Positions 1 through 64,000 of a stretch of 64,000 nucleotides of DNA are shown here, piece after piece. The DNA lies in assembly GCF_028561275.1 (NCBI RefSeq), contig NZ_JAQQTF010000018.1:62001-126000 (forward strand), written 5' to 3'. The notes under the pieces are model-generated. The model searched no databases and was not told the origin of the DNA. It saw nothing but the letters and a program-made list of their open reading frames with translations. The DNA comes from Aureisphaera galaxeae (GTDB taxonomy: Bacteria > Bacteroidota > Bacteroidia > Flavobacteriales > Flavobacteriaceae). The position numbers and the translations under genes were made by a program. The stretch's first letter is position 1. Each line of letters begins with the position of its first letter.

Positions 1-137
1 GCCATAGCAAATTCTGAATGGTTTTCTTCTAACACTGAAAAGTGAATTTCCACCGTTCCAGTTTCTGTCAATTCTTCTTTAGAACAAGAAGCACATAACA
101 TACCAATAATCATCAACAAATAACTCAGCTTTTTCAT
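1..137 (-). CDS. Lipoprotein, N-terminal part only (gene runs off the left edge)
   Basis: The reading frame starts at an ATG whose complement lies at 135-137 and is open to the window edge, giving about 45 residues. The N-terminus is a typical lipoprotein signal: MKK, a hydrophobic stretch, then LCASC with the lipidated Cys at residue 18, followed by a polar SKEE stretch. An in-frame ATG at 158 would add seven residues, but the nearer ATG places the signal peptide normally. Too little of the mature protein is present to assign a family or role. Confidence 0.75.
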   Translation of the reverse strand, partial: MKKLSYLLMIIGMLCASCSKEELTETGTVEIHFSVLEENHSEFAM

Positions 138-438
138 CTTTAGGGGTTTAGTATTCATGACAAAGCAAGAGCTAAACGCCTAACAATGAATGCGTTATTT
201 GTTCTTCGGTCGTAATCTGAAATTAACGGTCATTATTACCATTTATCGGTTTTCGGGGTGATTTGGTCGATTAATTTTGTTTTCCACTTTCGAAAATGCC
301 CGAAAGGCCCCGTATTCACTGAGTTTATAAAAATTTTAACACATTGATAACCATTTCATTAGTAACAAATTTGAAAAACCATCGTCATTTTGGCATACAA
401 CTTGATTTACACTAATCGAACCAATACCAAAATGTGTT
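138..438. other. Intergenic region between divergent genes
   Basis: About 300 bases between the lipoprotein gene (minus strand) and the small gene at 439 (plus strand). It must hold both promoters. I see no convincing TTG/TAnnTTTG pair, no long inverted repeat and no open frame with a plausible start. Confidence 0.4.
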
Positions 439-711
439 ATGAGAAGCCAACTAAATGACAATCCGTTCAGAATGCAATTGCAACTTGAAGGTCAGTTTAA
501 GCTTGCACAGGAAATGAAAAATGAAGGTGCCTATAGTGCCGACGAATACCACAGATTGGTGGGTTATTTAACCCGGGACTTTATTTTGCTTCAAAATACA
601 GAACCCGATGTGGCCATGCGATGGGATTTTAGTAACGATCCACTTGGAAAAGTCATGATGGAATTGACGTTGGAAGCCATGAAAAATCAGAATATCGAGA
701 ATTTAGGATAA
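439..711 (+). CDS. Small conserved-looking hypothetical protein, 90 aa
   Basis: A soluble, acidic 90-residue protein with no signal peptide or membrane segment. It looks mostly helical and has no motif I recognise. The ATG at 439 is the only good start. A clear terminator follows the stop codon, so the gene is probably transcribed alone. Function unknown; composition and codon use look like those of genuine neighbouring genes rather than a chance frame. Confidence 0.7.
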   Translation: MRSQLNDNPFRMQLQLEGQFKLAQEMKNEGAYSADEYHRLVGYLTRDFILLQNTEPDVAMRWDFSNDPLGKVMMELTLEAMKNQNIENLG

Positions 712-737
712 ATCAAAGTTTAGTTTAGTTTTTAGTT

Positions 738-767
738 AAAAAATGGTTCCTTCGGGGGCCATTTTTT
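738..767 (+). terminator. Rho-independent terminator after the 90-aa gene
   Basis: AAAAAATGG (738-746) pairs with CCATTTTTT (759-767). The stem is extended inward by TCC/GGG around a TTCG loop, and the right arm is itself a T run. Confidence 0.85.
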
Positions 768-868
768 CGTTATGTGAAGTACGGGAAACCTTTCCATTCC
801 AAAAATTCATGCGTTACATACCGTAGGTTTTAATTACTTTTAGGGATTCCAAAAAAGAACCTACTGCC

Positions 869-2089
869 ATGAAAAGAAGGAACTTTCTAAAAAAAGCAGC
901 CTTAACCTCCCTAACCACTTTGGTAGGTACCGAAATCGTATTTGGGAATTTAATCCCAGAAGGATACAGTCCACTGTTCCTGCAAGACCCCGATCCCTTT
1001 AAAATGTTCGATAAGGATACCCGCATGTCGGTTCTTAATGACAAACCTTGGAACATCGAGGCCAAAGCCCACCTACTGGACGAAAAAGTTACCTCAAACA
1101 AATTCATGTTCATTCGAAACAACGGTATCATTCCGCAAGACATCGATATAAACAACTGGACGATTACTTTTAAAGGAGAATCGGTGTCCCAAGAAAAAAC
1201 ATATACCCTTAACGAACTCAAGGAAAAATTTACGCAGCATACGTATCAACTTACCCTAGAATGTGGAGGTAATGGACGTAGTGAATTCGATCCTCCCGCC
1301 AAGGGAAACCAATGGACCGTAGGAGCCGTAGCCTGTGCTTCCTGGACCGGTGTTCGGCTGCGGGATGTCCTCGAAGATGTAGGCATTAAAGGCAATGCTG
1401 TCTATATTGGTTACCATGCGGCCGATACGCATTTAAGTGGCGATCCCAACAAAGAACCTATATCTAGGGGAGTTCCTATGGCAAAGGCCCTTCAGGATGA
1501 AACACTGCTCGCTTTTAAAATGAATGGGGAAGATATACCCTTGGCTCACGGATACCCCCTTCGATTGGTCGCTGGCGGATGGCCGGCCTCAGCTTCCGGA
1601 AAGTGGGTGAACGGAATAAGTGTTCGGAACAAAGTACACGATGGTAATAAAATGACCGGAACGGCCTACAGAGTCCCTTGCGATCCCGTAGAACCTGGAG
1701 CTAAGGTTAAGGATGAGGACATGTGCATTATAGAATCCATGCCCGTGAAATCCTTGATCACCTATCCTCGTACGGGCGCTGTTTTAAGCAACAAAAAGAC
1801 CTTGGAAATTCGAGGACACGCTTGGGCAGGGGAACTTGAGGTCGCCAAAATGGAGTATTCTATAGACTTTGGGAGTACCTGGAATGCCTGTTCTTTAGAA
1901 AAACCCATTAACCGTCTCGCTTGGCAACATTTCTCTGCCAAGGTAACCCTTCCAAAAGAAGGATACTACGAAATCTGGGCAAGGGCTACGGACACGAATG
2001 GAAAAAGCCAACCCATGGTATTACCGGGATGGAACCCTAAGGGGTATTTGAATAATGCTTGTCATAGAATTGCAGTGAAAGTAGGATAA
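869..2089 (+). CDS. Tat-exported sulfite oxidase-family molybdoenzyme (SorA-like)
   Basis: 406 residues. The N-terminus carries a twin-Arg signal (RRNFLKK, residues 3-9), so the protein is exported folded with its cofactor. The oxidoreductase molybdopterin-binding domain spans roughly 80-270 and contains LECGGNGRSEF, with Cys132 as the expected Mo ligand, and GGWPASASGKWV. The C-terminal third (about 290-405) matches the Mo-co dimerisation domain. The family oxidises sulfite to sulfate in the periplasm and passes electrons to cytochrome c. The next gene, starting one base after this stop, encodes a membrane cytochrome c, and a rhodanese follows, which supports a sulfite dehydrogenase. Other family members act on different substrates, so the substrate is inferred. 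Confidence 0.88.
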   Translation: MKRRNFLKKAALTSLTTLVGTEIVFGNLIPEGYSPLFLQDPDPFKMFDKDTRMSVLNDKPWNIEAKAHLLDEKVTSNKFMFIRNNGIIPQDIDINNWTITFKGESVSQEKTYTLNELKEKFTQHTYQLTLECGGNGRSEFDPPAKGNQWTVGAVACASWTGVRLRDVLEDVGIKGNAVYIGYHAADTHLSGDPNKEPISRGVPMAKALQDETLLAFKMNGEDIPLAHGYPLRLVAGGWPASASGKWVNGISVRNKVHDGNKMTGTAYRVPCDPVEPGAKVKDEDMCIIESMPVKSLITYPRTGAVLSNKKTLEIRGHAWAGELEVAKMEYSIDFGSTWNACSLEKPINRLAWQHFSAKVTLPKEGYYEIWARATDTNGKSQPMVLPGWNPKGYLNNACHRIAVKVG

Positions 2090-2563
2090 ATGGATAAGCA
2101 CGAAGAATTTAAGAAAAGCGTAACGATCATTTACAAAGGGTTTGTGGTCTTCTTTGCCTTTTTCGGAATCATTATCTGCTTCCTCATTTACCTCGTGGTA
2201 GACCCTACATTTTCGGCATTCAAATCGGATGAGACCCCTGCTTATACCGTTGCCGAAGACCTAGATGAAGATCGCATTGAAAATGGTATTCATGTACGCA
2301 CTGGTTTGGTGGAAGCCGAAGGGCTCATGCAAGTAGTGAATAACTGTACGAATTGCCATTCGGCATTATTGGTGACACAAAACAGGATGGACAGCGAACG
2401 TTGGGCAGCTACGATCGATTGGATGCAGGAGACTCAGAATCTATGGGATCTTGGCAAAAACGAAGAAATTATCATCAATTATCTGGTGACCAATTATCCA
2501 GTTCAGAAAAAAGGACGAAGGCAAAATCTTGAAACAATTGAATGGTATGAACTGGAAGAGTAG
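2090..2563 (+). CDS. Membrane-anchored monoheme cytochrome c (SorB-like)
   Basis: 157 residues. One N-terminal membrane segment (about 15-37) anchors a periplasmic domain with a single heme c site, CTNCH, near residue 97. The segment around it (LMQVVNNCTNCHS, then RW and a W-M pair) resembles the cytochrome subunit of sulfite dehydrogenases. The ATG directly abuts the TAA of the molybdoenzyme gene, indicating translational coupling. It probably accepts electrons from the sulfite oxidase and hands them to the respiratory chain. No signal cleavage site is evident, so the anchor is likely retained. Confidence 0.85.
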   Translation: MDKHEEFKKSVTIIYKGFVVFFAFFGIIICFLIYLVVDPTFSAFKSDETPAYTVAEDLDEDRIENGIHVRTGLVEAEGLMQVVNNCTNCHSALLVTQNRMDSERWAATIDWMQETQNLWDLGKNEEIIINYLVTNYPVQKKGRRQNLETIEWYELEE

Positions 2564-3509
2564 CCCCTTAGTTTTCATATGTCTTCTATTCTTTTGCTGC
2601 AATGAGAAAGCCGAAGTAAAAGATGAACCCACTACCTCTCAAGTGGAAAACTCCTATTACCGAACCGATCACATCATCGAGGCTCAAGAGTTGGTTTCCA
2701 CCTTAGACCGACCTCACATTAAGATCATCGACTTCAGAAAAGAGCAAGGCTATAACGATGGGCACATCGACGGAGCCATCAACATTTGGCGCAAGGATAT
2801 GGAAGATACTTCTTACCCCTACAGCGGAATGATGGCTTCAGAAAAAAGTATTGAAGCACTTTTTCAAAAGCTGGGCATTAAAAACAATGACACACTGGTG
2901 GCTTATGACGATAGAGGTTCTTGTGAGGCAGCTAGGTTTTGGTGGGTATTGGGCAACTATGGTTTTAAAAACGTAAAAATCCTGAATGGTGGATTGGATG
3001 CTTGGAAGGAAATTGGAGGTGCGATAAGCACACAACCCACAGTCCTAGAAACCTCCTCTTTTACCTTCAAAAATGAAAAAAGCAATACACTTTTCATCAA
3101 CAAAGACTCCCTTCGATATGTAAGGGCGACCCAAGATCAACTTATTGTGTTGGACACCCGCACCGAAAATGAATTTTCGGGCAAGCGTCAAAAAAAGGGA
3201 GCCACAAAAGCCGGGAGAATCCCAGGAAGTGTATTGATAGATTGGGTAGAAGCGGTAGATTTCGATAATAACGGAAAGCTCAAATCTTTGGAGGAACTGA
3301 AAGGAATTTACGCAGCTCTTGGCACCGATAAAAATCGGCCGATTGTAGTATATTGTCATTCGGGAGTTCGTTCGGCACATACTACCTTCGTGCTCACCGA
3401 ATTATTGGGCTATAAAAATGTAAGGAATTATGATGGTTCGTGGACTGAATGGAGTCATATGGAACATTTTCCTGTAGAAACCGACAGTACCACCACCTTA
3501 TTTCAATAA
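2547..3509 (+). CDS. Rhodanese-type sulfurtransferase lipoprotein (tandem domain)
   Basis: 320 residues from the ATG at 2547; an in-frame ATG at 2529 would put six extra residues before the signal peptide. The signal ends in LFFCC, a likely lipobox, so the protein is probably a periplasmic lipoprotein. Two rhodanese domains follow. The first has DDRGSCEAARFWW and the second has the catalytic loop VVYCHSGVRSAH with the active-site Cys. The arrangement matches SseA/thiosulfate sulfurtransferases. It overlaps the cytochrome gene by 17 bases. Next to a sulfite oxidase, the simplest role is cleaving thiosulfate (or a similar sulfane donor) to release sulfite for oxidation; this is inference. Confidence 0.85.
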   Translation: MNWKSSPLVFICLLFFCCNEKAEVKDEPTTSQVENSYYRTDHIIEAQELVSTLDRPHIKIIDFRKEQGYNDGHIDGAINIWRKDMEDTSYPYSGMMASEKSIEALFQKLGIKNNDTLVAYDDRGSCEAARFWWVLGNYGFKNVKILNGGLDAWKEIGGAISTQPTVLETSSFTFKNEKSNTLFINKDSLRYVRATQDQLIVLDTRTENEFSGKRQKKGATKAGRIPGSVLIDWVEAVDFDNNGKLKSLEELKGIYAALGTDKNRPIVVYCHSGVRSAHTTFVLTELLGYKNVRNYDGSWTEWSHMEHFPVETDSTTTLFQ

Positions 3510-3513
3510 CGCT

Positions 3514-4386
3514 ATGGAAAAATATTTGGATGCTATTGTAAATGCCATTGTAGGAACAGCCGACTGGACTTGGAAGTCGATCATTTTTGAAGTCCCATGG
3601 TACAACAATTATTTCTGGGGACTCGTCCTTATTTCCCTGCTTATTTGGGGATTGGAAATTCTCTTCCCTTGGCGAAAGGAACAGTCCATTTTCCGAAAGG
3701 ATTTTTGGTTGGATGGATTCTATATGTTCTTCAACTTTTTCATTTTCTCCATTGCCATTAGCGGAATCTATAAACTACTTGAGCTTGCCTTTGGCGAAGC
3801 CAATATTACCATGACTTCTTTGGCACTGATCGACATGAGTGCCTGGCCCTTGTGGGCACAACTGCTCGTTTTCTTTATCGTATTGGATTTTGTGCAATGG
3901 TTCACCCACATTCTATTGCATAAGTATCCCTTCCTTTGGCAATTTCATAAGGTCCACCATAGTGTGAAGGAAATGGGATTTGCCGCACACCTTCGGTATC
4001 ACTGGATGGAAAATATCCTTTATAAACCCCTAAAAACTTTTGGTGTTATGATATTGGGTGGCTTTGAACCCGAACAGGCTTTCATTGTTCACTTCCTGGC
4101 CATTTCCATTGGTCACTTTAACCATTCTAACATCAAGATTACCTGGGGTCCCTTGAAATACCTCATAAACAACCCCGTCATGCACCTCTACCATCATTCC
4201 TATGTGTTACCCGAAGGCAAGTATGGCGTCAATTTCGGGATTAGCTTGAGCCTTTGGGACTATATTTTCAAGACCAATTATATCCCTGAAGATAGTGGTA
4301 CTATTGAATTGGGATTTGAAGGGGATGAGCATTTCCCTAAAGGATTCTGGAAACAGATCATCTACGGATTTAGAAAAGTCAAATAA
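3514..4386 (+). CDS. Fatty acid hydroxylase / sterol desaturase family membrane protein
   Basis: 290 residues with about four membrane helices. The eight-His di-iron pattern of this superfamily is present: HILLHK, FHKVHH, GHFNH and LYHHS. Family members hydroxylate or desaturate lipids using oxygen. The gene begins four bases after the rhodanese stop and is the last of the sulfite operon. Its link to sulfur metabolism is not obvious; it could modify a membrane lipid or act on a lipid-like sulfonate. Substrate unknown. Confidence 0.8.
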   Translation: MEKYLDAIVNAIVGTADWTWKSIIFEVPWYNNYFWGLVLISLLIWGLEILFPWRKEQSIFRKDFWLDGFYMFFNFFIFSIAISGIYKLLELAFGEANITMTSLALIDMSAWPLWAQLLVFFIVLDFVQWFTHILLHKYPFLWQFHKVHHSVKEMGFAAHLRYHWMENILYKPLKTFGVMILGGFEPEQAFIVHFLAISIGHFNHSNIKITWGPLKYLINNPVMHLYHHSYVLPEGKYGVNFGISLSLWDYIFKTNYIPEDSGTIELGFEGDEHFPKGFWKQIIYGFRKVK

Positions 4387-4394
4387 ATGGAAAA

Positions 4395-4420
4395 CCCCCA
4401 AACTCCGAAAAGTTTGAGGG
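4395..4420 (-). terminator. Terminator of katG between convergent genes
   Basis: CCCCCAAACT (4395-4404) and AGTTTGAGGG (4411-4420) form a 10-bp stem with one mismatch. Read on the minus strand the stem is followed by TTTTCC, so it best fits katG. It may also block readthrough from the convergent sulfite operon. Confidence 0.7.
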
Positions 4421-4449
4421 CCACCTTAAAATTTATCTAATTCAAGCAA

Positions 4450-6702
<2,253 letters not shown>

Positions 6703-6815
6703 CTATCTTATTTTGTTTATCGTTCCAATCGATAAAAACTATTAGAAGATTGGTGTGGTTTATCACTTCTTAGGGGTATTAAATTTACTGAAAGTTTTGG
6801 AGATTATTCTCATCT

Positions 6816-6953
6816 ATGCCTTTTGAATTTTCTGTCTGTTTTTATAAGAACATGCCCCCTTTCAATTTCCATTCTAATGATGATGAAAACAGCCGACAAG
6901 GCATCTACTTCGATGTAAAACCCAAGGCTCTACCTATTCAAAAATTGTTTTAG
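6816..6953 (+). CDS. Possible 45-aa protein of unknown function
   Basis: An open frame of 45 codons from ATG 6816 to TAG 6951-6953 in the katG-arg intergenic region. An internal ATG at 6852 would give 33 residues. The C-terminal part (GIYFDVKPKALPIQKLF) looks protein-like, but there is no well-placed ribosome binding site and no recognisable family. It could be a real small protein, a gene remnant or chance. Confidence 0.22.
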   Translation: MPFEFSVCFYKNMPPFNFHSNDDENSRQGIYFDVKPKALPIQKLF

Positions 6954-6971
6954 CGAAAAAAAAATCAAAAA

Positions 6972-7006
6972 TTGAATCCTTCGAATGAAAAAACTTTCTA
7001 ATTTTA
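6972..7006 (+). promoter_or_regulatory. Weak candidate promoter for the arginine leader
   Basis: TTG at 6972-6974 and TAATTTTA at 6999-7006 (one mismatch to TAnnTTTG) are 24 bases apart, slightly more than usual. If used, transcription would start almost at the leader ATG (7011). Confidence 0.3.
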
Positions 7007-7010
7007 CCCC

Positions 7011-7067
7011 ATGATTTTGCAACACTATAAAATAGTGCCCACAAAGCCCGTACGCCGTCGCCGCTAA
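7011..7067 (+). CDS. Arginine leader peptide, 18 aa
   Basis: ATG at 7011, stop TAA at 7065-7067. The peptide is MILQHYKIVPTKPVRRRR: the last four sense codons are CGC CGT CGC CGC, all arginine. It lies 230 bases upstream of an eight-gene arginine operon, exactly where an attenuation leader is expected. A run of codons for the end-product amino acid just before a stop is the hallmark of ribosome-mediated attenuation: scarce Arg-tRNA would stall the ribosome there and change downstream RNA folding. The peptide itself probably has no function. Not a homology call; it rests on position and codon content. Confidence 0.8.
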   Translation: MILQHYKIVPTKPVRRRR

Positions 7068-7260
7068 TACTACTACCTAGCAGCCACGAAGTATCACTAT
7101 TTTATAAAAATCAAATTGTCCACAACTTATTTCATATCACCTTTTACATTCCAAGTTATTTTTTCAAATAACAAAGGTTGTGTACGCCGTATATTCCCCC
7201 GTCGCCCGTAAGGGTGCGCTTCTATTCTAGGAACCCTAGGTGAGTCCGGTTCCATTTCTC
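7023..7260 (+). promoter_or_regulatory. Putative arginine attenuator (leader RNA with competing structures)
   Basis: Three features suggest a switching RNA. First, CACTAT/ATAGTG (7023-7037) forms a local hairpin inside the leader, but the overlapping TATAAAATAGTG (7026-7037) is also perfectly complementary over 12 bases to CACTATTTTATA (7095-7106), enclosing the Arg codons and stop. Second, CTAGG/CCTAG (7227-7231 with 7235-7239) competes with GGAACC/GGTTCC (7230-7235 with 7248-7253) for the same bases just before the first structural gene. Third, GTACGCCGT occurs twice (7050-7058 and 7182-7190). No U-rich tail follows the last hairpin, so the end point could be translational or Rho-linked rather than a simple terminator. 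Confidence 0.55.
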
Positions 7261-7300
7261 AATCAACATCATTTCAAGTTTACTTTAAATCATCAAGATA

Positions 7301-7918
7301 ATGGACATCATTATTGCCGATATATCGCATGCCAAGTATGCGGAAATCATTTGCAAAACCATAGAAGAGGCCGCTAACGTTCGGGGAACCGGGATTGCCA
7401 AAAGACATCCGGAGTATATCATTAAAAGGATGGAAAACGGTAACGCAGTAATTGCCCTAGATGGAGATGCCTTCGTGGGTTTTTGCTACATCGAAAAATG
7501 GGATCATGGCAAATTCGTAGCCAATTCGGGACTCATTGTGCATCCCGATTATCGCGGACAGGGTATTGCCAAACTGATTAAACAGAAAATCTTCGAGCAT
7601 TCCCGAACCAAATTCAAAAATGCCAAAGTGTTTAGTATTACCACAGGACTGGCCGTCATGAAGATGAACAGCGACCTAGGGTATAAACCCGTCACTTTCT
7701 CCGAATTAACCAAGGATCAATCCTTTTGGAAGGGATGCCAAACCTGTAAGAATTACGACGTATTGCAAAGAACCTCGCAAAGCATGTGCCTATGCACGGG
7801 CATGTTATACGATCCCAATGCCAAAAACGGTGAGGAGCAAAAAAAGATAAAACCGAAAGTTTTTAAACGATTAAAGAGCATAAAACACCAGCTCTTTCTA
7901 AAAAAGAATAAAAAATGA
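7301..7918 (+). CDS. GNAT acyltransferase, probable N-acylglutamate synthase of the arginine pathway
   Basis: 205 residues. An N-terminal GNAT domain (about 1-140) has the acyl-CoA loop VHPDYRGQGIAKLI near residues 81-94. Beyond it lies an unusual Cys cluster, CQTC then CLC (about residues 147-166), followed by a basic Lys-rich tail. It is the first gene of the arg operon and overlaps argG by ATGA. The operon has kinase, reductase, aminotransferase and deacylase genes but no classical argA or argJ, so this enzyme most likely acylates glutamate (acetyl- or succinyl-CoA) to start the pathway. That role comes from context; the GNAT fold alone does not specify the substrate. Confidence 0.75.
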   Translation: MDIIIADISHAKYAEIICKTIEEAANVRGTGIAKRHPEYIIKRMENGNAVIALDGDAFVGFCYIEKWDHGKFVANSGLIVHPDYRGQGIAKLIKQKIFEHSRTKFKNAKVFSITTGLAVMKMNSDLGYKPVTFSELTKDQSFWKGCQTCKNYDVLQRTSQSMCLCTGMLYDPNAKNGEEQKKIKPKVFKRLKSIKHQLFLKKNKK

Positions 7919-9096
7919 AAAAGCTTGTATTAGCCTACAGTGGAGGTCTGGACACCTCCTACTGCGCTGTATATTTCTCCAAAGACTTAGGGTACGAAGT
8001 CCATGCTGTGAGTGTAAACACGGGAGGATTTACGAAAGGGGAAATAAATAACATAGAAGAAAAAGCCTATACCATGGGCGTAGCTTCCTATAAGAACATT
8101 GATGCCATTACCAGCTACTACCAAAAGGTGGTAAAGTATCTTATTTATGGCAATGTCTTAAAAAACAATACCTATCCCTTATCGGTAAGTGCCGAAAGAA
8201 TCATTCAGGCCATGGAAATCATTGCCTATGCTAAAAAGATCAATGCAGATTGTATTGCGCATGGTAGTACGGGAGCAGGAAATGACCAAGTTCGATTCGA
8301 TGTAATTTTCCAGGCCTTGGCACCCGAGATTGAGATTTTAACGCCCATAAGAGATCAAAAATTAACGAGGCAAGAAGAGATCGAATACCTGAAATCTAAA
8401 GGCATTGAATTGTCTTGGGATAAAGCAAAATACTCCATTAACAAAGGACTTTGGGGCACTAGTGTAGGAGGTGCCGAAACCTTAACCTCGCACCTACCCT
8501 TGCCAAAAAAAGCCTATCCGTCGCAATTGGAAAAAGAGGGCAATGAAAAAGTAAAGCTCACCTTTTTAAAAGGGGTTCTTACCGCGATAAATGGGAAAGA
8601 ACAATTACCTCAAGAAAACATCGAAACCCTAAATGATTTGGCCTCTAAATATGCCATTGGCAGGGACATTCATGTCGGGGACACCATTGTAGGCATTAAA
8701 GGCAGGGTCGGTTTTGAAGCCGCAGCAGCCAGTATCATTATAAAAGCACATCATCTTTTGGAAAAGCACACCTTAACCAAATGGCAATTGCAGCATAAGG
8801 ACTATTTATCCAACTGGTATGGCACGCACCTTCATGAAGGTTTGTTTTTGGATCCAGTGATGCGAGATCTAGAAGCCTTTTTGGAAAATAGCCAACAGCA
8901 TGTTTCTGGAGATGTCATGGTCACTTTGAAGCCCTATCACTTTTCTCTGGATGGCATTACCTCAACCTACGATTTAATGAATTCTAATTTCGGCAGTTAC
9001 GGAGAAGAAAACAAAGGTTGGACGGCCAATGATGCCAAGGGATTCATCAAAATTTATGGAAATCAAAGTAAAATTTACCAAAGCATAACAGGATGA
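7915..9096 (+). CDS. argG: Argininosuccinate synthase
   Basis: 393 residues, normal family length. The ATP pyrophosphatase loop AYSGGLDTSY is at residues 7-16, and the family segment HGSTGAGNDQVRFD is present. The enzyme joins citrulline and aspartate with ATP to give argininosuccinate in the cytoplasm. Start and stop both overlap neighbours by ATGA (GNAT before, argC after). Downstream of an N-acylornithine carbamoyltransferase, its citrulline must come from deacylation by the argE product. Confidence 0.97.
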   Translation: MKKLVLAYSGGLDTSYCAVYFSKDLGYEVHAVSVNTGGFTKGEINNIEEKAYTMGVASYKNIDAITSYYQKVVKYLIYGNVLKNNTYPLSVSAERIIQAMEIIAYAKKINADCIAHGSTGAGNDQVRFDVIFQALAPEIEILTPIRDQKLTRQEEIEYLKSKGIELSWDKAKYSINKGLWGTSVGGAETLTSHLPLPKKAYPSQLEKEGNEKVKLTFLKGVLTAINGKEQLPQENIETLNDLASKYAIGRDIHVGDTIVGIKGRVGFEAAAASIIIKAHHLLEKHTLTKWQLQHKDYLSNWYGTHLHEGLFLDPVMRDLEAFLENSQQHVSGDVMVTLKPYHFSLDGITSTYDLMNSNFGSYGEENKGWTANDAKGFIKIYGNQSKIYQSITG

Positions 9097-10070
9097 TACA
9101 AGTAGGAATTATAGGAGGCGCAGGGTATACTGCGGGAGAATTGATACGAATCTTATTGTTTCATCAATATGTTTCCATCAATTTCGTATACAGCACCTCG
9201 AACGCAGGAAATGCGTTGAGTGACGTTCATCAGGATCTCATCGGGTCTACAGATTTGATCTTTACAAACACCATCAACCCTGAGATAGATGTCTTGTTCC
9301 TTTGCTTGGGGCATGGAAACTCCAAGGCATTTCTGGCGGAACACAGTTTCTCGTCAGACACCAAAATCATCGATTTAAGTAATGATTTTAGATTGATGGA
9401 GGACGCTATCTATCAAGGGAAGCAGTTCGTCTACGGATTGCCGGAATTGCAACAGGAGTACATCCAAAAAGCAGATTATATAGCCAATCCTGGTTGTTTT
9501 GCAACGGCCTTACAGCTGGCACTCTTGCCCTTGGCTTTTCACCAGAAGATCGAGGGTGCTATTCATGCAAATGCCGTGACGGGGGCCACTGGAGCCGGAA
9601 CATCCTTGTCCCCAACGACTCATTTTACATGGAGGGATAATAACTTCTCCCATTACAAGGTCTTCGAACACCAACATTTGGGCGAGATCCATCAGTCCAT
9701 GGATCAAGTGCAGTCGCGTTTTGATTCAGACATACACTTTATCCCCTGCAGGGGTAATTTTTCAAGGGGAATTTTTGCTACAGTCTATACCCAGTTTGAA
9801 GGCAGTTTGGAAGAAGCCCAAACGATGTATAGGGATTATTACCAAGATGCGACTTTCACGCATGTTTCCGATAAACCCCTTCACTTAAAACAGGTAGTGA
9901 ACACAAACAAATGTTTGCTGCACTTATTCAAACACAAAGATCAACTACTTATTACAAGTTGTATCGACAACTTGGTGAAAGGAGCCTCTGGTCAAGCCGT
10001 TCAGAACATGAACTTAATGTTCGGTCTTGAAGAAACGGAAGGATTACAATTAAAAGCAACCTATTTCTAA
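9093..10070 (+). CDS. argC: N-acyl-gamma-glutamyl-phosphate reductase
   Basis: 325 residues. The N-terminal nucleotide-binding motif GIIGGAGYTAGEL (5-17) and the catalytic Cys135 in ANPGCFATAL define ArgC. It reduces N-acylglutamyl phosphate to the semialdehyde with NADPH. It overlaps argG by four bases, and argD follows after 12 bases. Whether the acyl group is acetyl or succinyl is open (see argF'). Confidence 0.96.
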   Translation: MIQVGIIGGAGYTAGELIRILLFHQYVSINFVYSTSNAGNALSDVHQDLIGSTDLIFTNTINPEIDVLFLCLGHGNSKAFLAEHSFSSDTKIIDLSNDFRLMEDAIYQGKQFVYGLPELQQEYIQKADYIANPGCFATALQLALLPLAFHQKIEGAIHANAVTGATGAGTSLSPTTHFTWRDNNFSHYKVFEHQHLGEIHQSMDQVQSRFDSDIHFIPCRGNFSRGIFATVYTQFEGSLEEAQTMYRDYYQDATFTHVSDKPLHLKQVVNTNKCLLHLFKHKDQLLITSCIDNLVKGASGQAVQNMNLMFGLEETEGLQLKATYF

Positions 10071-10082
10071 AATCGATTAAAA

Positions 10083-11210
10083 ATGAATCTATTTAATGTA
10101 TATCCATTGTTCGATATCACACCCGTAAAAGGGAATGATGTCCACGTTTATGACGAGAAAGGAGCTGAATATCTGGACTTATATGGAGGCCACGCGGTAA
10201 TTTCTGTTGGGCATTCGCATCCTATCTATGTGAAGAACCTAAGCGATCAATTAAGTAAGTTGGGATTTTACAGCAACTCCATTCAAAACCCTTTACAACA
10301 GAGGTTAGCCAACGCTTTGGGAGCATTATCTGGCTGTGAAGACTATCAATTATTTTTGTGCAATTCTGGGGCTGAAGCCAATGAAAATGCTTTAAAATTA
10401 GCTTCTTTTCACACAGGCAAAAGCAAGGTGATCGCCTTTAAAAATGGCTTTCACGGAAGAACCTCAGCTGCCGTCGCTGCCACCGACAACCCAAACATTG
10501 TTGCACCGATCAATGCCCAACAGGCAGTAGACCTATTGCCCCTTGGGGACTTGGAGGCCTTAGAAAAATCGTTGCAGCACAAGGATGTATGCGCCATCAT
10601 TGTGGAATGCATCCAAGGGATTGGAGGATTGGATGAAAGCACCACAACATTTTATCAAGGTGTAGCAAAGCTTTCCAAAAAATATGGAGCATTGTTCATT
10701 GTGGATGAAGTTCAGTCTGGGTTTGGAAGAACGGGGGATTTCTTTGCCTTTCAGAAGCATGACATCCAACCCGATATTATTTCCATGGCCAAGGGAATGG
10801 GAAATGGTTTTCCTGTTGGAGGTATTCTTATTCATCCGGACATAGAAGCCTCTTTTGGCTTATTGGGCACCACCTTTGGCGGAAATCACCTCGCCTGTGC
10901 CGCTTCTTTGTCGGTATTGGAAGTTTTGAAACAAGATGAGCTTTTGAAAAATGTGAAAGACATCTCGGATTACTTCTTTAGCAAAGCACAAACCCTTCCC
11001 GAGATAAAAAACGTAAAAGGAAGAGGGCTTATGTTGGGATTGGAGTTCGATTTTCCTGTGGCCGATCTCCGAAAAAAACTCATTTACGAGCATCGCATTT
11101 TTACGGGAAGTGCCAAAAATCCGAAGCTTCTGCGGATTCTTCCGCCGTTGACCATTCAGAAGAAACACATAGATCACTTTTTTAACGCCTTGAAAAAAGC
11201 ACTACCATGA
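10083..11210 (+). CDS. argD: N-acylornithine aminotransferase
   Basis: 375 residues, class III PLP aminotransferase. Visible are NSGAEAN (94-100), FHGRTSA (123-129), the cofactor Asp208 in FIVDEVQSGFGRTG and the PLP Lys237 in SMAKGMGNG. It converts the N-acylglutamate semialdehyde to N-acylornithine using glutamate. It overlaps argF' by four bases. The operon position between argC and the carbamoyltransferase favours the arginine pathway over catabolic ornithine transamination. Confidence 0.95.
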   Translation: MNLFNVYPLFDITPVKGNDVHVYDEKGAEYLDLYGGHAVISVGHSHPIYVKNLSDQLSKLGFYSNSIQNPLQQRLANALGALSGCEDYQLFLCNSGAEANENALKLASFHTGKSKVIAFKNGFHGRTSAAVAATDNPNIVAPINAQQAVDLLPLGDLEALEKSLQHKDVCAIIVECIQGIGGLDESTTTFYQGVAKLSKKYGALFIVDEVQSGFGRTGDFFAFQKHDIQPDIISMAKGMGNGFPVGGILIHPDIEASFGLLGTTFGGNHLACAASLSVLEVLKQDELLKNVKDISDYFFSKAQTLPEIKNVKGRGLMLGLEFDFPVADLRKKLIYEHRIFTGSAKNPKLLRILPPLTIQKKHIDHFFNALKKALP

Positions 11211-12145
11211 AATCCTATATAAACATACACGATTTGGGAACGATTCCCGAAGCCATTGAAAAAGCCATTGCACTGAAAGAAAAGCCACATGCTCATCCTT
11301 CGTTGGGAAAGCACAAGACACTGGTCATGCTATTTTTCAACGCTAGTTTACGAACCCGATTAAGCACCGAAAAAGCGGCTCGAAACTTAGGTATGGATGC
11401 CATGGTACTAAACCTTAGCGATGCATGGAATCTGGAATATGAGGACGGCAGTATCATGAACCTTAACACCGCAGAACATGTAAAGGAAGCTGCCAAGGTG
11501 ATTTCGCAGTATGCGGATATCATTGCGATTAGGGCCTTTCCTAGCCTGAGTGACAAACAAAAAGACGAAGCAGAACAGGTGTTGACCAACTTTGCCAAGT
11601 ATGCCACGGTTCCTGTCGTGAACTTAGAAAGTGCAACGGCACATCCCCTACAGGCCTTTGCCGATGCTATTACCGTAGAAGAATTCAAAATACGAAAGCG
11701 ACCCAAAGTGGTTTTGTCATGGGCGCCACATCCTAAGGCATTGCCGCAATCGGTAGCGAATTCTTTTGTGCGAATGATGAAGGAACTAGATATAGAATTC
11801 TCCATCACGCATCCGGAAGGATATGAGTTGCATCCCAAAATCACGGAAGGGATTCCCGTTCATTACGATCAGGAAGAGGCATTAGAAAATGCCGACTTCG
11901 TATACACTAAGAACTGGAGTAGTTATTCGGACTATGGACAAATCCTGTCTACAGATTCCAACTGGATGATTACCCAAAATAAGTTGGGAAAAGCAAAGTT
12001 TATGCATTGCCTTCCCGTACGAAGGAATGTAGTGGTGGAAGATGCTGTGTTGGATGGAGAAAATTCCATTGTTATAGAACAAGCCAACAACCGAACCTAT
12101 GCTGCTCAATTTGTACTTAAGAACATCCTTGAAACTATATCATGA
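11207..12145 (+). CDS. argF': N-acyl-L-ornithine carbamoyltransferase (AOTC/SOTC family)
   Basis: 312 residues. The carbamoyl phosphate motif is SLRTR (47-51) rather than the STRTR of ordinary ornithine transcarbamylase, and HCLPVRRN is at 267-274. Both match the branch that acts on acylated ornithine (N-acetyl in Xanthomonas, N-succinyl in Bacteroides). The published discriminating position, Glu92 in acetyl enzymes and Pro90 in succinyl enzymes, aligns by eye with Ala89 here (NLNTAEHV), so the acyl preference cannot be read off. It overlaps argD and argB by ATGA. Product: N-acylcitrulline. Confidence 0.93.
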   Translation: MKSYINIHDLGTIPEAIEKAIALKEKPHAHPSLGKHKTLVMLFFNASLRTRLSTEKAARNLGMDAMVLNLSDAWNLEYEDGSIMNLNTAEHVKEAAKVISQYADIIAIRAFPSLSDKQKDEAEQVLTNFAKYATVPVVNLESATAHPLQAFADAITVEEFKIRKRPKVVLSWAPHPKALPQSVANSFVRMMKELDIEFSITHPEGYELHPKITEGIPVHYDQEEALENADFVYTKNWSSYSDYGQILSTDSNWMITQNKLGKAKFMHCLPVRRNVVVEDAVLDGENSIVIEQANNRTYAAQFVLKNILETIS

Positions 12146-12918
12146 AAACACTGAAAGTTGTAAAAATAGGAGGAAATATCATTGACGATGCCGCAAAACT
12201 AAACCCCTTTTTAGCCTCCTTTGCCGCCATAAAGGGTCCAAAAATCCTAGTCCATGGAGGTGGAAAATTAGCGACACAATGGATCGAGAAAATGAATGTC
12301 CCCGTTAAAATGATCGATGGCCGAAGAGTGACCAATCTACAAACGCTGGACGTCGTTACCATGATCTATGGTGGGAAAATAAACAAATCCATCGTGGCAC
12401 AATTACAGGCAAACGATTGCAATGCTTTGGGTTTTTCCGGTGCCGATGGAAATACCATCCTTGCCCAGAAAAGACCGATACGGGATGTAGATTACGGATT
12501 TGTGGGTGATATAATCAGGGTAAATACAGAAGTGATAAAGCCATTGCTGTCGCAAGATATTACCCTTGCTTTCTGTGCCCTATCCCATGACGGTAAAGGT
12601 CAACTTCTCAATACCAATGCAGATACTATAGCATCAGAGTTAGCCACTGCGTTATCTAAAGATTTTGAGGTGGAACTGTATTACTGTTTTGAGAAGAAAG
12701 GAGTCCTTAGAAATGTGGACGATGATGATTCAGTAATCGAATGCATTGACGCATCAGCCTATAAGAACTTGCGCGCGCAGAAAATCATAGCAGACGGAAT
12801 GATTCCTAAGCTCACCAATTGTTTTGATGCCCTCGATAAAAATGTACATAAGGTTTGCATCGGGAATACTGGTATGTTGTTTCAACCGAATTCAAAATTC
12901 ACAAACGTAATAAAATGA
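12142..12918 (+). CDS. argB: N-acylglutamate kinase
   Basis: 258 residues, amino acid kinase fold. The N-terminal VKIGGNIIDD (7-16) and LVHGGGKLA (about 36-44) are the phosphate-binding segments, and a C-terminal KIIADGMIPKL segment matches the family. It phosphorylates N-acylglutamate and is the usual feedback point. It overlaps both argF' and argE by ATGA. Confidence 0.95.
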   Translation: MKTLKVVKIGGNIIDDAAKLNPFLASFAAIKGPKILVHGGGKLATQWIEKMNVPVKMIDGRRVTNLQTLDVVTMIYGGKINKSIVAQLQANDCNALGFSGADGNTILAQKRPIRDVDYGFVGDIIRVNTEVIKPLLSQDITLAFCALSHDGKGQLLNTNADTIASELATALSKDFEVELYYCFEKKGVLRNVDDDDSVIECIDASAYKNLRAQKIIADGMIPKLTNCFDALDKNVHKVCIGNTGMLFQPNSKFTNVIK

Positions 12919-13997
12919 CACAAGAGAAATTAACTCAAAACGCCATATCGCTGCTCAAGCAATTAATCGCGACCCCGTCGTTTTCTTCTGAAGAAGATGG
13001 AACTGCCTTACGTATTGAAAAGTGGTTTCAGGCGCACAATGTTGCCTATGAAAGGACACAAAATAATGTTTGGGCCGTAAATATGCACTTCGATCGCAAC
13101 AAGCCCACATTATTATTGAATTCTCACCACGACACGGTTCGTCCCAATAGTGGGTATACGAAGGATCCCTTCAAAGCAATTGAAGAAAATGGAAAATTGT
13201 ATGGCCTGGGAAGCAATGATGCCGGAGGTTGTTTGGTTTCCTTGTTGGCTACCTTCATTCATTTTTATTCGAAAGAAGACTTGCGATACAATTTGGTAAT
13301 GGTGGCCTCTGCTGAAGAAGAAAGTAGCGGGCCGAATGGACTGAATAGCATGCTTTCCGTTATTCCGGACATAGACGTGGCCATTGTTGGGGAACCTACC
13401 TTAATGCAATTGGCCGTGGCTGAAAAAGGACTTGTCGTGTTCGATGCCGAAGTACAAGGAACTCCAGGTCATGCTGCACATCCCAATAACGATAACGCCA
13501 TTTATAACACCATTGAGGTTCTTGAGTGGTTTCAGGAGTATAGATTTGAGAAAACCTCTCCTACGTTGGGTGATGTAAAAATGACGGTGACACAAATTGA
13601 AGCAGGGAAACAGCACAATGCGATTCCGGCGAAGGTGAATTTGGTAATAGATGTACGTGTAAATGATCAATATAGCAATTCTGAGATAGCGCATATTTTG
13701 GAGAAGGAGTCTCCATGTTCCCCTATCGTTCCCAGAAGCCTTCGATTAAATTCATCTTCCATTCCCCTGGATCATGAATTGGTACAATCTGGAATTTCCT
13801 TGGGAAGAAAAACCTATGGCTCGCCTACCTTATCGGACCAATCGGTGCTTCAATGCCCTTCATTAAAAATGGGGCCCGGGGATAGCACACGATCGCATAC
13901 GGCCGATGAATTTATTTACCTCCGTGAAATCGAAGAGGGCATTGATATATACATTCAGTTATTGGAAAAAATACTATTTAAAAAAGAAGAGAAATGA
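12915..13997 (+). CDS. argE: M20-family deacylase, N-acylcitrulline/N-acylornithine hydrolase
   Basis: 360 residues from ATG 12915, whose ATGA overlaps the argB stop; a longer frame opens at 12855 inside argB but the overlap start fits the operon pattern. Metal site residues of the M20 family are visible: LNSHHDT (69-74), GSNDAGG (99-105, bridging Asp102) and SAEEES (132-137, catalytic and metal Glu). The enzyme removes the acyl group. In this pathway the substrate is N-acylcitrulline, giving citrulline for argG. Confidence 0.92.
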   Translation: MTQEKLTQNAISLLKQLIATPSFSSEEDGTALRIEKWFQAHNVAYERTQNNVWAVNMHFDRNKPTLLLNSHHDTVRPNSGYTKDPFKAIEENGKLYGLGSNDAGGCLVSLLATFIHFYSKEDLRYNLVMVASAEEESSGPNGLNSMLSVIPDIDVAIVGEPTLMQLAVAEKGLVVFDAEVQGTPGHAAHPNNDNAIYNTIEVLEWFQEYRFEKTSPTLGDVKMTVTQIEAGKQHNAIPAKVNLVIDVRVNDQYSNSEIAHILEKESPCSPIVPRSLRLNSSSIPLDHELVQSGISLGRKTYGSPTLSDQSVLQCPSLKMGPGDSTRSHTADEFIYLREIEEGIDIYIQLLEKILFKKEEK

Positions 13998-15271
13998 AAC
14001 TTTGGGAAAAAGGATTTGAAATAGACAAACAAATTGAACAATTCACCGTCGGGAATGACCGAGAAATAGATCTTCATATTGCAAAGTATGATATTGCAGC
14101 CTCCTTGGCCCACGCCAAAATGTTGGGTAAAACGGGTATCATATCTCAAACAGAATCCGAACAACTACAAGAAGGTTTGCTAGCGCTAGCAAAACAGGTG
14201 GACTCCAAAACCTTTGTGATTGAGGCACAGTATGAAGATGTGCATTCGAAAATCGAAGCTGAACTAATTCAGAAATATGGCGATGTTGGCAAAAAGATAC
14301 ATACCGCTCGATCCAGAAACGATCAGGTGTTGGTGGCCCTTCAATTGTATTACAAAGAAAACCTGCTTGCCATAAAAACGTTGACCAAAAGCTTCTTCGA
14401 AACCTTATTGAATCTTGCCGAAACCCATAAAGATACTTTGTTGCCTGGGTATACACACTTGCAAGTTGCTATGCCGTCTTCCTTCGGACTTTGGTTTTCT
14501 GCCTATGCCGAAGTTTTAATCGATGATGTGCAATTACTGAATGCTGCCTTAAGAACGGTAGATCAAAATCCGTTGGGATCGGCGGCTGGGTATGGTAGCT
14601 CCTTCTCCATCGACAGGGAATTCACGACGAAAGAAATGGGCTTCCAAACCCTTAAGTACAATGTGGTGGCCGCACAAATGGGTCGGGGGAAAAACGAAAG
14701 GACCCTTGCTGCTGTCTTGGGAAGTTTGGCCAATACCCTATCGCGTTTTGCCATGGACATTTGTTTGTATTTGAGTCAGAATTTCGGATTCATTTCCTTT
14801 CCAGATACCTTGACCACGGGTAGTAGCATTATGCCTCATAAAAAGAATCCCGATGTGTTTGAACTGATCCGAGGGAAATGCAATAAAATTCAGGCGTTGC
14901 AGACCGAAATGATTTTAATTACCAACAATCTTCCCAGTGGGTATCATAGGGACTTTCAGCTATTGAAAGAAAACATGATCGGGGCCATTGAGGAGATGAA
15001 AGCCACACTGTCCATATTCAATCATTGTATGCAACAGATTCAGGTTGTTGATATTGATATGAATGACGAAAAGTACAAATACCTTTTCACAGTAGATGCT
15101 ATCAATTCGCTGGTTGAAAGTGGAACTAGCTTTAGGGAAGCTTATAAAAAAGTAGGAACCCAAATTGAAGAAGGGACCTACCGATCGGGACCTCCGAAAA
15201 AGCATACACATATGGGAAGTACTGGGAATCTCTGTTTACAGGAAATTCGTAGGAAATGGGACAAGGTATAA
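13994..15271 (+). CDS. argH: Argininosuccinate lyase
   Basis: 425 residues, a little shorter than the common 450-470. The fumarase-superfamily signature GSSIMPHKKNP is at about 276-286, and HTARSRNDQV near residue 100 is the substrate-binding segment. It splits argininosuccinate into arginine and fumarate and ends the operon. It overlaps argE by ATGA. No strong terminator follows; transcription may continue into the small gene at 15386, which however has its own promoter. Confidence 0.96.
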   Translation: MKLWEKGFEIDKQIEQFTVGNDREIDLHIAKYDIAASLAHAKMLGKTGIISQTESEQLQEGLLALAKQVDSKTFVIEAQYEDVHSKIEAELIQKYGDVGKKIHTARSRNDQVLVALQLYYKENLLAIKTLTKSFFETLLNLAETHKDTLLPGYTHLQVAMPSSFGLWFSAYAEVLIDDVQLLNAALRTVDQNPLGSAAGYGSSFSIDREFTTKEMGFQTLKYNVVAAQMGRGKNERTLAAVLGSLANTLSRFAMDICLYLSQNFGFISFPDTLTTGSSIMPHKKNPDVFELIRGKCNKIQALQTEMILITNNLPSGYHRDFQLLKENMIGAIEEMKATLSIFNHCMQQIQVVDIDMNDEKYKYLFTVDAINSLVESGTSFREAYKKVGTQIEEGTYRSGPPKKHTHMGSTGNLCLQEIRRKWDKV

Positions 15272-15318
15272 ATAGCTGTTAAATTACTCTTAAATGCAAG
15301 TATAGCAGCCTTTTAAGC

Positions 15319-15349
15319 TTGTATAGATGACATTTGGATTGTATATTTG
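15319..15349 (+). promoter_or_regulatory. Strong promoter for the 73-aa gene
   Basis: TTG at 15319-15321, a 20-base spacer and TATATTTG at 15342-15349 match the Bacteroidota consensus exactly. The ATG at 15386 is 36 bases beyond. Confidence 0.75.
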
Positions 15350-15385
15350 TTTAATAATTTATCATATTACTTAAACAAAATAGTT

Positions 15386-15607
15386 ATGGATTTACTTTTA
15401 AGAGCAGAAGAATTCGAAAAAAGAAAAATGAGCCATATGTCTACCAGTGATAGGGTAAAAGCTTCACGAGAGGCAAAAGAATTAGTACTATCCATCAATA
15501 AAATCTACAAGGCCACGAAGAATCCCAAATTGATGGATATTATGAAAAGGATTACCGTGAAAAAAAGAAAAATTGAAAAACGCATAAAGGGAATGCCCCT
15601 CATTTAG
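15386..15607 (+). CDS. Small basic helical protein, 73 aa, unknown function
   Basis: Starts at ATG 15386; an in-frame ATG at 15347 lies inside the promoter's expected start region and is unlikely. The protein is helical and rich in Lys, Arg and Glu, with a very basic C-terminal third (KRITVKKRKIEKRIKG). No signal peptide or membrane segment. The composition suggests nucleic acid or ribosome contact, but I recognise no family. It has its own consensus promoter and a terminator, so it is an independent unit. Confidence 0.75.
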   Translation: MDLLLRAEEFEKRKMSHMSTSDRVKASREAKELVLSINKIYKATKNPKLMDIMKRITVKKRKIEKRIKGMPLI

Positions 15608-15634
15608 TCTCCCTCTAAGGAAAATTCTAAGGTC

Positions 15635-15670
15635 ATCCTCCTAATCATTCAAGTGGATAGGAGGATTTTT
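15635..15670 (+). terminator. Terminator after the 73-aa gene
   Basis: ATCCTCCTA (15635-15643) pairs with TAGGAGGAT (15658-15666), followed by TTTT. It lies at the 3' end of the convergent gene and overlaps its stop. Confidence 0.8.
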
Positions 15671-16703
15671 ACATATTACCATCTTCAATAGCATGGGCCG
15701 AAACTACAATACGTTCCACTATTTCCTTCGCTGTGGTCAGTGTAGATAGGTCGGAATTAATCTTTCCATTTTGTCCGGATTGATGTCCATGGCCTATGAG
15801 TTCCATTAAGTAGTACTTTTTACCGTCGTTCAAATCGACCTCAGCTTCGAAAACAATGGAAGGCTGTCCCAATTGTCCCGTCCCATTGTGAAAGACTTCA
15901 TCGTTTGGAAAGTCAAATTCGGAATAGAATTCATTATCGTCGAACGCCACATTGATCTCAATTCTCAAACGAAATTTAGAACGGTGGTTCGTCGAAGAAA
16001 TAAGTTTGAAATTATCGGCTATGGTGGCACCGGCAATAGCATCGGGCAAAGGGTCGTTGCTGGGAGGCACGTACATTCCATCCGCATATACCTTCCCTTT
16101 TTTATGAGACCAAACCGGAAGGGCATTCACCCTTCTGTAATCCCCGCTTGATTGCTTCTTCTCATCAAAACTCTTAAAATTCTCCTTGCTTCGTCCTCCA
16201 AAGAAAAGCCCTCTCGCTGTAGCTTTGGAAACGAACAGGGTTTCCATGTAGTTCCCTTGCATGTCTTCTAACCAAACCGCCATTTGCGGGTGCCAATAAT
16301 GCTCCCCACGGAGCAAGTCCAATGTTAATTGAACCTCTCCAGAGGCACTCATTTCAATTATCTCGTATTCAGACAGGTTTACTTCCTGTTCCGAATTTGC
16401 CTTCAATCGTGCACCATAATCCATCATAGCACCGAACGGTTGTACTTGGAAATAAGCTCCCATTAAAAACAGGGATACGGCCAAGGTAATCAGGACTATC
16501 ATTTTCCCTTTGCTATATACCTTAAGGGATCGGAGATTGTTTTTTAAGTGAAATAGAATGGCCAACGAAAACAGCACCCCAAAGACCGTATGTATGGTGG
16601 CTACCGTACGCGTATATTCGGTAAAATAAGAAAGGAGTCCGGTAATCAATAAAACCACAAAACTCAAGGCGATTGATAGGCTAACGATTTTTCTGAAGGT
16701 CAT
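15669..16703 (-). CDS. Membrane protein with cytochrome b561-like N-terminus and a large periplasmic domain
   Basis: 344 residues. Three hydrophobic helices in the first 105 residues include HTVFGVLFSLAILFHLKNN, a two-His pattern like DUF4405-type small b-cytochrome membrane domains. The rest (about 110-344) is a soluble, probably periplasmic domain that ends with GHGHQSGQNG, and its GEHYWHPQMAVW segment recalls DUF2271-like proteins beside flavin or heme systems. Function unknown; an electron-transfer or metal role is only a guess. It is followed on the same strand by nothing, and the Cys/His-rich gene lies 82 bases upstream. Confidence 0.6.
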   Translation of the reverse strand: MTFRKIVSLSIALSFVVLLITGLLSYFTEYTRTVATIHTVFGVLFSLAILFHLKNNLRSLKVYSKGKMIVLITLAVSLFLMGAYFQVQPFGAMMDYGARLKANSEQEVNLSEYEIIEMSASGEVQLTLDLLRGEHYWHPQMAVWLEDMQGNYMETLFVSKATARGLFFGGRSKENFKSFDEKKQSSGDYRRVNALPVWSHKKGKVYADGMYVPPSNDPLPDAIAGATIADNFKLISSTNHRSKFRLRIEINVAFDDNEFYSEFDFPNDEVFHNGTGQLGQPSIVFEAEVDLNDGKKYYLMELIGHGHQSGQNGKINSDLSTLTTAKEIVERIVVSAHAIEDGNM

Positions 16704-16784
16704 TTTGCTTTGCGATTTACTTTGAAGAAAACAAGGACCCCCAACGGCTCATTGAAGATCCTTGTGGCTTTGATTGAAGAAGCA

Positions 16785-17315
16785 TTATAAATGCCCCATG
16801 AGGTCCTGAACTCTTTGCATCAAATACTGAACCTTCTTGGCTTTGTTTTCGGGGAGACTAAGCTTAGGGGCACTATAGGCTGTTCTTTCGGAAAAGGCCT
16901 TTTCCACTTTCTGTATTTCTTTGATTAGGATTTCGAGGCTTTCGTCATCGGTTTTGCCTACTATTCCATGAATGTCGTACGACTTGGCATCGAAGGATGG
17001 ATTTTTCGATTTTTCCATATCGGCCTTTAAGGCAACAAGCTCTGTTCGTAGTTGGGTAATTACCTTGGCTTCTCCATACTTTGTTTTGGCGCCTCTACAG
17101 GCCGATGGAGCGCAGCCCGATGTTAGTTCTTTGCCTGCAACGGCTGTGGTACATTCCACCTTAGCTTTGTCACCTCCGGCGTGATGGGCGGCACATTTGG
17201 CTTCGTCATGGTTTTCTCCTCCACAACATTGTTTCTGAGCCAGGGCACTGGTTCCGAAAAGTAGAAAAGTTCCGAGTAAGGTCGTAAATAACAAGGATTT
17301 AAATTGTGATTTCAT
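16785..17315 (-). CDS. Secreted Cys/His-rich protein
   Basis: 176 residues from ATG 17315; a longer in-frame start at 17366 would put 17 residues before an obvious signal peptide. After the signal (ending SALAQ) comes QCCGGENHDEAKC then HH, and further C and H residues up to about residue 75, a composition typical of metal binding. The C-terminal half is a charged helical domain. The gene is divergent from a two-component system, and the 11-bp tandem repeat between them suggests it is the target. A periplasmic copper- or other metal-responsive protein is a reasonable inference, not shown. Confidence 0.65.
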   Translation of the reverse strand: MKSQFKSLLFTTLLGTFLLFGTSALAQKQCCGGENHDEAKCAAHHAGGDKAKVECTTAVAGKELTSGCAPSACRGAKTKYGEAKVITQLRTELVALKADMEKSKNPSFDAKSYDIHGIVGKTDDESLEILIKEIQKVEKAFSERTAYSAPKLSLPENKAKKVQYLMQRVQDLMGHL

Positions 17316-17394
17316 GGGTTTCAAATTTTTATGATTCATTGTTGAAGACAAAGTAATGGAAGGCAACTAACACTTTGGGTTATAGGGATGTTAT

Positions 17395-17416
17395 ACGAGG
17401 TTAAGACGAGGTTAAG
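17395..17416. promoter_or_regulatory. Tandem 11-bp direct repeat, likely response-regulator site
   Basis: ACGAGGTTAAG occurs twice back to back (17395-17405 and 17406-17416). One-helical-turn spacing of two identical half-sites is typical for OmpR-family dimers. It lies between the divergent Cys/His-rich gene and the kinase gene, just upstream of the kinase -7 element. Confidence 0.65.
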
Positions 17417-17442
17417 ATTCTGAATCGTCTTCAAATTATGGC

Positions 17443-17450
17443 TACATTTG
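17443..17450 (+). promoter_or_regulatory. -7 element of the kinase-regulator operon
   Basis: TACATTTG, an exact TAnnTTTG match six bases before the ATG at 17457. No TTG is correctly spaced upstream; the tandem repeat takes that place. The start of transcription would be at or next to the start codon. Confidence 0.5.
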
Positions 17451-17456
17451 ACCCCA

Positions 17457-18716
17457 ATGAAGCATGGAAAATCATACTGGTTAATCATTATCATTTCGGT
17501 CTTGCTTTTGAGTCTATTGGCCAATCAGATCGTCTATGTATATAAGGCCGCTATGGAGCAGGAAGCCCATTTTAATGATAAGGCCAATATTGCATTGGCA
17601 TCTATTGTAGAAGAAGTTTCCGAGAATAACAAAGTATGCAAAACCATGAATTCTTGTATTAAAGGAGGCAAAGTAGGTTTTTGCAGCCTGTCTTTTAAGG
17701 ACAAAGAGGAATGGCATTTTGTGGATTCCATCGTTCAAAAGAACCTTGCCAAGTCGAATATAGACCTCGCTTACAACTTCGACTTTTGCAGCACCGAACA
17801 CAAAAGCACACAGCTTCCCGACAATAAAGAAACTTTTAGTAAGAACATAGACAATCGCCAGCAAGAATCTGGGCTTATCATGTATTTGGAATTTCCCAGT
17901 AAATCAAAATACGTTCTAAAACAGATGGGGCCTGCCTTTGTCTCTTCCCTACTCATCATCATCTTGCTCACCATTATCTTTATCGTAGTTTTCCGTTTCT
18001 ACATTCGGGAAAAAAGGAATGCGGAGCGCACCCGGGATTTTTTAAATACCATGACCCACGAATTTAAGACACCGCTCGCCAATATCTCTTTTGCCAATAA
18101 TATGCTGGCTCGAAGTGCTTCGGAACTGGATACGGAGAAAATCCAAAAGTACACGGAGATCATCCGGTCGGAAAACGACAAAATCGTAAAGAACAGTGAA
18201 GACATCCTTGAAATGGCGAGACAGGAGTACGATCTGAGCAAAGTGCAAGAAGAAATCATTAATGTGCATGAGCTCCTTGCAGAGCTTAAAAGCACCTTCT
18301 TATCTGCAAATCCAGATATTGCTTTCAACCTAAATTTTAGCGCCCACCAACCTTTTGTTCATGGAAAGATGTCCTTTTTAGGGAATGCGATTTCCAACAT
18401 CATTGATAATGCAATAAAGTACTCGAAATTGGTTCCGGAAATTCAGATTTCGACTTCCAATGATCCTGACAATGGAGCCCTTCTCATCGCTATTGAAGAC
18501 AATGGTATTGGCATTCACAAAAAAAACCAGCTAGCCGTTTTCGATAAGTTTTATCGGGTATCTACGGGAGATCAGCATGATGTGAAAGGATTTGGTCTTG
18601 GTTTGGCCTATGTAAAACAAATCATTGAGCATATGAAGGGTACAGTTTCCTTGAAAAGCCATGTAGGGAAAGGTTCTGTCTTTACCTTAAAACTTCCTTC
18701 TTCCCATGCCTCTTAA
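17457..18716 (+). CDS. Membrane sensor histidine kinase
   Basis: 419 residues from ATG 17457 (the frame also has TTG at 17448). Two membrane segments (about 8-28 and 158-180) flank a periplasmic sensor of about 125 residues that contains several Cys (CKTMNSC, GFCSL, FDFC), unusual for this class and possibly metal- or redox-sensing. HisKA follows directly, with His201 in MTHEFKTPL; there is no HAMP domain. The HATPase domain has NAIKYS, EDNGIGI and GFGLGLAY. The stop overlaps the response regulator start. It probably controls the divergent Cys/His-rich gene. Confidence 0.93.
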   Translation: MKHGKSYWLIIIISVLLLSLLANQIVYVYKAAMEQEAHFNDKANIALASIVEEVSENNKVCKTMNSCIKGGKVGFCSLSFKDKEEWHFVDSIVQKNLAKSNIDLAYNFDFCSTEHKSTQLPDNKETFSKNIDNRQQESGLIMYLEFPSKSKYVLKQMGPAFVSSLLIIILLTIIFIVVFRFYIREKRNAERTRDFLNTMTHEFKTPLANISFANNMLARSASELDTEKIQKYTEIIRSENDKIVKNSEDILEMARQEYDLSKVQEEIINVHELLAELKSTFLSANPDIAFNLNFSAHQPFVHGKMSFLGNAISNIIDNAIKYSKLVPEIQISTSNDPDNGALLIAIEDNGIGIHKKNQLAVFDKFYRVSTGDQHDVKGFGLGLAYVKQIIEHMKGTVSLKSHVGKGSVFTLKLPSSHAS

Positions 18717-19395
18717 ATCTAGAATATTGCTGGTTGAAGATGACACCAACCTCGGTTTCATGCTCATGGAATACCTAGAGACCAATGGGTTTGAAACAAA
18801 ACTATATCGGGATGGGGAATCGGGTTATAGAGCCTATTCGGAAGGAAATTACGACTTGTGTGTTTTAGATCTTATGCTACCTAAAATGGATGGTTTTACC
18901 TTGGCACAAAAGATCCGGGAGGATGAAGTAAAAACCCCCATCATCATGCTTACGGCCCGATCCATGGATGAAGACAAAATAAAGGGGTTTAAAATCGGGG
19001 TCGATGATTATGTTACGAAACCCTTCAACGAAGAGGAATTGGTGTATCGCATCAATGCTATTCTAAGTAGATATCAACCCGAAGCTCCTTCACACCCCGA
19101 GGAATTTTCCATAGGTGGCTTTACCCTTGACACCAGTAGCCTATCCCTGAATGGATTTGGTCTATCCCAAAGATTGACTAAGAAGGAATTCGAGGTTCTG
19201 TTATTACTTTGCCTTGAAAAAAACAAGATCGTGAAACGTTCGAAAATACTTGAGGATGTTTGGGGCGAAGACGACTATTTCACAGGACGCAGTCTGGATG
19301 TTTTTGTAAGTAAATTGCGGAAGTACCTTCAAAAAGACACTTCTGTTTGTATTGAAACCGTCCCAAATGTGGGGCTTATGCTTAAGACGGAATAA
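18706..19395 (+). CDS. OmpR-family response regulator
   Basis: 229 residues. The receiver domain has the acidic pocket VEDD near residue 10, phospho-acceptor Asp55 in VLDLMLPKMDG, and the switch Lys in YVTKPF. A winged-helix DNA-binding domain occupies about 130-229 and ends with the usual IETVPNVGLML segment. Translationally coupled to the kinase (11-base overlap). The 11-bp tandem repeat upstream of the pair is the obvious candidate binding site. Confidence 0.95.
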   Translation: MPLKSRILLVEDDTNLGFMLMEYLETNGFETKLYRDGESGYRAYSEGNYDLCVLDLMLPKMDGFTLAQKIREDEVKTPIIMLTARSMDEDKIKGFKIGVDDYVTKPFNEEELVYRINAILSRYQPEAPSHPEEFSIGGFTLDTSSLSLNGFGLSQRLTKKEFEVLLLLCLEKNKIVKRSKILEDVWGEDDYFTGRSLDVFVSKLRKYLQKDTSVCIETVPNVGLMLKTE

Positions 19396-19514
19396 AGAGC
19401 CCAAGTCATTTTCCCTCCCGTTAAATATTGAAATTTTCTTCTTCACATTTATAAATACGGAGAGAGAATCTTCCAATTTCAGTTATTTTCGGTATATCAT
19501 TCAATAATTCAATC

Positions 19515-20570
19515 ATGAAACAAATATTTACTCTATTCATCTTAATCACTTCTTTCGTACTCCATGGTCAAACCTATACCAATGCAGAGAGCGCAGAATA
19601 CGATCCTGTAAACGATCAATGGCTTGTTTCTAACGGAAGCAACATCATTGCAGACGATGGTAATGGAAATCTCAGTTTTTTTGGCAGTGCTTCGGCCAAT
19701 ACGGGCATGGAAGTACTCAACGGAATTCTATTTGCCGTAGACGGCATGGACATTGCCGGCTATGACCTTGCCACTGCCAATGAAGTCATGCGATTAACCA
19801 TAACGGGAGCACCTTTTTTAAATGGGTTGACCAATGACGGCAACAGTACTTTATACGTAACGGACTTTACTACTAGGACCATTTATGCTGTAGATGTTTC
19901 GGATATTTCGAACCCTTTCTATGTAGAATTCGTTTCGGACACCATTAATGCACCCAATGGAATTATTTATGATGCTGCCAACAATAGACTTATCTATGTA
20001 TGTTGGGGAACCAATGCGGCCATTCGGGCAGTAGATATCGCTACGCAAGACGTTTCATTAATCATAAATTCTGGTATTACCAATTTAGATGGGATAGATG
20101 ATGATGCCGAAGGCAATTATTATATCTCTTCATGGACCCCCGATCAAATTATTAAATACAACAGTGATTTTTCGGCCAGTGAAGTGATCCCTACTCCTAG
20201 TTTGAATTCTCCCGCAGACATAGGCTATAATCAGGCTACCGATATTATAGCCATCCCCATGTTCACAGACGTCATATTTTATGATAATTCCACCTTGGGG
20301 TTGGGTGAAAAAAAAAGTGAGGGATTCTCCATTGTTCCAAATCCCATAGATGCATCCCATAGATTCAGTATAGCACTTGGTGCTTCCCAATTGGAGAAAC
20401 TAGAGGTTTTCGATATTACCGGAAAGAAAGTTTCCGCCATTAGGTATGAAGAGGACGCTACAGGAATCGTATCCTTTTCTCTTAGGGATCATTCACTAAA
20501 AAGTGGTGTCTATATGGTGAAATTGACCACGGAAGAAGGTATCTTTTTTGAAAAACTGGCAGTTAGATAA
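19515..20570 (+). CDS. Secreted beta-propeller (SMP-30/NHL-like) with T9SS sorting domain
   Basis: 351 residues. A cleavable signal peptide (ending LHGQ) precedes repeated blades of about 40 residues with NG/DG turns (GLTNDGNSTLYVTDF, GIIYDAANNRLIYV, GIDDDAEGNYYISSW), which look like an SMP-30 or NHL propeller. The last 75 residues form a type A T9SS C-terminal domain: FSIVPNP, then DITGKKV, then LKSGVYMVKL. The protein is therefore exported by T9SS to the surface or medium. Ligand or enzymatic role unknown. Confidence 0.8.
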   Translation: MKQIFTLFILITSFVLHGQTYTNAESAEYDPVNDQWLVSNGSNIIADDGNGNLSFFGSASANTGMEVLNGILFAVDGMDIAGYDLATANEVMRLTITGAPFLNGLTNDGNSTLYVTDFTTRTIYAVDVSDISNPFYVEFVSDTINAPNGIIYDAANNRLIYVCWGTNAAIRAVDIATQDVSLIINSGITNLDGIDDDAEGNYYISSWTPDQIIKYNSDFSASEVIPTPSLNSPADIGYNQATDIIAIPMFTDVIFYDNSTLGLGEKKSEGFSIVPNPIDASHRFSIALGASQLEKLEVFDITGKKVSAIRYEEDATGIVSFSLRDHSLKSGVYMVKLTTEEGIFFEKLAVR

Positions 20571-20595
20571 TCTGAATATCAGATGGATGAACTCA

Positions 20596-20790
20596 AATCT
20601 ATCTGTATTTCTGAAAAAAATCGAGACCCAGTAAAATTCCCTCAAAAGCGGTTTCGCTGTGATTTTCATCCTTCTGTGAATGGGATAGGACATGCTTAGA
20701 ATCGGCACCATTATCGATCCAGCCAGCCCATGCGTTCAAAGATGTCCTAATAGGAACTACCTTATCGCCTTCTGAGTGAATGATGAGCAA
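20596..20790 (-). pseudogene. Remnant of an alpha/beta-hydrolase gene (C-terminal fragment)
   Basis: About 63 codons resemble the end of an alpha/beta-hydrolase: LIIHSEGDKVVP (the acidic catalytic region), then SHSQKDENHSE with the catalytic His region, then a final amphipathic helix. Upstream on the minus strand the frame is closed by a stop at 20800-20802, where the AraC gene ends, so the nucleophile half of the enzyme is missing. It looks like the relic of a gene cut when the present neighbours came together. There is no proper start codon. Confidence 0.6.
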
Positions 20791-20795
20791 TGCGC

Positions 20796-21704
20796 TTAAT
20801 TAAGATTTCGAAAATCATTAGGGCTCAGTCCTGTTTTATTTTTGAATAATCGGCTGAAGTGTTGTGGATATTTGAAACCCAACTCATACGCTATCTCACT
20901 AATATTTTTTTGGGGATCAAAAACTTTTTCCTTGGCCACATCGATTAGTTTCCCTTGAATATATTCCTGAGCCGTTCTACCAGTTTCCTTCTTTACCAAA
21001 TCGCCAAAATAGTTCGGAGATAACCTAAGCTGTTCTGCAAAATGTGTCACCGATGGAAGACCTAATTTCTTCGGTTGGTCCGATGAGAAATATTCATTTA
21101 GAAGTACATCAAACTTTTCCAACGATGTAGTATGTGCTACCTCTCGAGTCAAAAATTGACGATCATAAAACCGAAGACAATAATCCAACAATAACTCCAA
21201 ATTCGCCACAATTAATTTCTTGCTGTGCTTGTCTAAATTCTGTTCTAACTCGAATTGAATTTTTTCGAACAAGCTTAAAATTACCTTTCGCTCTTTAGTT
21301 GACAAGTGCAATGCTTCCTTTACCGAGTAAGAAAAGAAGTTATAAGCTTGAATTTTCTTGCCCAAATCCGTTCCCAGCAATAAATCAGGATGAAAGATTA
21401 TAGCACAACCCTTTGGGACATAGTTTGGGTCTTTTGTTAAACCTACGGTTTGGTTAGGGCCAATAAAAACCATAGTACCTTCGTCATAATCGTAATGTTG
21501 CCCTCCATATTTCATTTTACACGCTTTACTATCCTTTAGGAAAACGGCATAACATTCAAATTGCAATCCATCGTACCCATTGTTTGAATACATATCTAAA
21601 TTCAATTTTGAATAGTCCAAGGTACTGATAAGTGGATGTAAGAGTTCGTAGTTTCTCAAGTTAAAATATGTGCCTACAGAATCGATCTTTAAAATATTTT
21701 CCAT
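20796..21704 (-). CDS. AraC-family transcriptional regulator
   Basis: 302 residues from ATG 21704; the frame extends upstream to a TTG at 21818, but the ATG gives the usual length for this Bacteroidota AraC type. The N-terminal half is a cupin-like sensor domain, and the C-terminal 100 residues hold two helix-turn-helix units ending in ISEIAYELGFKYPQHFSRLFK. It is divergent from the DUF5916 gene, a possible target. Effector unknown. Confidence 0.9.
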   Translation of the reverse strand: MENILKIDSVGTYFNLRNYELLHPLISTLDYSKLNLDMYSNNGYDGLQFECYAVFLKDSKACKMKYGGQHYDYDEGTMVFIGPNQTVGLTKDPNYVPKGCAIIFHPDLLLGTDLGKKIQAYNFFSYSVKEALHLSTKERKVILSLFEKIQFELEQNLDKHSKKLIVANLELLLDYCLRFYDRQFLTREVAHTTSLEKFDVLLNEYFSSDQPKKLGLPSVTHFAEQLRLSPNYFGDLVKKETGRTAQEYIQGKLIDVAKEKVFDPQKNISEIAYELGFKYPQHFSRLFKNKTGLSPNDFRNLN

Positions 21705-21859
21705 CACCTTTTCTCTTTCAAGTAAATATAACTTATTCGCTTTCAACAATAAAAACTCAGCGTCCATATCGGTAATATTGGTATAAGTATCCGTAACTTG
21801 GGTAACTTTTGCGCCCAAAGAATCTCTTAAATTTGAGATATTGAGAAAACACCATCAAC

Positions 21860-24073
21860 ATGAAAGGAAGATTCCTTTATTATTTACTGTTTCTAACCAC
21901 TGCCTGCTCATTTTATTCGAATGCTCAGAACACCCCTAAAAGCATCACTGCAAAATTCATTCAAGGAGAAATTACACTCGATGGAGAACTCAATGAAGCC
22001 ATATGGGAAACCACAGATAAGAGCAGTGAGTTCTGGCAATATTTTCCTACAGACAGCATTCCTGCCAAATTCCAAACCACCATTCAGGTAGCTTATAACG
22101 AAACCACCTTGTTTGTAGGTATACGTGCAGAAGCACCCAACAGTGAATTCGTTGTAAGTTCGCTAAGAAGGGATTTTAGCGCGATAAGAAACGATAACGT
22201 GACGGTACTGTTCGATACCTTTAACGATGGAACCAATGCCTTTGGATTCGGGATCACACCTTTTGGGGTAAGGCGTGAATTCTTGGTCTCCTCTGGAGGT
22301 GCAGCCTTTGAGAATTTCAACTTCGCTTGGGACATTAAATGGCAGGGCGAAAGCAAAATGTATGACACCTATTACACGGCCGAAATGGCCATCCCCTTCA
22401 CGTCACTCAAGTTTGAAGAAGGAGCTAAAAGTTGGCGAATAAAGCCCTACCGATTTAATATTCAATCTAATGAAATAAGTTCATTGGCGAGAGTTCCACA
22501 AACTCAGTTATTGGGTGTTCTGGCCTTTTCCGATGAATTGGTTTTCGAAAAACCATTGGGCAAATCGCGAACTCCTTTGGCCATTATTCCTTATGTGAAC
22601 GGACTGGCACAAAAAGACTTCGAAAATGATGAAGATGACACCCAATTTTCGGTGGGTGGCGATGCCAAAATAGCAATTGGAGACGGCCTAAATTTGGACC
22701 TGACCGTAAATCCAGATTTTTCGAACGTAGAAGTAGATGATATTTTCACCAACCTCACTCGTTTTGAATTGCTTCTACCCGAACGGCGCCAGTTCTTTAT
22801 AGACAATAGCGATCTTTTCGGTTCCTTTGGAAATCTCTTCGGCGAGGCGCGCCCCTTCTTTTCCAGGCGCATTGGCTTGGCTCGGGACGTCGATGACGAT
22901 TTGATACAGAACGATATTATCGCCGGTGCGCGATTGAGTGGCAAACTTAACGAAGATTGGCGATTGGGCGTTTTGAATATTCAAACCGCTGCGGATGAAG
23001 CTAACGAAATTGCTTCGAACAACAACTCGATGATCGCTATTCAGAAGAAAGTGGGGCAACGCTCCAACATTGGAGCTTTTATTGTGAATAGAGAACGGTT
23101 TGAAAATTACGATTTTTCGGAGGACGAGGATCGGTACAATCGTGTGTTTGGAATAGACTACAATCTCGCTTCTTCAGATAACACATGGTCTGGACGGTAT
23201 TATGTACATAAATCCATTAATCCGGACGATAAAGGAGGAAATTTTTCGGCACAAGCCGTTACAACGTTCAATAAAAACAATTGGGTCTTTATCAATGATT
23301 GGGTCTATGTGGATGAAGACTTTACAGCCGATTTGGGTTTCGTGCCACGAACGGATTTTTTTAAAGCGGGTAATTCTATACAACGATTTTTGATTCCCAA
23401 GAATAGAGCAATTATCAATAGAAACAATATTCGGCTTCTGTCTATCTTCTATTTCAGACCGGGATTGGACTTTAAGCTTTCCGACCATTTACTTAGGGGA
23501 ACTTGGGAAACCGAGTTTACCAGCAATGCAAGCATCACCGCCAATCTATTCAATCAATATATTTTCTTGACAGAGGATTTTGATCCCACCCGCACTGATG
23601 ACGGAACGCCCTTACCCGGTAATGAAGGCTATACGTTTAATTATGCCAATATTGAGTTCTCATCCAACAACACCAATTTGTTTACCTATTCTTTGAACAC
23701 GACAGTAGGTGAATTCTTCAATGGTAATCGATATTCGTTTGGTGGAACACTGGGGTACAGATGGCAGCCTTGGGCACAGTTTTCTATCAATATAAACTAC
23801 GATGGTATCAAATTACCAGAGCCCTATGAAAGTGCCGATTACTGGCTTATCACTCCAAGGGCAGACGTCACCTTTAATAAGTCTTTGTTCTTTACGGCTC
23901 TAGCACAGTATAGTAACCAAAGGGATAATTTTGGGATTAATGCCCGATTACAATGGCGTTTCGCACCACTTTCGGATTTATTCTTGGTGTATAATGACAA
24001 TTACTTTACCGAAACCTTTGCGCCGCGTTTTCGATCGATCAACCTTAAACTGACATATTGGTTAAATTTATAG
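21860..24073 (+). CDS. DUF5916 outer-membrane-type protein with CBM9-like N-terminus
   Basis: 737 residues with a signal peptide (cleavage after SNAQ). Residues about 30-220 resemble the carbohydrate-binding CBM9-like domain (ITLDGELNEAIWE at the start is typical). The remainder matches DUF5916: the DLTVNPDFSNVEVD and FELLLPERRQFF segments are signatures, followed by many amphipathic strands ending in LNLKLTYWLNL-like beta-barrel fashion. The family is common in Bacteroidota and its role is not established. Divergent from the AraC gene; the cupin gene follows after 52 bases. Confidence 0.85.
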   Translation: MKGRFLYYLLFLTTACSFYSNAQNTPKSITAKFIQGEITLDGELNEAIWETTDKSSEFWQYFPTDSIPAKFQTTIQVAYNETTLFVGIRAEAPNSEFVVSSLRRDFSAIRNDNVTVLFDTFNDGTNAFGFGITPFGVRREFLVSSGGAAFENFNFAWDIKWQGESKMYDTYYTAEMAIPFTSLKFEEGAKSWRIKPYRFNIQSNEISSLARVPQTQLLGVLAFSDELVFEKPLGKSRTPLAIIPYVNGLAQKDFENDEDDTQFSVGGDAKIAIGDGLNLDLTVNPDFSNVEVDDIFTNLTRFELLLPERRQFFIDNSDLFGSFGNLFGEARPFFSRRIGLARDVDDDLIQNDIIAGARLSGKLNEDWRLGVLNIQTAADEANEIASNNNSMIAIQKKVGQRSNIGAFIVNRERFENYDFSEDEDRYNRVFGIDYNLASSDNTWSGRYYVHKSINPDDKGGNFSAQAVTTFNKNNWVFINDWVYVDEDFTADLGFVPRTDFFKAGNSIQRFLIPKNRAIINRNNIRLLSIFYFRPGLDFKLSDHLLRGTWETEFTSNASITANLFNQYIFLTEDFDPTRTDDGTPLPGNEGYTFNYANIEFSSNNTNLFTYSLNTTVGEFFNGNRYSFGGTLGYRWQPWAQFSININYDGIKLPEPYESADYWLITPRADVTFNKSLFFTALAQYSNQRDNFGINARLQWRFAPLSDLFLVYNDNYFTETFAPRFRSINLKLTYWLNL

Positions 24074-24125
24074 GGCAGTGATTTCAACAATTATTGCTTT
24101 TTAACGTAAAATAAAACAACTGGAT

Positions 24126-24599
24126 ATGAAAACTCTAATTATTGCATTTTTGGTTATTACTTCCGCGTATACTTTTGCTCAAAATTCTGAATACACCGTT
24201 TCTTCTTATCAAGACGAAGGCTTTAAAGCGCCAAACACCCATTACATTGGTGAAGCATGGCTAAATCGCTTATTAGAAGCCGACGGTGATTTAAACTATA
24301 ATATCACAAAGGCAACTTTTAAGGCTAATTCAACCTTAGATTGGCATAAACATTCCTCACCACAAGTACTAATTTATGTTGAAGGGGAAGGATATTATCA
24401 GGAAAGGGGGAAAGACCCTATTATTCTTAAAGCTGGAGATGTGATTATGTGTGAAAAAGACACGGAGCATTGGCATGCTTCGACCAAAGAAAGTAATGTC
24501 ACCTATCTAGCCATATATGGGGGAGAGCAGCCTACTATTTGGACTGAAGTACTTTCTCAGGAATATTACGATCAGGTAGCTGAAAAGCTTAAGAACTGA
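24126..24599 (+). CDS. Secreted cupin-domain protein
   Basis: 157 residues with a signal peptide (ending TFAQ). A single cupin barrel carries the first motif WHKHSSPQVLIYVEGEG and the second motif GDVIMCEKDTEHWHAS, so the metal ligands (His, His, Glu and His) are complete. Related proteins are often called quercetin-dioxygenase-like cupins, but substrate cannot be inferred. A periplasmic location is expected. Confidence 0.82.
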   Translation: MKTLIIAFLVITSAYTFAQNSEYTVSSYQDEGFKAPNTHYIGEAWLNRLLEADGDLNYNITKATFKANSTLDWHKHSSPQVLIYVEGEGYYQERGKDPIILKAGDVIMCEKDTEHWHASTKESNVTYLAIYGGEQPTIWTEVLSQEYYDQVAEKLKN

Positions 24600-24708
24600 T
24601 TTCGTATTCTCAAGTTTTTATTCTTATCGCTCAATCTGGAATTCCTATCCTCACGTTTTAAGACGGCCAAAACCTTAAAAATATTGAGTGATTTCGTGAA
24701 CTAAAAAA

Positions 24709-24730
24709 GTCCCGAGCTTTCGCTCGGGAC
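24709..24730 (-). terminator. Strong terminator downstream of the MerC/ABC unit
   Basis: GTCCCGAGC (24709-24717) and GCTCGGGAC (24722-24730) form a perfect 9-bp stem with a TTTC loop. On the minus strand it is followed by TTTTTTAG, so it ends minus-strand transcription, 113 bases after the MerC-like gene. The segment between holds another small hairpin (CAAATAC/GTATTTG) and no gene. Confidence 0.85.
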
Positions 24731-24843
24731 CCGGGCCAATAAAGGCCTCAATCTTAATTAAAAGTCACCTTGTTCAGAGGCTTAATTGTAATACAAATAC
24801 ATTGCGTATTTGTTGGCTAATCAAAATGATCATACTGCAAAGG

Positions 24844-25254
24844 TCAATCAGAGGCACAACAGCTCTCATTGGCGCAATTACAGTACTTTCTATTATAAAG
24901 ATGCAATGCCACTAGGACCAACGAGGGAATGTAAATTATTTCCTCAACGATATGGACAAAAGCAAGTTTTTCATTGATAATAACGAAGGCTAAAAATCCC
25001 CAACTTAGCCACAACGCATAGCGCATCCAGTTTTTTGATGTGTTTTTTGCAGACCAATAGACTGCAACCATAGAGAGGACTATGAAACCCAGGTCCAGTA
25101 CACCCCACCAAAAAGGGTGTTCATGGTGTCCGTGTACGTGTCCCGCATGTGCCGCAAACAAAAAAGGCGTGGCCAAACAATGTGCCAAGCACAATGTACT
25201 TGCTGTAGAGCCGAGGATATCGGATTTAGCGTTGAAATTGATGGTTTTTAGCAT
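24844..25254 (-). CDS. MerC-like membrane protein
   Basis: 136 residues with four membrane helices. The first helix has STLCLAHCLATPF, the paired-Cys motif of MerC-type metal transporters. A HVHGHHEHPFWW loop and a C-terminal CNCANESCC add more likely metal ligands. It is the last gene of the minus-strand unit after the ABC permeases. Such MerC-domain proteins in Bacteroidota often sit near Zur regulators, which fits the zinc theme of this region; metal and direction are inferred. Confidence 0.8.
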   Translation of the reverse strand: MLKTINFNAKSDILGSTASTLCLAHCLATPFLFAAHAGHVHGHHEHPFWWGVLDLGFIVLSMVAVYWSAKNTSKNWMRYALWLSWGFLAFVIINEKLAFVHIVEEIIYIPSLVLVALHLYNRKYCNCANESCCASD

Positions 25255-25295
25255 ATAAACGAATGTTTTTATTGTAAACCTTTTTAAAAATGATT

Positions 25296-26726
25296 TTACC
25301 CCTGAATTAATTTGTGATTCCTATGGATGTTGCGCGATACCAGGAATCCTAGCCCCAACATTCCCAAGGAAAGCAACAGCAGTGGAAGTACCGCTGCCCT
25401 GGTTGCAGGCGATTCTGATTCGAACTGAAACTTGGGTAAATCCTTATAATTACTAGCCGCAAATTCCTCGTTGTTGTACAAGAAGGGCATAAAGTATTCT
25501 CTCCATGTTCCAGCGAAGGTTACCACTTGCTTCCGAAAGTTTTCATAATCGGATGTAGAATTACCCGCCAGCTTATTCAGGGACTCCTGCATGGTAAGTG
25601 CGGGAGAAATCCATTTCAGCTTTCTGACCAGCCCCTGCTGATTTTGAAGCTGCACTTCATAGGTTTCCACTATGGGGCTCAATTCTTCCCGAATCAATTT
25701 TTGAGAAGCCATATAGCGATGGTAGAATCCTCGAGACTGTGTGGTGTCGTTAATGGCATATTCTGGGTGATCGCGCAAAAAGTTATCCAATATTTCATCC
25801 TGTCGCTTGGAGACCTCGGTCTTCTTGGTGCGCATTTCGTTGATCATGAGGGTACGGGATGGCATGGGGTACAAGGAATTTCCCAATTGGTTCAATACCG
25901 AAGGAACCAACAATACAAAAATTACCCATAGGCCCAGCATGGAAACGGCATTTTTTGCAGAGCTGCCCACCCAAAGATTAATTAGGAATGCCAAGGCAAA
26001 CCAAAAAAGCATATACGCCAAGGTGAGTCCCAAAAGCGAGAAAAACGCGCTTATTTCTGAAGCGAAATCAACTCCGAAAAGAAGAAAGATAAGCGTCATG
26101 GAACCTATGACCAATATGGATAACCAAAAGAAACGTAAACCGAGCTTTTGTAATAACCATTTCTGTATTCCGATAGGTTGCGAAAGTAATAATCGTAGGG
26201 ACCCACTTTCCTTTTCTGCAGAAAGAACATTGTAGGAAAAGGCAATAATCAATAAAGGCAATAAGTAAACAATTACAAAGGCCAAATCGAAGCTACCAAA
26301 CAACAACTGCACGGGGCTCGTCATTTCAGTAAAATTCAAAGCATAATCATCGCCTCTCACCTTAGGTTTTACGTAAGGGGTATACAGATCGGATTGTCCT
26401 GTAGCAATAAAAGAAAGGGACTGTGGTTCCATGGATGCCACCCTTGGATAGTAATTTCCCACGGCCATAGGACTGGTAGGTATGGTCCACCTAGGGACAC
26501 TTACCTTGTGCCCTTGGGATACGGAATCCAACAGACTCAACATCATCACATCATTTTCTTCGACCTCGGTTTGGGCCTCGGAAATAACCTCCTTCCGCTT
26601 TTCTAACTTCTGCTTACCATTAAGCACCGAAAAACCGAATAGCAACAATAACAATAGACTCAATAATTGAATCCATCGACTCCTCAGGAGTAATTTCAGT
26701 TCATATTTAAAATTGTATTTCAGCAT
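25296..26726 (-). CDS. ABC-2 type permease with large periplasmic loop (DUF3526-like), module 1, second permease
   Basis: 476 residues. One N-terminal helix, a long extracytoplasmic domain (about 40-150), then a helix cluster (LAFVIVYLLPLLIIAFSYNVLS and onward), a second long soluble segment and a final helix. This layout is that of DUF3526/ABC-2 exporters. It is homologous to the protein at 40704, sharing the FVI-YLLPLL-I segment. It starts two bases after the preceding permease stop and is driven by the ATPase at 28132. Substrate unknown. Confidence 0.82.
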   Translation of the reverse strand: MLKYNFKYELKLLLRSRWIQLLSLLLLLLFGFSVLNGKQKLEKRKEVISEAQTEVEENDVMMLSLLDSVSQGHKVSVPRWTIPTSPMAVGNYYPRVASMEPQSLSFIATGQSDLYTPYVKPKVRGDDYALNFTEMTSPVQLLFGSFDLAFVIVYLLPLLIIAFSYNVLSAEKESGSLRLLLSQPIGIQKWLLQKLGLRFFWLSILVIGSMTLIFLLFGVDFASEISAFFSLLGLTLAYMLFWFALAFLINLWVGSSAKNAVSMLGLWVIFVLLVPSVLNQLGNSLYPMPSRTLMINEMRTKKTEVSKRQDEILDNFLRDHPEYAINDTTQSRGFYHRYMASQKLIREELSPIVETYEVQLQNQQGLVRKLKWISPALTMQESLNKLAGNSTSDYENFRKQVVTFAGTWREYFMPFLYNNEEFAASNYKDLPKFQFESESPATRAAVLPLLLLSLGMLGLGFLVSRNIHRNHKLIQG

Positions 26727-26728
26727 GG

Positions 26729-28135
26729 TTAGATATTTTTAGTGGTAAACAAAAGCAAACTAAAGGAGCCTAAAAGCCAAACCCCTAAAATCAGAATGTT
26801 AGAAGAATTTCGATCGATAATAGCGCTCAGTTCCGGAGGGTCATATTCGAAAGCAGGCAACTGCTTCCATAAGTCTGATTCTGCCCGATACCCCCAGTTT
26901 CCATATTCTGAATTTTCGGCGAAGTTGTTATTTAAAAATTTCTGGGTAGCGATTCTATAATTCTCTGCAGCATCCGAAAAATCCCAATGCGTTGCATAAT
27001 CGGTATGTGCAATGGACATGCTCATAAAGCGAGTGGGTAAATACGGTGAGATCACCGCTAAACTTCGGTACACTCCGGATTGTTGTTCAAACTGCTCCTT
27101 GAGATAGCTGTAGTGTTTGAAATACACCCTGGCCTCGTGCTCTTCCCCCTTTTGCATGCGATACGCATCAAAATTGAAAGGCAGTTTATGAAGACTGTCT
27201 ACACCATACTCTTTTAGGACTTCTTCCTGAAGCAGTTTGGCTTCCTTGCTCCATGGATTGTGTCCGTCCAATCCTTCCTTCTTATCCTTGAGTACCATAG
27301 CGGCAAACTCCTGTCTAGTAGGATAGGGATGTCTGGTTTCGGCAATGTTGCTAGCTGCTTTGGGTGCTGCTAGACAGGCTAGAATCCATAAGGAAAGGGA
27401 AAGTACCAGGGATATCCCCGATTTTTTCACCTTGGCAGAGATAAACAATACCAGATTGATAAAAATGATATAATACCCCATATAAACCAGAAAGAGTCCT
27501 ATGAGGGAATTCCAACGAAAAACACCAAAATCGTCCAAATTGGAAAGCAGTATTCCAGCTACCAGAAATAAAGCAGCAGTGATAAGAAAAATGGGAAAGA
27601 ACAGCGCCATCCATTTTCCTAGAATCCATTTCCGTGTGGAAATCCCTTGGCTTTTCAGCAGGGTGAGCGTTCCCATTTCACGTTCTTTGGTAAAACTGTT
27701 GTAACCCAAAAGGATGATAAGCAATGGCAAGATGAAAAGGAGAATGAAATCTGGGGTAAGGTCTCCAAATCGCGCCAATCCCGTTTGGTCTGCGGCAGCA
27801 CTGAATTGGGCTTCATTACGATTGTGAGCTTCCAAAAAAATGGAGGTCCCAGCGTACTTGTCTACTCCTTGGTCTACAAGGGACAAAGGGTATTTCGGTT
27901 TAAAGGCATACGTCCCGAAATGAGCAGCAGAATGTGGATTCTTTTCACCTTGATCATCCCAAACAGTTCGTTCAGCAGCCGTGGCGGTTTCGTACTGCTC
28001 ATTAATGTTCTGATATTGCTTGGCACTTACCCAAATAGCCATCCCTAACAGCAGGACAACTATTATGAAAGACAAACGCACCCGACCGTCACGCAGCAGC
28101 TCTTTGGTTTCTTTATTGAATGTTTTTAAAATCAT
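26729..28135 (-). CDS. ABC-2 type permease (DUF3526-like), module 1, first permease
   Basis: 468 residues with the same topology as its partner. The first extracytoplasmic domain contains KNPHSAAHFGTYAF and LEAHNRN; the paralogue at 39256 keeps PH-x3-HFGT-x-AF and LEAH, so these His residues are probably functional, perhaps metal-binding. The ATG overlaps the ATPase stop by four bases (ATGA). With the ATPase and second permease it forms an ABC-2 transporter of unknown cargo. Confidence 0.83.
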   Translation of the reverse strand: MILKTFNKETKELLRDGRVRLSFIIVVLLLGMAIWVSAKQYQNINEQYETATAAERTVWDDQGEKNPHSAAHFGTYAFKPKYPLSLVDQGVDKYAGTSIFLEAHNRNEAQFSAAADQTGLARFGDLTPDFILLFILPLLIILLGYNSFTKEREMGTLTLLKSQGISTRKWILGKWMALFFPIFLITAALFLVAGILLSNLDDFGVFRWNSLIGLFLVYMGYYIIFINLVLFISAKVKKSGISLVLSLSLWILACLAAPKAASNIAETRHPYPTRQEFAAMVLKDKKEGLDGHNPWSKEAKLLQEEVLKEYGVDSLHKLPFNFDAYRMQKGEEHEARVYFKHYSYLKEQFEQQSGVYRSLAVISPYLPTRFMSMSIAHTDYATHWDFSDAAENYRIATQKFLNNNFAENSEYGNWGYRAESDLWKQLPAFEYDPPELSAIIDRNSSNILILGVWLLGSFSLLLFTTKNI

Positions 28136-28848
28136 GATACCTTTTCTTTATAGTCCATGGTGTCTAAATACGCCTTCTCCAATTCCGAAAGGGAAATATC
28201 ATTGGCAGTGAATTGCTGTTTCAACTGGCCGTCTTTCATAATTCCGATATGTGTTGCAACTTCCTTGGCGCGGAATAAATCGTGCGTTGCCATGAGGGTA
28301 GCGACCCCCTTTTCCCTTAGTTTTTGAAGTAATTGGCCAAATTCATTACTGGCTTTGGGATCCAAACCAGAAGTAGGCTCATCGAGTAGCAATGCCTTGG
28401 CATCTTTAGCCAACGCTATGGCAATCCCTACTTTTTGGCGCATTCCTTTCGAAAAGGTCGAGATACGCTTTCTAAAGGCCTCCTTCTGCAATCCAGCCTC
28501 AGCTAGAAATGCTTCCAATTGTGATGTAGAAAGCTTCTTTCCAGCAATCCCTGAGAAATAATCAAGATTTTCCACGGCCGTAAGACTAGGGTAAAGCATT
28601 AGATTTTCGGGGATGTATGCCACTACTTTCTTGGTAGCTTTGTTGCTTTCGAATACATTCATCCCATCTATAGAAGCACTTCCCTCTGTGGGTGCAATGA
28701 ACCCTAGCAGCAGATTAATGGTAGTGGTCTTACCCGCTCCGTTGGCCCCAAGAAGGCAAAATATGTCACCTTCCTTAACGGTGAGGTTAAGTCGATCGAG
28801 CGCTACTTGCCCTTCATATCTCTTTGTAAGATTGTTGGTATGTATCAT
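28132..28848 (-). CDS. ABC transporter ATPase, module 1
   Basis: 238 residues, complete nucleotide-binding domain: Walker A GANGAGKTTT (about 34-43), signature STFSKGMRQK, Walker B ALLLDEPTSGLD and the switch His in MATHDLF. It is closest in layout to ATPases paired with ABC-2/NosY-type permeases. First gene of the transporter unit, 252 bases after the small secreted protein gene on the same strand. Paralogue of the ATPase at 36037. Confidence 0.95.
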   Translation of the reverse strand: MIHTNNLTKRYEGQVALDRLNLTVKEGDIFCLLGANGAGKTTTINLLLGFIAPTEGSASIDGMNVFESNKATKKVVAYIPENLMLYPSLTAVENLDYFSGIAGKKLSTSQLEAFLAEAGLQKEAFRKRISTFSKGMRQKVGIAIALAKDAKALLLDEPTSGLDPKASNEFGQLLQKLREKGVATLMATHDLFRAKEVATHIGIMKDGQLKQQFTANDISLSELEKAYLDTMDYKEKVS

Positions 28849-29099
28849 AATGAATTATGGTTAAACTAAAGGCCATTTTGACCTTCAGTGAATTTAAATT
28901 GAACCGTTTGGTAAAGGGAAATTAAAAGATGTCTGGGTTATTTAGGGGGTACCAAATACTGCTGAAACAGTACATTGATTTTCTTTGTATAGAAAAACAA
29001 TTACTTCGAAAAGCACGAAATTGATGTATTCAAACTTGTTGAAACAATGGTAAAGGTCCCCAACGATGGACACTTCTAGTAACCAAAAGAAAAAATCAC
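28849..29099. other. Gap between the small secreted gene and the ABC unit
   Basis: About 250 bases. It must hold the ABC promoter if the two are not co-transcribed. I see TACTG-N6-CAGTA near 28977-28992, a weak inverted repeat, and no copy of the TGCAAC palindrome found at the Zur promoters. No gene seen. Confidence 0.4.
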
Positions 29100-29405
29100 T
29101 TAAACAAGTGGTGGAGGTTTGTTGTAAATGCTTGTAGGCGAAACAATCGTTTCCCTTGGAACATCATAGTGAGGGAGCACCACAAACGAGCAGGGAACTT
29201 GTTGCATGGCCACCTCAACATAGGAGGCTCCAGCTAAATCAAGATCATTTTGCTGGGTTTGTATCAAGTCATCACATAACTCACAGGAAATAGGGGTGTC
29301 TTCTTCGGCTATATGCTCCAGCGCATGCAGGTCTGCAACTCTCGGAATGAGAAAGACTATTGCAAAAAGTAAAGGGATTATATGTGTTCTTATGCGCTGT
29401 TTCAC
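29100..29405 (-). CDS. Small secreted protein, module 1 (paralogue of the gene at 35491)
   Basis: 101 residues starting at GTG 29405; no ATG is available before the signal peptide. After the signal the sequence has LHALEH, then DTPISCELCDD, and it ends in SPTSIYNKPPPLV. The gene at 35491 encodes LHMLDH, DTPTVCEFYD and SPTSVYNKPPPIS at the same positions, so the two are clear paralogues. Each sits directly upstream of an ABC ATPase gene. His and Cys residues suggest metal binding; the NKPPP tail is a distinctive family mark. Function unknown. Confidence 0.7.
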   Translation of the reverse strand: MKQRIRTHIIPLLFAIVFLIPRVADLHALEHIAEEDTPISCELCDDLIQTQQNDLDLAGASYVEVAMQQVPCSFVVLPHYDVPRETIVSPTSIYNKPPPLV

Positions 29406-29549
29406 CTTATAAAGGTTTCAAAACCGAAGTCAACTTCCTTCGTGTGTAGTTAGAATATTAATTCGTTAAAAGTACAATTAATTTCCAGCAATAAAACCGT
29501 AGGTTCCATAAAAATGAATACCTTTAAATGTTAATTAAATCATAAAAAA

Positions 29550-30041
29550 ATGAGAAGACCAATCACATTATTAATTTTCGTAATGGTATTATCAATGTTT
29601 TCCTGCAAGCAAAATCCAGCCGAAACTCCCGAACACAAGGCCATGGTAGAAGAGCATAAAGCCATGGAAGCATCTCACGATGCAATGAGCAAGGAACATG
29701 ATGCTATGCAAGATGACCATCAAAAGATGATCGATGCACATAAGGGGATTGAGAACGATTCCATTCACATGGCTATGGAAAATCAGCACGGTGCCATTCT
29801 TTCCAAACATGCCGAGCTTATGGAAGCACACCAAGCTTTGATTGCAAAACATGCCGAACTAGAAACGAAACATGGAACGGGTGACATGACATTGGAAGAA
29901 ATGACCGCAGAGCACGCATCCATGAAATCGGAACATGAGACCATGGAGAAAGAGCATCAAAAAATAAAAGAAGACCATGAGCGCATTACCCAGGAAGATG
30001 AAAGAATGATGGAAGAGGATAAGGAAAAAGAGGATCAATAA
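29550..30041 (+). CDS. Lipoprotein with His/Met heptad repeats
   Basis: 163 residues. The signal ends in LSMFSC, so Cys19 is lipidated. From about residue 28 to 155 nearly every seven residues repeat the pattern H-x-x-M: EHKAM, EHKAM, SHDAM, EHDAM, DHQKM and so on, with acidic residues between. The heptad spacing predicts a long coiled coil displaying stacked His and Met along one face, suited to binding soft or borderline metals such as Cu or Zn. It is divergent from the small secreted gene and followed by a strong terminator. I know no named family; a periplasmic metal buffer is inferred. Confidence 0.72.
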   Translation: MRRPITLLIFVMVLSMFSCKQNPAETPEHKAMVEEHKAMEASHDAMSKEHDAMQDDHQKMIDAHKGIENDSIHMAMENQHGAILSKHAELMEAHQALIAKHAELETKHGTGDMTLEEMTAEHASMKSEHETMEKEHQKIKEDHERITQEDERMMEEDKEKEDQ

Positions 30042-30096
30042 ATAAGGTCCCGAAGGAAGAGATGCTATACCTTCCGTGGAGTAAAGACTTAAAAAG

Positions 30097-30128
30097 AAAA
30101 AGCGACTTCAAATTGAAGTCGCTTTTTT
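30097..30128 (+). terminator. Terminator after the His/Met lipoprotein gene
   Basis: AGCGACTTCAA (30101-30111) pairs with TTGAAGTCGCT (30113-30123), flanked by an A run before and a T run (TTTTTT) after. Confidence 0.9.
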
Positions 30129-30217
30129 GTTGGATTACAATCCCTCCTATTGGATTTGGCAAGCTAGAAGGAATCGAAACCAACTTTCACTACAAGAAAA
30201 GTCATGCCTTTGTATTT

Positions 30218-30715
30218 TCAATTCAATGAATACTTTTCAATACAAATTAGATCTGAATATATGGCTATAAAGGTGTCATCATACCTATCATAAATCCGAC
30301 CATTTATTTCGAAAGGGAAACGGAAAAAACTACATAGCTGAAGTCGCAATTCCCTTATTCTTTTATTCAAATAATACGACAGGAGAGCGAATTGACGATC
30401 CCCTGTTCGCCATGAAAGATCCGAATGTTCCTTTTGTTCCATAATTTCGTTGTAGAAAGTTTCCAGACCCCGAACCCCTGAAAAAAATTGTCCTTCCAAT
30501 GCATCTAAGATAATTTCATTGTCATTGGAAAGAACAAAAGAGATTTTTCTAATGTTATGTTTTTCAATCAATTCCTTTATGCTTCTCAATGTTTCCAAAT
30601 TCGAAACAAAAGAATTCCCAAGAGAAGTATAGAAATAATTCTCCTGCCTAAAAGTGTTATTCACCTTGGCTTCCAAGCAATCGGTTGGGCACAAAAGGAA
30701 AAGCGTTTTATGCAT
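30218..30715 (-). CDS. Protein of unknown function, third gene of the folE operon
   Basis: 165 residues, soluble, no signal peptide. It begins with FLLCPTDCLEAKV and has an alternating helix/strand pattern (SLGNSFVSNLETLRSIKELI, then KISFVLSND) that loosely recalls a nucleotide- or carbonic-anhydrase-like alpha/beta fold, but the expected zinc ligands are absent. The start codon overlaps the previous stop by one base (TAATG), so it is co-translated with the gene upstream and shares the Zur-type promoter of folE. Function unknown. Confidence 0.65.
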   Translation of the reverse strand: MHKTLFLLCPTDCLEAKVNNTFRQENYFYTSLGNSFVSNLETLRSIKELIEKHNIRKISFVLSNDNEIILDALEGQFFSGVRGLETFYNEIMEQKEHSDLSWRTGDRQFALLSYYLNKRIRELRLQLCSFFRFPFEINGRIYDRYDDTFIAIYSDLICIEKYSLN

Positions 30716-31191
30716 TAGGCTACGTCATCTGGGTTTGGAAATGGAAAGGAAGAATGATGCAAATCAATTTTTAAGGATCCCCCCATTAATTTATAACCGA
30801 ACGTATATTCTACTTTCGCTTCATTGCCATCTAAATCGGTGAAAAAATAATTCCCCATTGCGATGGCACGATTATCTTCCAGAATGAAACCTGCATTTTC
30901 GAACCTAACCTTGGTCCAAGGTTGTATGGCAAACCCTTTGTCTTCTGCACAAGCTCTATCATCACCTGCAATGAAGTAAGAAAGGGCTTCTGCTTTTGTT
31001 GGTCTAAATTGTTGTATAGCGCACTTGGTGGGTTTAAATAGGACAGGGCCTGCTTCAAACGCATAACGTGCATCCAGGAATTCACTCGCATACGCCTCGC
31101 ATTCGGGTCTGTTGTCTTTTAAGGATCCAATCTTTACCACACCACTTCCCCATTGATTTTGAGCATCTAATACTTGTTCTTTTGTTATCAT
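30715..31191 (-). CDS. SnoaL/NTF2-like small protein, second gene of the folE operon
   Basis: 158 residues, soluble. Segments such as GPVLFKPTKCAIQQFRPTK, EDKGFAIQPWTKVRFEN and LHHSSFPF belong to a family often labelled phosphoribosyl-AMP cyclohydrolase in databases, although it lacks that enzyme's motifs and looks like an NTF2/SnoaL fold. It starts two bases after folE. Presence in a zinc-regulated operon suggests a zinc-independent stand-in for some function, but no reaction can be assigned. Confidence 0.65.
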   Translation of the reverse strand: MITKEQVLDAQNQWGSGVVKIGSLKDNRPECEAYASEFLDARYAFEAGPVLFKPTKCAIQQFRPTKAEALSYFIAGDDRACAEDKGFAIQPWTKVRFENAGFILEDNRAIAMGNYFFTDLDGNEAKVEYTFGYKLMGGSLKIDLHHSSFPFPNPDDVA

Positions 31192-31193
31192 CT

Positions 31194-31856
31194 TTACACT
31201 ATTTGATTATTAATTGTACTTAAAAATTCATCTCGTTTTGCGCCGTTCTCGAAACAACCGCCATATTCTATGGTCGTCGTAAAACTATTTTTGTCCTTTA
31301 TCCCTCTTGAAGAAACACAAAGGTGCTTGGCAGAAATCATGACAATTACATCTTCCGTTTCCAATGCACTTTGCAGGTCTTTAAGAATTTGCAGCGACAA
31401 TCGCTCCTGAACCTGGGGACGGTGCGCATAGTAATCGACCAAACGATTTATTTTAGAGAGCCCTATCACCTTGTTTTTGGGAACATAGGCAACGTGCGCG
31501 TGCCCTACTATCGGCAAAAAGTGGTGCTCACAGGAAGAATCGATGGTGATGTTCTGTTCAACCAACATTTTACCATACCCATACTTGTTCTCAAATGTTG
31601 AAAGTTTTGGCTTGTTCTTCGGGTCAAGGCCATAAAACAGCTCTTTCACATACATCTTGGCAAATCGATAAGGAGTCCCAGACAGACTATCGTCCGACAG
31701 ATCGAGTCCGAGTTCTTTCATGATCATGGCAAAATGATGTTGAATGCTTTCAATTTTTTCATCATCAGGTTTATCGAATGCATCTGGCAACAGAGGTGTC
31801 TCCACGTTATAGGAAATGTGATTATCCCCTATGCTTTCAATTTCTTCATAATTCAT
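31194..31856 (-). CDS. folE: GTP cyclohydrolase I
   Basis: 220 residues. Zinc ligands Cys109 and His112 (SSCEHHF) and Cys180 (HLCVSSRG) are all present, with the family segments IGLSKINRLVDYYAHRPQVQ around 131-150. It makes dihydroneopterin triphosphate from GTP. Extra folE copies are a known feature of zinc-starvation (Zur) regulons, and here the promoter is covered by two Zur-like palindromes. The roughly 100-base leader before the ATG has no obvious structure beyond a small GAGG/CCTC hairpin. Confidence 0.93.
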   Translation of the reverse strand: MNYEEIESIGDNHISYNVETPLLPDAFDKPDDEKIESIQHHFAMIMKELGLDLSDDSLSGTPYRFAKMYVKELFYGLDPKNKPKLSTFENKYGYGKMLVEQNITIDSSCEHHFLPIVGHAHVAYVPKNKVIGLSKINRLVDYYAHRPQVQERLSLQILKDLQSALETEDVIVMISAKHLCVSSRGIKDKNSFTTTIEYGGCFENGAKRDEFLSTINNQIV

Positions 31857-31958
31857 AGCTCGGACCGTTGTTATCGGTTATACATTTACTGCCATTCTAA
31901 AAGCGAGCAGGTGCATTAAATAATCTAGCGAGGAAAGCCTCCTTTATATATTTCTTAA

Positions 31959-31973
31959 TGCAACTAAGTTGCA
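31959..31973. promoter_or_regulatory. Zur-type operator 1 (perfect 7-1-7 palindrome)
   Basis: TGCAACTAAGTTGCA. It covers the expected transcription start of the folE operon on the minus strand and part of its -7 element. Confidence 0.8.
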
Positions 31974-32001
31974 AATATAAAAATATGATTTGTCACTGCA
32001 A
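31972..32001 (-). promoter_or_regulatory. folE operon promoter
   Basis: On the minus strand: TTG (32001-31999), a 19-base spacer and TATATTTG (31979-31972). The -33 element lies in operator 2 and the -7 element touches operator 1, so repressor binding would block polymerase. Confidence 0.75.
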
Positions 32002-32020
32002 CCCAGTTGTAATAACTTTG
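31990..32020 (+). promoter_or_regulatory. zur/fur gene promoter
   Basis: TTG (31990-31992), a 20-base spacer and TAACTTTG (32013-32020). Operator 2 fills the spacer. The start codon at 32025 is so close that the mRNA may be leaderless. Confidence 0.78.
31997..32011. promoter_or_regulatory. Zur-type operator 2
   Basis: TGCAACCCAGTTGTA, an imperfect copy of the same palindrome, between the -33 and -7 elements of the regulator gene. This predicts autorepression. Confidence 0.75.
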
Positions 32021-32024
32021 TGAT

Positions 32025-32405
32025 ATGGGAATCATTAGAAAAACGCAATCTGTTGAGATGCTCTTGGCCGAATTTCAAAAAGATGCCAGTGCTATTTCCG
32101 TTGTAGCATTGGTGGAGCGCCTGGCTTTACAAATGAACAAAACCACTGTTTATCGAATCTTGGATAGGCTTGAGGACGATGGGGTCGTACATTCTTTCTT
32201 AGACAAAAACGGAATTAAATGGTATGCAAAATGCCATAATTGTTCGGTGTCTGGGCATTCGGATACACATCCTCATTTTCAATGCACGAATTGCGGTAAG
32301 GTGGATTGTCTCACTGTAGATGTCTCCATTCCCAAAATACCCAATCGTGAAATCACCGTTTCCCAAATTTTGATTCAGGGGAAATGCGAAGCCTGTTTTG
32401 GTTAG
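32025..32405 (+). CDS. Fur-family metalloregulator, probably Zur
   Basis: 126 residues. The N-terminal winged helix includes NKTTVYRILDRLEDDG, the usual Fur recognition helix. The C-terminal half is rich in ligands: Cys70/Cys73, HSDTHPHFQCTNC (His78, His82, His84, Cys87, Cys90), Cys95 and Cys121/Cys124. The structural Cys4-type zinc site and a sensory His/Cys site are both possible. It is shorter than Fur proper. Its divergent promoter with folE carries two palindromes, and the neighbours (folE, COG0523 GTPase, metallophore-type receptor, MerC) make zinc the best guess for the metal. Confidence 0.88.
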   Translation: MGIIRKTQSVEMLLAEFQKDASAISVVALVERLALQMNKTTVYRILDRLEDDGVVHSFLDKNGIKWYAKCHNCSVSGHSDTHPHFQCTNCGKVDCLTVDVSIPKIPNREITVSQILIQGKCEACFG

Positions 32406-32562
32406 TGTACGTGGCAGCATGACCTGAACTAGCGTAAAATACCCTTAGGGACATTTGGGATAAGAACGTAATAATTTCTTTGTGTTTTCTAAACATTAGG
32501 CAATTTTGTTCGAGTATCTTTATTACAACTATAGACATTCTTAGAATTTAAATTGAGCATTC

Positions 32563-33900
32563 ATGAATAAGCTACTACTCTTCCTAGCATTCTTATTACT
32601 TCATACACCCGTCATTTTTTCTCAAGACTTGGTGCAATCGGGGCCCATGGTGGGGTATTCCACAATGCGTGAAGCATTGCTCTGGGTTCAAACGACAGAG
32701 ACCGCAGCGGTTCACTTTGAGTATTTTGACAAAGAAAATCCTAAAGAGCGTTTCAGTACTGAGAAATATACTACACAGGCCAGATACGGATTTGTAGCAA
32801 AGTTAGTCGCTGATCAGATTTTACCTGGAAAAAAATACAGCTATGAATTATACATCAATGGGAAAAAAATTCGGAAGGGCTATCCCATGGAATTCCAATC
32901 CCAAACACTTTGGCAATGGCGCACCGACCCTCCAGAGGTGAATTTTGCCGTGGGGAGCTGCAACTATGTTAATGAAGAACGCTTCGACAGACCCGGGAAA
33001 CCCTATGGAAGTGAGTTCGAAATTTTTGAATCGATTCATGATAAAAGACCCGATTTTATGCTTTGGTTGGGCGATAACACCTATCTGCGCGAGGCGGACT
33101 GGAATTCCCGTACTGGATTCCTACATCGTTATACCCACACCCGTTCCCTACCCGAAATGCAACCTTTACTCGCTTCGACCCATCATTACGCTATTTGGGA
33201 TGATCACGATTACGGCCCCAACGATTCTGATGGCAGCTTTTGGCTGAAGGAAACGGCAGCAGAGATATTTAAGCTATTTTGGGGAAATCCCAATTACGAT
33301 GTTACCGGTAATGGGGGAATAACGGGTTCCTTTCAATGGGCAGACCTGCAATTCTTCTTGTTGGATAATCGTTACCACAGGACATCCAACCGCAACTTTA
33401 CGGAGGAACGTGAAATGCTTGGTAAAGCACAAATCGATTGGCTCATCAATGCCCTGGCATCCAGTAGGGCTCCATTTAAGTTTGTAGCCATAGGAGGGCA
33501 GGTTTTGAGTACAGAAGCCATGTACGAAAACCATGCAACGTTTTCAAATGAACGAAGATATCTACTTGACAAAATACGCGAAGCAAAGATCGAGGGAGTC
33601 ATTTTTCTAGATGGTGACAGGCACCATACAGGTCTCAGTGTCATGCAGGAAAGCAGATACGTATATCCTCTATATGATTTGACATGCTCTTCATTAACGG
33701 CGGGAGCCTACGATGACAAGGAAAAACTGAACACCAACAAGTTGGAGGAAACCTTGGTAGGACAGCATAATTTTGGGATTTTGAATGTAAGCGGCCCTCG
33801 CACCGATCGTGTGCTCAACATTAAAATATTCGATAAGGATGGAAAAGAACTATGGACCAAGGATATCAAGGCAAAAGATTTGAAATATAAAAGGCGATAG
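32563..33900 (+). CDS. PhoD-like alkaline phosphatase-family protein
   Basis: 445 residues with a signal peptide (ending VIFSQ). After an N-terminal Ig-like domain comes the metallophosphatase core: NFAVGSCNY, FMLWLGDNTY, AIWDDHDYGPND and FLDGDRHHTG, all typical of PhoD. These bind calcium/iron in PhoD enzymes, unlike the zinc-dependent PhoA. It hydrolyses phosphate mono- or diesters in the periplasm. It has no Zur-type operator; a terminator follows. Confidence 0.88.
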   Translation: MNKLLLFLAFLLLHTPVIFSQDLVQSGPMVGYSTMREALLWVQTTETAAVHFEYFDKENPKERFSTEKYTTQARYGFVAKLVADQILPGKKYSYELYINGKKIRKGYPMEFQSQTLWQWRTDPPEVNFAVGSCNYVNEERFDRPGKPYGSEFEIFESIHDKRPDFMLWLGDNTYLREADWNSRTGFLHRYTHTRSLPEMQPLLASTHHYAIWDDHDYGPNDSDGSFWLKETAAEIFKLFWGNPNYDVTGNGGITGSFQWADLQFFLLDNRYHRTSNRNFTEEREMLGKAQIDWLINALASSRAPFKFVAIGGQVLSTEAMYENHATFSNERRYLLDKIREAKIEGVIFLDGDRHHTGLSVMQESRYVYPLYDLTCSSLTAGAYDDKEKLNTNKLEETLVGQHNFGILNVSGPRTDRVLNIKIFDKDGKELWTKDIKAKDLKYKRR

Positions 33901-33941
33901 GAATGGCTTGAACAATCTTCACAAAGTCCAGAAATAACAAA

Positions 33942-33972
33942 AACCCCTTAGAATCGTAGGCTCTAGGGGGTT
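33942..33972 (+). terminator. Terminator after the PhoD-like gene
   Basis: AACCCCTTAGA (33942-33952) and TCTAGGGGGTT (33962-33972) pair with one wobble; the tail is TAATTTATT. Confidence 0.65.
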
Positions 33973-34101
33973 AATTTATTAGCATCCTACTCATGGACCT
34001 CCCCTGAAAGAAAACTCCCTGATTCGTGCAAACCAGCGCGTGTTTTGCATTAGAATTACAAAAGCAACACAAAACTTTCGCTTATTATTTAACCAACTAA
34101 A

Positions 34102-34116
34102 TACAACTTAGTTGCA
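34102..34116. promoter_or_regulatory. Zur-type operator 3
   Basis: TACAACTTAGTTGCA, one base from the perfect palindrome, overlapping the -33 TTG of the GTPase promoter. Confidence 0.78.
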
Positions 34117-34142
34117 TTTAGGGATTTTTGTGGTTAGTTTTG
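34112..34142 (+). promoter_or_regulatory. COG0523 GTPase promoter
   Basis: TTG (34112-34114), a 20-base spacer and TAGTTTTG (34135-34142), an exact consensus. Operators 3 and 4 cover its two ends. Confidence 0.8.
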
Positions 34143-34155
34143 CAACAATGTTGCA
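34141..34155. promoter_or_regulatory. Zur-type operator 4 (perfect palindrome)
   Basis: TGCAACAATGTTGCA, overlapping the last two bases of the -7 element and the expected transcription start. Confidence 0.8.
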
Positions 34156-34171
34156 GTAATAGAATCAAAAT

Positions 34172-35389
34172 ATGAATGACAAACTACCGGTAACCGTTTT
34201 AAGTGGTTTTCTTGGTGCTGGAAAAACCACTTTACTCAATCATGTGCTACACAACAAAGAAGGTTTAAAAGTAGCTGTCATTGTAAACGACATGAGTGAG
34301 GTGAATGTTGATGCGGCGCTGGTAAAAAGTGAAAACACCTTATCCCGAACCGAAGAGAAATTGGTTGAAATGAGCAACGGATGTATTTGCTGTACGCTTC
34401 GAGAGGATTTAATGATTGAAGTTGAGCGCTTGGCAAAGGAGAATCGCTTTGATTACTTACTTATTGAAAGCACTGGAATTAGCGAACCGGTCCCTGTTGC
34501 CCAAACATTCTCGTTTGTTGATGAAGAAAACGGCATCGACCTATCCCGTTTCAGCTATGTGGACACTATGGTTACCGTAGTAGATGCGTTCAACTTTTTC
34601 AAGGACTTCGGAAGCCCCGAAACCCTAATGGACAGGGATCTCACCGATATGGAAGGCGACTACAGAACCATTGTAAATCTGTTGACGGATCAGGTAGAAT
34701 TTGCCAATATCATTGTTTTGAACAAGGTAGATTTGGTGTCTACAGAGCATTTAAGTTTGCTCAAGGCGACCCTTCAAAAACTAAACCCATCGGCAAAAAT
34801 CATTGAATCCACCTTCAGCAAGGTCCCACCCGAAAACATTCTCAATACAGGGTTATTTGATTTTGAAGAGGCCGAGCAGAGTGCCGGTTGGATTGAAGAA
34901 CTGAATAAGGAGGAGCACACTCCAGAGACCGAAGAATATGGAATTTCATCCTTTGTCTATCGCACCAAAAAGCCATTCGACCCAGTACGATTCTGGAATT
35001 ATGCGCATCATAAATTCCCAGCTAACATTATTCGTAGCAAAGGATTGTTTTGGGTAGCATCCCGCCCAGAGCAAGCATTGATCTGGGGGCAAGCGGGAGG
35101 ATCGCTACGAACGGACAGTGCTGGTGTATGGTGGAGTAGCATGCCATTCGAAAAGCGAATCGAATTTTTGGGATTCGTAGAAAATCAAAAGCATATTGAA
35201 TCCGATTGGGATATGGATTTTGGTGACAGAAAGAATGAAATCGTATTCATTGGACAACATATGAATGAAGCTCTTATTAGGTCAGACTTAGATGATTGTT
35301 TGGCCACCGACGAAGAGCTGGCCAGACAAAATTGGAAGGAAGGCTATGAAGATCGCTGGCCCATTCAAAGAGCATATCCCTTGAATTAG
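34172..35389 (+). CDS. COG0523 (CobW/ZigA-type) metallochaperone GTPase
   Basis: 405 residues. Walker A is GFLGAGKTT (12-20), the metal-binding GCICC motif is at 70-74, the Walker B-like ESTGISEP follows near 107, and the guanine motif NKVD is near 182. The C-terminal CobW_C domain spans about 250-390. Zinc-starvation members of this family (ZigA, ZagA, mammalian ZNG1) deliver zinc to client enzymes using GTP. The promoter carries two palindromes shared with the zur and folE promoters, strongly supporting a zinc-starvation role. Confidence 0.92.
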
Positions 35390-35490
35390 ATACTTTCATT
35401 TGAAAAGGAAATATGATAACACACTTAAATTGAACAACTTAAATTTGTATTAAACGATAACAGCCGTTTCTATTTTTAGAATTTGAATTG

Positions 35491-35796
35491 ATGTTTCAAC
35501 GCATAGGAAAATCCATAACAGCACTATTATTTGTCCTTGCATTTCTATCTCCACAGATTGCAAACCTGCATATGTTGGATCACATTATGGATGGTGATAC
35601 GCCAACGGTTTGTGAGTTCTACGATATTATATCCACTGCGAACCAACTGGATGTATTTTCTGGAGATCCATTTTCCTTCGATGTAGATCTACAGGATGTA
35701 CCAAGTTCTTACGTGGTTTTCACCCAATATGATGTACCACACGCAAAAATTGCTTCCCCTACTTCTGTTTACAACAAACCCCCTCCCATTAGTTAG
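35491..35796 (+). CDS. Small secreted protein, module 2 (paralogue of the gene at 29100)
   Basis: 101 residues from ATG 35491 (a TTG lies one codon earlier). Signal peptide, then LHMLDH, DTPTVCEFYD and the tail SPTSVYNKPPPIS. It shares these marks with the module 1 protein but has lost the second Cys of the CELC pair, so the CxxC is probably not essential. It lies 101 bases after the GTPase and 240 bases before the second ABC ATPase, in the same orientation. Unknown function; likely a periplasmic accessory of the transporter. Confidence 0.72.
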   Translation: MFQRIGKSITALLFVLAFLSPQIANLHMLDHIMDGDTPTVCEFYDIISTANQLDVFSGDPFSFDVDLQDVPSSYVVFTQYDVPHAKIASPTSVYNKPPPIS

Positions 35797-36036
35797 GGAA
35801 TACCCATCTACACTTTTAGATTCGTAAGGCTATGGTGCGATGTACCAATGCTATTGCTTTATCCATCCTCCAAAACCATGATTATGAACCATTAGGTTTG
35901 GCAAAGCAGGATAGGATGTTACGTCAATTTTCCAGAATCTACAACTTCGGTAAGGGGTATTCCTCGTATTCACGGAATGAACAGAGGAACTGAATTCAAG
36001 GACTTTAGCAGTCCATAACATCTTACATTTTACACC

Positions 36037-36732
36037 ATGCTAAAAGCAATAAACCTTACCAAAACATATGGTAAGCATCAGGCGCTTAGTCAGCTTAACC
36101 TTTCGGTTGATAAAGGCGAGATATTTTGTTTACTAGGTCAAAACGGAGCTGGTAAAACAACAACGATCAACCTATTTTTAGGTTTAATAGGAGCTACCGA
36201 AGGCGAAGCTTTAATAGATGGTATTGCTGTTCAACCCAATAACAACAAGACCTCTCAAAAGATCGCTTACATCCCTGAAGTGGTACAACTATACAGCAAC
36301 CTTTCCGGAATTGAAAACCTAAACTTCTTCAGCAGATTGGCTGGATTTAAATACTCCAACACCGAATTATCGGACCTACTATTAAAGGTGGGGCTACAAG
36401 AAACAGCACATCACAATAAGATGTCCTCTTACTCCAAAGGAATGCGGCAAAAAGTAGGAATTGCCATCGCTCTTTCTAAAAATGCGGACTACATTTTTAT
36501 GGACGAACCTATCTCCGGTTTGGATCCTAAAGCCGCATTGGAGTTTACCAAAATATGTAAGGGACTAAGCGATGAGGGTAAGGCCATTTTCATGGCCACC
36601 CATGACATTTTTAACGCGGTAAATGTAGGCACCAAAATCGGCATCATGAAAGAAGGAAAATTGGTTCATACCTCAACCACGGACCAAATTAGTGCCACCG
36701 AGTTACAAAATCTATACTTAAAAACCATCTAA
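36037..36732 (+). CDS. ABC transporter ATPase, module 2
   Basis: 231 residues. Walker A GQNGAGKTTT (about 34-43), signature SSYSKGMRQK, Walker B IFMDEPISGLD and switch His MATHDIF are all present. It is the paralogue of the ATPase at 28132. Unlike module 1, a TonB-dependent receptor gene separates it (by 21 bases) from its two permeases, which implies joint function. Confidence 0.94.
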   Translation: MLKAINLTKTYGKHQALSQLNLSVDKGEIFCLLGQNGAGKTTTINLFLGLIGATEGEALIDGIAVQPNNNKTSQKIAYIPEVVQLYSNLSGIENLNFFSRLAGFKYSNTELSDLLLKVGLQETAHHNKMSSYSKGMRQKVGIAIALSKNADYIFMDEPISGLDPKAALEFTKICKGLSDEGKAIFMATHDIFNAVNVGTKIGIMKEGKLVHTSTTDQISATELQNLYLKTI

Positions 36733-36753
36733 ACCAGAAAAACAACTATTACA

Positions 36754-39252
36754 ATGAAAATATATAAATCATTAATCACAATATTATGCTTGCTGATAGG
36801 CTGCATATCCTTTGCACAGATAGAAGTAAAAGGAAAAGTGGTCGATTCGGAAGCCGCTCCCATTATTGGAGCAACAGTTTCATTACAAAGTTCTGATGAT
36901 ACCAAAGGACTGCTCACCGATGAATACGGAGAATTTAAAATGACCGTTTCTCCCGGGACCTACGCCTTAGAAATTCGTTACTTGGGATTTCAGTCCTATA
37001 GCAGCACCATTGAAGTGAGTCCAGGTTCTAACGTTGACGTAGGGACCATTCAATTGAATGAAGGAACAGAACAATTGCAAAGTGTAGAGGTGATTGGACG
37101 AGCCAGAACCGACTACAACAGTGATTATTCATTTTCCTCCACCAAAGTTGCGATTAAAAACAAAGAACTACCACAGGCTGTTGCCACGGTTACCAAAGAG
37201 CTTATCGATGACCGTTTGGCATTTCAATTACCTGATGCTGTTAAAACCGTAAGTAATGTTTCGGCAACAGGTTTGTACAATCATTACAACATTCGTGGTA
37301 TTACACAAGCCGATGATGGCCAGGTACTTAATGGAATGCGGACACGTCAATATTACTTTTTACAACCCATTACCTCACATTTAGAACGGGTAGAAGTTAT
37401 TAAAGGACCCTCTTCAGTAACCTTTTCCAGTGCTGACCCTGGCGGAACGGTAAACATGGTAACCAAAAAACCTTTGGCTGAAAAAAGAAATTCGGTGAGT
37501 TTAACCGCAGGAAGTTTCGGAACATTAAGAGCTACAGCCGATTTTACGGGGCCTTTAAACAAGTCTAAAACGTTACTGTATCGTTTCAATACAGCTATTC
37601 AAGAAGCAGATTCCTTTAGGGATATCGTAAACAACAATGCTATTTTAATCACCCCTTCCTTAAGTTATATTCCTAATGAAAATACGTCACTCAATGTGGA
37701 ATTGATTTACAATAATGCAGAAGGCAATTTGGATAGAGGGCAACCCATTTTTGATGCCGTTGATGATGATTATGATCCAAACAGTACACCCATTACTTTG
37801 AACCCAGGTGCAATTAATGACTTCTATAAAACCAAAGAGTTAATATTCATGACAAGCTTTAGTAAAAAGTTTACTGAAAACTTTGGTTTCAATGCCCAGT
37901 ATATGAAACAGACTTGGGACGAAGACTTACAAGAGCATAGAGCAGATGCCTTCCGCCAAGCGTATGATATCGACGGAAATGTGGTTCCTAATCTTATTGC
38001 TATGCGATATGCAGAAAGACAACAAAAATGGAATACCGATAACTTTAGTGGATATTTTGATTATAATATCGAATCCGGTAACATAACCAATAAAATATTA
38101 GTTGGATTTGATGCATCCCGTTGGGAAAGAAAAATTGGTGGCGCCAATAGCTCAAGGGATTATTTGTTAAACGATGGTACTACGGCAAGATTTAGACCTG
38201 GCACAAGCGATCCAAATGATTTTCAACAAACCGAGGATGGCCTATTGGTTCCTGCGGTTGCTCACCTAGATTTAACAAGCCCTTTTAACGGAATTAGAAA
38301 TACAAATAATTACGTGCTTAGGCAATTTGAGATCCCGGCAAACCTAACCACTTCCAGTGGTATCTATCTTCAAAACCAATTTAAAATTGGAAAATTTTCG
38401 GCACTATTCAACTTAAGGTATGAATGGTTCACAGATATTTTTGACTATGAGGGTGAAGAACAAGAATTTAATACCAATGCTTTTGTCCCCAGGATCGGTG
38501 TAACCTATGAAGTAACTAATGATATTAGTGCCTATGCTACATATCTGGAAGGATTTCAACCGCATACAAACACGGTTTCGCTAAATCCAACAGCAGAAGG
38601 TTTCTTTTGGTCTGCATCACCCGGAAGGTTTGATCCTTTAGAGAGCAGCCTCATAGAAGTTGGTGCCAAAGGAGAATTTTTAAATGGGAGAATATTTGCC
38701 AACTTAGCGGTCTTCGATATTTCCCAAAAAAATATCTTACTTGGGGATACCTTCGATATAGACAACTTGACAACACGAGGGGAACAGCGCAGTAGAGGTT
38801 TTGAATTGGATGTTTCGGGTTATGTATTACCTAACTTACGTTTAACGGCTTCTTATGGTTATAATGATGCCATTATTGAAGAAGATGCTATCGAGGAATT
38901 TGTGGGAGAACGAATAGGGGGAGCTCCCGAACATAATGCCAACTTTTGGGGGAGATACGATTTTAAATCAAACTCGCCATTAAAAGGAATAGGGGTTGGT
39001 TTTGGTGCTCAATATGTAGACGAACGATATACATGGTATAATCCAACATATAATACCAATAGAGTGTTGTTGCCCTCCTATACGGTGTTCGAGGGAGCAG
39101 TTTTCTATAAGCCAAATAACACCGGTATTCAATTAACACTAAAAGTGAACAATCTATTTGACGAAACTTATTGGTTAGGTGGTCTTAGCCCTAATAGATT
39201 AGGACCCGGTGCACCGCGCAATGTATTAATTAACGCTGCTTATAACTTTTAA
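36754..39252 (+). CDS. TonB-dependent receptor, siderophore/metallophore type
   Basis: 832 residues. Signal peptide (ending SFAQ), a carboxypeptidase-regulatory-like beta domain (about 25-105), a plug domain (about 125-235, with RVEVIKGPSSVTFSSADPGGTVNMVTKKP-type sequence) and a 22-strand barrel ending in Phe. The plug resembles FhuA-like siderophore receptors, not SusC. It would import a metal chelate across the outer membrane. Placement between an ABC ATPase and its permeases, downstream of a Zur-type promoter, points to a zinc or other metallophore; ligand unproven. Confidence 0.9.
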   Translation: MKIYKSLITILCLLIGCISFAQIEVKGKVVDSEAAPIIGATVSLQSSDDTKGLLTDEYGEFKMTVSPGTYALEIRYLGFQSYSSTIEVSPGSNVDVGTIQLNEGTEQLQSVEVIGRARTDYNSDYSFSSTKVAIKNKELPQAVATVTKELIDDRLAFQLPDAVKTVSNVSATGLYNHYNIRGITQADDGQVLNGMRTRQYYFLQPITSHLERVEVIKGPSSVTFSSADPGGTVNMVTKKPLAEKRNSVSLTAGSFGTLRATADFTGPLNKSKTLLYRFNTAIQEADSFRDIVNNNAILITPSLSYIPNENTSLNVELIYNNAEGNLDRGQPIFDAVDDDYDPNSTPITLNPGAINDFYKTKELIFMTSFSKKFTENFGFNAQYMKQTWDEDLQEHRADAFRQAYDIDGNVVPNLIAMRYAERQQKWNTDNFSGYFDYNIESGNITNKILVGFDASRWERKIGGANSSRDYLLNDGTTARFRPGTSDPNDFQQTEDGLLVPAVAHLDLTSPFNGIRNTNNYVLRQFEIPANLTTSSGIYLQNQFKIGKFSALFNLRYEWFTDIFDYEGEEQEFNTNAFVPRIGVTYEVTNDISAYATYLEGFQPHTNTVSLNPTAEGFFWSASPGRFDPLESSLIEVGAKGEFLNGRIFANLAVFDISQKNILLGDTFDIDNLTTRGEQRSRGFELDVSGYVLPNLRLTASYGYNDAIIEEDAIEEFVGERIGGAPEHNANFWGRYDFKSNSPLKGIGVGFGAQYVDERYTWYNPTYNTNRVLLPSYTVFEGAVFYKPNNTGIQLTLKVNNLFDETYWLGGLSPNRLGPGAPRNVLINAAYNF

Positions 39253-39255
39253 TAT

Positions 39256-40707
39256 ATGAAGTGGGCAAATGTTCGGCTATTCGCATTGAATTTTTGGCAT
39301 AATGCCAAAAAACCCAAAGCTTTTTATCTGCTTTATCTCATTTTTATACTGCTAACGGCCTACGCGGCTGTTAGCGGTATTCAAAATCATGTCGTACAAA
39401 ATGATATTCGGGAAGAGCATCAAGACATGGCACGACAAAGTTGGGTAAACAATCCTGATAAGCATCCGCATCGAATGGCCCATTTTGGAACATTTGCCTT
39501 TCGCAAAAGTCCTCCCCTAGGCATATTCGATTTCGGATTAGAAAGTTTTACGGGAAATACCGTGTTCCTGGAAGCGCATCGACAAAATAGTGTCAATTTT
39601 TCCGAAGCAACGTTCTCAACTGGAACCTTACGATTTGGGGAATTAAGCCTAGCGCTACTATTACAATTAGTGCTACCGCTTATTCTCTTCTTTATAGGCT
39701 TTTCAAGTATAGCGGGAGATAAACAAAATGGAACCCTAAAGATTCTCCTATCTCAAGGAGCTAATTGGAAAGAAATTCTTTTTGGTAGGACACTTGGGCT
39801 ATTTGCCATTTCCCTACTCTTTCTTATCCCCATTTTCTTGATAGTTCTTATTGCGATGCTGTTTCTTAACTCTGAAATAGGGCATGATTTCTATTGGGTA
39901 AGGTTACTAACGATAGTTTTGGGGTACTCACTATTTCTCTTTGTGGTTTCCGGGATCACTGTGGCTGTATCCGCAAGCAGCAATAGTCCAAAAAATGCAT
40001 TATTGCGTTTATTGGGAATATGGTTGTTATTGGTTGTGCTTTTACCGAAAACAGCCCAAGCAATGGGAAGCTATTGGCATCCCACACCTACAAAATTAGC
40101 CTTCCAATCGGGCATTGAGAAAGAAGTAATTGAATATGGAGACAGTCATAATCCGGATGATCCGCACTATAATAAATTACGGGATTCGGTTTTAGCTGTT
40201 CATAATGTAAAAGAGGTAACCGATTTACCTTTTAACTACTCAGGTTTTGTCATGCGGGAAGGTGAAAAGATTACCTCCAAATTGTACAGAAAACACAATG
40301 AAGACTTAATAGCCACTTATGAAAAGCAAAACGACATCACTCGCTTTTCATCCTATTTAAATCCTTTTACGGCAATCAAACAACTATCTATGAGTATGGC
40401 GGGCACAGATTTTAGGTCGTATATCGATTTTCAGAATCAAGCAGATGACTATCGTTATGAATTGGCGCAAACCATGAATGAGCTACAAATGGAATACATA
40501 AGTCCTAAGAAGAAAAGCGGATCTGAAGGGAAAATACATGTTGTAGGACATGAACATTGGAAAGAGTTTCCCGATTTTAATCATCAACCTACTCCCTTTA
40601 TTCAAACAATGAAAGAGGCGTTACCCGCATTAATTGCAATGCTATTGTGGTTGTTGATTACTGTTGAAATACTATTGTTCACATCTAAAAGAGCTAGGGC
40701 GATATGA
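39256..40707 (+). CDS. ABC-2 type permease (DUF3526-like), module 2, first permease
   Basis: 483 residues. Topology as in its paralogue at 26729. The first extracytoplasmic loop has KHPHRMAHFGTFAF and LEAHRQN, preserving the PH-x3-HFGT and LEAH marks. A later loop has an acidic/His GDSHNPDDPHYN. It begins three bases after the receptor stop and overlaps the second permease by ATGA. Export or import direction is unknown; ABC-2 permeases normally export or act on membrane components. Confidence 0.83.
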   Translation: MKWANVRLFALNFWHNAKKPKAFYLLYLIFILLTAYAAVSGIQNHVVQNDIREEHQDMARQSWVNNPDKHPHRMAHFGTFAFRKSPPLGIFDFGLESFTGNTVFLEAHRQNSVNFSEATFSTGTLRFGELSLALLLQLVLPLILFFIGFSSIAGDKQNGTLKILLSQGANWKEILFGRTLGLFAISLLFLIPIFLIVLIAMLFLNSEIGHDFYWVRLLTIVLGYSLFLFVVSGITVAVSASSNSPKNALLRLLGIWLLLVVLLPKTAQAMGSYWHPTPTKLAFQSGIEKEVIEYGDSHNPDDPHYNKLRDSVLAVHNVKEVTDLPFNYSGFVMREGEKITSKLYRKHNEDLIATYEKQNDITRFSSYLNPFTAIKQLSMSMAGTDFRSYIDFQNQADDYRYELAQTMNELQMEYISPKKKSGSEGKIHVVGHEHWKEFPDFNHQPTPFIQTMKEALPALIAMLLWLLITVEILLFTSKRARAI

Positions 40708-42050
40708 TGAAATTTAAATTATTATTATGGCAATGCATACGATCGAGAGAGGTATGGCTAAGTCTTGTATTAATAGCGCTTTTGGGTATTATTGGCATTC
40801 TCATAGGAAGTAAGCACCTATCAAAGCAGCAAGCGGCCATTGCCGAAGTAAAGCAGTATCAGGAACAGCATTTCGATCGCCAGGTTTCCCTTCACAATGA
40901 AGATTTGGGCTTGTTGTTGTATTATGCAAAATTCGCTTATATCAAAAACCTAGACCCGTTGGCAGGATTATCCATTGGCCAAACAGACGTGAACCCCACG
41001 GTGAAGCGGATTACCATAAAAACGTTTGAAGCCCAGAAATTCGATACCGACTTGGTAAATCCCATGAATCTATTGTCGGGTAACTTGGACCTCTCTTTCG
41101 TCATTATTTATCTACTTCCATTACTGGTTATAGTTTTAACGTTTAATGTGATTTCCGAAGAAACAGAAACAGGCACTTGGCAATTAGTCGCCATTCAAGC
41201 GAAATCCAAAGTAAGGTTTGTCATCTCAAAGCTTTTAATAAGGTTCTTTCTTCTGTTAATCGTATTGATATTCCTGTTCACCGTTGCCAAAATTGTACTG
41301 GGTATTCCGTTAAACATCAACTTCGTATTCCTTTTTTCACTTTCCATTTTATACGCCCTATTTTGGTTCACGCTGTCTTTTTTCGTGATTGTTTTCAAAA
41401 GGTCTTCGGGCTTCAACGCCCTTTCGTTATTATCGATTTGGTTAGGATTAATCATATTGCTACCGGCAGGAATCAATGCGTTTATTGCTTCAAAATATCC
41501 AGTTCCTGAAGCGTTAAGTACGGCCATTGCCCAAAGAGATGGTTACCACACCAAATGGGATACCGATAAATTGGCGACCATTCAGAAGTTTTACGACCAC
41601 TACCCTCAATTCGAAAAGTATGGATATCCCACAGATGGATTTAATTGGCTCTGGTATTACGCCATGCAACAAATGGGCGACGATGATTCGAAAAAACAAC
41701 AGGCTGCCTTAAGTGAGAAGATTACGTTGAGAGAAAAGACCAGCGAAGGAATCGCATCGATCCTTCCGAATATGCATATGCAGCTTGCTTTTAATCGGTT
41801 GGCGGGAACCAGTATGAGTCAACACATGAATTATCTAGATGCTACAGATACATTCCATGAAGACTTAAGACTGTTTTTCTATCCGAAAATTTTCGAGGAA
41901 AAATATGCCGACACTATCAACTGGGATCAATTCCCTCCAGCATATTATGAGATACAAACGAATAAAGGTTCGTTGAAAATTCTAATCCCACTTTTCATCG
42001 CTTCTTTGGTAATGATTTTTATGGCCATACCCATGGCGAGAAGGTTATAA
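40704..42050 (+). CDS. ABC-2 type permease (DUF3526-like), module 2, second permease
   Basis: 448 residues with one N-terminal helix, a periplasmic domain, a cluster of five helices (LSFVIIYLLPLLVIVLTFNVIS onward) and a final helix. Paralogue of the protein at 25296. Last gene of the run. The extracytoplasmic loop between helices is long and polar (about 270-410), as in its partner, suggesting interaction with a periplasmic protein such as the small secreted one. Confidence 0.82.
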   Translation: MMKFKLLLWQCIRSREVWLSLVLIALLGIIGILIGSKHLSKQQAAIAEVKQYQEQHFDRQVSLHNEDLGLLLYYAKFAYIKNLDPLAGLSIGQTDVNPTVKRITIKTFEAQKFDTDLVNPMNLLSGNLDLSFVIIYLLPLLVIVLTFNVISEETETGTWQLVAIQAKSKVRFVISKLLIRFFLLLIVLIFLFTVAKIVLGIPLNINFVFLFSLSILYALFWFTLSFFVIVFKRSSGFNALSLLSIWLGLIILLPAGINAFIASKYPVPEALSTAIAQRDGYHTKWDTDKLATIQKFYDHYPQFEKYGYPTDGFNWLWYYAMQQMGDDDSKKQQAALSEKITLREKTSEGIASILPNMHMQLAFNRLAGTSMSQHMNYLDATDTFHEDLRLFFYPKIFEEKYADTINWDQFPPAYYEIQTNKGSLKILIPLFIASLVMIFMAIPMARRL

Positions 42051-42085
42051 GGGCAATGAGACAATGAGATATATTCCTACGTGGA

Positions 42086-43132
42086 CTATGGCAGAATGCC
42101 TACGTTCATGATGGTATCATTCTTATTGATGGGAGGCGTTCCTATCATATAGAGAATCATTCCACTTTGCGGGGCTTTTACCTCCTCCAATCGATTGCCA
42201 AAGAAGTCCGTAATATACCCTACCAGCTCTCCAGCTTCAACACGATCACCAGCTTTTTTATCCGTGTAAAATATTCCAGTGGAATTACTCTTTATACTGA
42301 ATCTTTTGGCTACGATCACCGGGGCGGTTTCTACTTTATTATCTGGATAGTCCATCATTCCCAAATGATCTAACAATAGAAACATTCCCTCTACGATTCG
42401 ATCGGTTTCTACTTTTCCAGGCACACCAAGTCGACCACACTCAATATCTACGGAAGGGATTCGTCTGTGGAAGGCCTCTTGCGAACAATACACGCTAGGT
42501 TTTTCAAGGCGCTCTTCAGGAATATTAAAAATAATGGAGTAATCAAACCCCATGGACAATGCCATGGCACGCCCCTTTTCCGAAACTTCTGGGAGTGCTG
42601 TGCTTTGATACCATGCATTATAAGGACGTAGATCTTCCGGTGCATCTCCAGCATGCATATCGACAAAGAAATCGGATTTAGAAATCACCTCATTTGTAAT
42701 AAGATAGGCTAACCTATCTGTTATGGTTCCGTCCTTACTTCCTGGAAAAGATCGATTCAGGTTTTTGCCGTCCAATGGATTCAGATACGGACTCCTATTC
42801 AGAAAAGCCGGTACGTTTGCTACTTGAACCAATAGTATTGTCCCCGATAGTTGTTTAGGGTCGATTTCTTGATTGAGTTGTTGTGCCGCCAGAATTGGAG
42901 GATACTCATAACCATGCACTCCCGCAGTAATTCCCAAAACAGGTCCCGATTTTGAACCATGAAATATGGTAACAGGTATTATAGTGCTATCCTTTTCACT
43001 TATTACCGGTATTTCAAAATTACTCTTGGTTCCTGGAGGAATCGATTTATTCAAAAAAACAAAAGGATTTTGGGCCTGTGCCAGAGAGGGAATAAATGCA
43101 ATAACGAACAAAAGGATTTTTGCCTTCAACAT
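42086..43132 (-). CDS. Secreted succinylglutamate desuccinylase/aspartoacylase-family (M14-like) hydrolase
   Basis: 348 residues from ATG 43132, which places the signal peptide (ending AQAQ) normally; an ATG at 43156 adds eight residues. The zinc ligands appear in GVHGYEYPP (His and Glu) and DMHAGD, and ECGRLG follows, as in the AstE/ASPA family. The C-terminal part forms a small beta domain. Predicted periplasmic. The family includes deacylases and amidases; the substrate is not evident. Convergent with the second permease. Confidence 0.8.
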   Translation of the reverse strand: MLKAKILLFVIAFIPSLAQAQNPFVFLNKSIPPGTKSNFEIPVISEKDSTIIPVTIFHGSKSGPVLGITAGVHGYEYPPILAAQQLNQEIDPKQLSGTILLVQVANVPAFLNRSPYLNPLDGKNLNRSFPGSKDGTITDRLAYLITNEVISKSDFFVDMHAGDAPEDLRPYNAWYQSTALPEVSEKGRAMALSMGFDYSIIFNIPEERLEKPSVYCSQEAFHRRIPSVDIECGRLGVPGKVETDRIVEGMFLLLDHLGMMDYPDNKVETAPVIVAKRFSIKSNSTGIFYTDKKAGDRVEAGELVGYITDFFGNRLEEVKAPQSGMILYMIGTPPINKNDTIMNVGILP

Positions 43133-43387
43133 ATACACAAAGATAGGACATTTCACCCCCTCTTTTCCGTCAAAATTTATCTCACTTTAAATAAACAAAA
43201 TGGAATAGATTATCGAAACCTAATTTTCCCACTATGCCCCTCTTGAATCTTCGGAAATCAAATATTTTTCAGCCATTCTTTTGATTATAAGGTAAATAGG
43301 GGATTTTTCCCCAAGATAATTGGAGTAATTCCCCTGTGTTTGAGTTGGATTTTCAGGGTACTTTCAGGTGTTAAACACAATACAGTC

Positions 43388-46300
43388 ATGGAAGGAAAAA
43401 ATTATTACAGCAATAGAGCAGATTTCAAGGAAGACATGCGAAGAAAGAAGCATTGGTTTCAAGAACAAAGAGGGATAGCTTCCCGTGAGGATTTTGATGA
43501 AAAAATACAGAAAGCGGTCGCCCACATTAAAGAAGCCCGAAAGGTAAAAGGTAAGCCCGTCGATCCCCTAAAAGGTAAATTAGACAAGGATATAAAGTAC
43601 CTGGGAAAAGTAAAAGGACTATCACTAAAAAAGGTCGAAGTTCCAAAGAAAAAAGATTCTGAAAATTTCGTAAGCCATGGAATAGCGGTTTCTTCCGATT
43701 CTAAATTTCTTAAGGGCTCCATTGTTTTTAAGCCTATGAGAGGGAAAAAGAAAGATTATAATTTGCCCACGGCCAAGGTGTTCTATTTTGATGAGAAACA
43801 ACGACAATGGAACATCATAGATGACTCTGGATACAATGCCAAAGACAACTACTTTTTCTGCAATGTATTTAGACCCGGGGTATATGCAGCAATCGCGCTT
43901 CCCTCGGATAAGGAGCAACTACGAAAGATTGCGCTAAGCCGTTTTGCTTTCCTAAACATTAAATTCGGTCAGGATGTGGGCATTGTGGATAGGGCCTCCG
44001 ATTATTTCGATAAAAAAGTCTTCGATCAGTTGTGCAAACAGGCTGTAAGTCCGGATTTAAGTGTAAAAGACCGGAACGCATATATCAAGGCCAGCAAGAA
44101 GGTCCATGTAGAAAGTCTAAAACTAAAGAAAGAATGGCCCGATCAATTTGCCTTTAATGGACAACCCGAATGGCACCTTTTAGAAGATATGCAGGACAAT
44201 TCCCCTCAGTTCATTCTAGATCTGGAACTCCAAGATATTCTCGATTTATTGCCCTTGCTTACACGCTTGTCAAATCGTGTTGGGAGATGGCATAGCCTAG
44301 GTCCTAACAATATTAACGGACGGGTTAAATCGCTTGTCATTCATCCCACCAATGGCAATATTCTCTATGCAGGAGCAGCCAATGGCGGAATTTGGAAGAC
44401 TACCAATGGGGGCGACTCTTGGAGACATCTTTGGAAATTTGAATCGACCATGGCCGTGGGTAGTCTGGCTATATCTAAAAGTTCTCCAGGAACCCTTTAC
44501 GCTGCCACTGGGGAGTATACACCGGGTTATGGCCCTAGCTATAGCGGGAAAGGTATTTATAAATCTACAAATAGCGGGGACTCTTGGACCAATATTGCAC
44601 CCGAAGGTGACGTAGGATCGTTGTGTTCAAAAATTGATATTCACCCCACCAATCCAAATATTGTTTACGTAGCAACCAATTCGGGCGTTTATAAGACAAC
44701 CAATGGAGGGAGCCATTGGGATAAAGTATTAAACGGTGGAGCCAGCGATCTGGTTTTAGATCCCGATACTCCCGAAACCTTATATGCAGGGATCCGCAAT
44801 GACGGTCTCTACAAAACGACTAACGGAGGCGACGATTGGGATAAAATAACCGATGACAACGTAATCATACCCATCATTAGTTGGTTGTTTCCACATATAA
44901 GAGGCGACTTTCCTCAAGATAATGATGCTGGTTGGATTAAAATAGCCATGGGAAAAAATGGCGTTGGAGGAACAGGCTTTTTGGCAGTTAAATTAGGACA
45001 GCGGGGAGAACGCATTTTGACCTCCGGTAATGGTGGCGACACCTGGTTTCCTTTGCCGGGAACCGAAGAGGTTAGGTACAATGAGTGGTGTACGCTTATT
45101 GCCGTTCATCCCAATGACCATAAGTGTATCTATGCAGGTGGTGTTGGATTGGATTATACTTTCGATGGCTACAATTTCTCGAATACCAGTGGTACATGGG
45201 CAGACCATCATGTAATGGTCTTTCACCCCACCAATGACGATATTTGCTATGTATGTTGTGACGCAGGTGTATATAGATCTGAGGACAAAGGGAGAACGTA
45301 TACACTTAAGAGCAGGTATCTAAAAGCAGCCCAACTCATGAGTTTGGGCGTGGCCGATACTGGCACATTTGTGGCGGGTTGTGCCACCCAGGATCAAGGT
45401 ATTATCCAGACGGAAGGAAGTCCCGAATGGGATAATTTTGGTGGTGGTAACGAATGGGGGATGTTTGTGGTGGATCCAAATGACAGTGAGAACATCTTCA
45501 TTTCCCCAGGTTCGGGTGCATTGCGAAGAAGTACCAATCGTGGAAGGAACTTTACCACGTTACAGAACGGCTTAAGGGATTTTTGGGTCGAGGAAGATCG
45601 GGACACCAAATTGGCCAGTTTTAGACATGTAGCAGTTAGACCTGGAAATTCAAACATCGTTATTGGAGTGGCTACACTCAGTGATGAAGAAAAGGATGAC
45701 GATGGGAATGTAACCAATACGTATCCCACCCAAAGGCGTATATATATAACGATTACCCAAGGCGATAATTGGGCTACAGCATTTGATCTTGAAAGCGACA
45801 GAGGCACCTTTGTGGCTTTTGCTCCAAGTGACGGAAATAGGGTATATGTAGCTACAGAAGGAGGTCATATCCATAGAAGTAACACAAGCGGTCTTCTTGG
45901 CTGGTCAAAACCGTATGCGGATGCAGATCGACCCCCTGCGGGAATCATTCGATCGATCACTGTAGAACATTCAGATCCCGATACCCTTTATATCACCTAT
46001 GGAAACATTTATCCCAATGTGTACCGATCGGAAAATGGCGGTGAAACTTGGGAGCCCGTTTCAGGGGATCATTCAACACTTACCTTGCCCGATATTTCAA
46101 TGAACAGCCTAGTCATAGACCACGAGGATTCGGATGTTTTATATGTTGGTTCCGATGTGGGAGTGTTTCGCAGCAATGATGCCGGATATAGTTGGTACTT
46201 CTACAATGATAGTGTAGACGAGTATGATCTACCTATTGTATTGGTAACAAGCTTGGGCATGCACAAATCGACCAATCGCTTGTTTGCCTCCACCATGGGA

Positions 46301-46624
46301 CGTGGGCTCTATTACACGTTTACCTCTGGTTTGGTGAATTTGAGAATAACGGAAATCAGCCATTATTTCAGAGGCTTTAGGTTTAGGGGCATCCAGCGGG
46401 TGAAAGTCACGGACGGATCACAAAATTGGATTATGACCCGAAATGAAGTGATTAATCGAATTGAAGCTGGTTCCAATTTCTATACGATAGGTTCGGACGG
46501 CAGCCGAGCCGAGGTGATTGTGATGCGACCCGATGCACAGCATCCTTTGGATTATATAAAAACAACACCCGATCATACCCTAGCCGACAATCTCCTTTCA
46601 TTACCGGAATTCTATTCGTATTGA
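43388..46624 (+). CDS. Large Asp-box (BNR, sialidase/Vps10-like) repeat protein with C-terminal DUF3892
   Basis: 1078 residues from ATG 43388 (an earlier ATG at 43340 adds 16). No signal peptide is visible. The N-terminal 300 residues are a charged, Lys-rich domain of unknown type. From about 310 to 980 there are at least eight Asp-box repeats of the form WKTTNGGDSW, YKSTNSGDSW, YRSENGGETW, which form beta-propellers. The last about 90 residues (ITEISHYFRGFRF to DNLLSLPEF) match DUF3892, including the NLLSLPE ending. Unusual fusion; function unknown, possibly recognition of a surface or glycan. Confidence 0.78.
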   Translation: MEGKNYYSNRADFKEDMRRKKHWFQEQRGIASREDFDEKIQKAVAHIKEARKVKGKPVDPLKGKLDKDIKYLGKVKGLSLKKVEVPKKKDSENFVSHGIAVSSDSKFLKGSIVFKPMRGKKKDYNLPTAKVFYFDEKQRQWNIIDDSGYNAKDNYFFCNVFRPGVYAAIALPSDKEQLRKIALSRFAFLNIKFGQDVGIVDRASDYFDKKVFDQLCKQAVSPDLSVKDRNAYIKASKKVHVESLKLKKEWPDQFAFNGQPEWHLLEDMQDNSPQFILDLELQDILDLLPLLTRLSNRVGRWHSLGPNNINGRVKSLVIHPTNGNILYAGAANGGIWKTTNGGDSWRHLWKFESTMAVGSLAISKSSPGTLYAATGEYTPGYGPSYSGKGIYKSTNSGDSWTNIAPEGDVGSLCSKIDIHPTNPNIVYVATNSGVYKTTNGGSHWDKVLNGGASDLVLDPDTPETLYAGIRNDGLYKTTNGGDDWDKITDDNVIIPIISWLFPHIRGDFPQDNDAGWIKIAMGKNGVGGTGFLAVKLGQRGERILTSGNGGDTWFPLPGTEEVRYNEWCTLIAVHPNDHKCIYAGGVGLDYTFDGYNFSNTSGTWADHHVMVFHPTNDDICYVCCDAGVYRSEDKGRTYTLKSRYLKAAQLMSLGVADTGTFVAGCATQDQGIIQTEGSPEWDNFGGGNEWGMFVVDPNDSENIFISPGSGALRRSTNRGRNFTTLQNGLRDFWVEEDRDTKLASFRHVAVRPGNSNIVIGVATLSDEEKDDDGNVTNTYPTQRRIYITITQGDNWATAFDLESDRGTFVAFAPSDGNRVYVATEGGHIHRSNTSGLLGWSKPYADADRPPAGIIRSITVEHSDPDTLYITYGNIYPNVYRSENGGETWEPVSGDHSTLTLPDISMNSLVIDHEDSDVLYVGSDVGVFRSNDAGYSWYFYNDSVDEYDLPIVLVTSLGMHKSTNRLFASTMGRGLYYTFTSGLVNLRITEISHYFRGFRFRGIQRVKVTDGSQNWIMTRNEVINRIEAGSNFYTIGSDGSRAEVIVMRPDAQHPLDYIKTTPDHTLADNLLSLPEFYSY

Positions 46625-46653
46625 TTTGGCAGTGATTGACCTTATTAAAAACA

Positions 46654-46679
46654 AAAACCCGAGTCTTCACTCGGGTTTT
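46654..46679 (+). terminator. Terminator after the Asp-box gene
   Basis: AAAACCCGAGT (46654-46664) pairs with ACTCGGGTTTT (46669-46679) around a CTTC loop. Confidence 0.9.
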
Positions 46680-46912
46680 ATACTTCTTATATTGAGAAAA
46701 CAAGGTGCATTTATTTGATATAGTGAATCTTACACACAACTATATGCGTAAGCTAATCATCCATATATTCAAAAAAGCCTTATATTTATTTCGACCTATA
46801 GATTCTATCAAACAGTAATCTATGTACCTTTTCTTTGAAGGACACATAGCATCTGTAGCAATCGAAATTTCCCAAACCTCACCACAACAAACCTTAATAA
46901 AATGAAGAACTT

Positions 46913-48556
46913 ATGTTACGGAATTATCTTACCCCACTACTTTTCTTAATTGCCTATACGCTATATGCCACCGATTATCATATTGGCCCCGGGCAACCCT
47001 TAACCAATATTTCTGAAGCACCTTGGGATGCCTTGCAAGCCGGTGACCGAATTTATATCCACTGGCGTGACACACCCTACTACGAAAAATGGGTCATAAA
47101 TGCCCAAGGAACCGAATTAAATAGAATTGAAATTATAGGCGTAGATGGTCCTGAAGGCCAAAAGCCGATCATTGATGGAAACGGAGCCACAACCCCTTTA
47201 TATTTGGACTACTGGAATGAATCGAGGGGACTTATCAAAATAGGTGGTTCTAGCATCCCGTCTGATGGTTTGCCGAGTTATATCACCATTAGAAATTTAG
47301 AGTTAAAATCGGTAAGGCCCGCCTATAGCTTTACGGGAGACAATGGGCAAACCGACACCTATTCCAGTAATGCGGCATCTGTATATATTGAAAAGGGACA
47401 GCATATTATCATAGAGGACTGCATTATTCATGATTCTGGAAATGGGATTTTTATTGGTGCAAATGGCGGAGATACACAAGACATTCTAATTGCCAATAAT
47501 TACATCTATGACAATGGTATTTCGGGAAGCATATTTGAACATAATACCTATACTGAAGCTCTAGGAATTACCTATGAGTACAATAGGTTTGGCCCCTTAA
47601 GAGCAGGTGCCCTTGGCAATAATCTTAAAGACAGATCTGCCGGACTTGTAGTTCGATATAATTGGATTGAAAGTGGAAATCGACAATTGGATCTTGTGGA
47701 TTCCGGATCAGCTGCTTTGTACAATCACCCTTCCTACTCCACTACATATGCTTACGGCAATATCCTTATTGAACCCGATGGAGCGGGAAATTCTCAAATC
47801 GCACATTATGGAGGTGATAGTGGAACACAATCTCAATACAGGAAAGGCAACTTTTATTTTTATAACAATACCGTTATTTCCACTAGAAACTCGAATACCA
47901 CCTTGGTACGGCTTTCTAGCCAAGACGAAACCATGGATGCGTTTAATAACGTAATTTATACTACTAACAGCGGAAGCACCATGGCCATGATTAATGACGC
48001 TGGAACCTTTAATCTATATCACAATTGGATAAAAACAAATTGGGTAAATTCTCATAGCGGCTCACCATCGGGTACTGTTAACGACCAGGGCAACAACCTT
48101 GATGGAACCGATCCATTATTTACCGATTTGGGAAGTCAAGATTTCAGCTTACAGAATATTTCTCCATTAATTAATGCAGGTACCGATATCCCTGCAATCC
48201 ATTTACCCGATAACGATTTGTTATATGAATATCTTGTTCATAGTAGCGGTACTGCAAAAAACATTATTGGCAACATAGACATCGGAGCTTTTGAGTACCA
48301 AGATCCTTTATCTCTAAATAACTTAGTACGAGAAGACATACAAATCTATCCCAACCCAGTAACGGATGTTTTCCATATAAGCATGGAGCAATCCATGATA
48401 AAAGAAGTTAACCTGTTTACTGTTTCTGGAAGGAAGGTACTAACTGCAAGACAAAAGAATCAATTAAATACGGTCGGTCTCAAAAGTGGCATCTATATTT
48501 TGAAATTAGAAACCATAGATGGGTCCATAATCAACAGAAAAATTAGTAAGGATTGA
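46913..48556 (+). CDS. Secreted right-handed beta-helix protein with T9SS sorting domain
   Basis: 547 residues. Signal peptide (ending LYAT), then a parallel beta-helix of about 400 residues with typical runs such as YITIRNLELKS, IIIEDCIIHDSGNGIFI, ILIANNYIYDN and FYFYNNTVIST, as in pectate lyase-like and alginate lyase-like proteins. The last 80 residues are a type A T9SS sorting domain (IQIYPNPVTD, SGRKVL, LKSGIYILKL). It is probably a secreted polysaccharide-binding or cleaving protein, but catalytic residues cannot be assigned by eye. Confidence 0.82.
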   Translation: MLRNYLTPLLFLIAYTLYATDYHIGPGQPLTNISEAPWDALQAGDRIYIHWRDTPYYEKWVINAQGTELNRIEIIGVDGPEGQKPIIDGNGATTPLYLDYWNESRGLIKIGGSSIPSDGLPSYITIRNLELKSVRPAYSFTGDNGQTDTYSSNAASVYIEKGQHIIIEDCIIHDSGNGIFIGANGGDTQDILIANNYIYDNGISGSIFEHNTYTEALGITYEYNRFGPLRAGALGNNLKDRSAGLVVRYNWIESGNRQLDLVDSGSAALYNHPSYSTTYAYGNILIEPDGAGNSQIAHYGGDSGTQSQYRKGNFYFYNNTVISTRNSNTTLVRLSSQDETMDAFNNVIYTTNSGSTMAMINDAGTFNLYHNWIKTNWVNSHSGSPSGTVNDQGNNLDGTDPLFTDLGSQDFSLQNISPLINAGTDIPAIHLPDNDLLYEYLVHSSGTAKNIIGNIDIGAFEYQDPLSLNNLVREDIQIYPNPVTDVFHISMEQSMIKEVNLFTVSGRKVLTARQKNQLNTVGLKSGIYILKLETIDGSIINRKISKD

Positions 48557-48585
48557 TTTGCTTGGCCATGTACCCCTAAGAATTA

Positions 48586-48617
48586 TAAAAAAATCGAGCA
48601 TCTGCTCGGTTTTTTTA
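48586..48617 (+). terminator. Terminator after the beta-helix gene
   Basis: CGAGCA (48595-48600) pairs with TGCTCG (48603-48608) between an A run (48586 onward) and a T run. Confidence 0.85.
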
Positions 48618-48712
48618 TGCTGCCCCTCTCAACCTTAGTTATACTTCGATGGACAGGTAAGGCTTGAAGTCAAATAAGAAAGTGAGATAAATTCGCGCTG
48701 ATATTAAAGCGT

Positions 48713-49834
48713 CTATAAATTTAACCATTGTTTAAATTCAGCTGCACGATTCTTGCTAATAATAATGTCGGTTTCGGATTCTGGGTTGATCAAAATTTTA
48801 AGTTGATTGTTCCCATAGCGCATAATTTTATCGATGGAAGATATGGATATTATGAACTGACGGTTAGCCCTGAAGAAAATTGTTTGGTCCAATTGAGAGA
48901 ACAACTCGTCCAAACTGGAGTTGGCAGTGGATTTCTTCCCATCTTGGCATATTACATATGTAATGGTATTCTCAGTATAGATATACGAAATTTCTTGGAT
49001 TGCAATAGGCACAAGTTCATGACGGATATAAGTTAGAATACGCTTTTTGGTATTGGTATCCTCTCCTTGAGCGTCCTCTTCTTGCGTATCTTCGCGTTGA
49101 TCGATAACACGCTGTTGATATTCGCTTACAGCACTATTAAGTTTGGTTAGGTTAATGACCTCATCCGATAATCTTTCATTCTTCATCTCCAGCATTTTCT
49201 CATATCGACTACCGATGATTCTGACCATAATAACGGAGGAAAGTATGAAAATAAACCCCATAACCAGCAGAATATTTAGAAACTTCTTTCTTAAATCCCC
49301 AATTTGAGCAGCCAATAGGGACGTATTGGTATGGCCCGCCACAATCCAATCCGAATTTGGGACAGGATAGAGATTTACAATCTCAGAATTGTCTTTCCTC
49401 TGAAGTGGTCCATTCTGTATTTCCGCTTCACTTCTCTCCAATAGTTGGTATAATTCGTCGGATGAGACCTCGTCTGAGATCGAATTGATGATAGACTCTT
49501 GATGAGACAGTTGTTTTCCAAGTTGCGTTATATTTGGATGACATACTACTTTACCCGACCAATCGAATATAGTCACGAAGCCAGACTCCAAATCGGAGTT
49601 TTCAATACTCGCTTGCACTCCAATTAAAATGGAATCTTTTGGTATTCCATGCGATAATTGATTTCCAATTAAAAGCGCCACTTGCTTTACCTCTCTTTTA
49701 CTAACATCCAATTGTGTGTCAATGACTTTATTCGCGGCTGCATCCACGAAATACCGAATAGCGAACGTAGATATGATAACAAACAACAGAGTAATCGCCA
49801 CAAAGGTGAACAAGTAGAGTCGGTCTTTTCTCAT
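48713..49834 (-). CDS. Membrane-bound one-component regulator: Cache sensor and LytTR DNA-binding domain
   Basis: 373 residues. Membrane helices at about 7-27 and 185-207 enclose a periplasmic domain with single-Cache features (GFVTIFDWSGKVVCHPN, then EIVNLYPVPNSDWIVAGHTN). A coiled coil (about 215-260) leads to a LytTR domain (about 270-373; IQEISYIYTENTITYVIC, FFRANRQFIISISSIDKI). Sensor and DNA-binding domain in one chain means the regulator works from the membrane. It is divergent from the cytochrome c gene at 50085 and probably controls that island. Confidence 0.87.
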   Translation of the reverse strand: MRKDRLYLFTFVAITLLFVIISTFAIRYFVDAAANKVIDTQLDVSKREVKQVALLIGNQLSHGIPKDSILIGVQASIENSDLESGFVTIFDWSGKVVCHPNITQLGKQLSHQESIINSISDEVSSDELYQLLERSEAEIQNGPLQRKDNSEIVNLYPVPNSDWIVAGHTNTSLLAAQIGDLRKKFLNILLVMGFIFILSSVIMVRIIGSRYEKMLEMKNERLSDEVINLTKLNSAVSEYQQRVIDQREDTQEEDAQGEDTNTKKRILTYIRHELVPIAIQEISYIYTENTITYVICQDGKKSTANSSLDELFSQLDQTIFFRANRQFIISISSIDKIMRYGNNQLKILINPESETDIIISKNRAAEFKQWLNL

Positions 49835-49952
49835 AATTCCAATTGCAATTAGTCCATTATTGGATGAAGGGGTCTTTTAACAGGATAATAGCAGATTCAA
49901 ATATAATCAGGAATGTTTTGAATTCAAATTTGCCGGATTTTGAACCTTAAAA

Positions 49953-49985
49953 TCTTCCCTTTTAAAGCCAAAATTTCCTTCTCAG
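49953..49985. promoter_or_regulatory. Shared upstream motif, copy 1
   Basis: The segment around TTTTAAAGCCA (49960-49970), 115 bases before the cytochrome gene, is repeated with few changes before the small ORF/kinase genes at 56099-56109. The match extends over about 30 bases, including TTCC before and TTTC after the core. Possible LytTR or other operator. Confidence 0.5.
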
Positions 49986-50084
49986 AAACATTTATAGTGT
50001 ACAAACCCCAATGAATTAGGTATTTCGCACTGTCATCCAAAAACAAGTGGATTTCGAAATTCAAATAAACAAAACAGTTCTATT

Positions 50085-50480
50085 ATGAAGCATATCATTT
50101 TCCTTCTCGCAACATTTTTCGTCTTTATTACCACAAGTTGCACTAGTGATAGCGAAGACGACTTGATTGAGGCAGTTGAAAATCAAAACGACACAAATGA
50201 GGATCAAAACAGTGACCCAGCAAATTTCGTTACCTATGTTGACGATATTCGGCCCATCCTACAAAGCAGTTGTGTTCGGTGCCATGGAAATCCACCTACT
50301 AATGGAGCTCCATTTTCACTTATAAATTATAGCCAGGCAAGTAATCGTTCCAACCAAATTCTTAGTGCAATGTCCAGATCCAATGGTTCACCTGGAGCCA
50401 TGCCTCCCTCGGGCAGATTGCCCCAATCCACGATAGCTCTTGTAGAGCAATGGATCGCCGACGGTATGCCAGAAAATTAA
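50085..50480 (+). CDS. Cytochrome c lipoprotein
   Basis: 131 residues. The lipobox ITTSC puts the lipidated Cys at 19. An acidic linker precedes one heme c site, SCVRCHGNP (Cys63, Cys66, His67), and AMPPSG supplies the probable axial Met. The fold resembles small planctomycete-type cytochrome c domains. Anchored in the periplasm or outer membrane, it probably passes electrons with the other proteins of the island. First gene of the plus-strand run. Confidence 0.87.
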   Translation: MKHIIFLLATFFVFITTSCTSDSEDDLIEAVENQNDTNEDQNSDPANFVTYVDDIRPILQSSCVRCHGNPPTNGAPFSLINYSQASNRSNQILSAMSRSNGSPGAMPPSGRLPQSTIALVEQWIADGMPEN

Positions 50481-50514
50481 TCTAGAACTTCCTATAAACC
50501 AAATATTATATACG

Positions 50515-51075
50515 ATGAAAACAACAAAGAGTTTATTCACAATTCTATTAATAGTCGCAGGATTTACAAGCAAATCTGCCTTAAGTCAAAAATATATTGA
50601 TACCCAAGGGGCCATAGTTTTTGAGGCTTCCGAAGAACTTTTTGAACCCGTAAAAGCAACCAATAAGACCGTAAGTATGGTGGCAGACATGAGTAAAAAT
50701 GAAATCGCCGCACTCGCACTTATGAAAGGGTTTCGATTTAAGAATTCGCTCATGGAAGAGCATTTCAACGAAAATTACGTAGAATCGGAAACCTATCCCA
50801 AAGCCATCTTCAAAGGGAAGCTAAAGGACTTCAATTTTTCACAATGGCAGGAATCTTCTGCTATGGTCTTGGTAGAAGGGACCCTAAAATTACACGGCGA
50901 AGAGAAGGCGATCGAAACTCCTGTTACGCTCACTCGAGATGGAGACACCATTCGTCTTCAAGGATCTTTCAGTGTTACTCCTGCAGATTTTGCGATCGAA
51001 ATCCCGAAGATCGTTCGTAATAAGATTGCCAAAGAGATAAAGGTTCTACTTGACTTTAATCTCACCAAAAAATGA
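50515..51075 (+). CDS. YceI-family periplasmic protein (copy 1)
   Basis: 186 residues with a signal peptide (ending ALSQ). The lipocalin-like YceI barrel is suggested by MEEHFNENYVESETYPKAIFKGKLKDF and LKLHGEEKAIETPVTL. YceI proteins bind isoprenoid quinone-like lipids, and some occur with cytochromes. It lies 34 bases after the cytochrome gene and overlaps the next small gene. Copy 2 is at 54575. Confidence 0.88.
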   Translation: MKTTKSLFTILLIVAGFTSKSALSQKYIDTQGAIVFEASEELFEPVKATNKTVSMVADMSKNEIAALALMKGFRFKNSLMEEHFNENYVESETYPKAIFKGKLKDFNFSQWQESSAMVLVEGTLKLHGEEKAIETPVTLTRDGDTIRLQGSFSVTPADFAIEIPKIVRNKIAKEIKVLLDFNLTKK

Positions 51076-51296
51076 AAAAAACAATCCCACAAACCTTCTC
51101 GGTTTTGATCATTTTAGTCATTTTTTCTGTTGGATTTACCAATAAGCACAACTACTTCCACCAAGAAACCGATAAAATAAAATCTGAGAAATCCATGGAA
51201 CAATCAAAGGATCCATTACAACATAATGCTGCTCACTTTAATGTGACTCAGAATGACCAAAATGGAACTACAAAACACAACCACAGAAGACGTTAA
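51072..51296 (+). CDS. Small secreted His-rich protein, 74 aa
   Basis: Starts with ATGA overlapping the YceI stop. A hydrophobic N-terminal signal is followed by a short polar, His-containing chain (HNAAHF, KHNHRRR). No family recognised. The overlap and short spacing to the next gene (one base) argue that it is real. It might bind metal or heme. Confidence 0.55.
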   Translation: MKKTIPQTFSVLIILVIFSVGFTNKHNYFHQETDKIKSEKSMEQSKDPLQHNAAHFNVTQNDQNGTTKHNHRRR

Positions 51297-51297
51297 A

Positions 51298-51702
51298 ATG
51301 AAGAAAAAAACCAAAGTTCTAATTTTCATTTCACTGGCAGCAGTTATTACCGCTTTCGCAGTATACCAATACACTTTTAACAGCAGCCATCGTGATATTG
51401 CCAGTGAAGCTGCCTTTACTTCCATTACGGCCCAAAGCATGCATCAGGAATTTTCAAGTGATGAAGCCAGTGCTTCCCAAAATTATTTGGATCAGGTGAT
51501 AGCTATTACGGGAGTCGTTTCAGAAAAGACAAAAGAATCCCTAACTCTCGACAATCTGGTCTATGTAGTCATGTCACAACCCCTTCCTAAAGAGATTGAA
51601 GTGGGAACGGAATGGTCCATAAAAGGCAGATGCATAGGGTACGACGGGCTTCTTGAAATGGTAAAAATAGATCAAGCTACCACCATAACTAAAACTGACT
51701 AA
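51298..51702 (+). CDS. OB-fold (tRNA_anti-like) membrane-anchored protein (copy 1)
   Basis: 134 residues from ATG 51298; the frame has an ATG at 51253 inside the previous gene, but the signal anchor (residues 6-22) fits the later start. The body is an OB barrel (DQVIAITGVVSEKT, then GTEWSIKGRCIGY) of the tRNA_anti-like lipoprotein type. These domains are extracytoplasmic and unlikely to bind tRNA. Copy 2 is at 54157. Confidence 0.75.
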   Translation: MKKKTKVLIFISLAAVITAFAVYQYTFNSSHRDIASEAAFTSITAQSMHQEFSSDEASASQNYLDQVIAITGVVSEKTKESLTLDNLVYVVMSQPLPKEIEVGTEWSIKGRCIGYDGLLEMVKIDQATTITKTD

Positions 51703-51703
51703 C

Positions 51704-52549
51704 ATGAAATACTTAGTATTTATATTTTCTCTATTAACAGCCGCAGTATCGGCACAGGACGATTTGTTGTCCGAAATAGACTCCGAGCAGATCGAAGATT
51801 ATAAATCGGCTGCTTTCAAAGGACTTAAAATCGTGAATTTCGAATCTACCAAAATGGTTTCCAAGAAGGAACTCTACTTTGTAGTTTCTCACAGGTTTGG
51901 ATCTCTTGAAACAGGTTTGAGCGATTTCTTTGGCCTTGATCAGGCAGTAACTCGACTTAATTTGATCTATGGAATTTCCGATGGAGTAAATGTCGGAATA
52001 TCACGCAGTTCGTTTCAGAAAATATATGAAGCCTCACTCAAGTTACGGCTTGTCCGTGAGCGAAAAGGAGGAGCTCCGTTTACAGTGGTTAGTTCCAGTA
52101 ATATTTTGATAAATACCGCACTGGACAAAGACTTTTTACCCGGTCTGGAATTTGAAAACCGATTGGGGTATACCACCCAATTACTTATCTCCAAGAAGTT
52201 CAACAAAAACTTCTCACTTCAGCTCATGCCTACTTTTTTTCATGATAATTATGTAGCTATAAATGAGCAGGATAATTCTCAGTATGTTATCGGATTTGGA
52301 GGAAGGCACAAGCTCACCAAACGAGTGTCTATCAACTTTGATTACGGCTTACATCTTAACCGTGCGGAAACATCACCCTTCAATGATCCGCTCTCTATAG
52401 GATTTGATCTTGAAACCGGCGGCCATGTTTTTCAACTCCACTTCACCAACGCCCAACCAATGAATACCAACGGTTTTCTCGGTCAGGGCACTGGCGATTG
52501 GGGAGAAGGAGATATTTTCTTTGGATTTAATCTTTCACGCGTTTTTTGA
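51704..52549 (+). CDS. DUF5777 beta-barrel outer membrane protein (copy 1)
   Basis: 281 residues with a signal peptide (ending VSAQ). The rest is a predicted beta-barrel with alternating strands and features of DUF5777: an ELYFVVSHRFG start, YGISDGVNVGISR, and the C-terminal Phe typical for outer membrane insertion. It begins one base after the OB-fold gene. Paralogue of the protein at 55110. Role unknown; in these clusters it may act as an outer membrane partner of the cytochrome. Confidence 0.85.
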   Translation: MKYLVFIFSLLTAAVSAQDDLLSEIDSEQIEDYKSAAFKGLKIVNFESTKMVSKKELYFVVSHRFGSLETGLSDFFGLDQAVTRLNLIYGISDGVNVGISRSSFQKIYEASLKLRLVRERKGGAPFTVVSSSNILINTALDKDFLPGLEFENRLGYTTQLLISKKFNKNFSLQLMPTFFHDNYVAINEQDNSQYVIGFGGRHKLTKRVSINFDYGLHLNRAETSPFNDPLSIGFDLETGGHVFQLHFTNAQPMNTNGFLGQGTGDWGEGDIFFGFNLSRVF

Positions 52550-52553
52550 TATC

Positions 52554-52781
52554 ATGATAGCAACAACACCCCCTTTTTTAGCTCGCGTTCCGATTGAAAC
52601 ATGGTTTTGTTCCGATGAAAGTGTCGAAATCAAAACTGCCTTAGAAGGCCTTGAAGGAATTGAACGGGTAAGACCTTTTCCACAAGATAAGTTGATCCTG
52701 TTTCACTTCTATACCAGTCACGCATTATCATGTGCTCTTAATGCACTTGGAGACCTTGGTTTTGAAGAACTCATTCATTAG
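52554..52781 (+). CDS. Small HMA-like ferredoxin-fold protein lacking the CxxC
   Basis: 75 residues from ATG 52554 (the frame opens earlier inside the DUF5777 gene). The segment VEIKTALEGLEGIERV, then LNALGDLGFEEL, follows the beta-alpha-beta pattern of heavy-metal-associated domains, but the CxxC metal site is missing, replaced by WFCSDES with a single Cys. Five bases follow the DUF5777 stop before this ATG, so it is in the same operon. No named function. Confidence 0.55.
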   Translation: MIATTPPFLARVPIETWFCSDESVEIKTALEGLEGIERVRPFPQDKLILFHFYTSHALSCALNALGDLGFEELIH

Positions 52782-52842
52782 CAACACAAAGAATAACAAT
52801 TTGAATTCTAATTACATAAATAACACAAAAAGAAAAACTAAA

Positions 52843-54024
52843 ATGAAAAAGCTATTTTTATTAACGTTCGCAATTTTTAGCATTATCAGTTGTAGTACAG
52901 ACGATTCCGATAATGCCGACACCACGAACCCTACTACCGAAGAATTAAATTCGATACGCCTAAGAAATGATTCCAATTTTGGAAATGTATTGACCGATGC
53001 AGATGGATTTACCTTATACTTCTTTGCTCCCGACGCAACAGGAGATTCCAATTGCGTTGGAGGCTGCGTTGACGCATGGCCCATCTTTTTCTCAGAAGAC
53101 CTTACGCTTGATTCAGGCCTGGATCCTGCCGATTTCGATTCAATTACCCGAGGTGATGGTCAAAACCAAACAACTTATAAAGGTTGGCCACTTTACCTAT
53201 TTGCCAGCGATACGGAAGCCAATCAAATAAACGGTGATGGAGCTGGCGGAGTTTGGTTCGTAGCTAAACCTGATTATTCATTGATGCTGGTAAGAAATCA
53301 ATTGGTCGGACGCGATGCGGATGGAGTTGTAACCAATCTTACTAGTCAATACGAGCCTGGTGAAGAACAAACATTCTACTTTACGGACGATCGCGGTAAC
53401 ACCTTGTATAGTTTTATTAATGATACCAACGGGGTTAACAATTTCACAGCCGAGGACTTTTCCAATGATGGAGTATGGCCCATTTTTGGCCCCCAAATTG
53501 GCGCACTTCCTAGTGTAATGGATGAATCAGAATTCGCGGTTATCGATGTCTTTGGAAGAACACAAATCACTTACCGAGGATGGCCTCTTTATTACTTTGG
53601 TGGAGATGAAAACCGAGGTGAAAATTTTGGTGTAGGTTTTCCGCAAGCCGGTATTTGGCCCATACTGAACAATGAAATTGAGGAAGCCCCACAAGACCCA
53701 GGCGACATCATAGAGCAGACCTTTCAAGTAACCAACAATGGAGGGATTTCCTATGTTTTCGAATCGTTTGCTGAAGAAAACCCGAATCTTGAATTACAAA
53801 GAGGAAAGACCTATGAGTTTGTGATCAATGCTCCAGGACATCCTTTTCTCATTAAAGATGTTCAAGGAACGGGAACCAGCAATACATACAATGATGGAGT
53901 TTCAAATAACGGAGCATCCGAAGGTGTGATTAGTTTTACGGTACCTACAGACGCCCCAGACACATTATTTTACAATTGTGAGTTTCATGGTTTAATGACC
54001 GGCACAATTTCTATTATCGATTAA
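52843..54024 (+). CDS. Lipoprotein with secreted-repeat (PF03640-like) units and a C-terminal cupredoxin
   Basis: 393 residues from ATG 52843; the frame opens 111 bases upstream but the lipobox SIISC fixes this start. Two or three repeats of the form DADGFTLYFFAPD...C..GCVDAWPIFF and TTYKGWPLYLF/TYRGWPLYYFGGD belong to the lipoprotein repeat seen in COG4315. The last about 110 residues form a cupredoxin-like domain with GHPF (His), then YNCEFHGLM (Cys379, His382, Met385), a complete type 1 copper set. A membrane-tethered electron carrier is likely. Confidence 0.83.
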   Translation: MKKLFLLTFAIFSIISCSTDDSDNADTTNPTTEELNSIRLRNDSNFGNVLTDADGFTLYFFAPDATGDSNCVGGCVDAWPIFFSEDLTLDSGLDPADFDSITRGDGQNQTTYKGWPLYLFASDTEANQINGDGAGGVWFVAKPDYSLMLVRNQLVGRDADGVVTNLTSQYEPGEEQTFYFTDDRGNTLYSFINDTNGVNNFTAEDFSNDGVWPIFGPQIGALPSVMDESEFAVIDVFGRTQITYRGWPLYYFGGDENRGENFGVGFPQAGIWPILNNEIEEAPQDPGDIIEQTFQVTNNGGISYVFESFAEENPNLELQRGKTYEFVINAPGHPFLIKDVQGTGTSNTYNDGVSNNGASEGVISFTVPTDAPDTLFYNCEFHGLMTGTISIID

Positions 54025-54052
54025 TTTATAGTTGAGGTTTGTTTGATTAACG

Positions 54053-54098
54053 GGATCCTAAAGGTCAAATTTTGCATACCTTTAGGGTCCTAAATTTT
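54053..54098 (+). terminator. Terminator after the cupredoxin lipoprotein gene
   Basis: GGATCCTAAAGGT (54053-54065) pairs with ACCTTTAGGGTCC (54078-54090), 13 bp with one wobble, followed by TAAATTTT. Confidence 0.8.
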
Positions 54099-54156
54099 CT
54101 AAAAACAGCAAATTCAATTAATTGGATTAATGGAGTGCTTTAAGAAATAACAGGAC

Positions 54157-54582
54157 ATGAAACGCAAAACACTTTTTATCGGAGTCGCTGTAGTCTTTTC
54201 ACTGCTAACGACAACTACCCTCATTAAGTGCCAACTTGATCCGGATCAAAGAGTAAGCGACGCAAGCACCGTCAACTCAATTCTTGTAGATGAATTAATA
54301 ACGGACGAAAGCGACAATAGTTCTCATTTAATCGGTGACGTCATTGCCATAAGCGGCTTTGTGGAGGAAGTAAACTACCTAAACAATCGGACAACCATAA
54401 TAGTAAAGGGCAATAGCACAGGAAAAAAATCTGTGATCTGTGATATGCAGAAAAGTCAAAGAGCGCTTATCGATTCTCTAAAAGTAGGGCAGGCTATTAC
54501 TGTAAAAGGCATTTTAAAAGGATTTCTTCACGACGTAATTTTATTGAATTGTATAATTTCCTATCCAACCAATCATGATTAA
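54157..54582 (+). CDS. OB-fold (tRNA_anti-like) protein (copy 2)
   Basis: 141 residues with an N-terminal signal that may be a lipid anchor (LIKC). The body repeats the plan of copy 1: LVDELITDESDNSSHLIGDVIAISGFVEEV, then GQAITVKGILKGF. It has its own promoter region after the terminator and overlaps the YceI gene by eight bases. With the next two genes it forms the second YceI/OB/DUF5777 set, in a different order from the first. Confidence 0.75.
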   Translation: MKRKTLFIGVAVVFSLLTTTTLIKCQLDPDQRVSDASTVNSILVDELITDESDNSSHLIGDVIAISGFVEEVNYLNNRTTIIVKGNSTGKKSVICDMQKSQRALIDSLKVGQAITVKGILKGFLHDVILLNCIISYPTNHD

Positions 54583-55120
54583 ACAATTTTTTGCTTTATT
54601 ATTGATTGCGACCTCAATGATACCGGATACTAACGAGAAGATTATTGCCCGGCAAGGGAGGGTTTCCTTTTTTTCCTACACTACTGTTGAAAATATTCAA
54701 GCCGACAATAACCAAGTACTAAGTATTATCGATATGGAAGATGGGAGTATTGCGGTTAGTATGCTCATGAATGCCTTTGTTTTTGAAAAGGCACTGATGA
54801 AGGGACACTTCAATGAAAGCTATGTGGAATCGGATCTTTACCCCAAAGGTGTTTTTGAAGGGAAGATCATAGATTTTGACCCCAATCAACAAGGAGAACA
54901 AATTAAAATGATCGAAGGAATCTTCACTATGCATGGTGTACCTAACGAACTTAGCATTAAGACAAAAATTGAAAATAATAACGGCAAATATGTCCTTACA
55001 GGAACTTTTGAGACACTTGTTGCAGATTATGACATAAAAATACCTGCCTTGTTATCTGAAAATATCTCCGACCGAATTGAAGTTAACTTCCGATTTGAAT
55101 TCCAGCCTTATGAGAACTAA
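54575..55120 (+). CDS. YceI-family protein (copy 2)
   Basis: 181 residues. A short signal is followed by a YceI-like barrel with KGHFNESYVESDLYPKGVFEGKIIDF, very close to the same stretch of copy 1. It overlaps the DUF5777 gene by 11 bases. Periplasmic lipid- or quinone-binding is the family expectation. Confidence 0.83.
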   Translation: MIKQFFALLLIATSMIPDTNEKIIARQGRVSFFSYTTVENIQADNNQVLSIIDMEDGSIAVSMLMNAFVFEKALMKGHFNESYVESDLYPKGVFEGKIIDFDPNQQGEQIKMIEGIFTMHGVPNELSIKTKIENNNGKYVLTGTFETLVADYDIKIPALLSENISDRIEVNFRFEFQPYEN

Positions 55121-56033
55121 GAATATCTTTACCGTTTGCTTACTGCTATTGGGAGTTGTACTTAACTCTAATAGCCAGGATCTTCTAGAAATTCTCGACA
55201 ATGAGCAAAAAAGTGAAATTGGCTATGTTCCTGCCACTTTTAAAATGACTAGAATTGCCTTTGGGCATTCTACCGAAACACGAAGTAAAGGGGTCCTTGA
55301 AGTTTTTGCAGCCAATCGATTTTGGAATACACCAGAACCTAGATCCCAGAGTTTTGCAGCCGATAAACTAAGCACTAGAATCGCCCTCGAGTATGGAATA
55401 AGTGACCGATTGTCTATGGGTATAGGCGGTACCACATTTGATGGATTGTTCGATGGATATCTAAAGTATTCTCTCTTTAACCAACAGGGAGGAGATGATC
55501 CTTTCCCTTTTAATATTACATTATTCCAAGGCGGAAGTTATAACAGCTCAGGGATACCAAATCCTGCCATAAATGATGACTTCAATGACCGGCTTTCTTT
55601 CACCAGCCAAATTCTTATCTCGAGAAGGGTTTCGTCCAATTTTTCTGTTCAAGTTGCACCTACATACGTACATAAGAGCCTTGGGTTAACAACAGAAGAT
55701 CCAAATAACTTTTTCGCCATGGGTTTTGGTGCCCGATATAAATTAGGACTGCATGTTGCCGTAGTTTCAGAGTATTATGCCACGTTTAATCCAATTGAGT
55801 CATTTAACACCTATGGCCCTTTTGCGCTTGGGGTGAATTGGGAACTCAGTGATGTACAATTGCAGTTTATGTTGACGAATGCAGTAAATATGGTTGAAGA
55901 CACCTTTATCACACAAACCCGTAATAATTTCAATTTCAAGAACCCCAACCTAAACTTCGGTTTTAACGCTACGTATGTGATTCACTTTAACAATGCACTT
56001 CGAAACACAAAAAAACGAACAGACAGCAAGTAG
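55110..56033 (+). CDS. DUF5777 beta-barrel protein (copy 2)
   Basis: 307 residues from ATG 55110 (the frame opens at 55077). Signal peptide ending NSNSQ, then a barrel-like alternating pattern with LEYGISDRLSMGIGG and FSVQVAPTYVHKS segments shared in plan with copy 1. The last strands end in an aromatic-rich stretch, but a short basic tail (KKRTDSK) follows the barrel. End of the second set. Confidence 0.83.
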   Translation: MRTKNIFTVCLLLLGVVLNSNSQDLLEILDNEQKSEIGYVPATFKMTRIAFGHSTETRSKGVLEVFAANRFWNTPEPRSQSFAADKLSTRIALEYGISDRLSMGIGGTTFDGLFDGYLKYSLFNQQGGDDPFPFNITLFQGGSYNSSGIPNPAINDDFNDRLSFTSQILISRRVSSNFSVQVAPTYVHKSLGLTTEDPNNFFAMGFGARYKLGLHVAVVSEYYATFNPIESFNTYGPFALGVNWELSDVQLQFMLTNAVNMVEDTFITQTRNNFNFKNPNLNFGFNATYVIHFNNALRNTKKRTDSK

Positions 56034-56090
56034 GTGGGAATAGCCAAAACCCCAAACTTATCGTACATAGCTCGTTTTACTTGATCCGAA

Positions 56091-56121
56091 ATTTTCCTTT
56101 TTAAAGCCATTTTTTCGCTCT
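56091..56121. promoter_or_regulatory. Shared upstream motif, copy 2
   Basis: Core TTTTAAAGCCA at 56099-56109, with TTCC before and a T run plus C after, matching copy 1 at 49953-49985. It lies 83 bases before the small ORF and upstream of the GAF-kinase gene. Confidence 0.5.
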
Positions 56122-56191
56122 AACATAGGTTTTTGCGATTCTTCAGTAGGTTCCATAGTTACTTTGCGTCAGTAATTTAAACATCGTGACT

Positions 56192-56287
56192 ATGAAAACT
56201 ATCAATGCAATTATCAAGGAATTAAAAAAAGTAATTGAATTTATAAAAGAAATGCCTGCCTCGGCAAGTTATGCCATACACCGCTAG
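56192..56287 (+). CDS. Possible 31-aa peptide upstream of the kinase gene
   Basis: ATG 56192 to TAG 56285-56287 gives 31 residues, mostly one amphipathic, Lys-rich helix (KELKKVIEFIKEM) with a short tail. It ends 29 bases before the kinase start in the same direction. It could be a small regulatory or membrane-active peptide or simply a chance frame; the codon pattern is plausible. Confidence 0.4.
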   Translation: MKTINAIIKELKKVIEFIKEMPASASYAIHR

Positions 56288-56316
56288 AGAAATATCCCGT
56301 CTTACGTTTAAATAAT

Positions 56317-57537
56317 ATGACTATGATTACACAACCCATTATTTTGAAAGAACCTAAAGGCAAGTTGATTCATTCTAATCGTGAAAAATTCAAACACCTG
56401 AACACTTTACCCGATGCCATCTTCGAAAACATGACTACCGTAGCCAAACATATTTCCAATTCGGCCGGGGCTATTATTGATTTGGCGCATGGCCATAAAA
56501 ATGCAATTAAATCCCACAGAGGAATCGCTTTTAATGGGCTTGAGGATGAGCTTGAATTTGTATGCTTATGGAACAACAATCCAAATCAACATGTTCTGGT
56601 TGAAAGCGCACACAAAAACAAAAGATTTGCGAAAAGCACTTTGCTTTCTAGATATGGCTTAAAATGTTTGGCTGTAATCCCCATATTGGATTCGAGCGGA
56701 ACTTGCCTTGGGGAGCTAACCATATGTGATATTCAACAAAGACTACTAACCCATGAACAAGAAAACGCTTTATCCAATTTTTCAAAGCAAATCACGGGTT
56801 TGTTTGAAGAACGACTTAGAAATTTTGAATTTCAGCAAATCCAAACATCGCTTGAGAAACAAAACAAAAACCTCGAGCAATTTGCTGGTATCGTGTCACA
56901 TGATTTAAAAACTCCATTAGGCCAAATTGTCAAGTTGATAGAACTTCTTGAAAATGGCATAGACAATAATGACAGTAGTGAGAACCAAGAATATATGCAA
57001 TACTTAAAGGCAACCTCGCTATCGCTTAGTAGCTACATAGATGAGATTCTTACCTCATGTAAAAAAAACAATATGAAGGAACTCATTGATGTTGTAGAAT
57101 TGATTGAAAGTCTACAATCCATGTTTAAGGGAGATAAAACCATTTCTATCAACTTTCGGTCTGGGGTCGATAAAATCATTACCCATAAGGCAGCCTTAAA
57201 ACAAATACTTATCAATTTGCTTTCCAACGCCATAAAACACAACGACAAAAGTCGACCCATTATTAATATTACGCTCGAAAACAATGTGGACTATTATCTG
57301 TTCAGGGTTCAAGATAATGGTCCCGGCATTCCAAAAGCCTACCTAGAAACTTTTCCCTCCACCCCCAACCCAGCAACATGCAATGGTAAAAAGCTTGGTA
57401 TAGAAAGCGGTATGGGATTAACAATTTTTCAGGAATTGGTTCTGAATCTTGGTGGGGAAATTAAGGTGGCATCCAAAAAAGGAGTTGGCAGCATTATTTC
57501 CTTTACCGTTGCGAAAGGACATTCCGGACTTACATAA
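56317..57537 (+). CDS. Cytoplasmic GAF-domain sensor histidine kinase
   Basis: 406 residues, no membrane segment. A GAF domain spans about 25-165 (FVCLWNNN, then LAVIPILDSSGTCLGELTI). HisKA has the phospho-acceptor His195 in VSHDLKTPLGQI, and the HATPase has NLLSNAIKH, VQDNGPGIP and GMGLTIF. No response regulator is nearby, so the partner is elsewhere. The shared upstream motif suggests joint control with the cytochrome island. Confidence 0.9.
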   Translation: MTMITQPIILKEPKGKLIHSNREKFKHLNTLPDAIFENMTTVAKHISNSAGAIIDLAHGHKNAIKSHRGIAFNGLEDELEFVCLWNNNPNQHVLVESAHKNKRFAKSTLLSRYGLKCLAVIPILDSSGTCLGELTICDIQQRLLTHEQENALSNFSKQITGLFEERLRNFEFQQIQTSLEKQNKNLEQFAGIVSHDLKTPLGQIVKLIELLENGIDNNDSSENQEYMQYLKATSLSLSSYIDEILTSCKKNNMKELIDVVELIESLQSMFKGDKTISINFRSGVDKIITHKAALKQILINLLSNAIKHNDKSRPIINITLENNVDYYLFRVQDNGPGIPKAYLETFPSTPNPATCNGKKLGIESGMGLTIFQELVLNLGGEIKVASKKGVGSIISFTVAKGHSGLT

Positions 57538-57665
57538 ATTCTATTTATGAATGAAGGACAAAACGTTTTGAACTTTTGGGTAGGATCTACATTTTATGAC
57601 CATCTTTTTGATTGAAACAGAATTAAATAAAAGAAATTGAATGCACAATTGTGCTCGGTTGTATA

Positions 57666-57920
57666 TCATATTGACATCTTTCGCAATTTCTTCCGAACAT
57701 AAAAAAAGCGAATCGTTCCAATAAGGATTATCAAAATGGATACAAGTAGAAAAATATAGCCCAATTCCCGTAAGTTCTCCAAAGCTTCAATTTTGACTAT
57801 GGCAAAGCCTGAGCTTATAAGCACAGCGAAGGTTCTAAAATAAGCTAAAAAAGTTCTTTCATTCGCCAATTTACTTCTTACTAATGCTAGATGATCGGTA
57901 ATTTTTAATTCAGATTTCAT
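57666..57920 (-). CDS. DUF202-family membrane protein
   Basis: 84 residues. The segment ANERTFLAYFRTFAVLISSGFAIV is the DUF202/YidH mark, with two membrane helices in all. Small inner membrane protein, function unknown. Monocistronic. Confidence 0.82.
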   Translation of the reverse strand: MKSELKITDHLALVRSKLANERTFLAYFRTFAVLISSGFAIVKIEALENLRELGYIFLLVSILIILIGTIRFFYVRKKLRKMSI

Positions 57921-58026
57921 TTAGTCACTTTTTATAATTAATCTATCAGGGCGTTTCTACCCACTAAAGTAAATCGTTTTTTAATTTCTTCTTCATTAAC
58001 AAGGGATTTTGGATCTACATGTAAAT

Positions 58027-58062
58027 AAAAAAACCCTCAGAGCTTGTAAACTCTAAGGGTTT
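58027..58062 (-). terminator. Terminator after tRNA-Gln
   Basis: On the minus strand AAACCCTTAGAG pairs with CTCTGAGGGTTT and is followed by a T run (TTTTTTT). Confidence 0.85.
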
Positions 58063-58067
58063 CGTTG

Positions 58068-58140
58068 TTGGCCCACTAGGGCTCGAACCTAGACTCTTCT
58101 GAACCAAAATCAGACGTGTTGCCAGTTACACCATGGGCCA
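58068..58140 (-). tRNA. tRNA-Gln (anticodon UUG)
   Basis: 73 bases on the minus strand. Acceptor stem TGGCCCA/TGGGCCA with discriminator A, D arm around GTGTAACTGGCAACAC, anticodon stem TCTGA/TCAGA with loop TTTTGGT (anticodon TTG), and T arm CTAGGTTCGAGCCCTAG. The CCA end is not encoded. Confidence 0.95.
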
Positions 58141-58379
58141 ATACCATAATGTGGGCGCAAATTTAAAACATTCTTCGGTACACACAAACAAATTTTCAGA
58201 AAAATGACATCCTCTATTCCCTAATTTTCCATAGAAAATTGAAATTTTCGGGTCTAGTCCCAAATTCCACCCTATTTTTCCTCAAATTCCCAACCACTTC
58301 ACCACCCCTTAGTAAATTTTTATCACTCCGCTTGCCATATAATTAGTAAATTCGCCTCAACCAAAATAAGGAACCCTTC

Positions 58380-61300
58380 ATGAGCGATTTCAATTACAAA
58401 AAATGGAACCAGATAATAGGATGGTCCGTTTTTACCATTGCCCTCCTAACCTACTGGCTCACCGTAGAACCCACTGTAAGCTTTTGGGACGCAGGAGAAT
58501 ATATTACCACAGCGAGTAATCTTGAAGTGGGACACCCCCCAGGAGCACCGCTCTATCAGCTGCTTGGAGCCTTCTTTTCCATTTTCGCTATGGACTCCGA
58601 TAGTATCGCCCTTACCATAAACCTCATGTCGGTTTTTGCCAGTGCATTTACCATACTTTTCATGTTCTGGTCGCTCACCATGTTGCTTACCAACATTGTT
58701 TCCAAAAACAGTGAAATCAATAAAAACAATAGTATTGCTATCCTCGGAAGTGCCGCCGTAGGATCATTGGCCTTTACCTTCAGCGATAGCTTTTGGTTCA
58801 GTGCGGTCGAAGCCGAGGTATATGCGGCCGCAGCCTGCCTCATGTCCATCATGTTCTATTGCGGACTGCGATGGGAACGTGAAATGTTCACTTCCCGGGG
58901 AGATCGTTGGTTAATTCTCATTGCCTTTATCGTGGGGCTTTCCTTTGGGGTTCACTTTATGGCCTTGCTTACTATACCCGCTATCGGGTTTTTGTATTTC
59001 TTCAAAAAGTACAAGACCATTACCATTAAAAATTTCATCATCGCAAATATCGTTACCGTAGCTATCCTACTATTCATCTTTAAGCTACTATTGCCGATGA
59101 CCATGAAGTTCTTCAGTGCGTCAGAATTGTTCTTCGTGAATTCCGTAGGGCTACCGTTTAACTCCGGTACTCTTATTGCCGGAATGCTGTTTATTGCGCT
59201 GTTCTATTTTGGCCTTAAGTACACCCGCAAACATGGATATGCTATGTATAACACCTTGTTGCTCTGTGTACTCTTTATTTTCATCGGATTTTCGAGCTGG
59301 CTCATGCTACCAATTCGGGCCAATGCGGGAACTGTGATTAATGAGAACAACCCAAACAACGCCAGGGAATTGTTGGCTTATTATAATAGAGAGCAGTACC
59401 CAGAAACCCATTTGTTCTATGGACCTCAATTTACAGAGACCTATGTAGGACTGGATGCCCAAAATCCATACAAGGATGACAAACCCAAATACGAAAAAGA
59501 CCTGAAAACCGGGAAATATGTGGTTGTAAACGAATGGAAAAACGCTGGACAAAACACTGACGATGCCCAAAAAGCGTTTCTTCCTAGGATGTGGAGTTTA
59601 GAGCACAATGCCAATTATCTTGAACACACCAACGGTTTGGAGTTCGGTATAAAATATCAATATCGGGGTGAACAACGTTTGGTAGAAGAGGTAAACAAAT
59701 TTAAACAAGCCCATGCCGAAGGATTGGTAGATGGAGAAGATTACAATGAATTCCTAACACAGTTTGGACCCTTTTTAGATATTAAAAAACCTTCCGCTTG
59801 GGACAACCTTACCTTTATGTTTCAACACCAGTTCAGTTATATGTACTGGCGTTATTTTATGTGGAACTTTGTAGGACGGCAAAACGATGTGCAGGGACAA
59901 GGAGATAGGCTTAACGGAAATTGGCTCAGCGGGATAAAACCCTTGGACGAATTGCGGTTGGGATCGCAGGAAAACCTTCCTAGCGATATGGCCGATAACA
60001 AAGCACGAAACACCTATTTCTTCTTACCCCTTATATTAGGAATCCTAGGACTCGTGTTTCATGCCAAGAACGATTCCAAGAGTTTTTGGGTACTATTGGT
60101 ACTGTTCCTTTTTACAGGACTCGCCCTTAAGGTGTACCTCAACGAGCGGCCCTACGAACCTAGGGAACGGGATTATGCCCTTGTAGGCTCTTTCTACGTC
60201 TTTGCCATGTGGATTGGATACGGAGTATATGCCTTTTATGAAATTATAAAAGAGTATATAAAACCCAAAACCGCTATCCCAGTGGCATTGGGAATTTCCC
60301 TTTTAGCAGCTCCTGTGCTTATGGCTACCCAAAACTGGGACGACCACGATCGTTCAGGAAGACGCACCGCCAATTCTATGGGGCGCATGTATCTCGATTC
60401 CTGTGCCGAAAACAGCATACTGTTCACCATTGGGGATAACGACACCTTTGCCCTTTGGTACCAGCAAAATATTGAAGAATATCGGCAGGACGTCCGTATC
60501 GTCAATACAAGCTTGTTCCAAACGGATTGGTATATCGATGATATGAAGAAAAAGGCATTTACCAGTGACCCCATTCCTTCACAGCTTACCCATGATAAGT
60601 ATACCTACGGAACGCGGGACGTCATTGCGTTTATGGAAACCAAAGAAGACACCGTCGACATTAAAACATGGATGAATTGGGCCGGAAGTGACAATCCTGC
60701 AACCAAAGTAGAACTGAACAGCGGACAATTGATCAGTTCATTCCCTACCAAAGTGATTCGAATTCCCGTGGATAAAGAAGCCGTGCTTAGAAATGGCATA
60801 GTGGCACAAAAAGATGCCGACAAAATCGTTCCCTATATAGATATCACCCTAAGAGGAGACTTTGTATATAAGAATCGTTTGCTCATGTTAGATATAATCG
60901 CCAACAACAACTGGGAACGCCCTATTTATTTCAGTGGGGGTGCTTTTGGTGATGACGATTACCTTTGGATGAAGGACTATCTACAATTGGATGGAGTCGC
61001 CTACAAACTTGTTCCTATCCGCACTCCGGTAGACCCTAGAAACCCGTTCGACATGGGTAGAATAGATGCCGATAAAATGTTCGACGTTGTTATGAGTTGG
61101 GACTGGGGGAATAGTGGTAACCCAGACATTTATCACGATACCGAAACACGTAGAAACGGTATTACCTATCGAAGTCATTTGGCCCGCTTGGCCGAAGCCC
61201 TTATCAAGGAAGGCAAAAAGGAAAAAGCCGAGCAAGTGCTTGATCTGGCGATGGAAAAAATGCCTGTGACCCTATTCGAATACTATTCGTTGCTAGAACC

Positions 61301-61679
61301 CTTTGTGCAGCAATATTATGAAATCGATAATAAGGAAAAGGCACGTAAGGTATTTGAAGAAACCTCCAAAAAACATCAAGAATTCCTAGCTTACTATGGT
61401 GCAATGACTGTGGGCGAACAAGGCGATATGATCGAGGAAATCTATACCAAGATGAATCAGTATGAAAGTTTGGTCGAATTGGTATATACCTATGACGATT
61501 CCGATTATTATCAACAAGAAAAAGAGAAATTCTTAAATCATTTAAATACCTTTAGAGGGTTCTTTGCCCGTTTGGGCATCGATATCGATGAAGAATTCCT
61601 TCGCAAGGAAAAACTAACCGAACAATTTTTAGATTCACTGCTAAGGGAGGACAGCTTAAAAGTAGACTCAACCGAATAA
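58380..61679 (+). CDS. DUF2723 membrane glycosyltransferase (TMEM260-like)
   Basis: 1099 residues. The N-terminal half has about ten membrane helices; the start has the family mark FWDAGEYITTASNLEVGHPPGAP, with the catalytic-type Asp-Glu pair near residues 36-39. A long soluble C-terminal half follows (about 600-1099) with helical repeat-like end. The DUF2723 family is related to the human protein O-mannosyltransferase TMEM260, and the flavobacterial members are thought to glycosylate exported proteins; here that is by family inference. The polysaccharide deacetylase gene starts one base after its stop. Confidence 0.88.
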   Translation: MSDFNYKKWNQIIGWSVFTIALLTYWLTVEPTVSFWDAGEYITTASNLEVGHPPGAPLYQLLGAFFSIFAMDSDSIALTINLMSVFASAFTILFMFWSLTMLLTNIVSKNSEINKNNSIAILGSAAVGSLAFTFSDSFWFSAVEAEVYAAAACLMSIMFYCGLRWEREMFTSRGDRWLILIAFIVGLSFGVHFMALLTIPAIGFLYFFKKYKTITIKNFIIANIVTVAILLFIFKLLLPMTMKFFSASELFFVNSVGLPFNSGTLIAGMLFIALFYFGLKYTRKHGYAMYNTLLLCVLFIFIGFSSWLMLPIRANAGTVINENNPNNARELLAYYNREQYPETHLFYGPQFTETYVGLDAQNPYKDDKPKYEKDLKTGKYVVVNEWKNAGQNTDDAQKAFLPRMWSLEHNANYLEHTNGLEFGIKYQYRGEQRLVEEVNKFKQAHAEGLVDGEDYNEFLTQFGPFLDIKKPSAWDNLTFMFQHQFSYMYWRYFMWNFVGRQNDVQGQGDRLNGNWLSGIKPLDELRLGSQENLPSDMADNKARNTYFFLPLILGILGLVFHAKNDSKSFWVLLVLFLFTGLALKVYLNERPYEPRERDYALVGSFYVFAMWIGYGVYAFYEIIKEYIKPKTAIPVALGISLLAAPVLMATQNWDDHDRSGRRTANSMGRMYLDSCAENSILFTIGDNDTFALWYQQNIEEYRQDVRIVNTSLFQTDWYIDDMKKKAFTSDPIPSQLTHDKYTYGTRDVIAFMETKEDTVDIKTWMNWAGSDNPATKVELNSGQLISSFPTKVIRIPVDKEAVLRNGIVAQKDADKIVPYIDITLRGDFVYKNRLLMLDIIANNNWERPIYFSGGAFGDDDYLWMKDYLQLDGVAYKLVPIRTPVDPRNPFDMGRIDADKMFDVVMSWDWGNSGNPDIYHDTETRRNGITYRSHLARLAEALIKEGKKEKAEQVLDLAMEKMPVTLFEYYSLLEPFVQQYYEIDNKEKARKVFEETSKKHQEFLAYYGAMTVGEQGDMIEEIYTKMNQYESLVELVYTYDDSDYYQQEKEKFLNHLNTFRGFFARLGIDIDEEFLRKEKLTEQFLDSLLREDSLKVDSTE

Positions 61680-61680
61680 C

Positions 61681-62313
61681 ATGCGACCATATCGGGTAAA
61701 AACGCCAAGCTTCTTACAACGGATATTTCCGAAGCGGGTGTGGCGATTGCCCAATAACAAAAAGGAAGTATACCTTACTTTCGATGATGGTCCCATTCCC
61801 GAAGTTACCCCTTGGGTACTGGATACCCTGAAAAAACACCAAGCCAAGGGGACTTTCTTTTGTATTGGAGACAATGCAGTAAAGCACCCGGATGTTTTTC
61901 AAAGAATCCTTTCTGAAGGACATAGCGTAGGAAACCATACCTTCAACCATCTCAATGGCTGGAAAACCCCAACCCGGGAATATGTTGAAAATACCGTGAA
62001 AGCTGAAGAAACCTTACAGCTAAAGAAATCGAAACTCTTTCGCCCACCCTATGGCAAGATCCGGGTCGAACAATCGAAGGCACTTCGAAACTTAGGCTAC
62101 CATATCATTATGTGGGATGTACTTAGCGCAGATTTCGACCCTTCGGTTTCAAAAGAACTGTGCTTTCAGAATGTATGCGACCACATGAAACCGGGAAGTA
62201 TCGTTGTCTTTCACGATAGCCTAAAGGCAGAAGAACGATTAAGGCATGCACTTCCCAAAGTCTTGGAACACATTGATAAAGAAGGATGGAACTGTAATAA
62301 AATTGCCTTTTAA
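61681..62313 (+). CDS. Polysaccharide deacetylase (NodB/CE4 family)
   Basis: 210 residues. Metal and catalytic residues are present: TFDDGP (Asp pair), SVGNHTFNH (His pair), RPPYGK and the C-terminal VFHDS (His). No clear signal peptide, so it may act at the membrane face or on a cytoplasmic precursor. It deacetylates N-acetylated sugars in glycans. Coupled to the DUF2723 gene and convergent with the next gene (four-base overlap of the stops). Confidence 0.9.
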   Translation: MRPYRVKTPSFLQRIFPKRVWRLPNNKKEVYLTFDDGPIPEVTPWVLDTLKKHQAKGTFFCIGDNAVKHPDVFQRILSEGHSVGNHTFNHLNGWKTPTREYVENTVKAEETLQLKKSKLFRPPYGKIRVEQSKALRNLGYHIIMWDVLSADFDPSVSKELCFQNVCDHMKPGSIVVFHDSLKAEERLRHALPKVLEHIDKEGWNCNKIAF

Positions 62314-63449
62314 TTAGTCAATAACCTTTCAATATTGCGTTCTACCAATTCACGGATTACAATGTCGGGCGCTTCCTTTTCTATCACATCTTCATCAAAA
62401 TTACTATAGCGCAACATGACCGTCTCCCCAAATGTCTCTCTAAGATACTCCCTTAGAAGTGTATTATAAGAATCGCATAACACCAATACCTTAAGCGGTT
62501 TTCCCTCGCATACATACCTTCGCTCGTAATTGGAAGGATAGGACGTAAAATAATCGGGAATGGGAAGTTGGGAAGGAATCTTTTTAAAATTAGATTCCTT
62601 GGGCTCAAAATAAACGGAGGTTTCATTACTCTCCATTTTCAGCATATCGGTTAAATCACCCAAAGGAAAGGGCCCCGTAGTAACTTTAAAATCATCGAAC
62701 GCAAGGGGAGTTACTTCAGGAAAGTCTTTTGCTATACGATTTGCAATCGCTTGATAGCCCAAGAAAGCCCCATAATGATTCCAATGCGAATCTGTTTTAT
62801 AATAAAGCAAGGGACTATGATCTGAGGGCAAATACGAGGACAAATCCAACCAGTTAAGCGAAGTAGGCCGCAATGCAGCATCCAACTGCTCACGTCTGTT
62901 TAAGCCATTTGTACGATCTATAGGCAAATATTCTTGGTACACCGTATGTTTATTGGGAGGCATAACTACATAATAGGCAATGTCTCGTTCCTTTAACCAA
63001 TCCCGTTTACGTCGCAGTCGCTCCACGATTAGATCTACCTCTTCTTGAGTAAAGGCTGAAATCCCTATGGATTCCTTCACGACATTGGAGTAACTATCCC
63101 CTAAAAATCGCCACCCGTCGATCCCAGCAACGGTTTTATCGGGAATGGGGTTGGCCTTAAATACATTAGATTGAATACCACTGTAGATATAAAAAACCTC
63201 ATCCTTGAAAACAAAATCCTGGGTATAAAACTTGTCTAGGTCCCTTCGGAATTGTACTGCACTTCGATAATGGCTTTTGGCTTTATTCAATAAGCCTTTC
63301 TCATCCTTCTGTTTCAAAACGTATTGAGGAAGCAGTGTCCCCGAAGCTTTATCCTTCTCCCTATCTGCAACATCCAGCCATTGCACACAGCCCGCACCAC
63401 CCAGCACGAGTATAAAAAAGGCAACTGTTATGACCCTGTTCATTTCCAT
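62310..63449 (-). CDS. AlgJ/AlgX-like SGNH O-acetyltransferase
   Basis: 379 residues with an N-terminal anchor (ILVLGGAGC). The GDSYSN, KTDSHWNHYGA (catalytic Asp/His) and LVLCDSYN (catalytic Ser) motifs belong to the alginate O-acetylation type. It takes acetyl groups delivered across the membrane by the neighbouring MBOAT protein and adds them to an exported polysaccharide. The start could be ATG 63449 or ATG 63443. Confidence 0.83.
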   Translation of the reverse strand: MEMNRVITVAFFILVLGGAGCVQWLDVADREKDKASGTLLPQYVLKQKDEKGLLNKAKSHYRSAVQFRRDLDKFYTQDFVFKDEVFYIYSGIQSNVFKANPIPDKTVAGIDGWRFLGDSYSNVVKESIGISAFTQEEVDLIVERLRRKRDWLKERDIAYYVVMPPNKHTVYQEYLPIDRTNGLNRREQLDAALRPTSLNWLDLSSYLPSDHSPLLYYKTDSHWNHYGAFLGYQAIANRIAKDFPEVTPLAFDDFKVTTGPFPLGDLTDMLKMESNETSVYFEPKESNFKKIPSQLPIPDYFTSYPSNYERRYVCEGKPLKVLVLCDSYNTLLREYLRETFGETVMLRYSNFDEDVIEKEAPDIVIRELVERNIERLLTN

Positions 63450-63450
63450 A

Positions 63451-64000
63451 TTAAAATCTAAAGTAAATGAAAGGGTTATACGTTTCGGAACCTATATAAA
63501 CAATGGACAACACAAAAAGGGAACAAAATACAACAGGTCGTAGTAGGGGTATTCTTTCGGGCAATACTTTATCATCAAGAAACTTGTATACGGGCATGGA
63601 GAACACTACCGCTACTAGAACAAAAAACAATGTTCGTGGGGTTAGGTGATGGTAAGCGAGGTAGCTATTAAGCGATACCTCTCCGGACGAATACACAAAC
63701 ATTTTCTTGAGGTACAACAGGGCAGTAGAGAGATCGGCTGCCCTAAAGAACACCCAACCTATGATAACCACCAATAGGGTATAAAAATGTTGAATGGGCT
63801 TCCAGCGACTCGATAACCAAGCGTCGAACCCAACTCGCTCAATGACAATGAAAACCCCATGAAATAATCCCCAAACCACAAAATTCCAACTAGCTCCGTG
63901 CCATAGGCCCGTTACGAAGAAAACGATAAACAAATTCACATAGGTTCGGTACTTTCCGGATCGATTTCCTCCCAATGAAATGTATACATAATCCCTAAAC
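63451..64000 (-). CDS. MBOAT-family O-acyltransferase (AlgI-like), 3' part only
   Basis: About 183 residues are present; the gene runs off the right edge at 64000, and the reading frame stays open there. RDYVYISLGGNRSGKYRTY and VTGLWHGASWNFV with the catalytic His are the AlgI/DltB marks, among several membrane helices. It moves acetyl groups across the membrane for the AlgJ-like partner, whose start lies one base after this stop. Confidence 0.88.
   Translation of the reverse strand, partial: FRDYVYISLGGNRSGKYRTYVNLFIVFFVTGLWHGASWNFVVWGLFHGVFIVIERVGFDAWLSSRWKPIQHFYTLLVVIIGWVFFRAADLSTALLYLKKMFVYSSGEVSLNSYLAYHHLTPRTLFFVLVAVVFSMPVYKFLDDKVLPERIPLLRPVVFCSLFVLSIVYIGSETYNPFIYFRF

Follow-up and report, generated by a model that had tools for sequence, protein, structure and literature searches.

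Two arginine-rich leader peptides in series upstream of the arginine operon of Aureisphaera galaxeae: a candidate arginine-responsive RNA conserved in Flavobacteriaceae

How is arginine biosynthesis controlled in bacteria that lack the arginine repressor? The textbook mode of control is repression by ArgR, a DNA-binding protein. ArgR (PF01316) was detected in none of 61 Flavobacteriaceae genomes, that of Aureisphaera galaxeae included, while the positive controls, Bacteroides among them, gave matches; an earlier note on this DNA had pointed out that attenuation by arginine codons would depart from this textbook mode. The window, that is, the whole stretch of DNA analysed, comprises 64,000 nucleotides of A. 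galaxeae (contig NZ_JAQQTF010000018.1, positions 62,001 to 126,000 of the forward strand). It contains an arg operon of eight genes (7301-15271) in the order GNAT, argG, argC, argD, argF', argB, argE and argH, of which five were identified by Pfam and three (argC, argE and argH) by eye (Table 1). On the minus strand, a gene resembling catalase-peroxidase (katG by eye; 4450-6654) is oriented divergently from the arg leader.

Table 1. Features of the arg leader and operon, in window positions; an asterisk in a peptide denotes the stop codon.
Feature	Positions	Strand	Evidence or remark
Bacteroidota-type -7 promoter box, TAATTTTA	6999..7006	+	12 nt before leader-1 ATG
Leader peptide 1, MILQHYKIVPTKPVRRRR*	7011..7067	+	ORF reading; conservation in relatives
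P1 5' arm, UAUAAAAUAGUG; long-range stem, within leader-1 codons	7026..7037	+	coevolution scan; arm-swap test
P1 3' arm, CACUAUUUUAUA; just 5' of leader-2 start codon	7095..7106	+	coevolution scan; arm-swap test
Leader peptide 2, (L/M)STTYFISPFTFQVIFSNNKGCVRRIFPRRP*; TTG start, 31 codons	7116..7211	+	frame, start position and indels in relatives
Hairpin H0, GUUAUUU(UUUC)AAAUAAC; in leader 2, just before first Arg pair	7155..7172	+	compensatory changes
Leader-2 first Arg-codon pair, CGC CGT	7185..7190	+	
Leader-2 second Arg-codon pair, CGT CGC	7200..7205	+	
Hairpin H1, CGCCC(GUAA)GGGUG; overlaps leader-2 end and stop codon	7203..7216	+	77 sequences compared; core pairs nearly invariant
Hairpin H2, GGAACC-CUA-GG(UGAGU)CC-GGUUCC	7230..7253	+	outer stem covaries; conserved pentaloop UGNGU
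GNAT acetyltransferase, first gene of operon	7301..7918	+	PF00583
argG, argininosuccinate synthase	7915..9096	+	PF00764 and PF20979
argC-like	9093..10070	+	sequence by eye
argD-type class-III aminotransferase	10083..11210	+	PF00202
argF'-type transcarbamylase	11207..12145	+	PF02729 and PF00185
argB, amino-acid kinase	12142..12918	+	PF00696
argE-like deacylase	12915..13997	+	sequence by eye; start codon inferred
argH-like lyase	13994..15271	+	sequence by eye

The earlier note had drawn attention to a short ORF with terminal arginine codons in front of this operon. The ORF is as described: 18 codons at 7011-7067 (ATG ATT TTG CAA CAC TAT AAA ATA GTG CCC ACA AAG CCC GTA CGC CGT CGC CGC TAA), 233 nt upstream of the first gene. 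The comparison that the note had proposed, a search of relatives for a short ORF at the same place with terminal Arg codons and variable flanks, gave a strongly positive result. The sample consisted of 80 loci that encode relatives of the first-gene GNAT protein and for which upstream DNA was available; leader 1 was counted over the 76 of these with a placeable leader-2 start. In 71 of the 76, an ATG ORF of 17-24 codons occupies the same place, and its Arg codons, mostly CGC or CGT, are clustered within the last seven codons, while the body of the peptide varies from lineage to lineage. In the genes of the window, by contrast, CGC is among the rarer Arg codons.

The position of the promoter is conserved as well. 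A TAnnTTT -7 box is present within 20 nt before the leader-1 ATG in 59 of the 71 relatives, mostly at -12/-13, compared with only 1-4 of 71 in equal control windows further upstream. Since the box sits at -12/-13, the 5' end of the arg mRNA is predicted to lie at or beside the leader-1 ATG, so that leader 1 is probably leaderless or nearly so.

The gap of ∼230 nt between leader 1 and the operon holds a second Arg-rich leader ORF that was overlooked in the earlier note. Leader 2 begins with TTG at 7116, terminates at 7209-7211 and has the C-terminal end VRRIFPRRP*. Over the 25 codons before the RRP end, its frame is free of stops in all 80 relatives, in contrast with the other two frames, each of which is interrupted in 76 of 80. 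The starts cluster 29 codons upstream of the final Arg codon (29 TTG, 20 GTG and 7 ATG), with 14 more lying one codon off, and indels in the aligned region are multiples of three. Taken as comparative data, these patterns are strong evidence that leader 2 is coding and that in most relatives its start codon is a weak one. The peptide upstream of the Arg clusters is weakly conserved and the RRP* ending is common, with leader 2 of several relatives (e.g. L003, L026, L031 and L036) continuing past the proline (PLG...). The spacing from leader 1 to leader 2 is 39-51 nt in 68 of 71 loci.

The two leaders are connected by RNA structure. Coevolution was scanned over 820 pairs of segments by comparing the pairing energy within a locus with that obtained when one arm is swapped between loci. 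The relatives are not independent samples and their relatedness was only partly corrected for, and the statistics are to be read with that limit: the top two pairs were P1 (z -10.3) and H0 (z -10.2), with H2 at z -4.4; in the arm-swap test, P1 scored -10.2 vs -7.1 kcal/mol (0 of 2000 permutations); and compensatory change in H0 amounted to 45 cells vs 12 in shuffles. In P1, early leader-1 codons pair with a segment that lies 28-12 nt ahead of the leader-2 start codon. The core of H1 is so nearly invariant in the 77 sequences that it lies beyond covariation testing. Pairings of H1 GGGU with H2 GUCC, and of CGCC with GGUG, were considered by eye and dropped for want of covariation.

A leader-peptide attenuator combines short upstream ORFs that carry clustered codons for the end product with RNA structures that exclude one another. 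Of these, the ORFs are present and are coding by comparison, and P1, H0, H1 and H2 are conserved; among the 820 segment pairs, no alternative (antiterminator) pairing was detected, only P1, H0 and H2 emerging besides overlapping or neighbouring segments. The arg leader is thus read, with good confidence on comparative grounds, as an arginine-responsive RNA in which two leader peptides in series act by ribosome stalling. Control by an Arg-codon leader peptide, as put forward in the earlier note, is supported, with the addition of a second leader in series.

In the proposed mechanism, scarcity of charged tRNA-Arg would stall a ribosome late in leader 1, and the footprint of this ribosome, together with any ribosome queued behind it, would keep P1 open and allow leader 2 to be initiated. 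A ribosome stalled in turn at the Arg codons of leader 2 would keep H0 and/or H1 from folding, which would allow expression of the arg operon. With ample arginine, the ribosome would exit leader 1, P1 would close and leader 2 would be poorly translated. The RNA would then be lost through premature termination, most likely Rho-dependent in the G-poor, untranslated spacer, or through decay. The direction of the response, in which starvation turns the operon on, is what we infer for the arg leader. The direction of gating by P1 could be the opposite, because a ribosome that occupies the earliest Arg codons in leader 1 barely reaches the 5' arm of P1.

The output step may depend on Rho, on a weak terminator or on the stability of the RNA. 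The term attenuation, used in the earlier note, holds in the sense of an Arg-codon leader but finds no support as far as an intrinsic terminator is concerned, as a scan of the arg leader found no canonical terminator, giving two weak sites vs 1.5 in shuffles. H2 has no U tract and is not a canonical terminator. The RNA between the leaders contains 46% U, 16% C and 7% G, a composition that suits Rho-dependent termination. A classic alternative is that H1 is itself a weak intrinsic terminator, prevented from folding by a ribosome that has stalled at the RRP codons. In favour of this, H1 scored as terminator-like, is rich in GC and overlaps with the stop of leader 2, but it has only 4-5 base pairs and lacks a real U run in its tail in most relatives, and the scan count lies within that of shuffles. 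In addition, in the Trp leader that this genome also carries (MQMNNTHTWWWKNLRRMS*; L163, G000:C15:8146-8266, minus strand), the Trp codons (WWW) precede a canonical terminator, a strong stem with UUUUUU. A terminator role for H1 is credible but unlikely. The Trp leader scores 47.2 bits against the Bacteroid-trp family, just under the cut-off of 49.

A second alternative assigns regulation to leader 2 with H1 and H2, leaving leader 1 as a minor or auxiliary ORF of some lineages. Several loci have leader 2 without leader 1 (L029, L030 and L072, and by eye also L056, L069 and L071), and it is because some relatives carry leader 2 alone that leader 1 is, by this comparison, dispensable in some lineages and not essential everywhere. 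In L056, L069 and L071, the one leader has an ATG start and the ending RRRP*, a form suggesting that leader 2 may be the older of the pair and leader 1 a later addition. This alternative draws on the presence of leader 2 and of its 3' hairpins (the R1 element, below) in lineages without leader 1, and on the resemblance, by eye, of its two spaced Arg clusters to the single leaders of other orders. In contrast, the 71 loci counted above retain leader 1 together with P1, the Arg codons, the spacing and the place of the promoter, and a role for leader 2 without leader 1 is doubtful as a general account.

A third alternative, nascent-peptide arrest, holds that the Arg-rich end or the proline before the stop (RRP*) senses free arginine or a pathway intermediate, not uncharged tRNA-Arg; TnaC and SpeFL are examples of ligand-responsive arrest of this kind. 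The wide conservation of RRP* at the end of leader 2 is in its favour. However, the proline does not precede the stop in the several relatives that continue past it, the CCN codon is needed by H1 as well, the leaders of other orders end in RV*, RA*, RI* or RR*, and the weak conservation of the peptide before the Arg clusters is a further point against it, making arrest by the peptide improbable. Finally, unrelated small genes or chance Arg codons deserve next to no credence: short ORFs are common and in other orders only 13 of 50 loci reach p≤0.05, but the frame, start, Arg codons and spacing are kept in ∼80 relatives, which refutes chance for Flavobacteriaceae.

The distribution of the two-leader RNA was followed with R1, a covariance model of H1 and H2 that covers the final ∼60 nt of the leader RNA. 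In A. galaxeae, R1 matches the arg leader (E 1.1e-12); the next matches (E 0.4 and 0.8) are no better than chance and were set aside. R1 is present in 91 of 151 Flavobacteriaceae genera and in single copy in 90 of these; the second copy, in G394, lies antisense within an unrelated gene and was discounted. Among the first 20 genera without R1, 16 lack argG. Of the four that have it, three carry other Arg-rich leaders by eye, and the fourth was represented by a stretch examined only up to the GNAT gene. No relevant Rfam family was found, either at the gathering threshold across the window or at permissive E-values in the leader region.

Flavobacteriaceae without R1 display leaders of other kinds. 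The genus g62 (L095-L102) has a different short ORF 5' of GNAT, e.g. MNKTSLHITSLSRTNRPTTSPEVRML*, with scattered CGG and AGA codons and a strikingly conserved ACTTCTCCCGAAGTACGGATGCTAT. In L171 and L172, from R1-less genera, the leader 5' of argG ends in VRFPQTRP* or VRFPQNRP* with a short GC hairpin at the stop; the first gene looks different, and an extra conserved stretch reads SRRRFRVNS*.

Beyond the family, ArgR (PF01316) was found in 8 of 149 genomes of the class, and in four of these (G236, G276, G309 and G340) it adjoins argG by coordinates, suggesting that repressor and leader control may be exchanged locally. Of 50 arg loci from genomes of other orders that lack ArgR, 33 contain a short ORF whose terminal part carries three or more Arg codons, but only 13 of the 50 are significant singly at p≤0.05. 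Of the four ArgR-bearing arg loci, one passes by the Arg-leader score and none by p. There is thus a clear trend for Arg leaders across the ArgR-less orders of the class, short of proof for each locus.

Such Arg-rich leaders stand before GNAT-argG in L120, L123, L125, L135, L131, L138, L154, L156, L158, L169 and others, often with two Arg clusters a few residues apart (e.g. RPVFYIRR*, RRPYMPRA* and RRRRYFFRV*). Look-alike leaders in different genera (L120/L123, L125/L135, L154/L156/L149 and L158/L169) back the trend. The leaders of these other orders look unrelated to those of Flavobacteriaceae. Loops of the form U-R-N-G-Y follow the leaders of other orders in 10 of 44 five-base-loop hairpins vs ∼1.4 expected, a post hoc count made in the same loci in which the pattern was noticed. 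These hairpins, 3' of the leader in L120, L123, L127, L130, L134, L136, L148, L159 and L169, resemble the UGNGU loop of H2.

Taken together, the two-leader RNA appears to replace ArgR in Flavobacteriaceae. The fullest version of this reading is that one leader peptide regulates another: leader 1, leaderless and rich in Arg, would control through P1 whether the non-AUG leader 2 is initiated. The result would be a two-step sensor that uses the conserved pentaloop hairpin, not a terminator, for its output and that takes the place of ArgR across much of Bacteroidota; the chances that this version is right or wrong seem to be evenly balanced. Flavobacteriaceae are abundant in marine and soil environments and initiate translation largely without Shine-Dalgarno pairing. 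If the reading holds, a whole family without ArgR would rely on a conserved two-peptide RNA sensor, against the textbook picture of ArgR repression, and two leader peptides would be coupled by a coevolving RNA stem, a case that rests on comparative evidence. The control of arginine synthesis in Bacteroidota becomes directly testable, with other ArgR-less orders often carrying their own Arg-rich leaders at the arg operon.

The main texts of the open-access literature yielded no arginine leader in front of an arg operon in Bacteroidota, no stem-linked tandem leaders and no such RNA element. Strong clues for leader-peptide attenuation 5' of amino-acid operons have been described in Flavobacterium psychrophilum (PMC9723704), where the main text names no arginine leader, tandem leaders or R1-type RNA. 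The Bacteroid-trp RNA, an Rfam family (RF01692; PMC2864571), is likewise a leader-peptide element of Bacteroidota, but it serves another amino acid with one peptide and a strong intrinsic terminator; it was rejected as a parent family, since no common fold was found. In Salmonella, consecutive Arg codons in the leader ORF orf34 of speF sense arginine, and Rho-dependent termination is involved (PMC6386406). The speF leader, compared here by description, differs in that it belongs to putrescine synthesis in Gammaproteobacteria and has one leader. Arg codons of the leader peptide rbfL of S. aureus sense arginine limitation (PMC13009471); there, the rare codons AGA and AGG are used, a biofilm regulator is blocked at the level of translation and stalling means OFF. 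ArgR controls the same genes as the arg leader is proposed to and is found in few Bacteroidota. With the leader peptides of amino-acid operons in Proteobacteria (trp, his, leu, thr and ilv), the arg leader shares a short ORF rich in cognate codons just after the promoter, a position before a biosynthetic operon and conserved hairpins. In contrast to these, no canonical U-tract terminator was found in the arg leader, which is dedicated to arginine and consists of two serial peptides joined by a covarying stem, the second with a non-AUG start.
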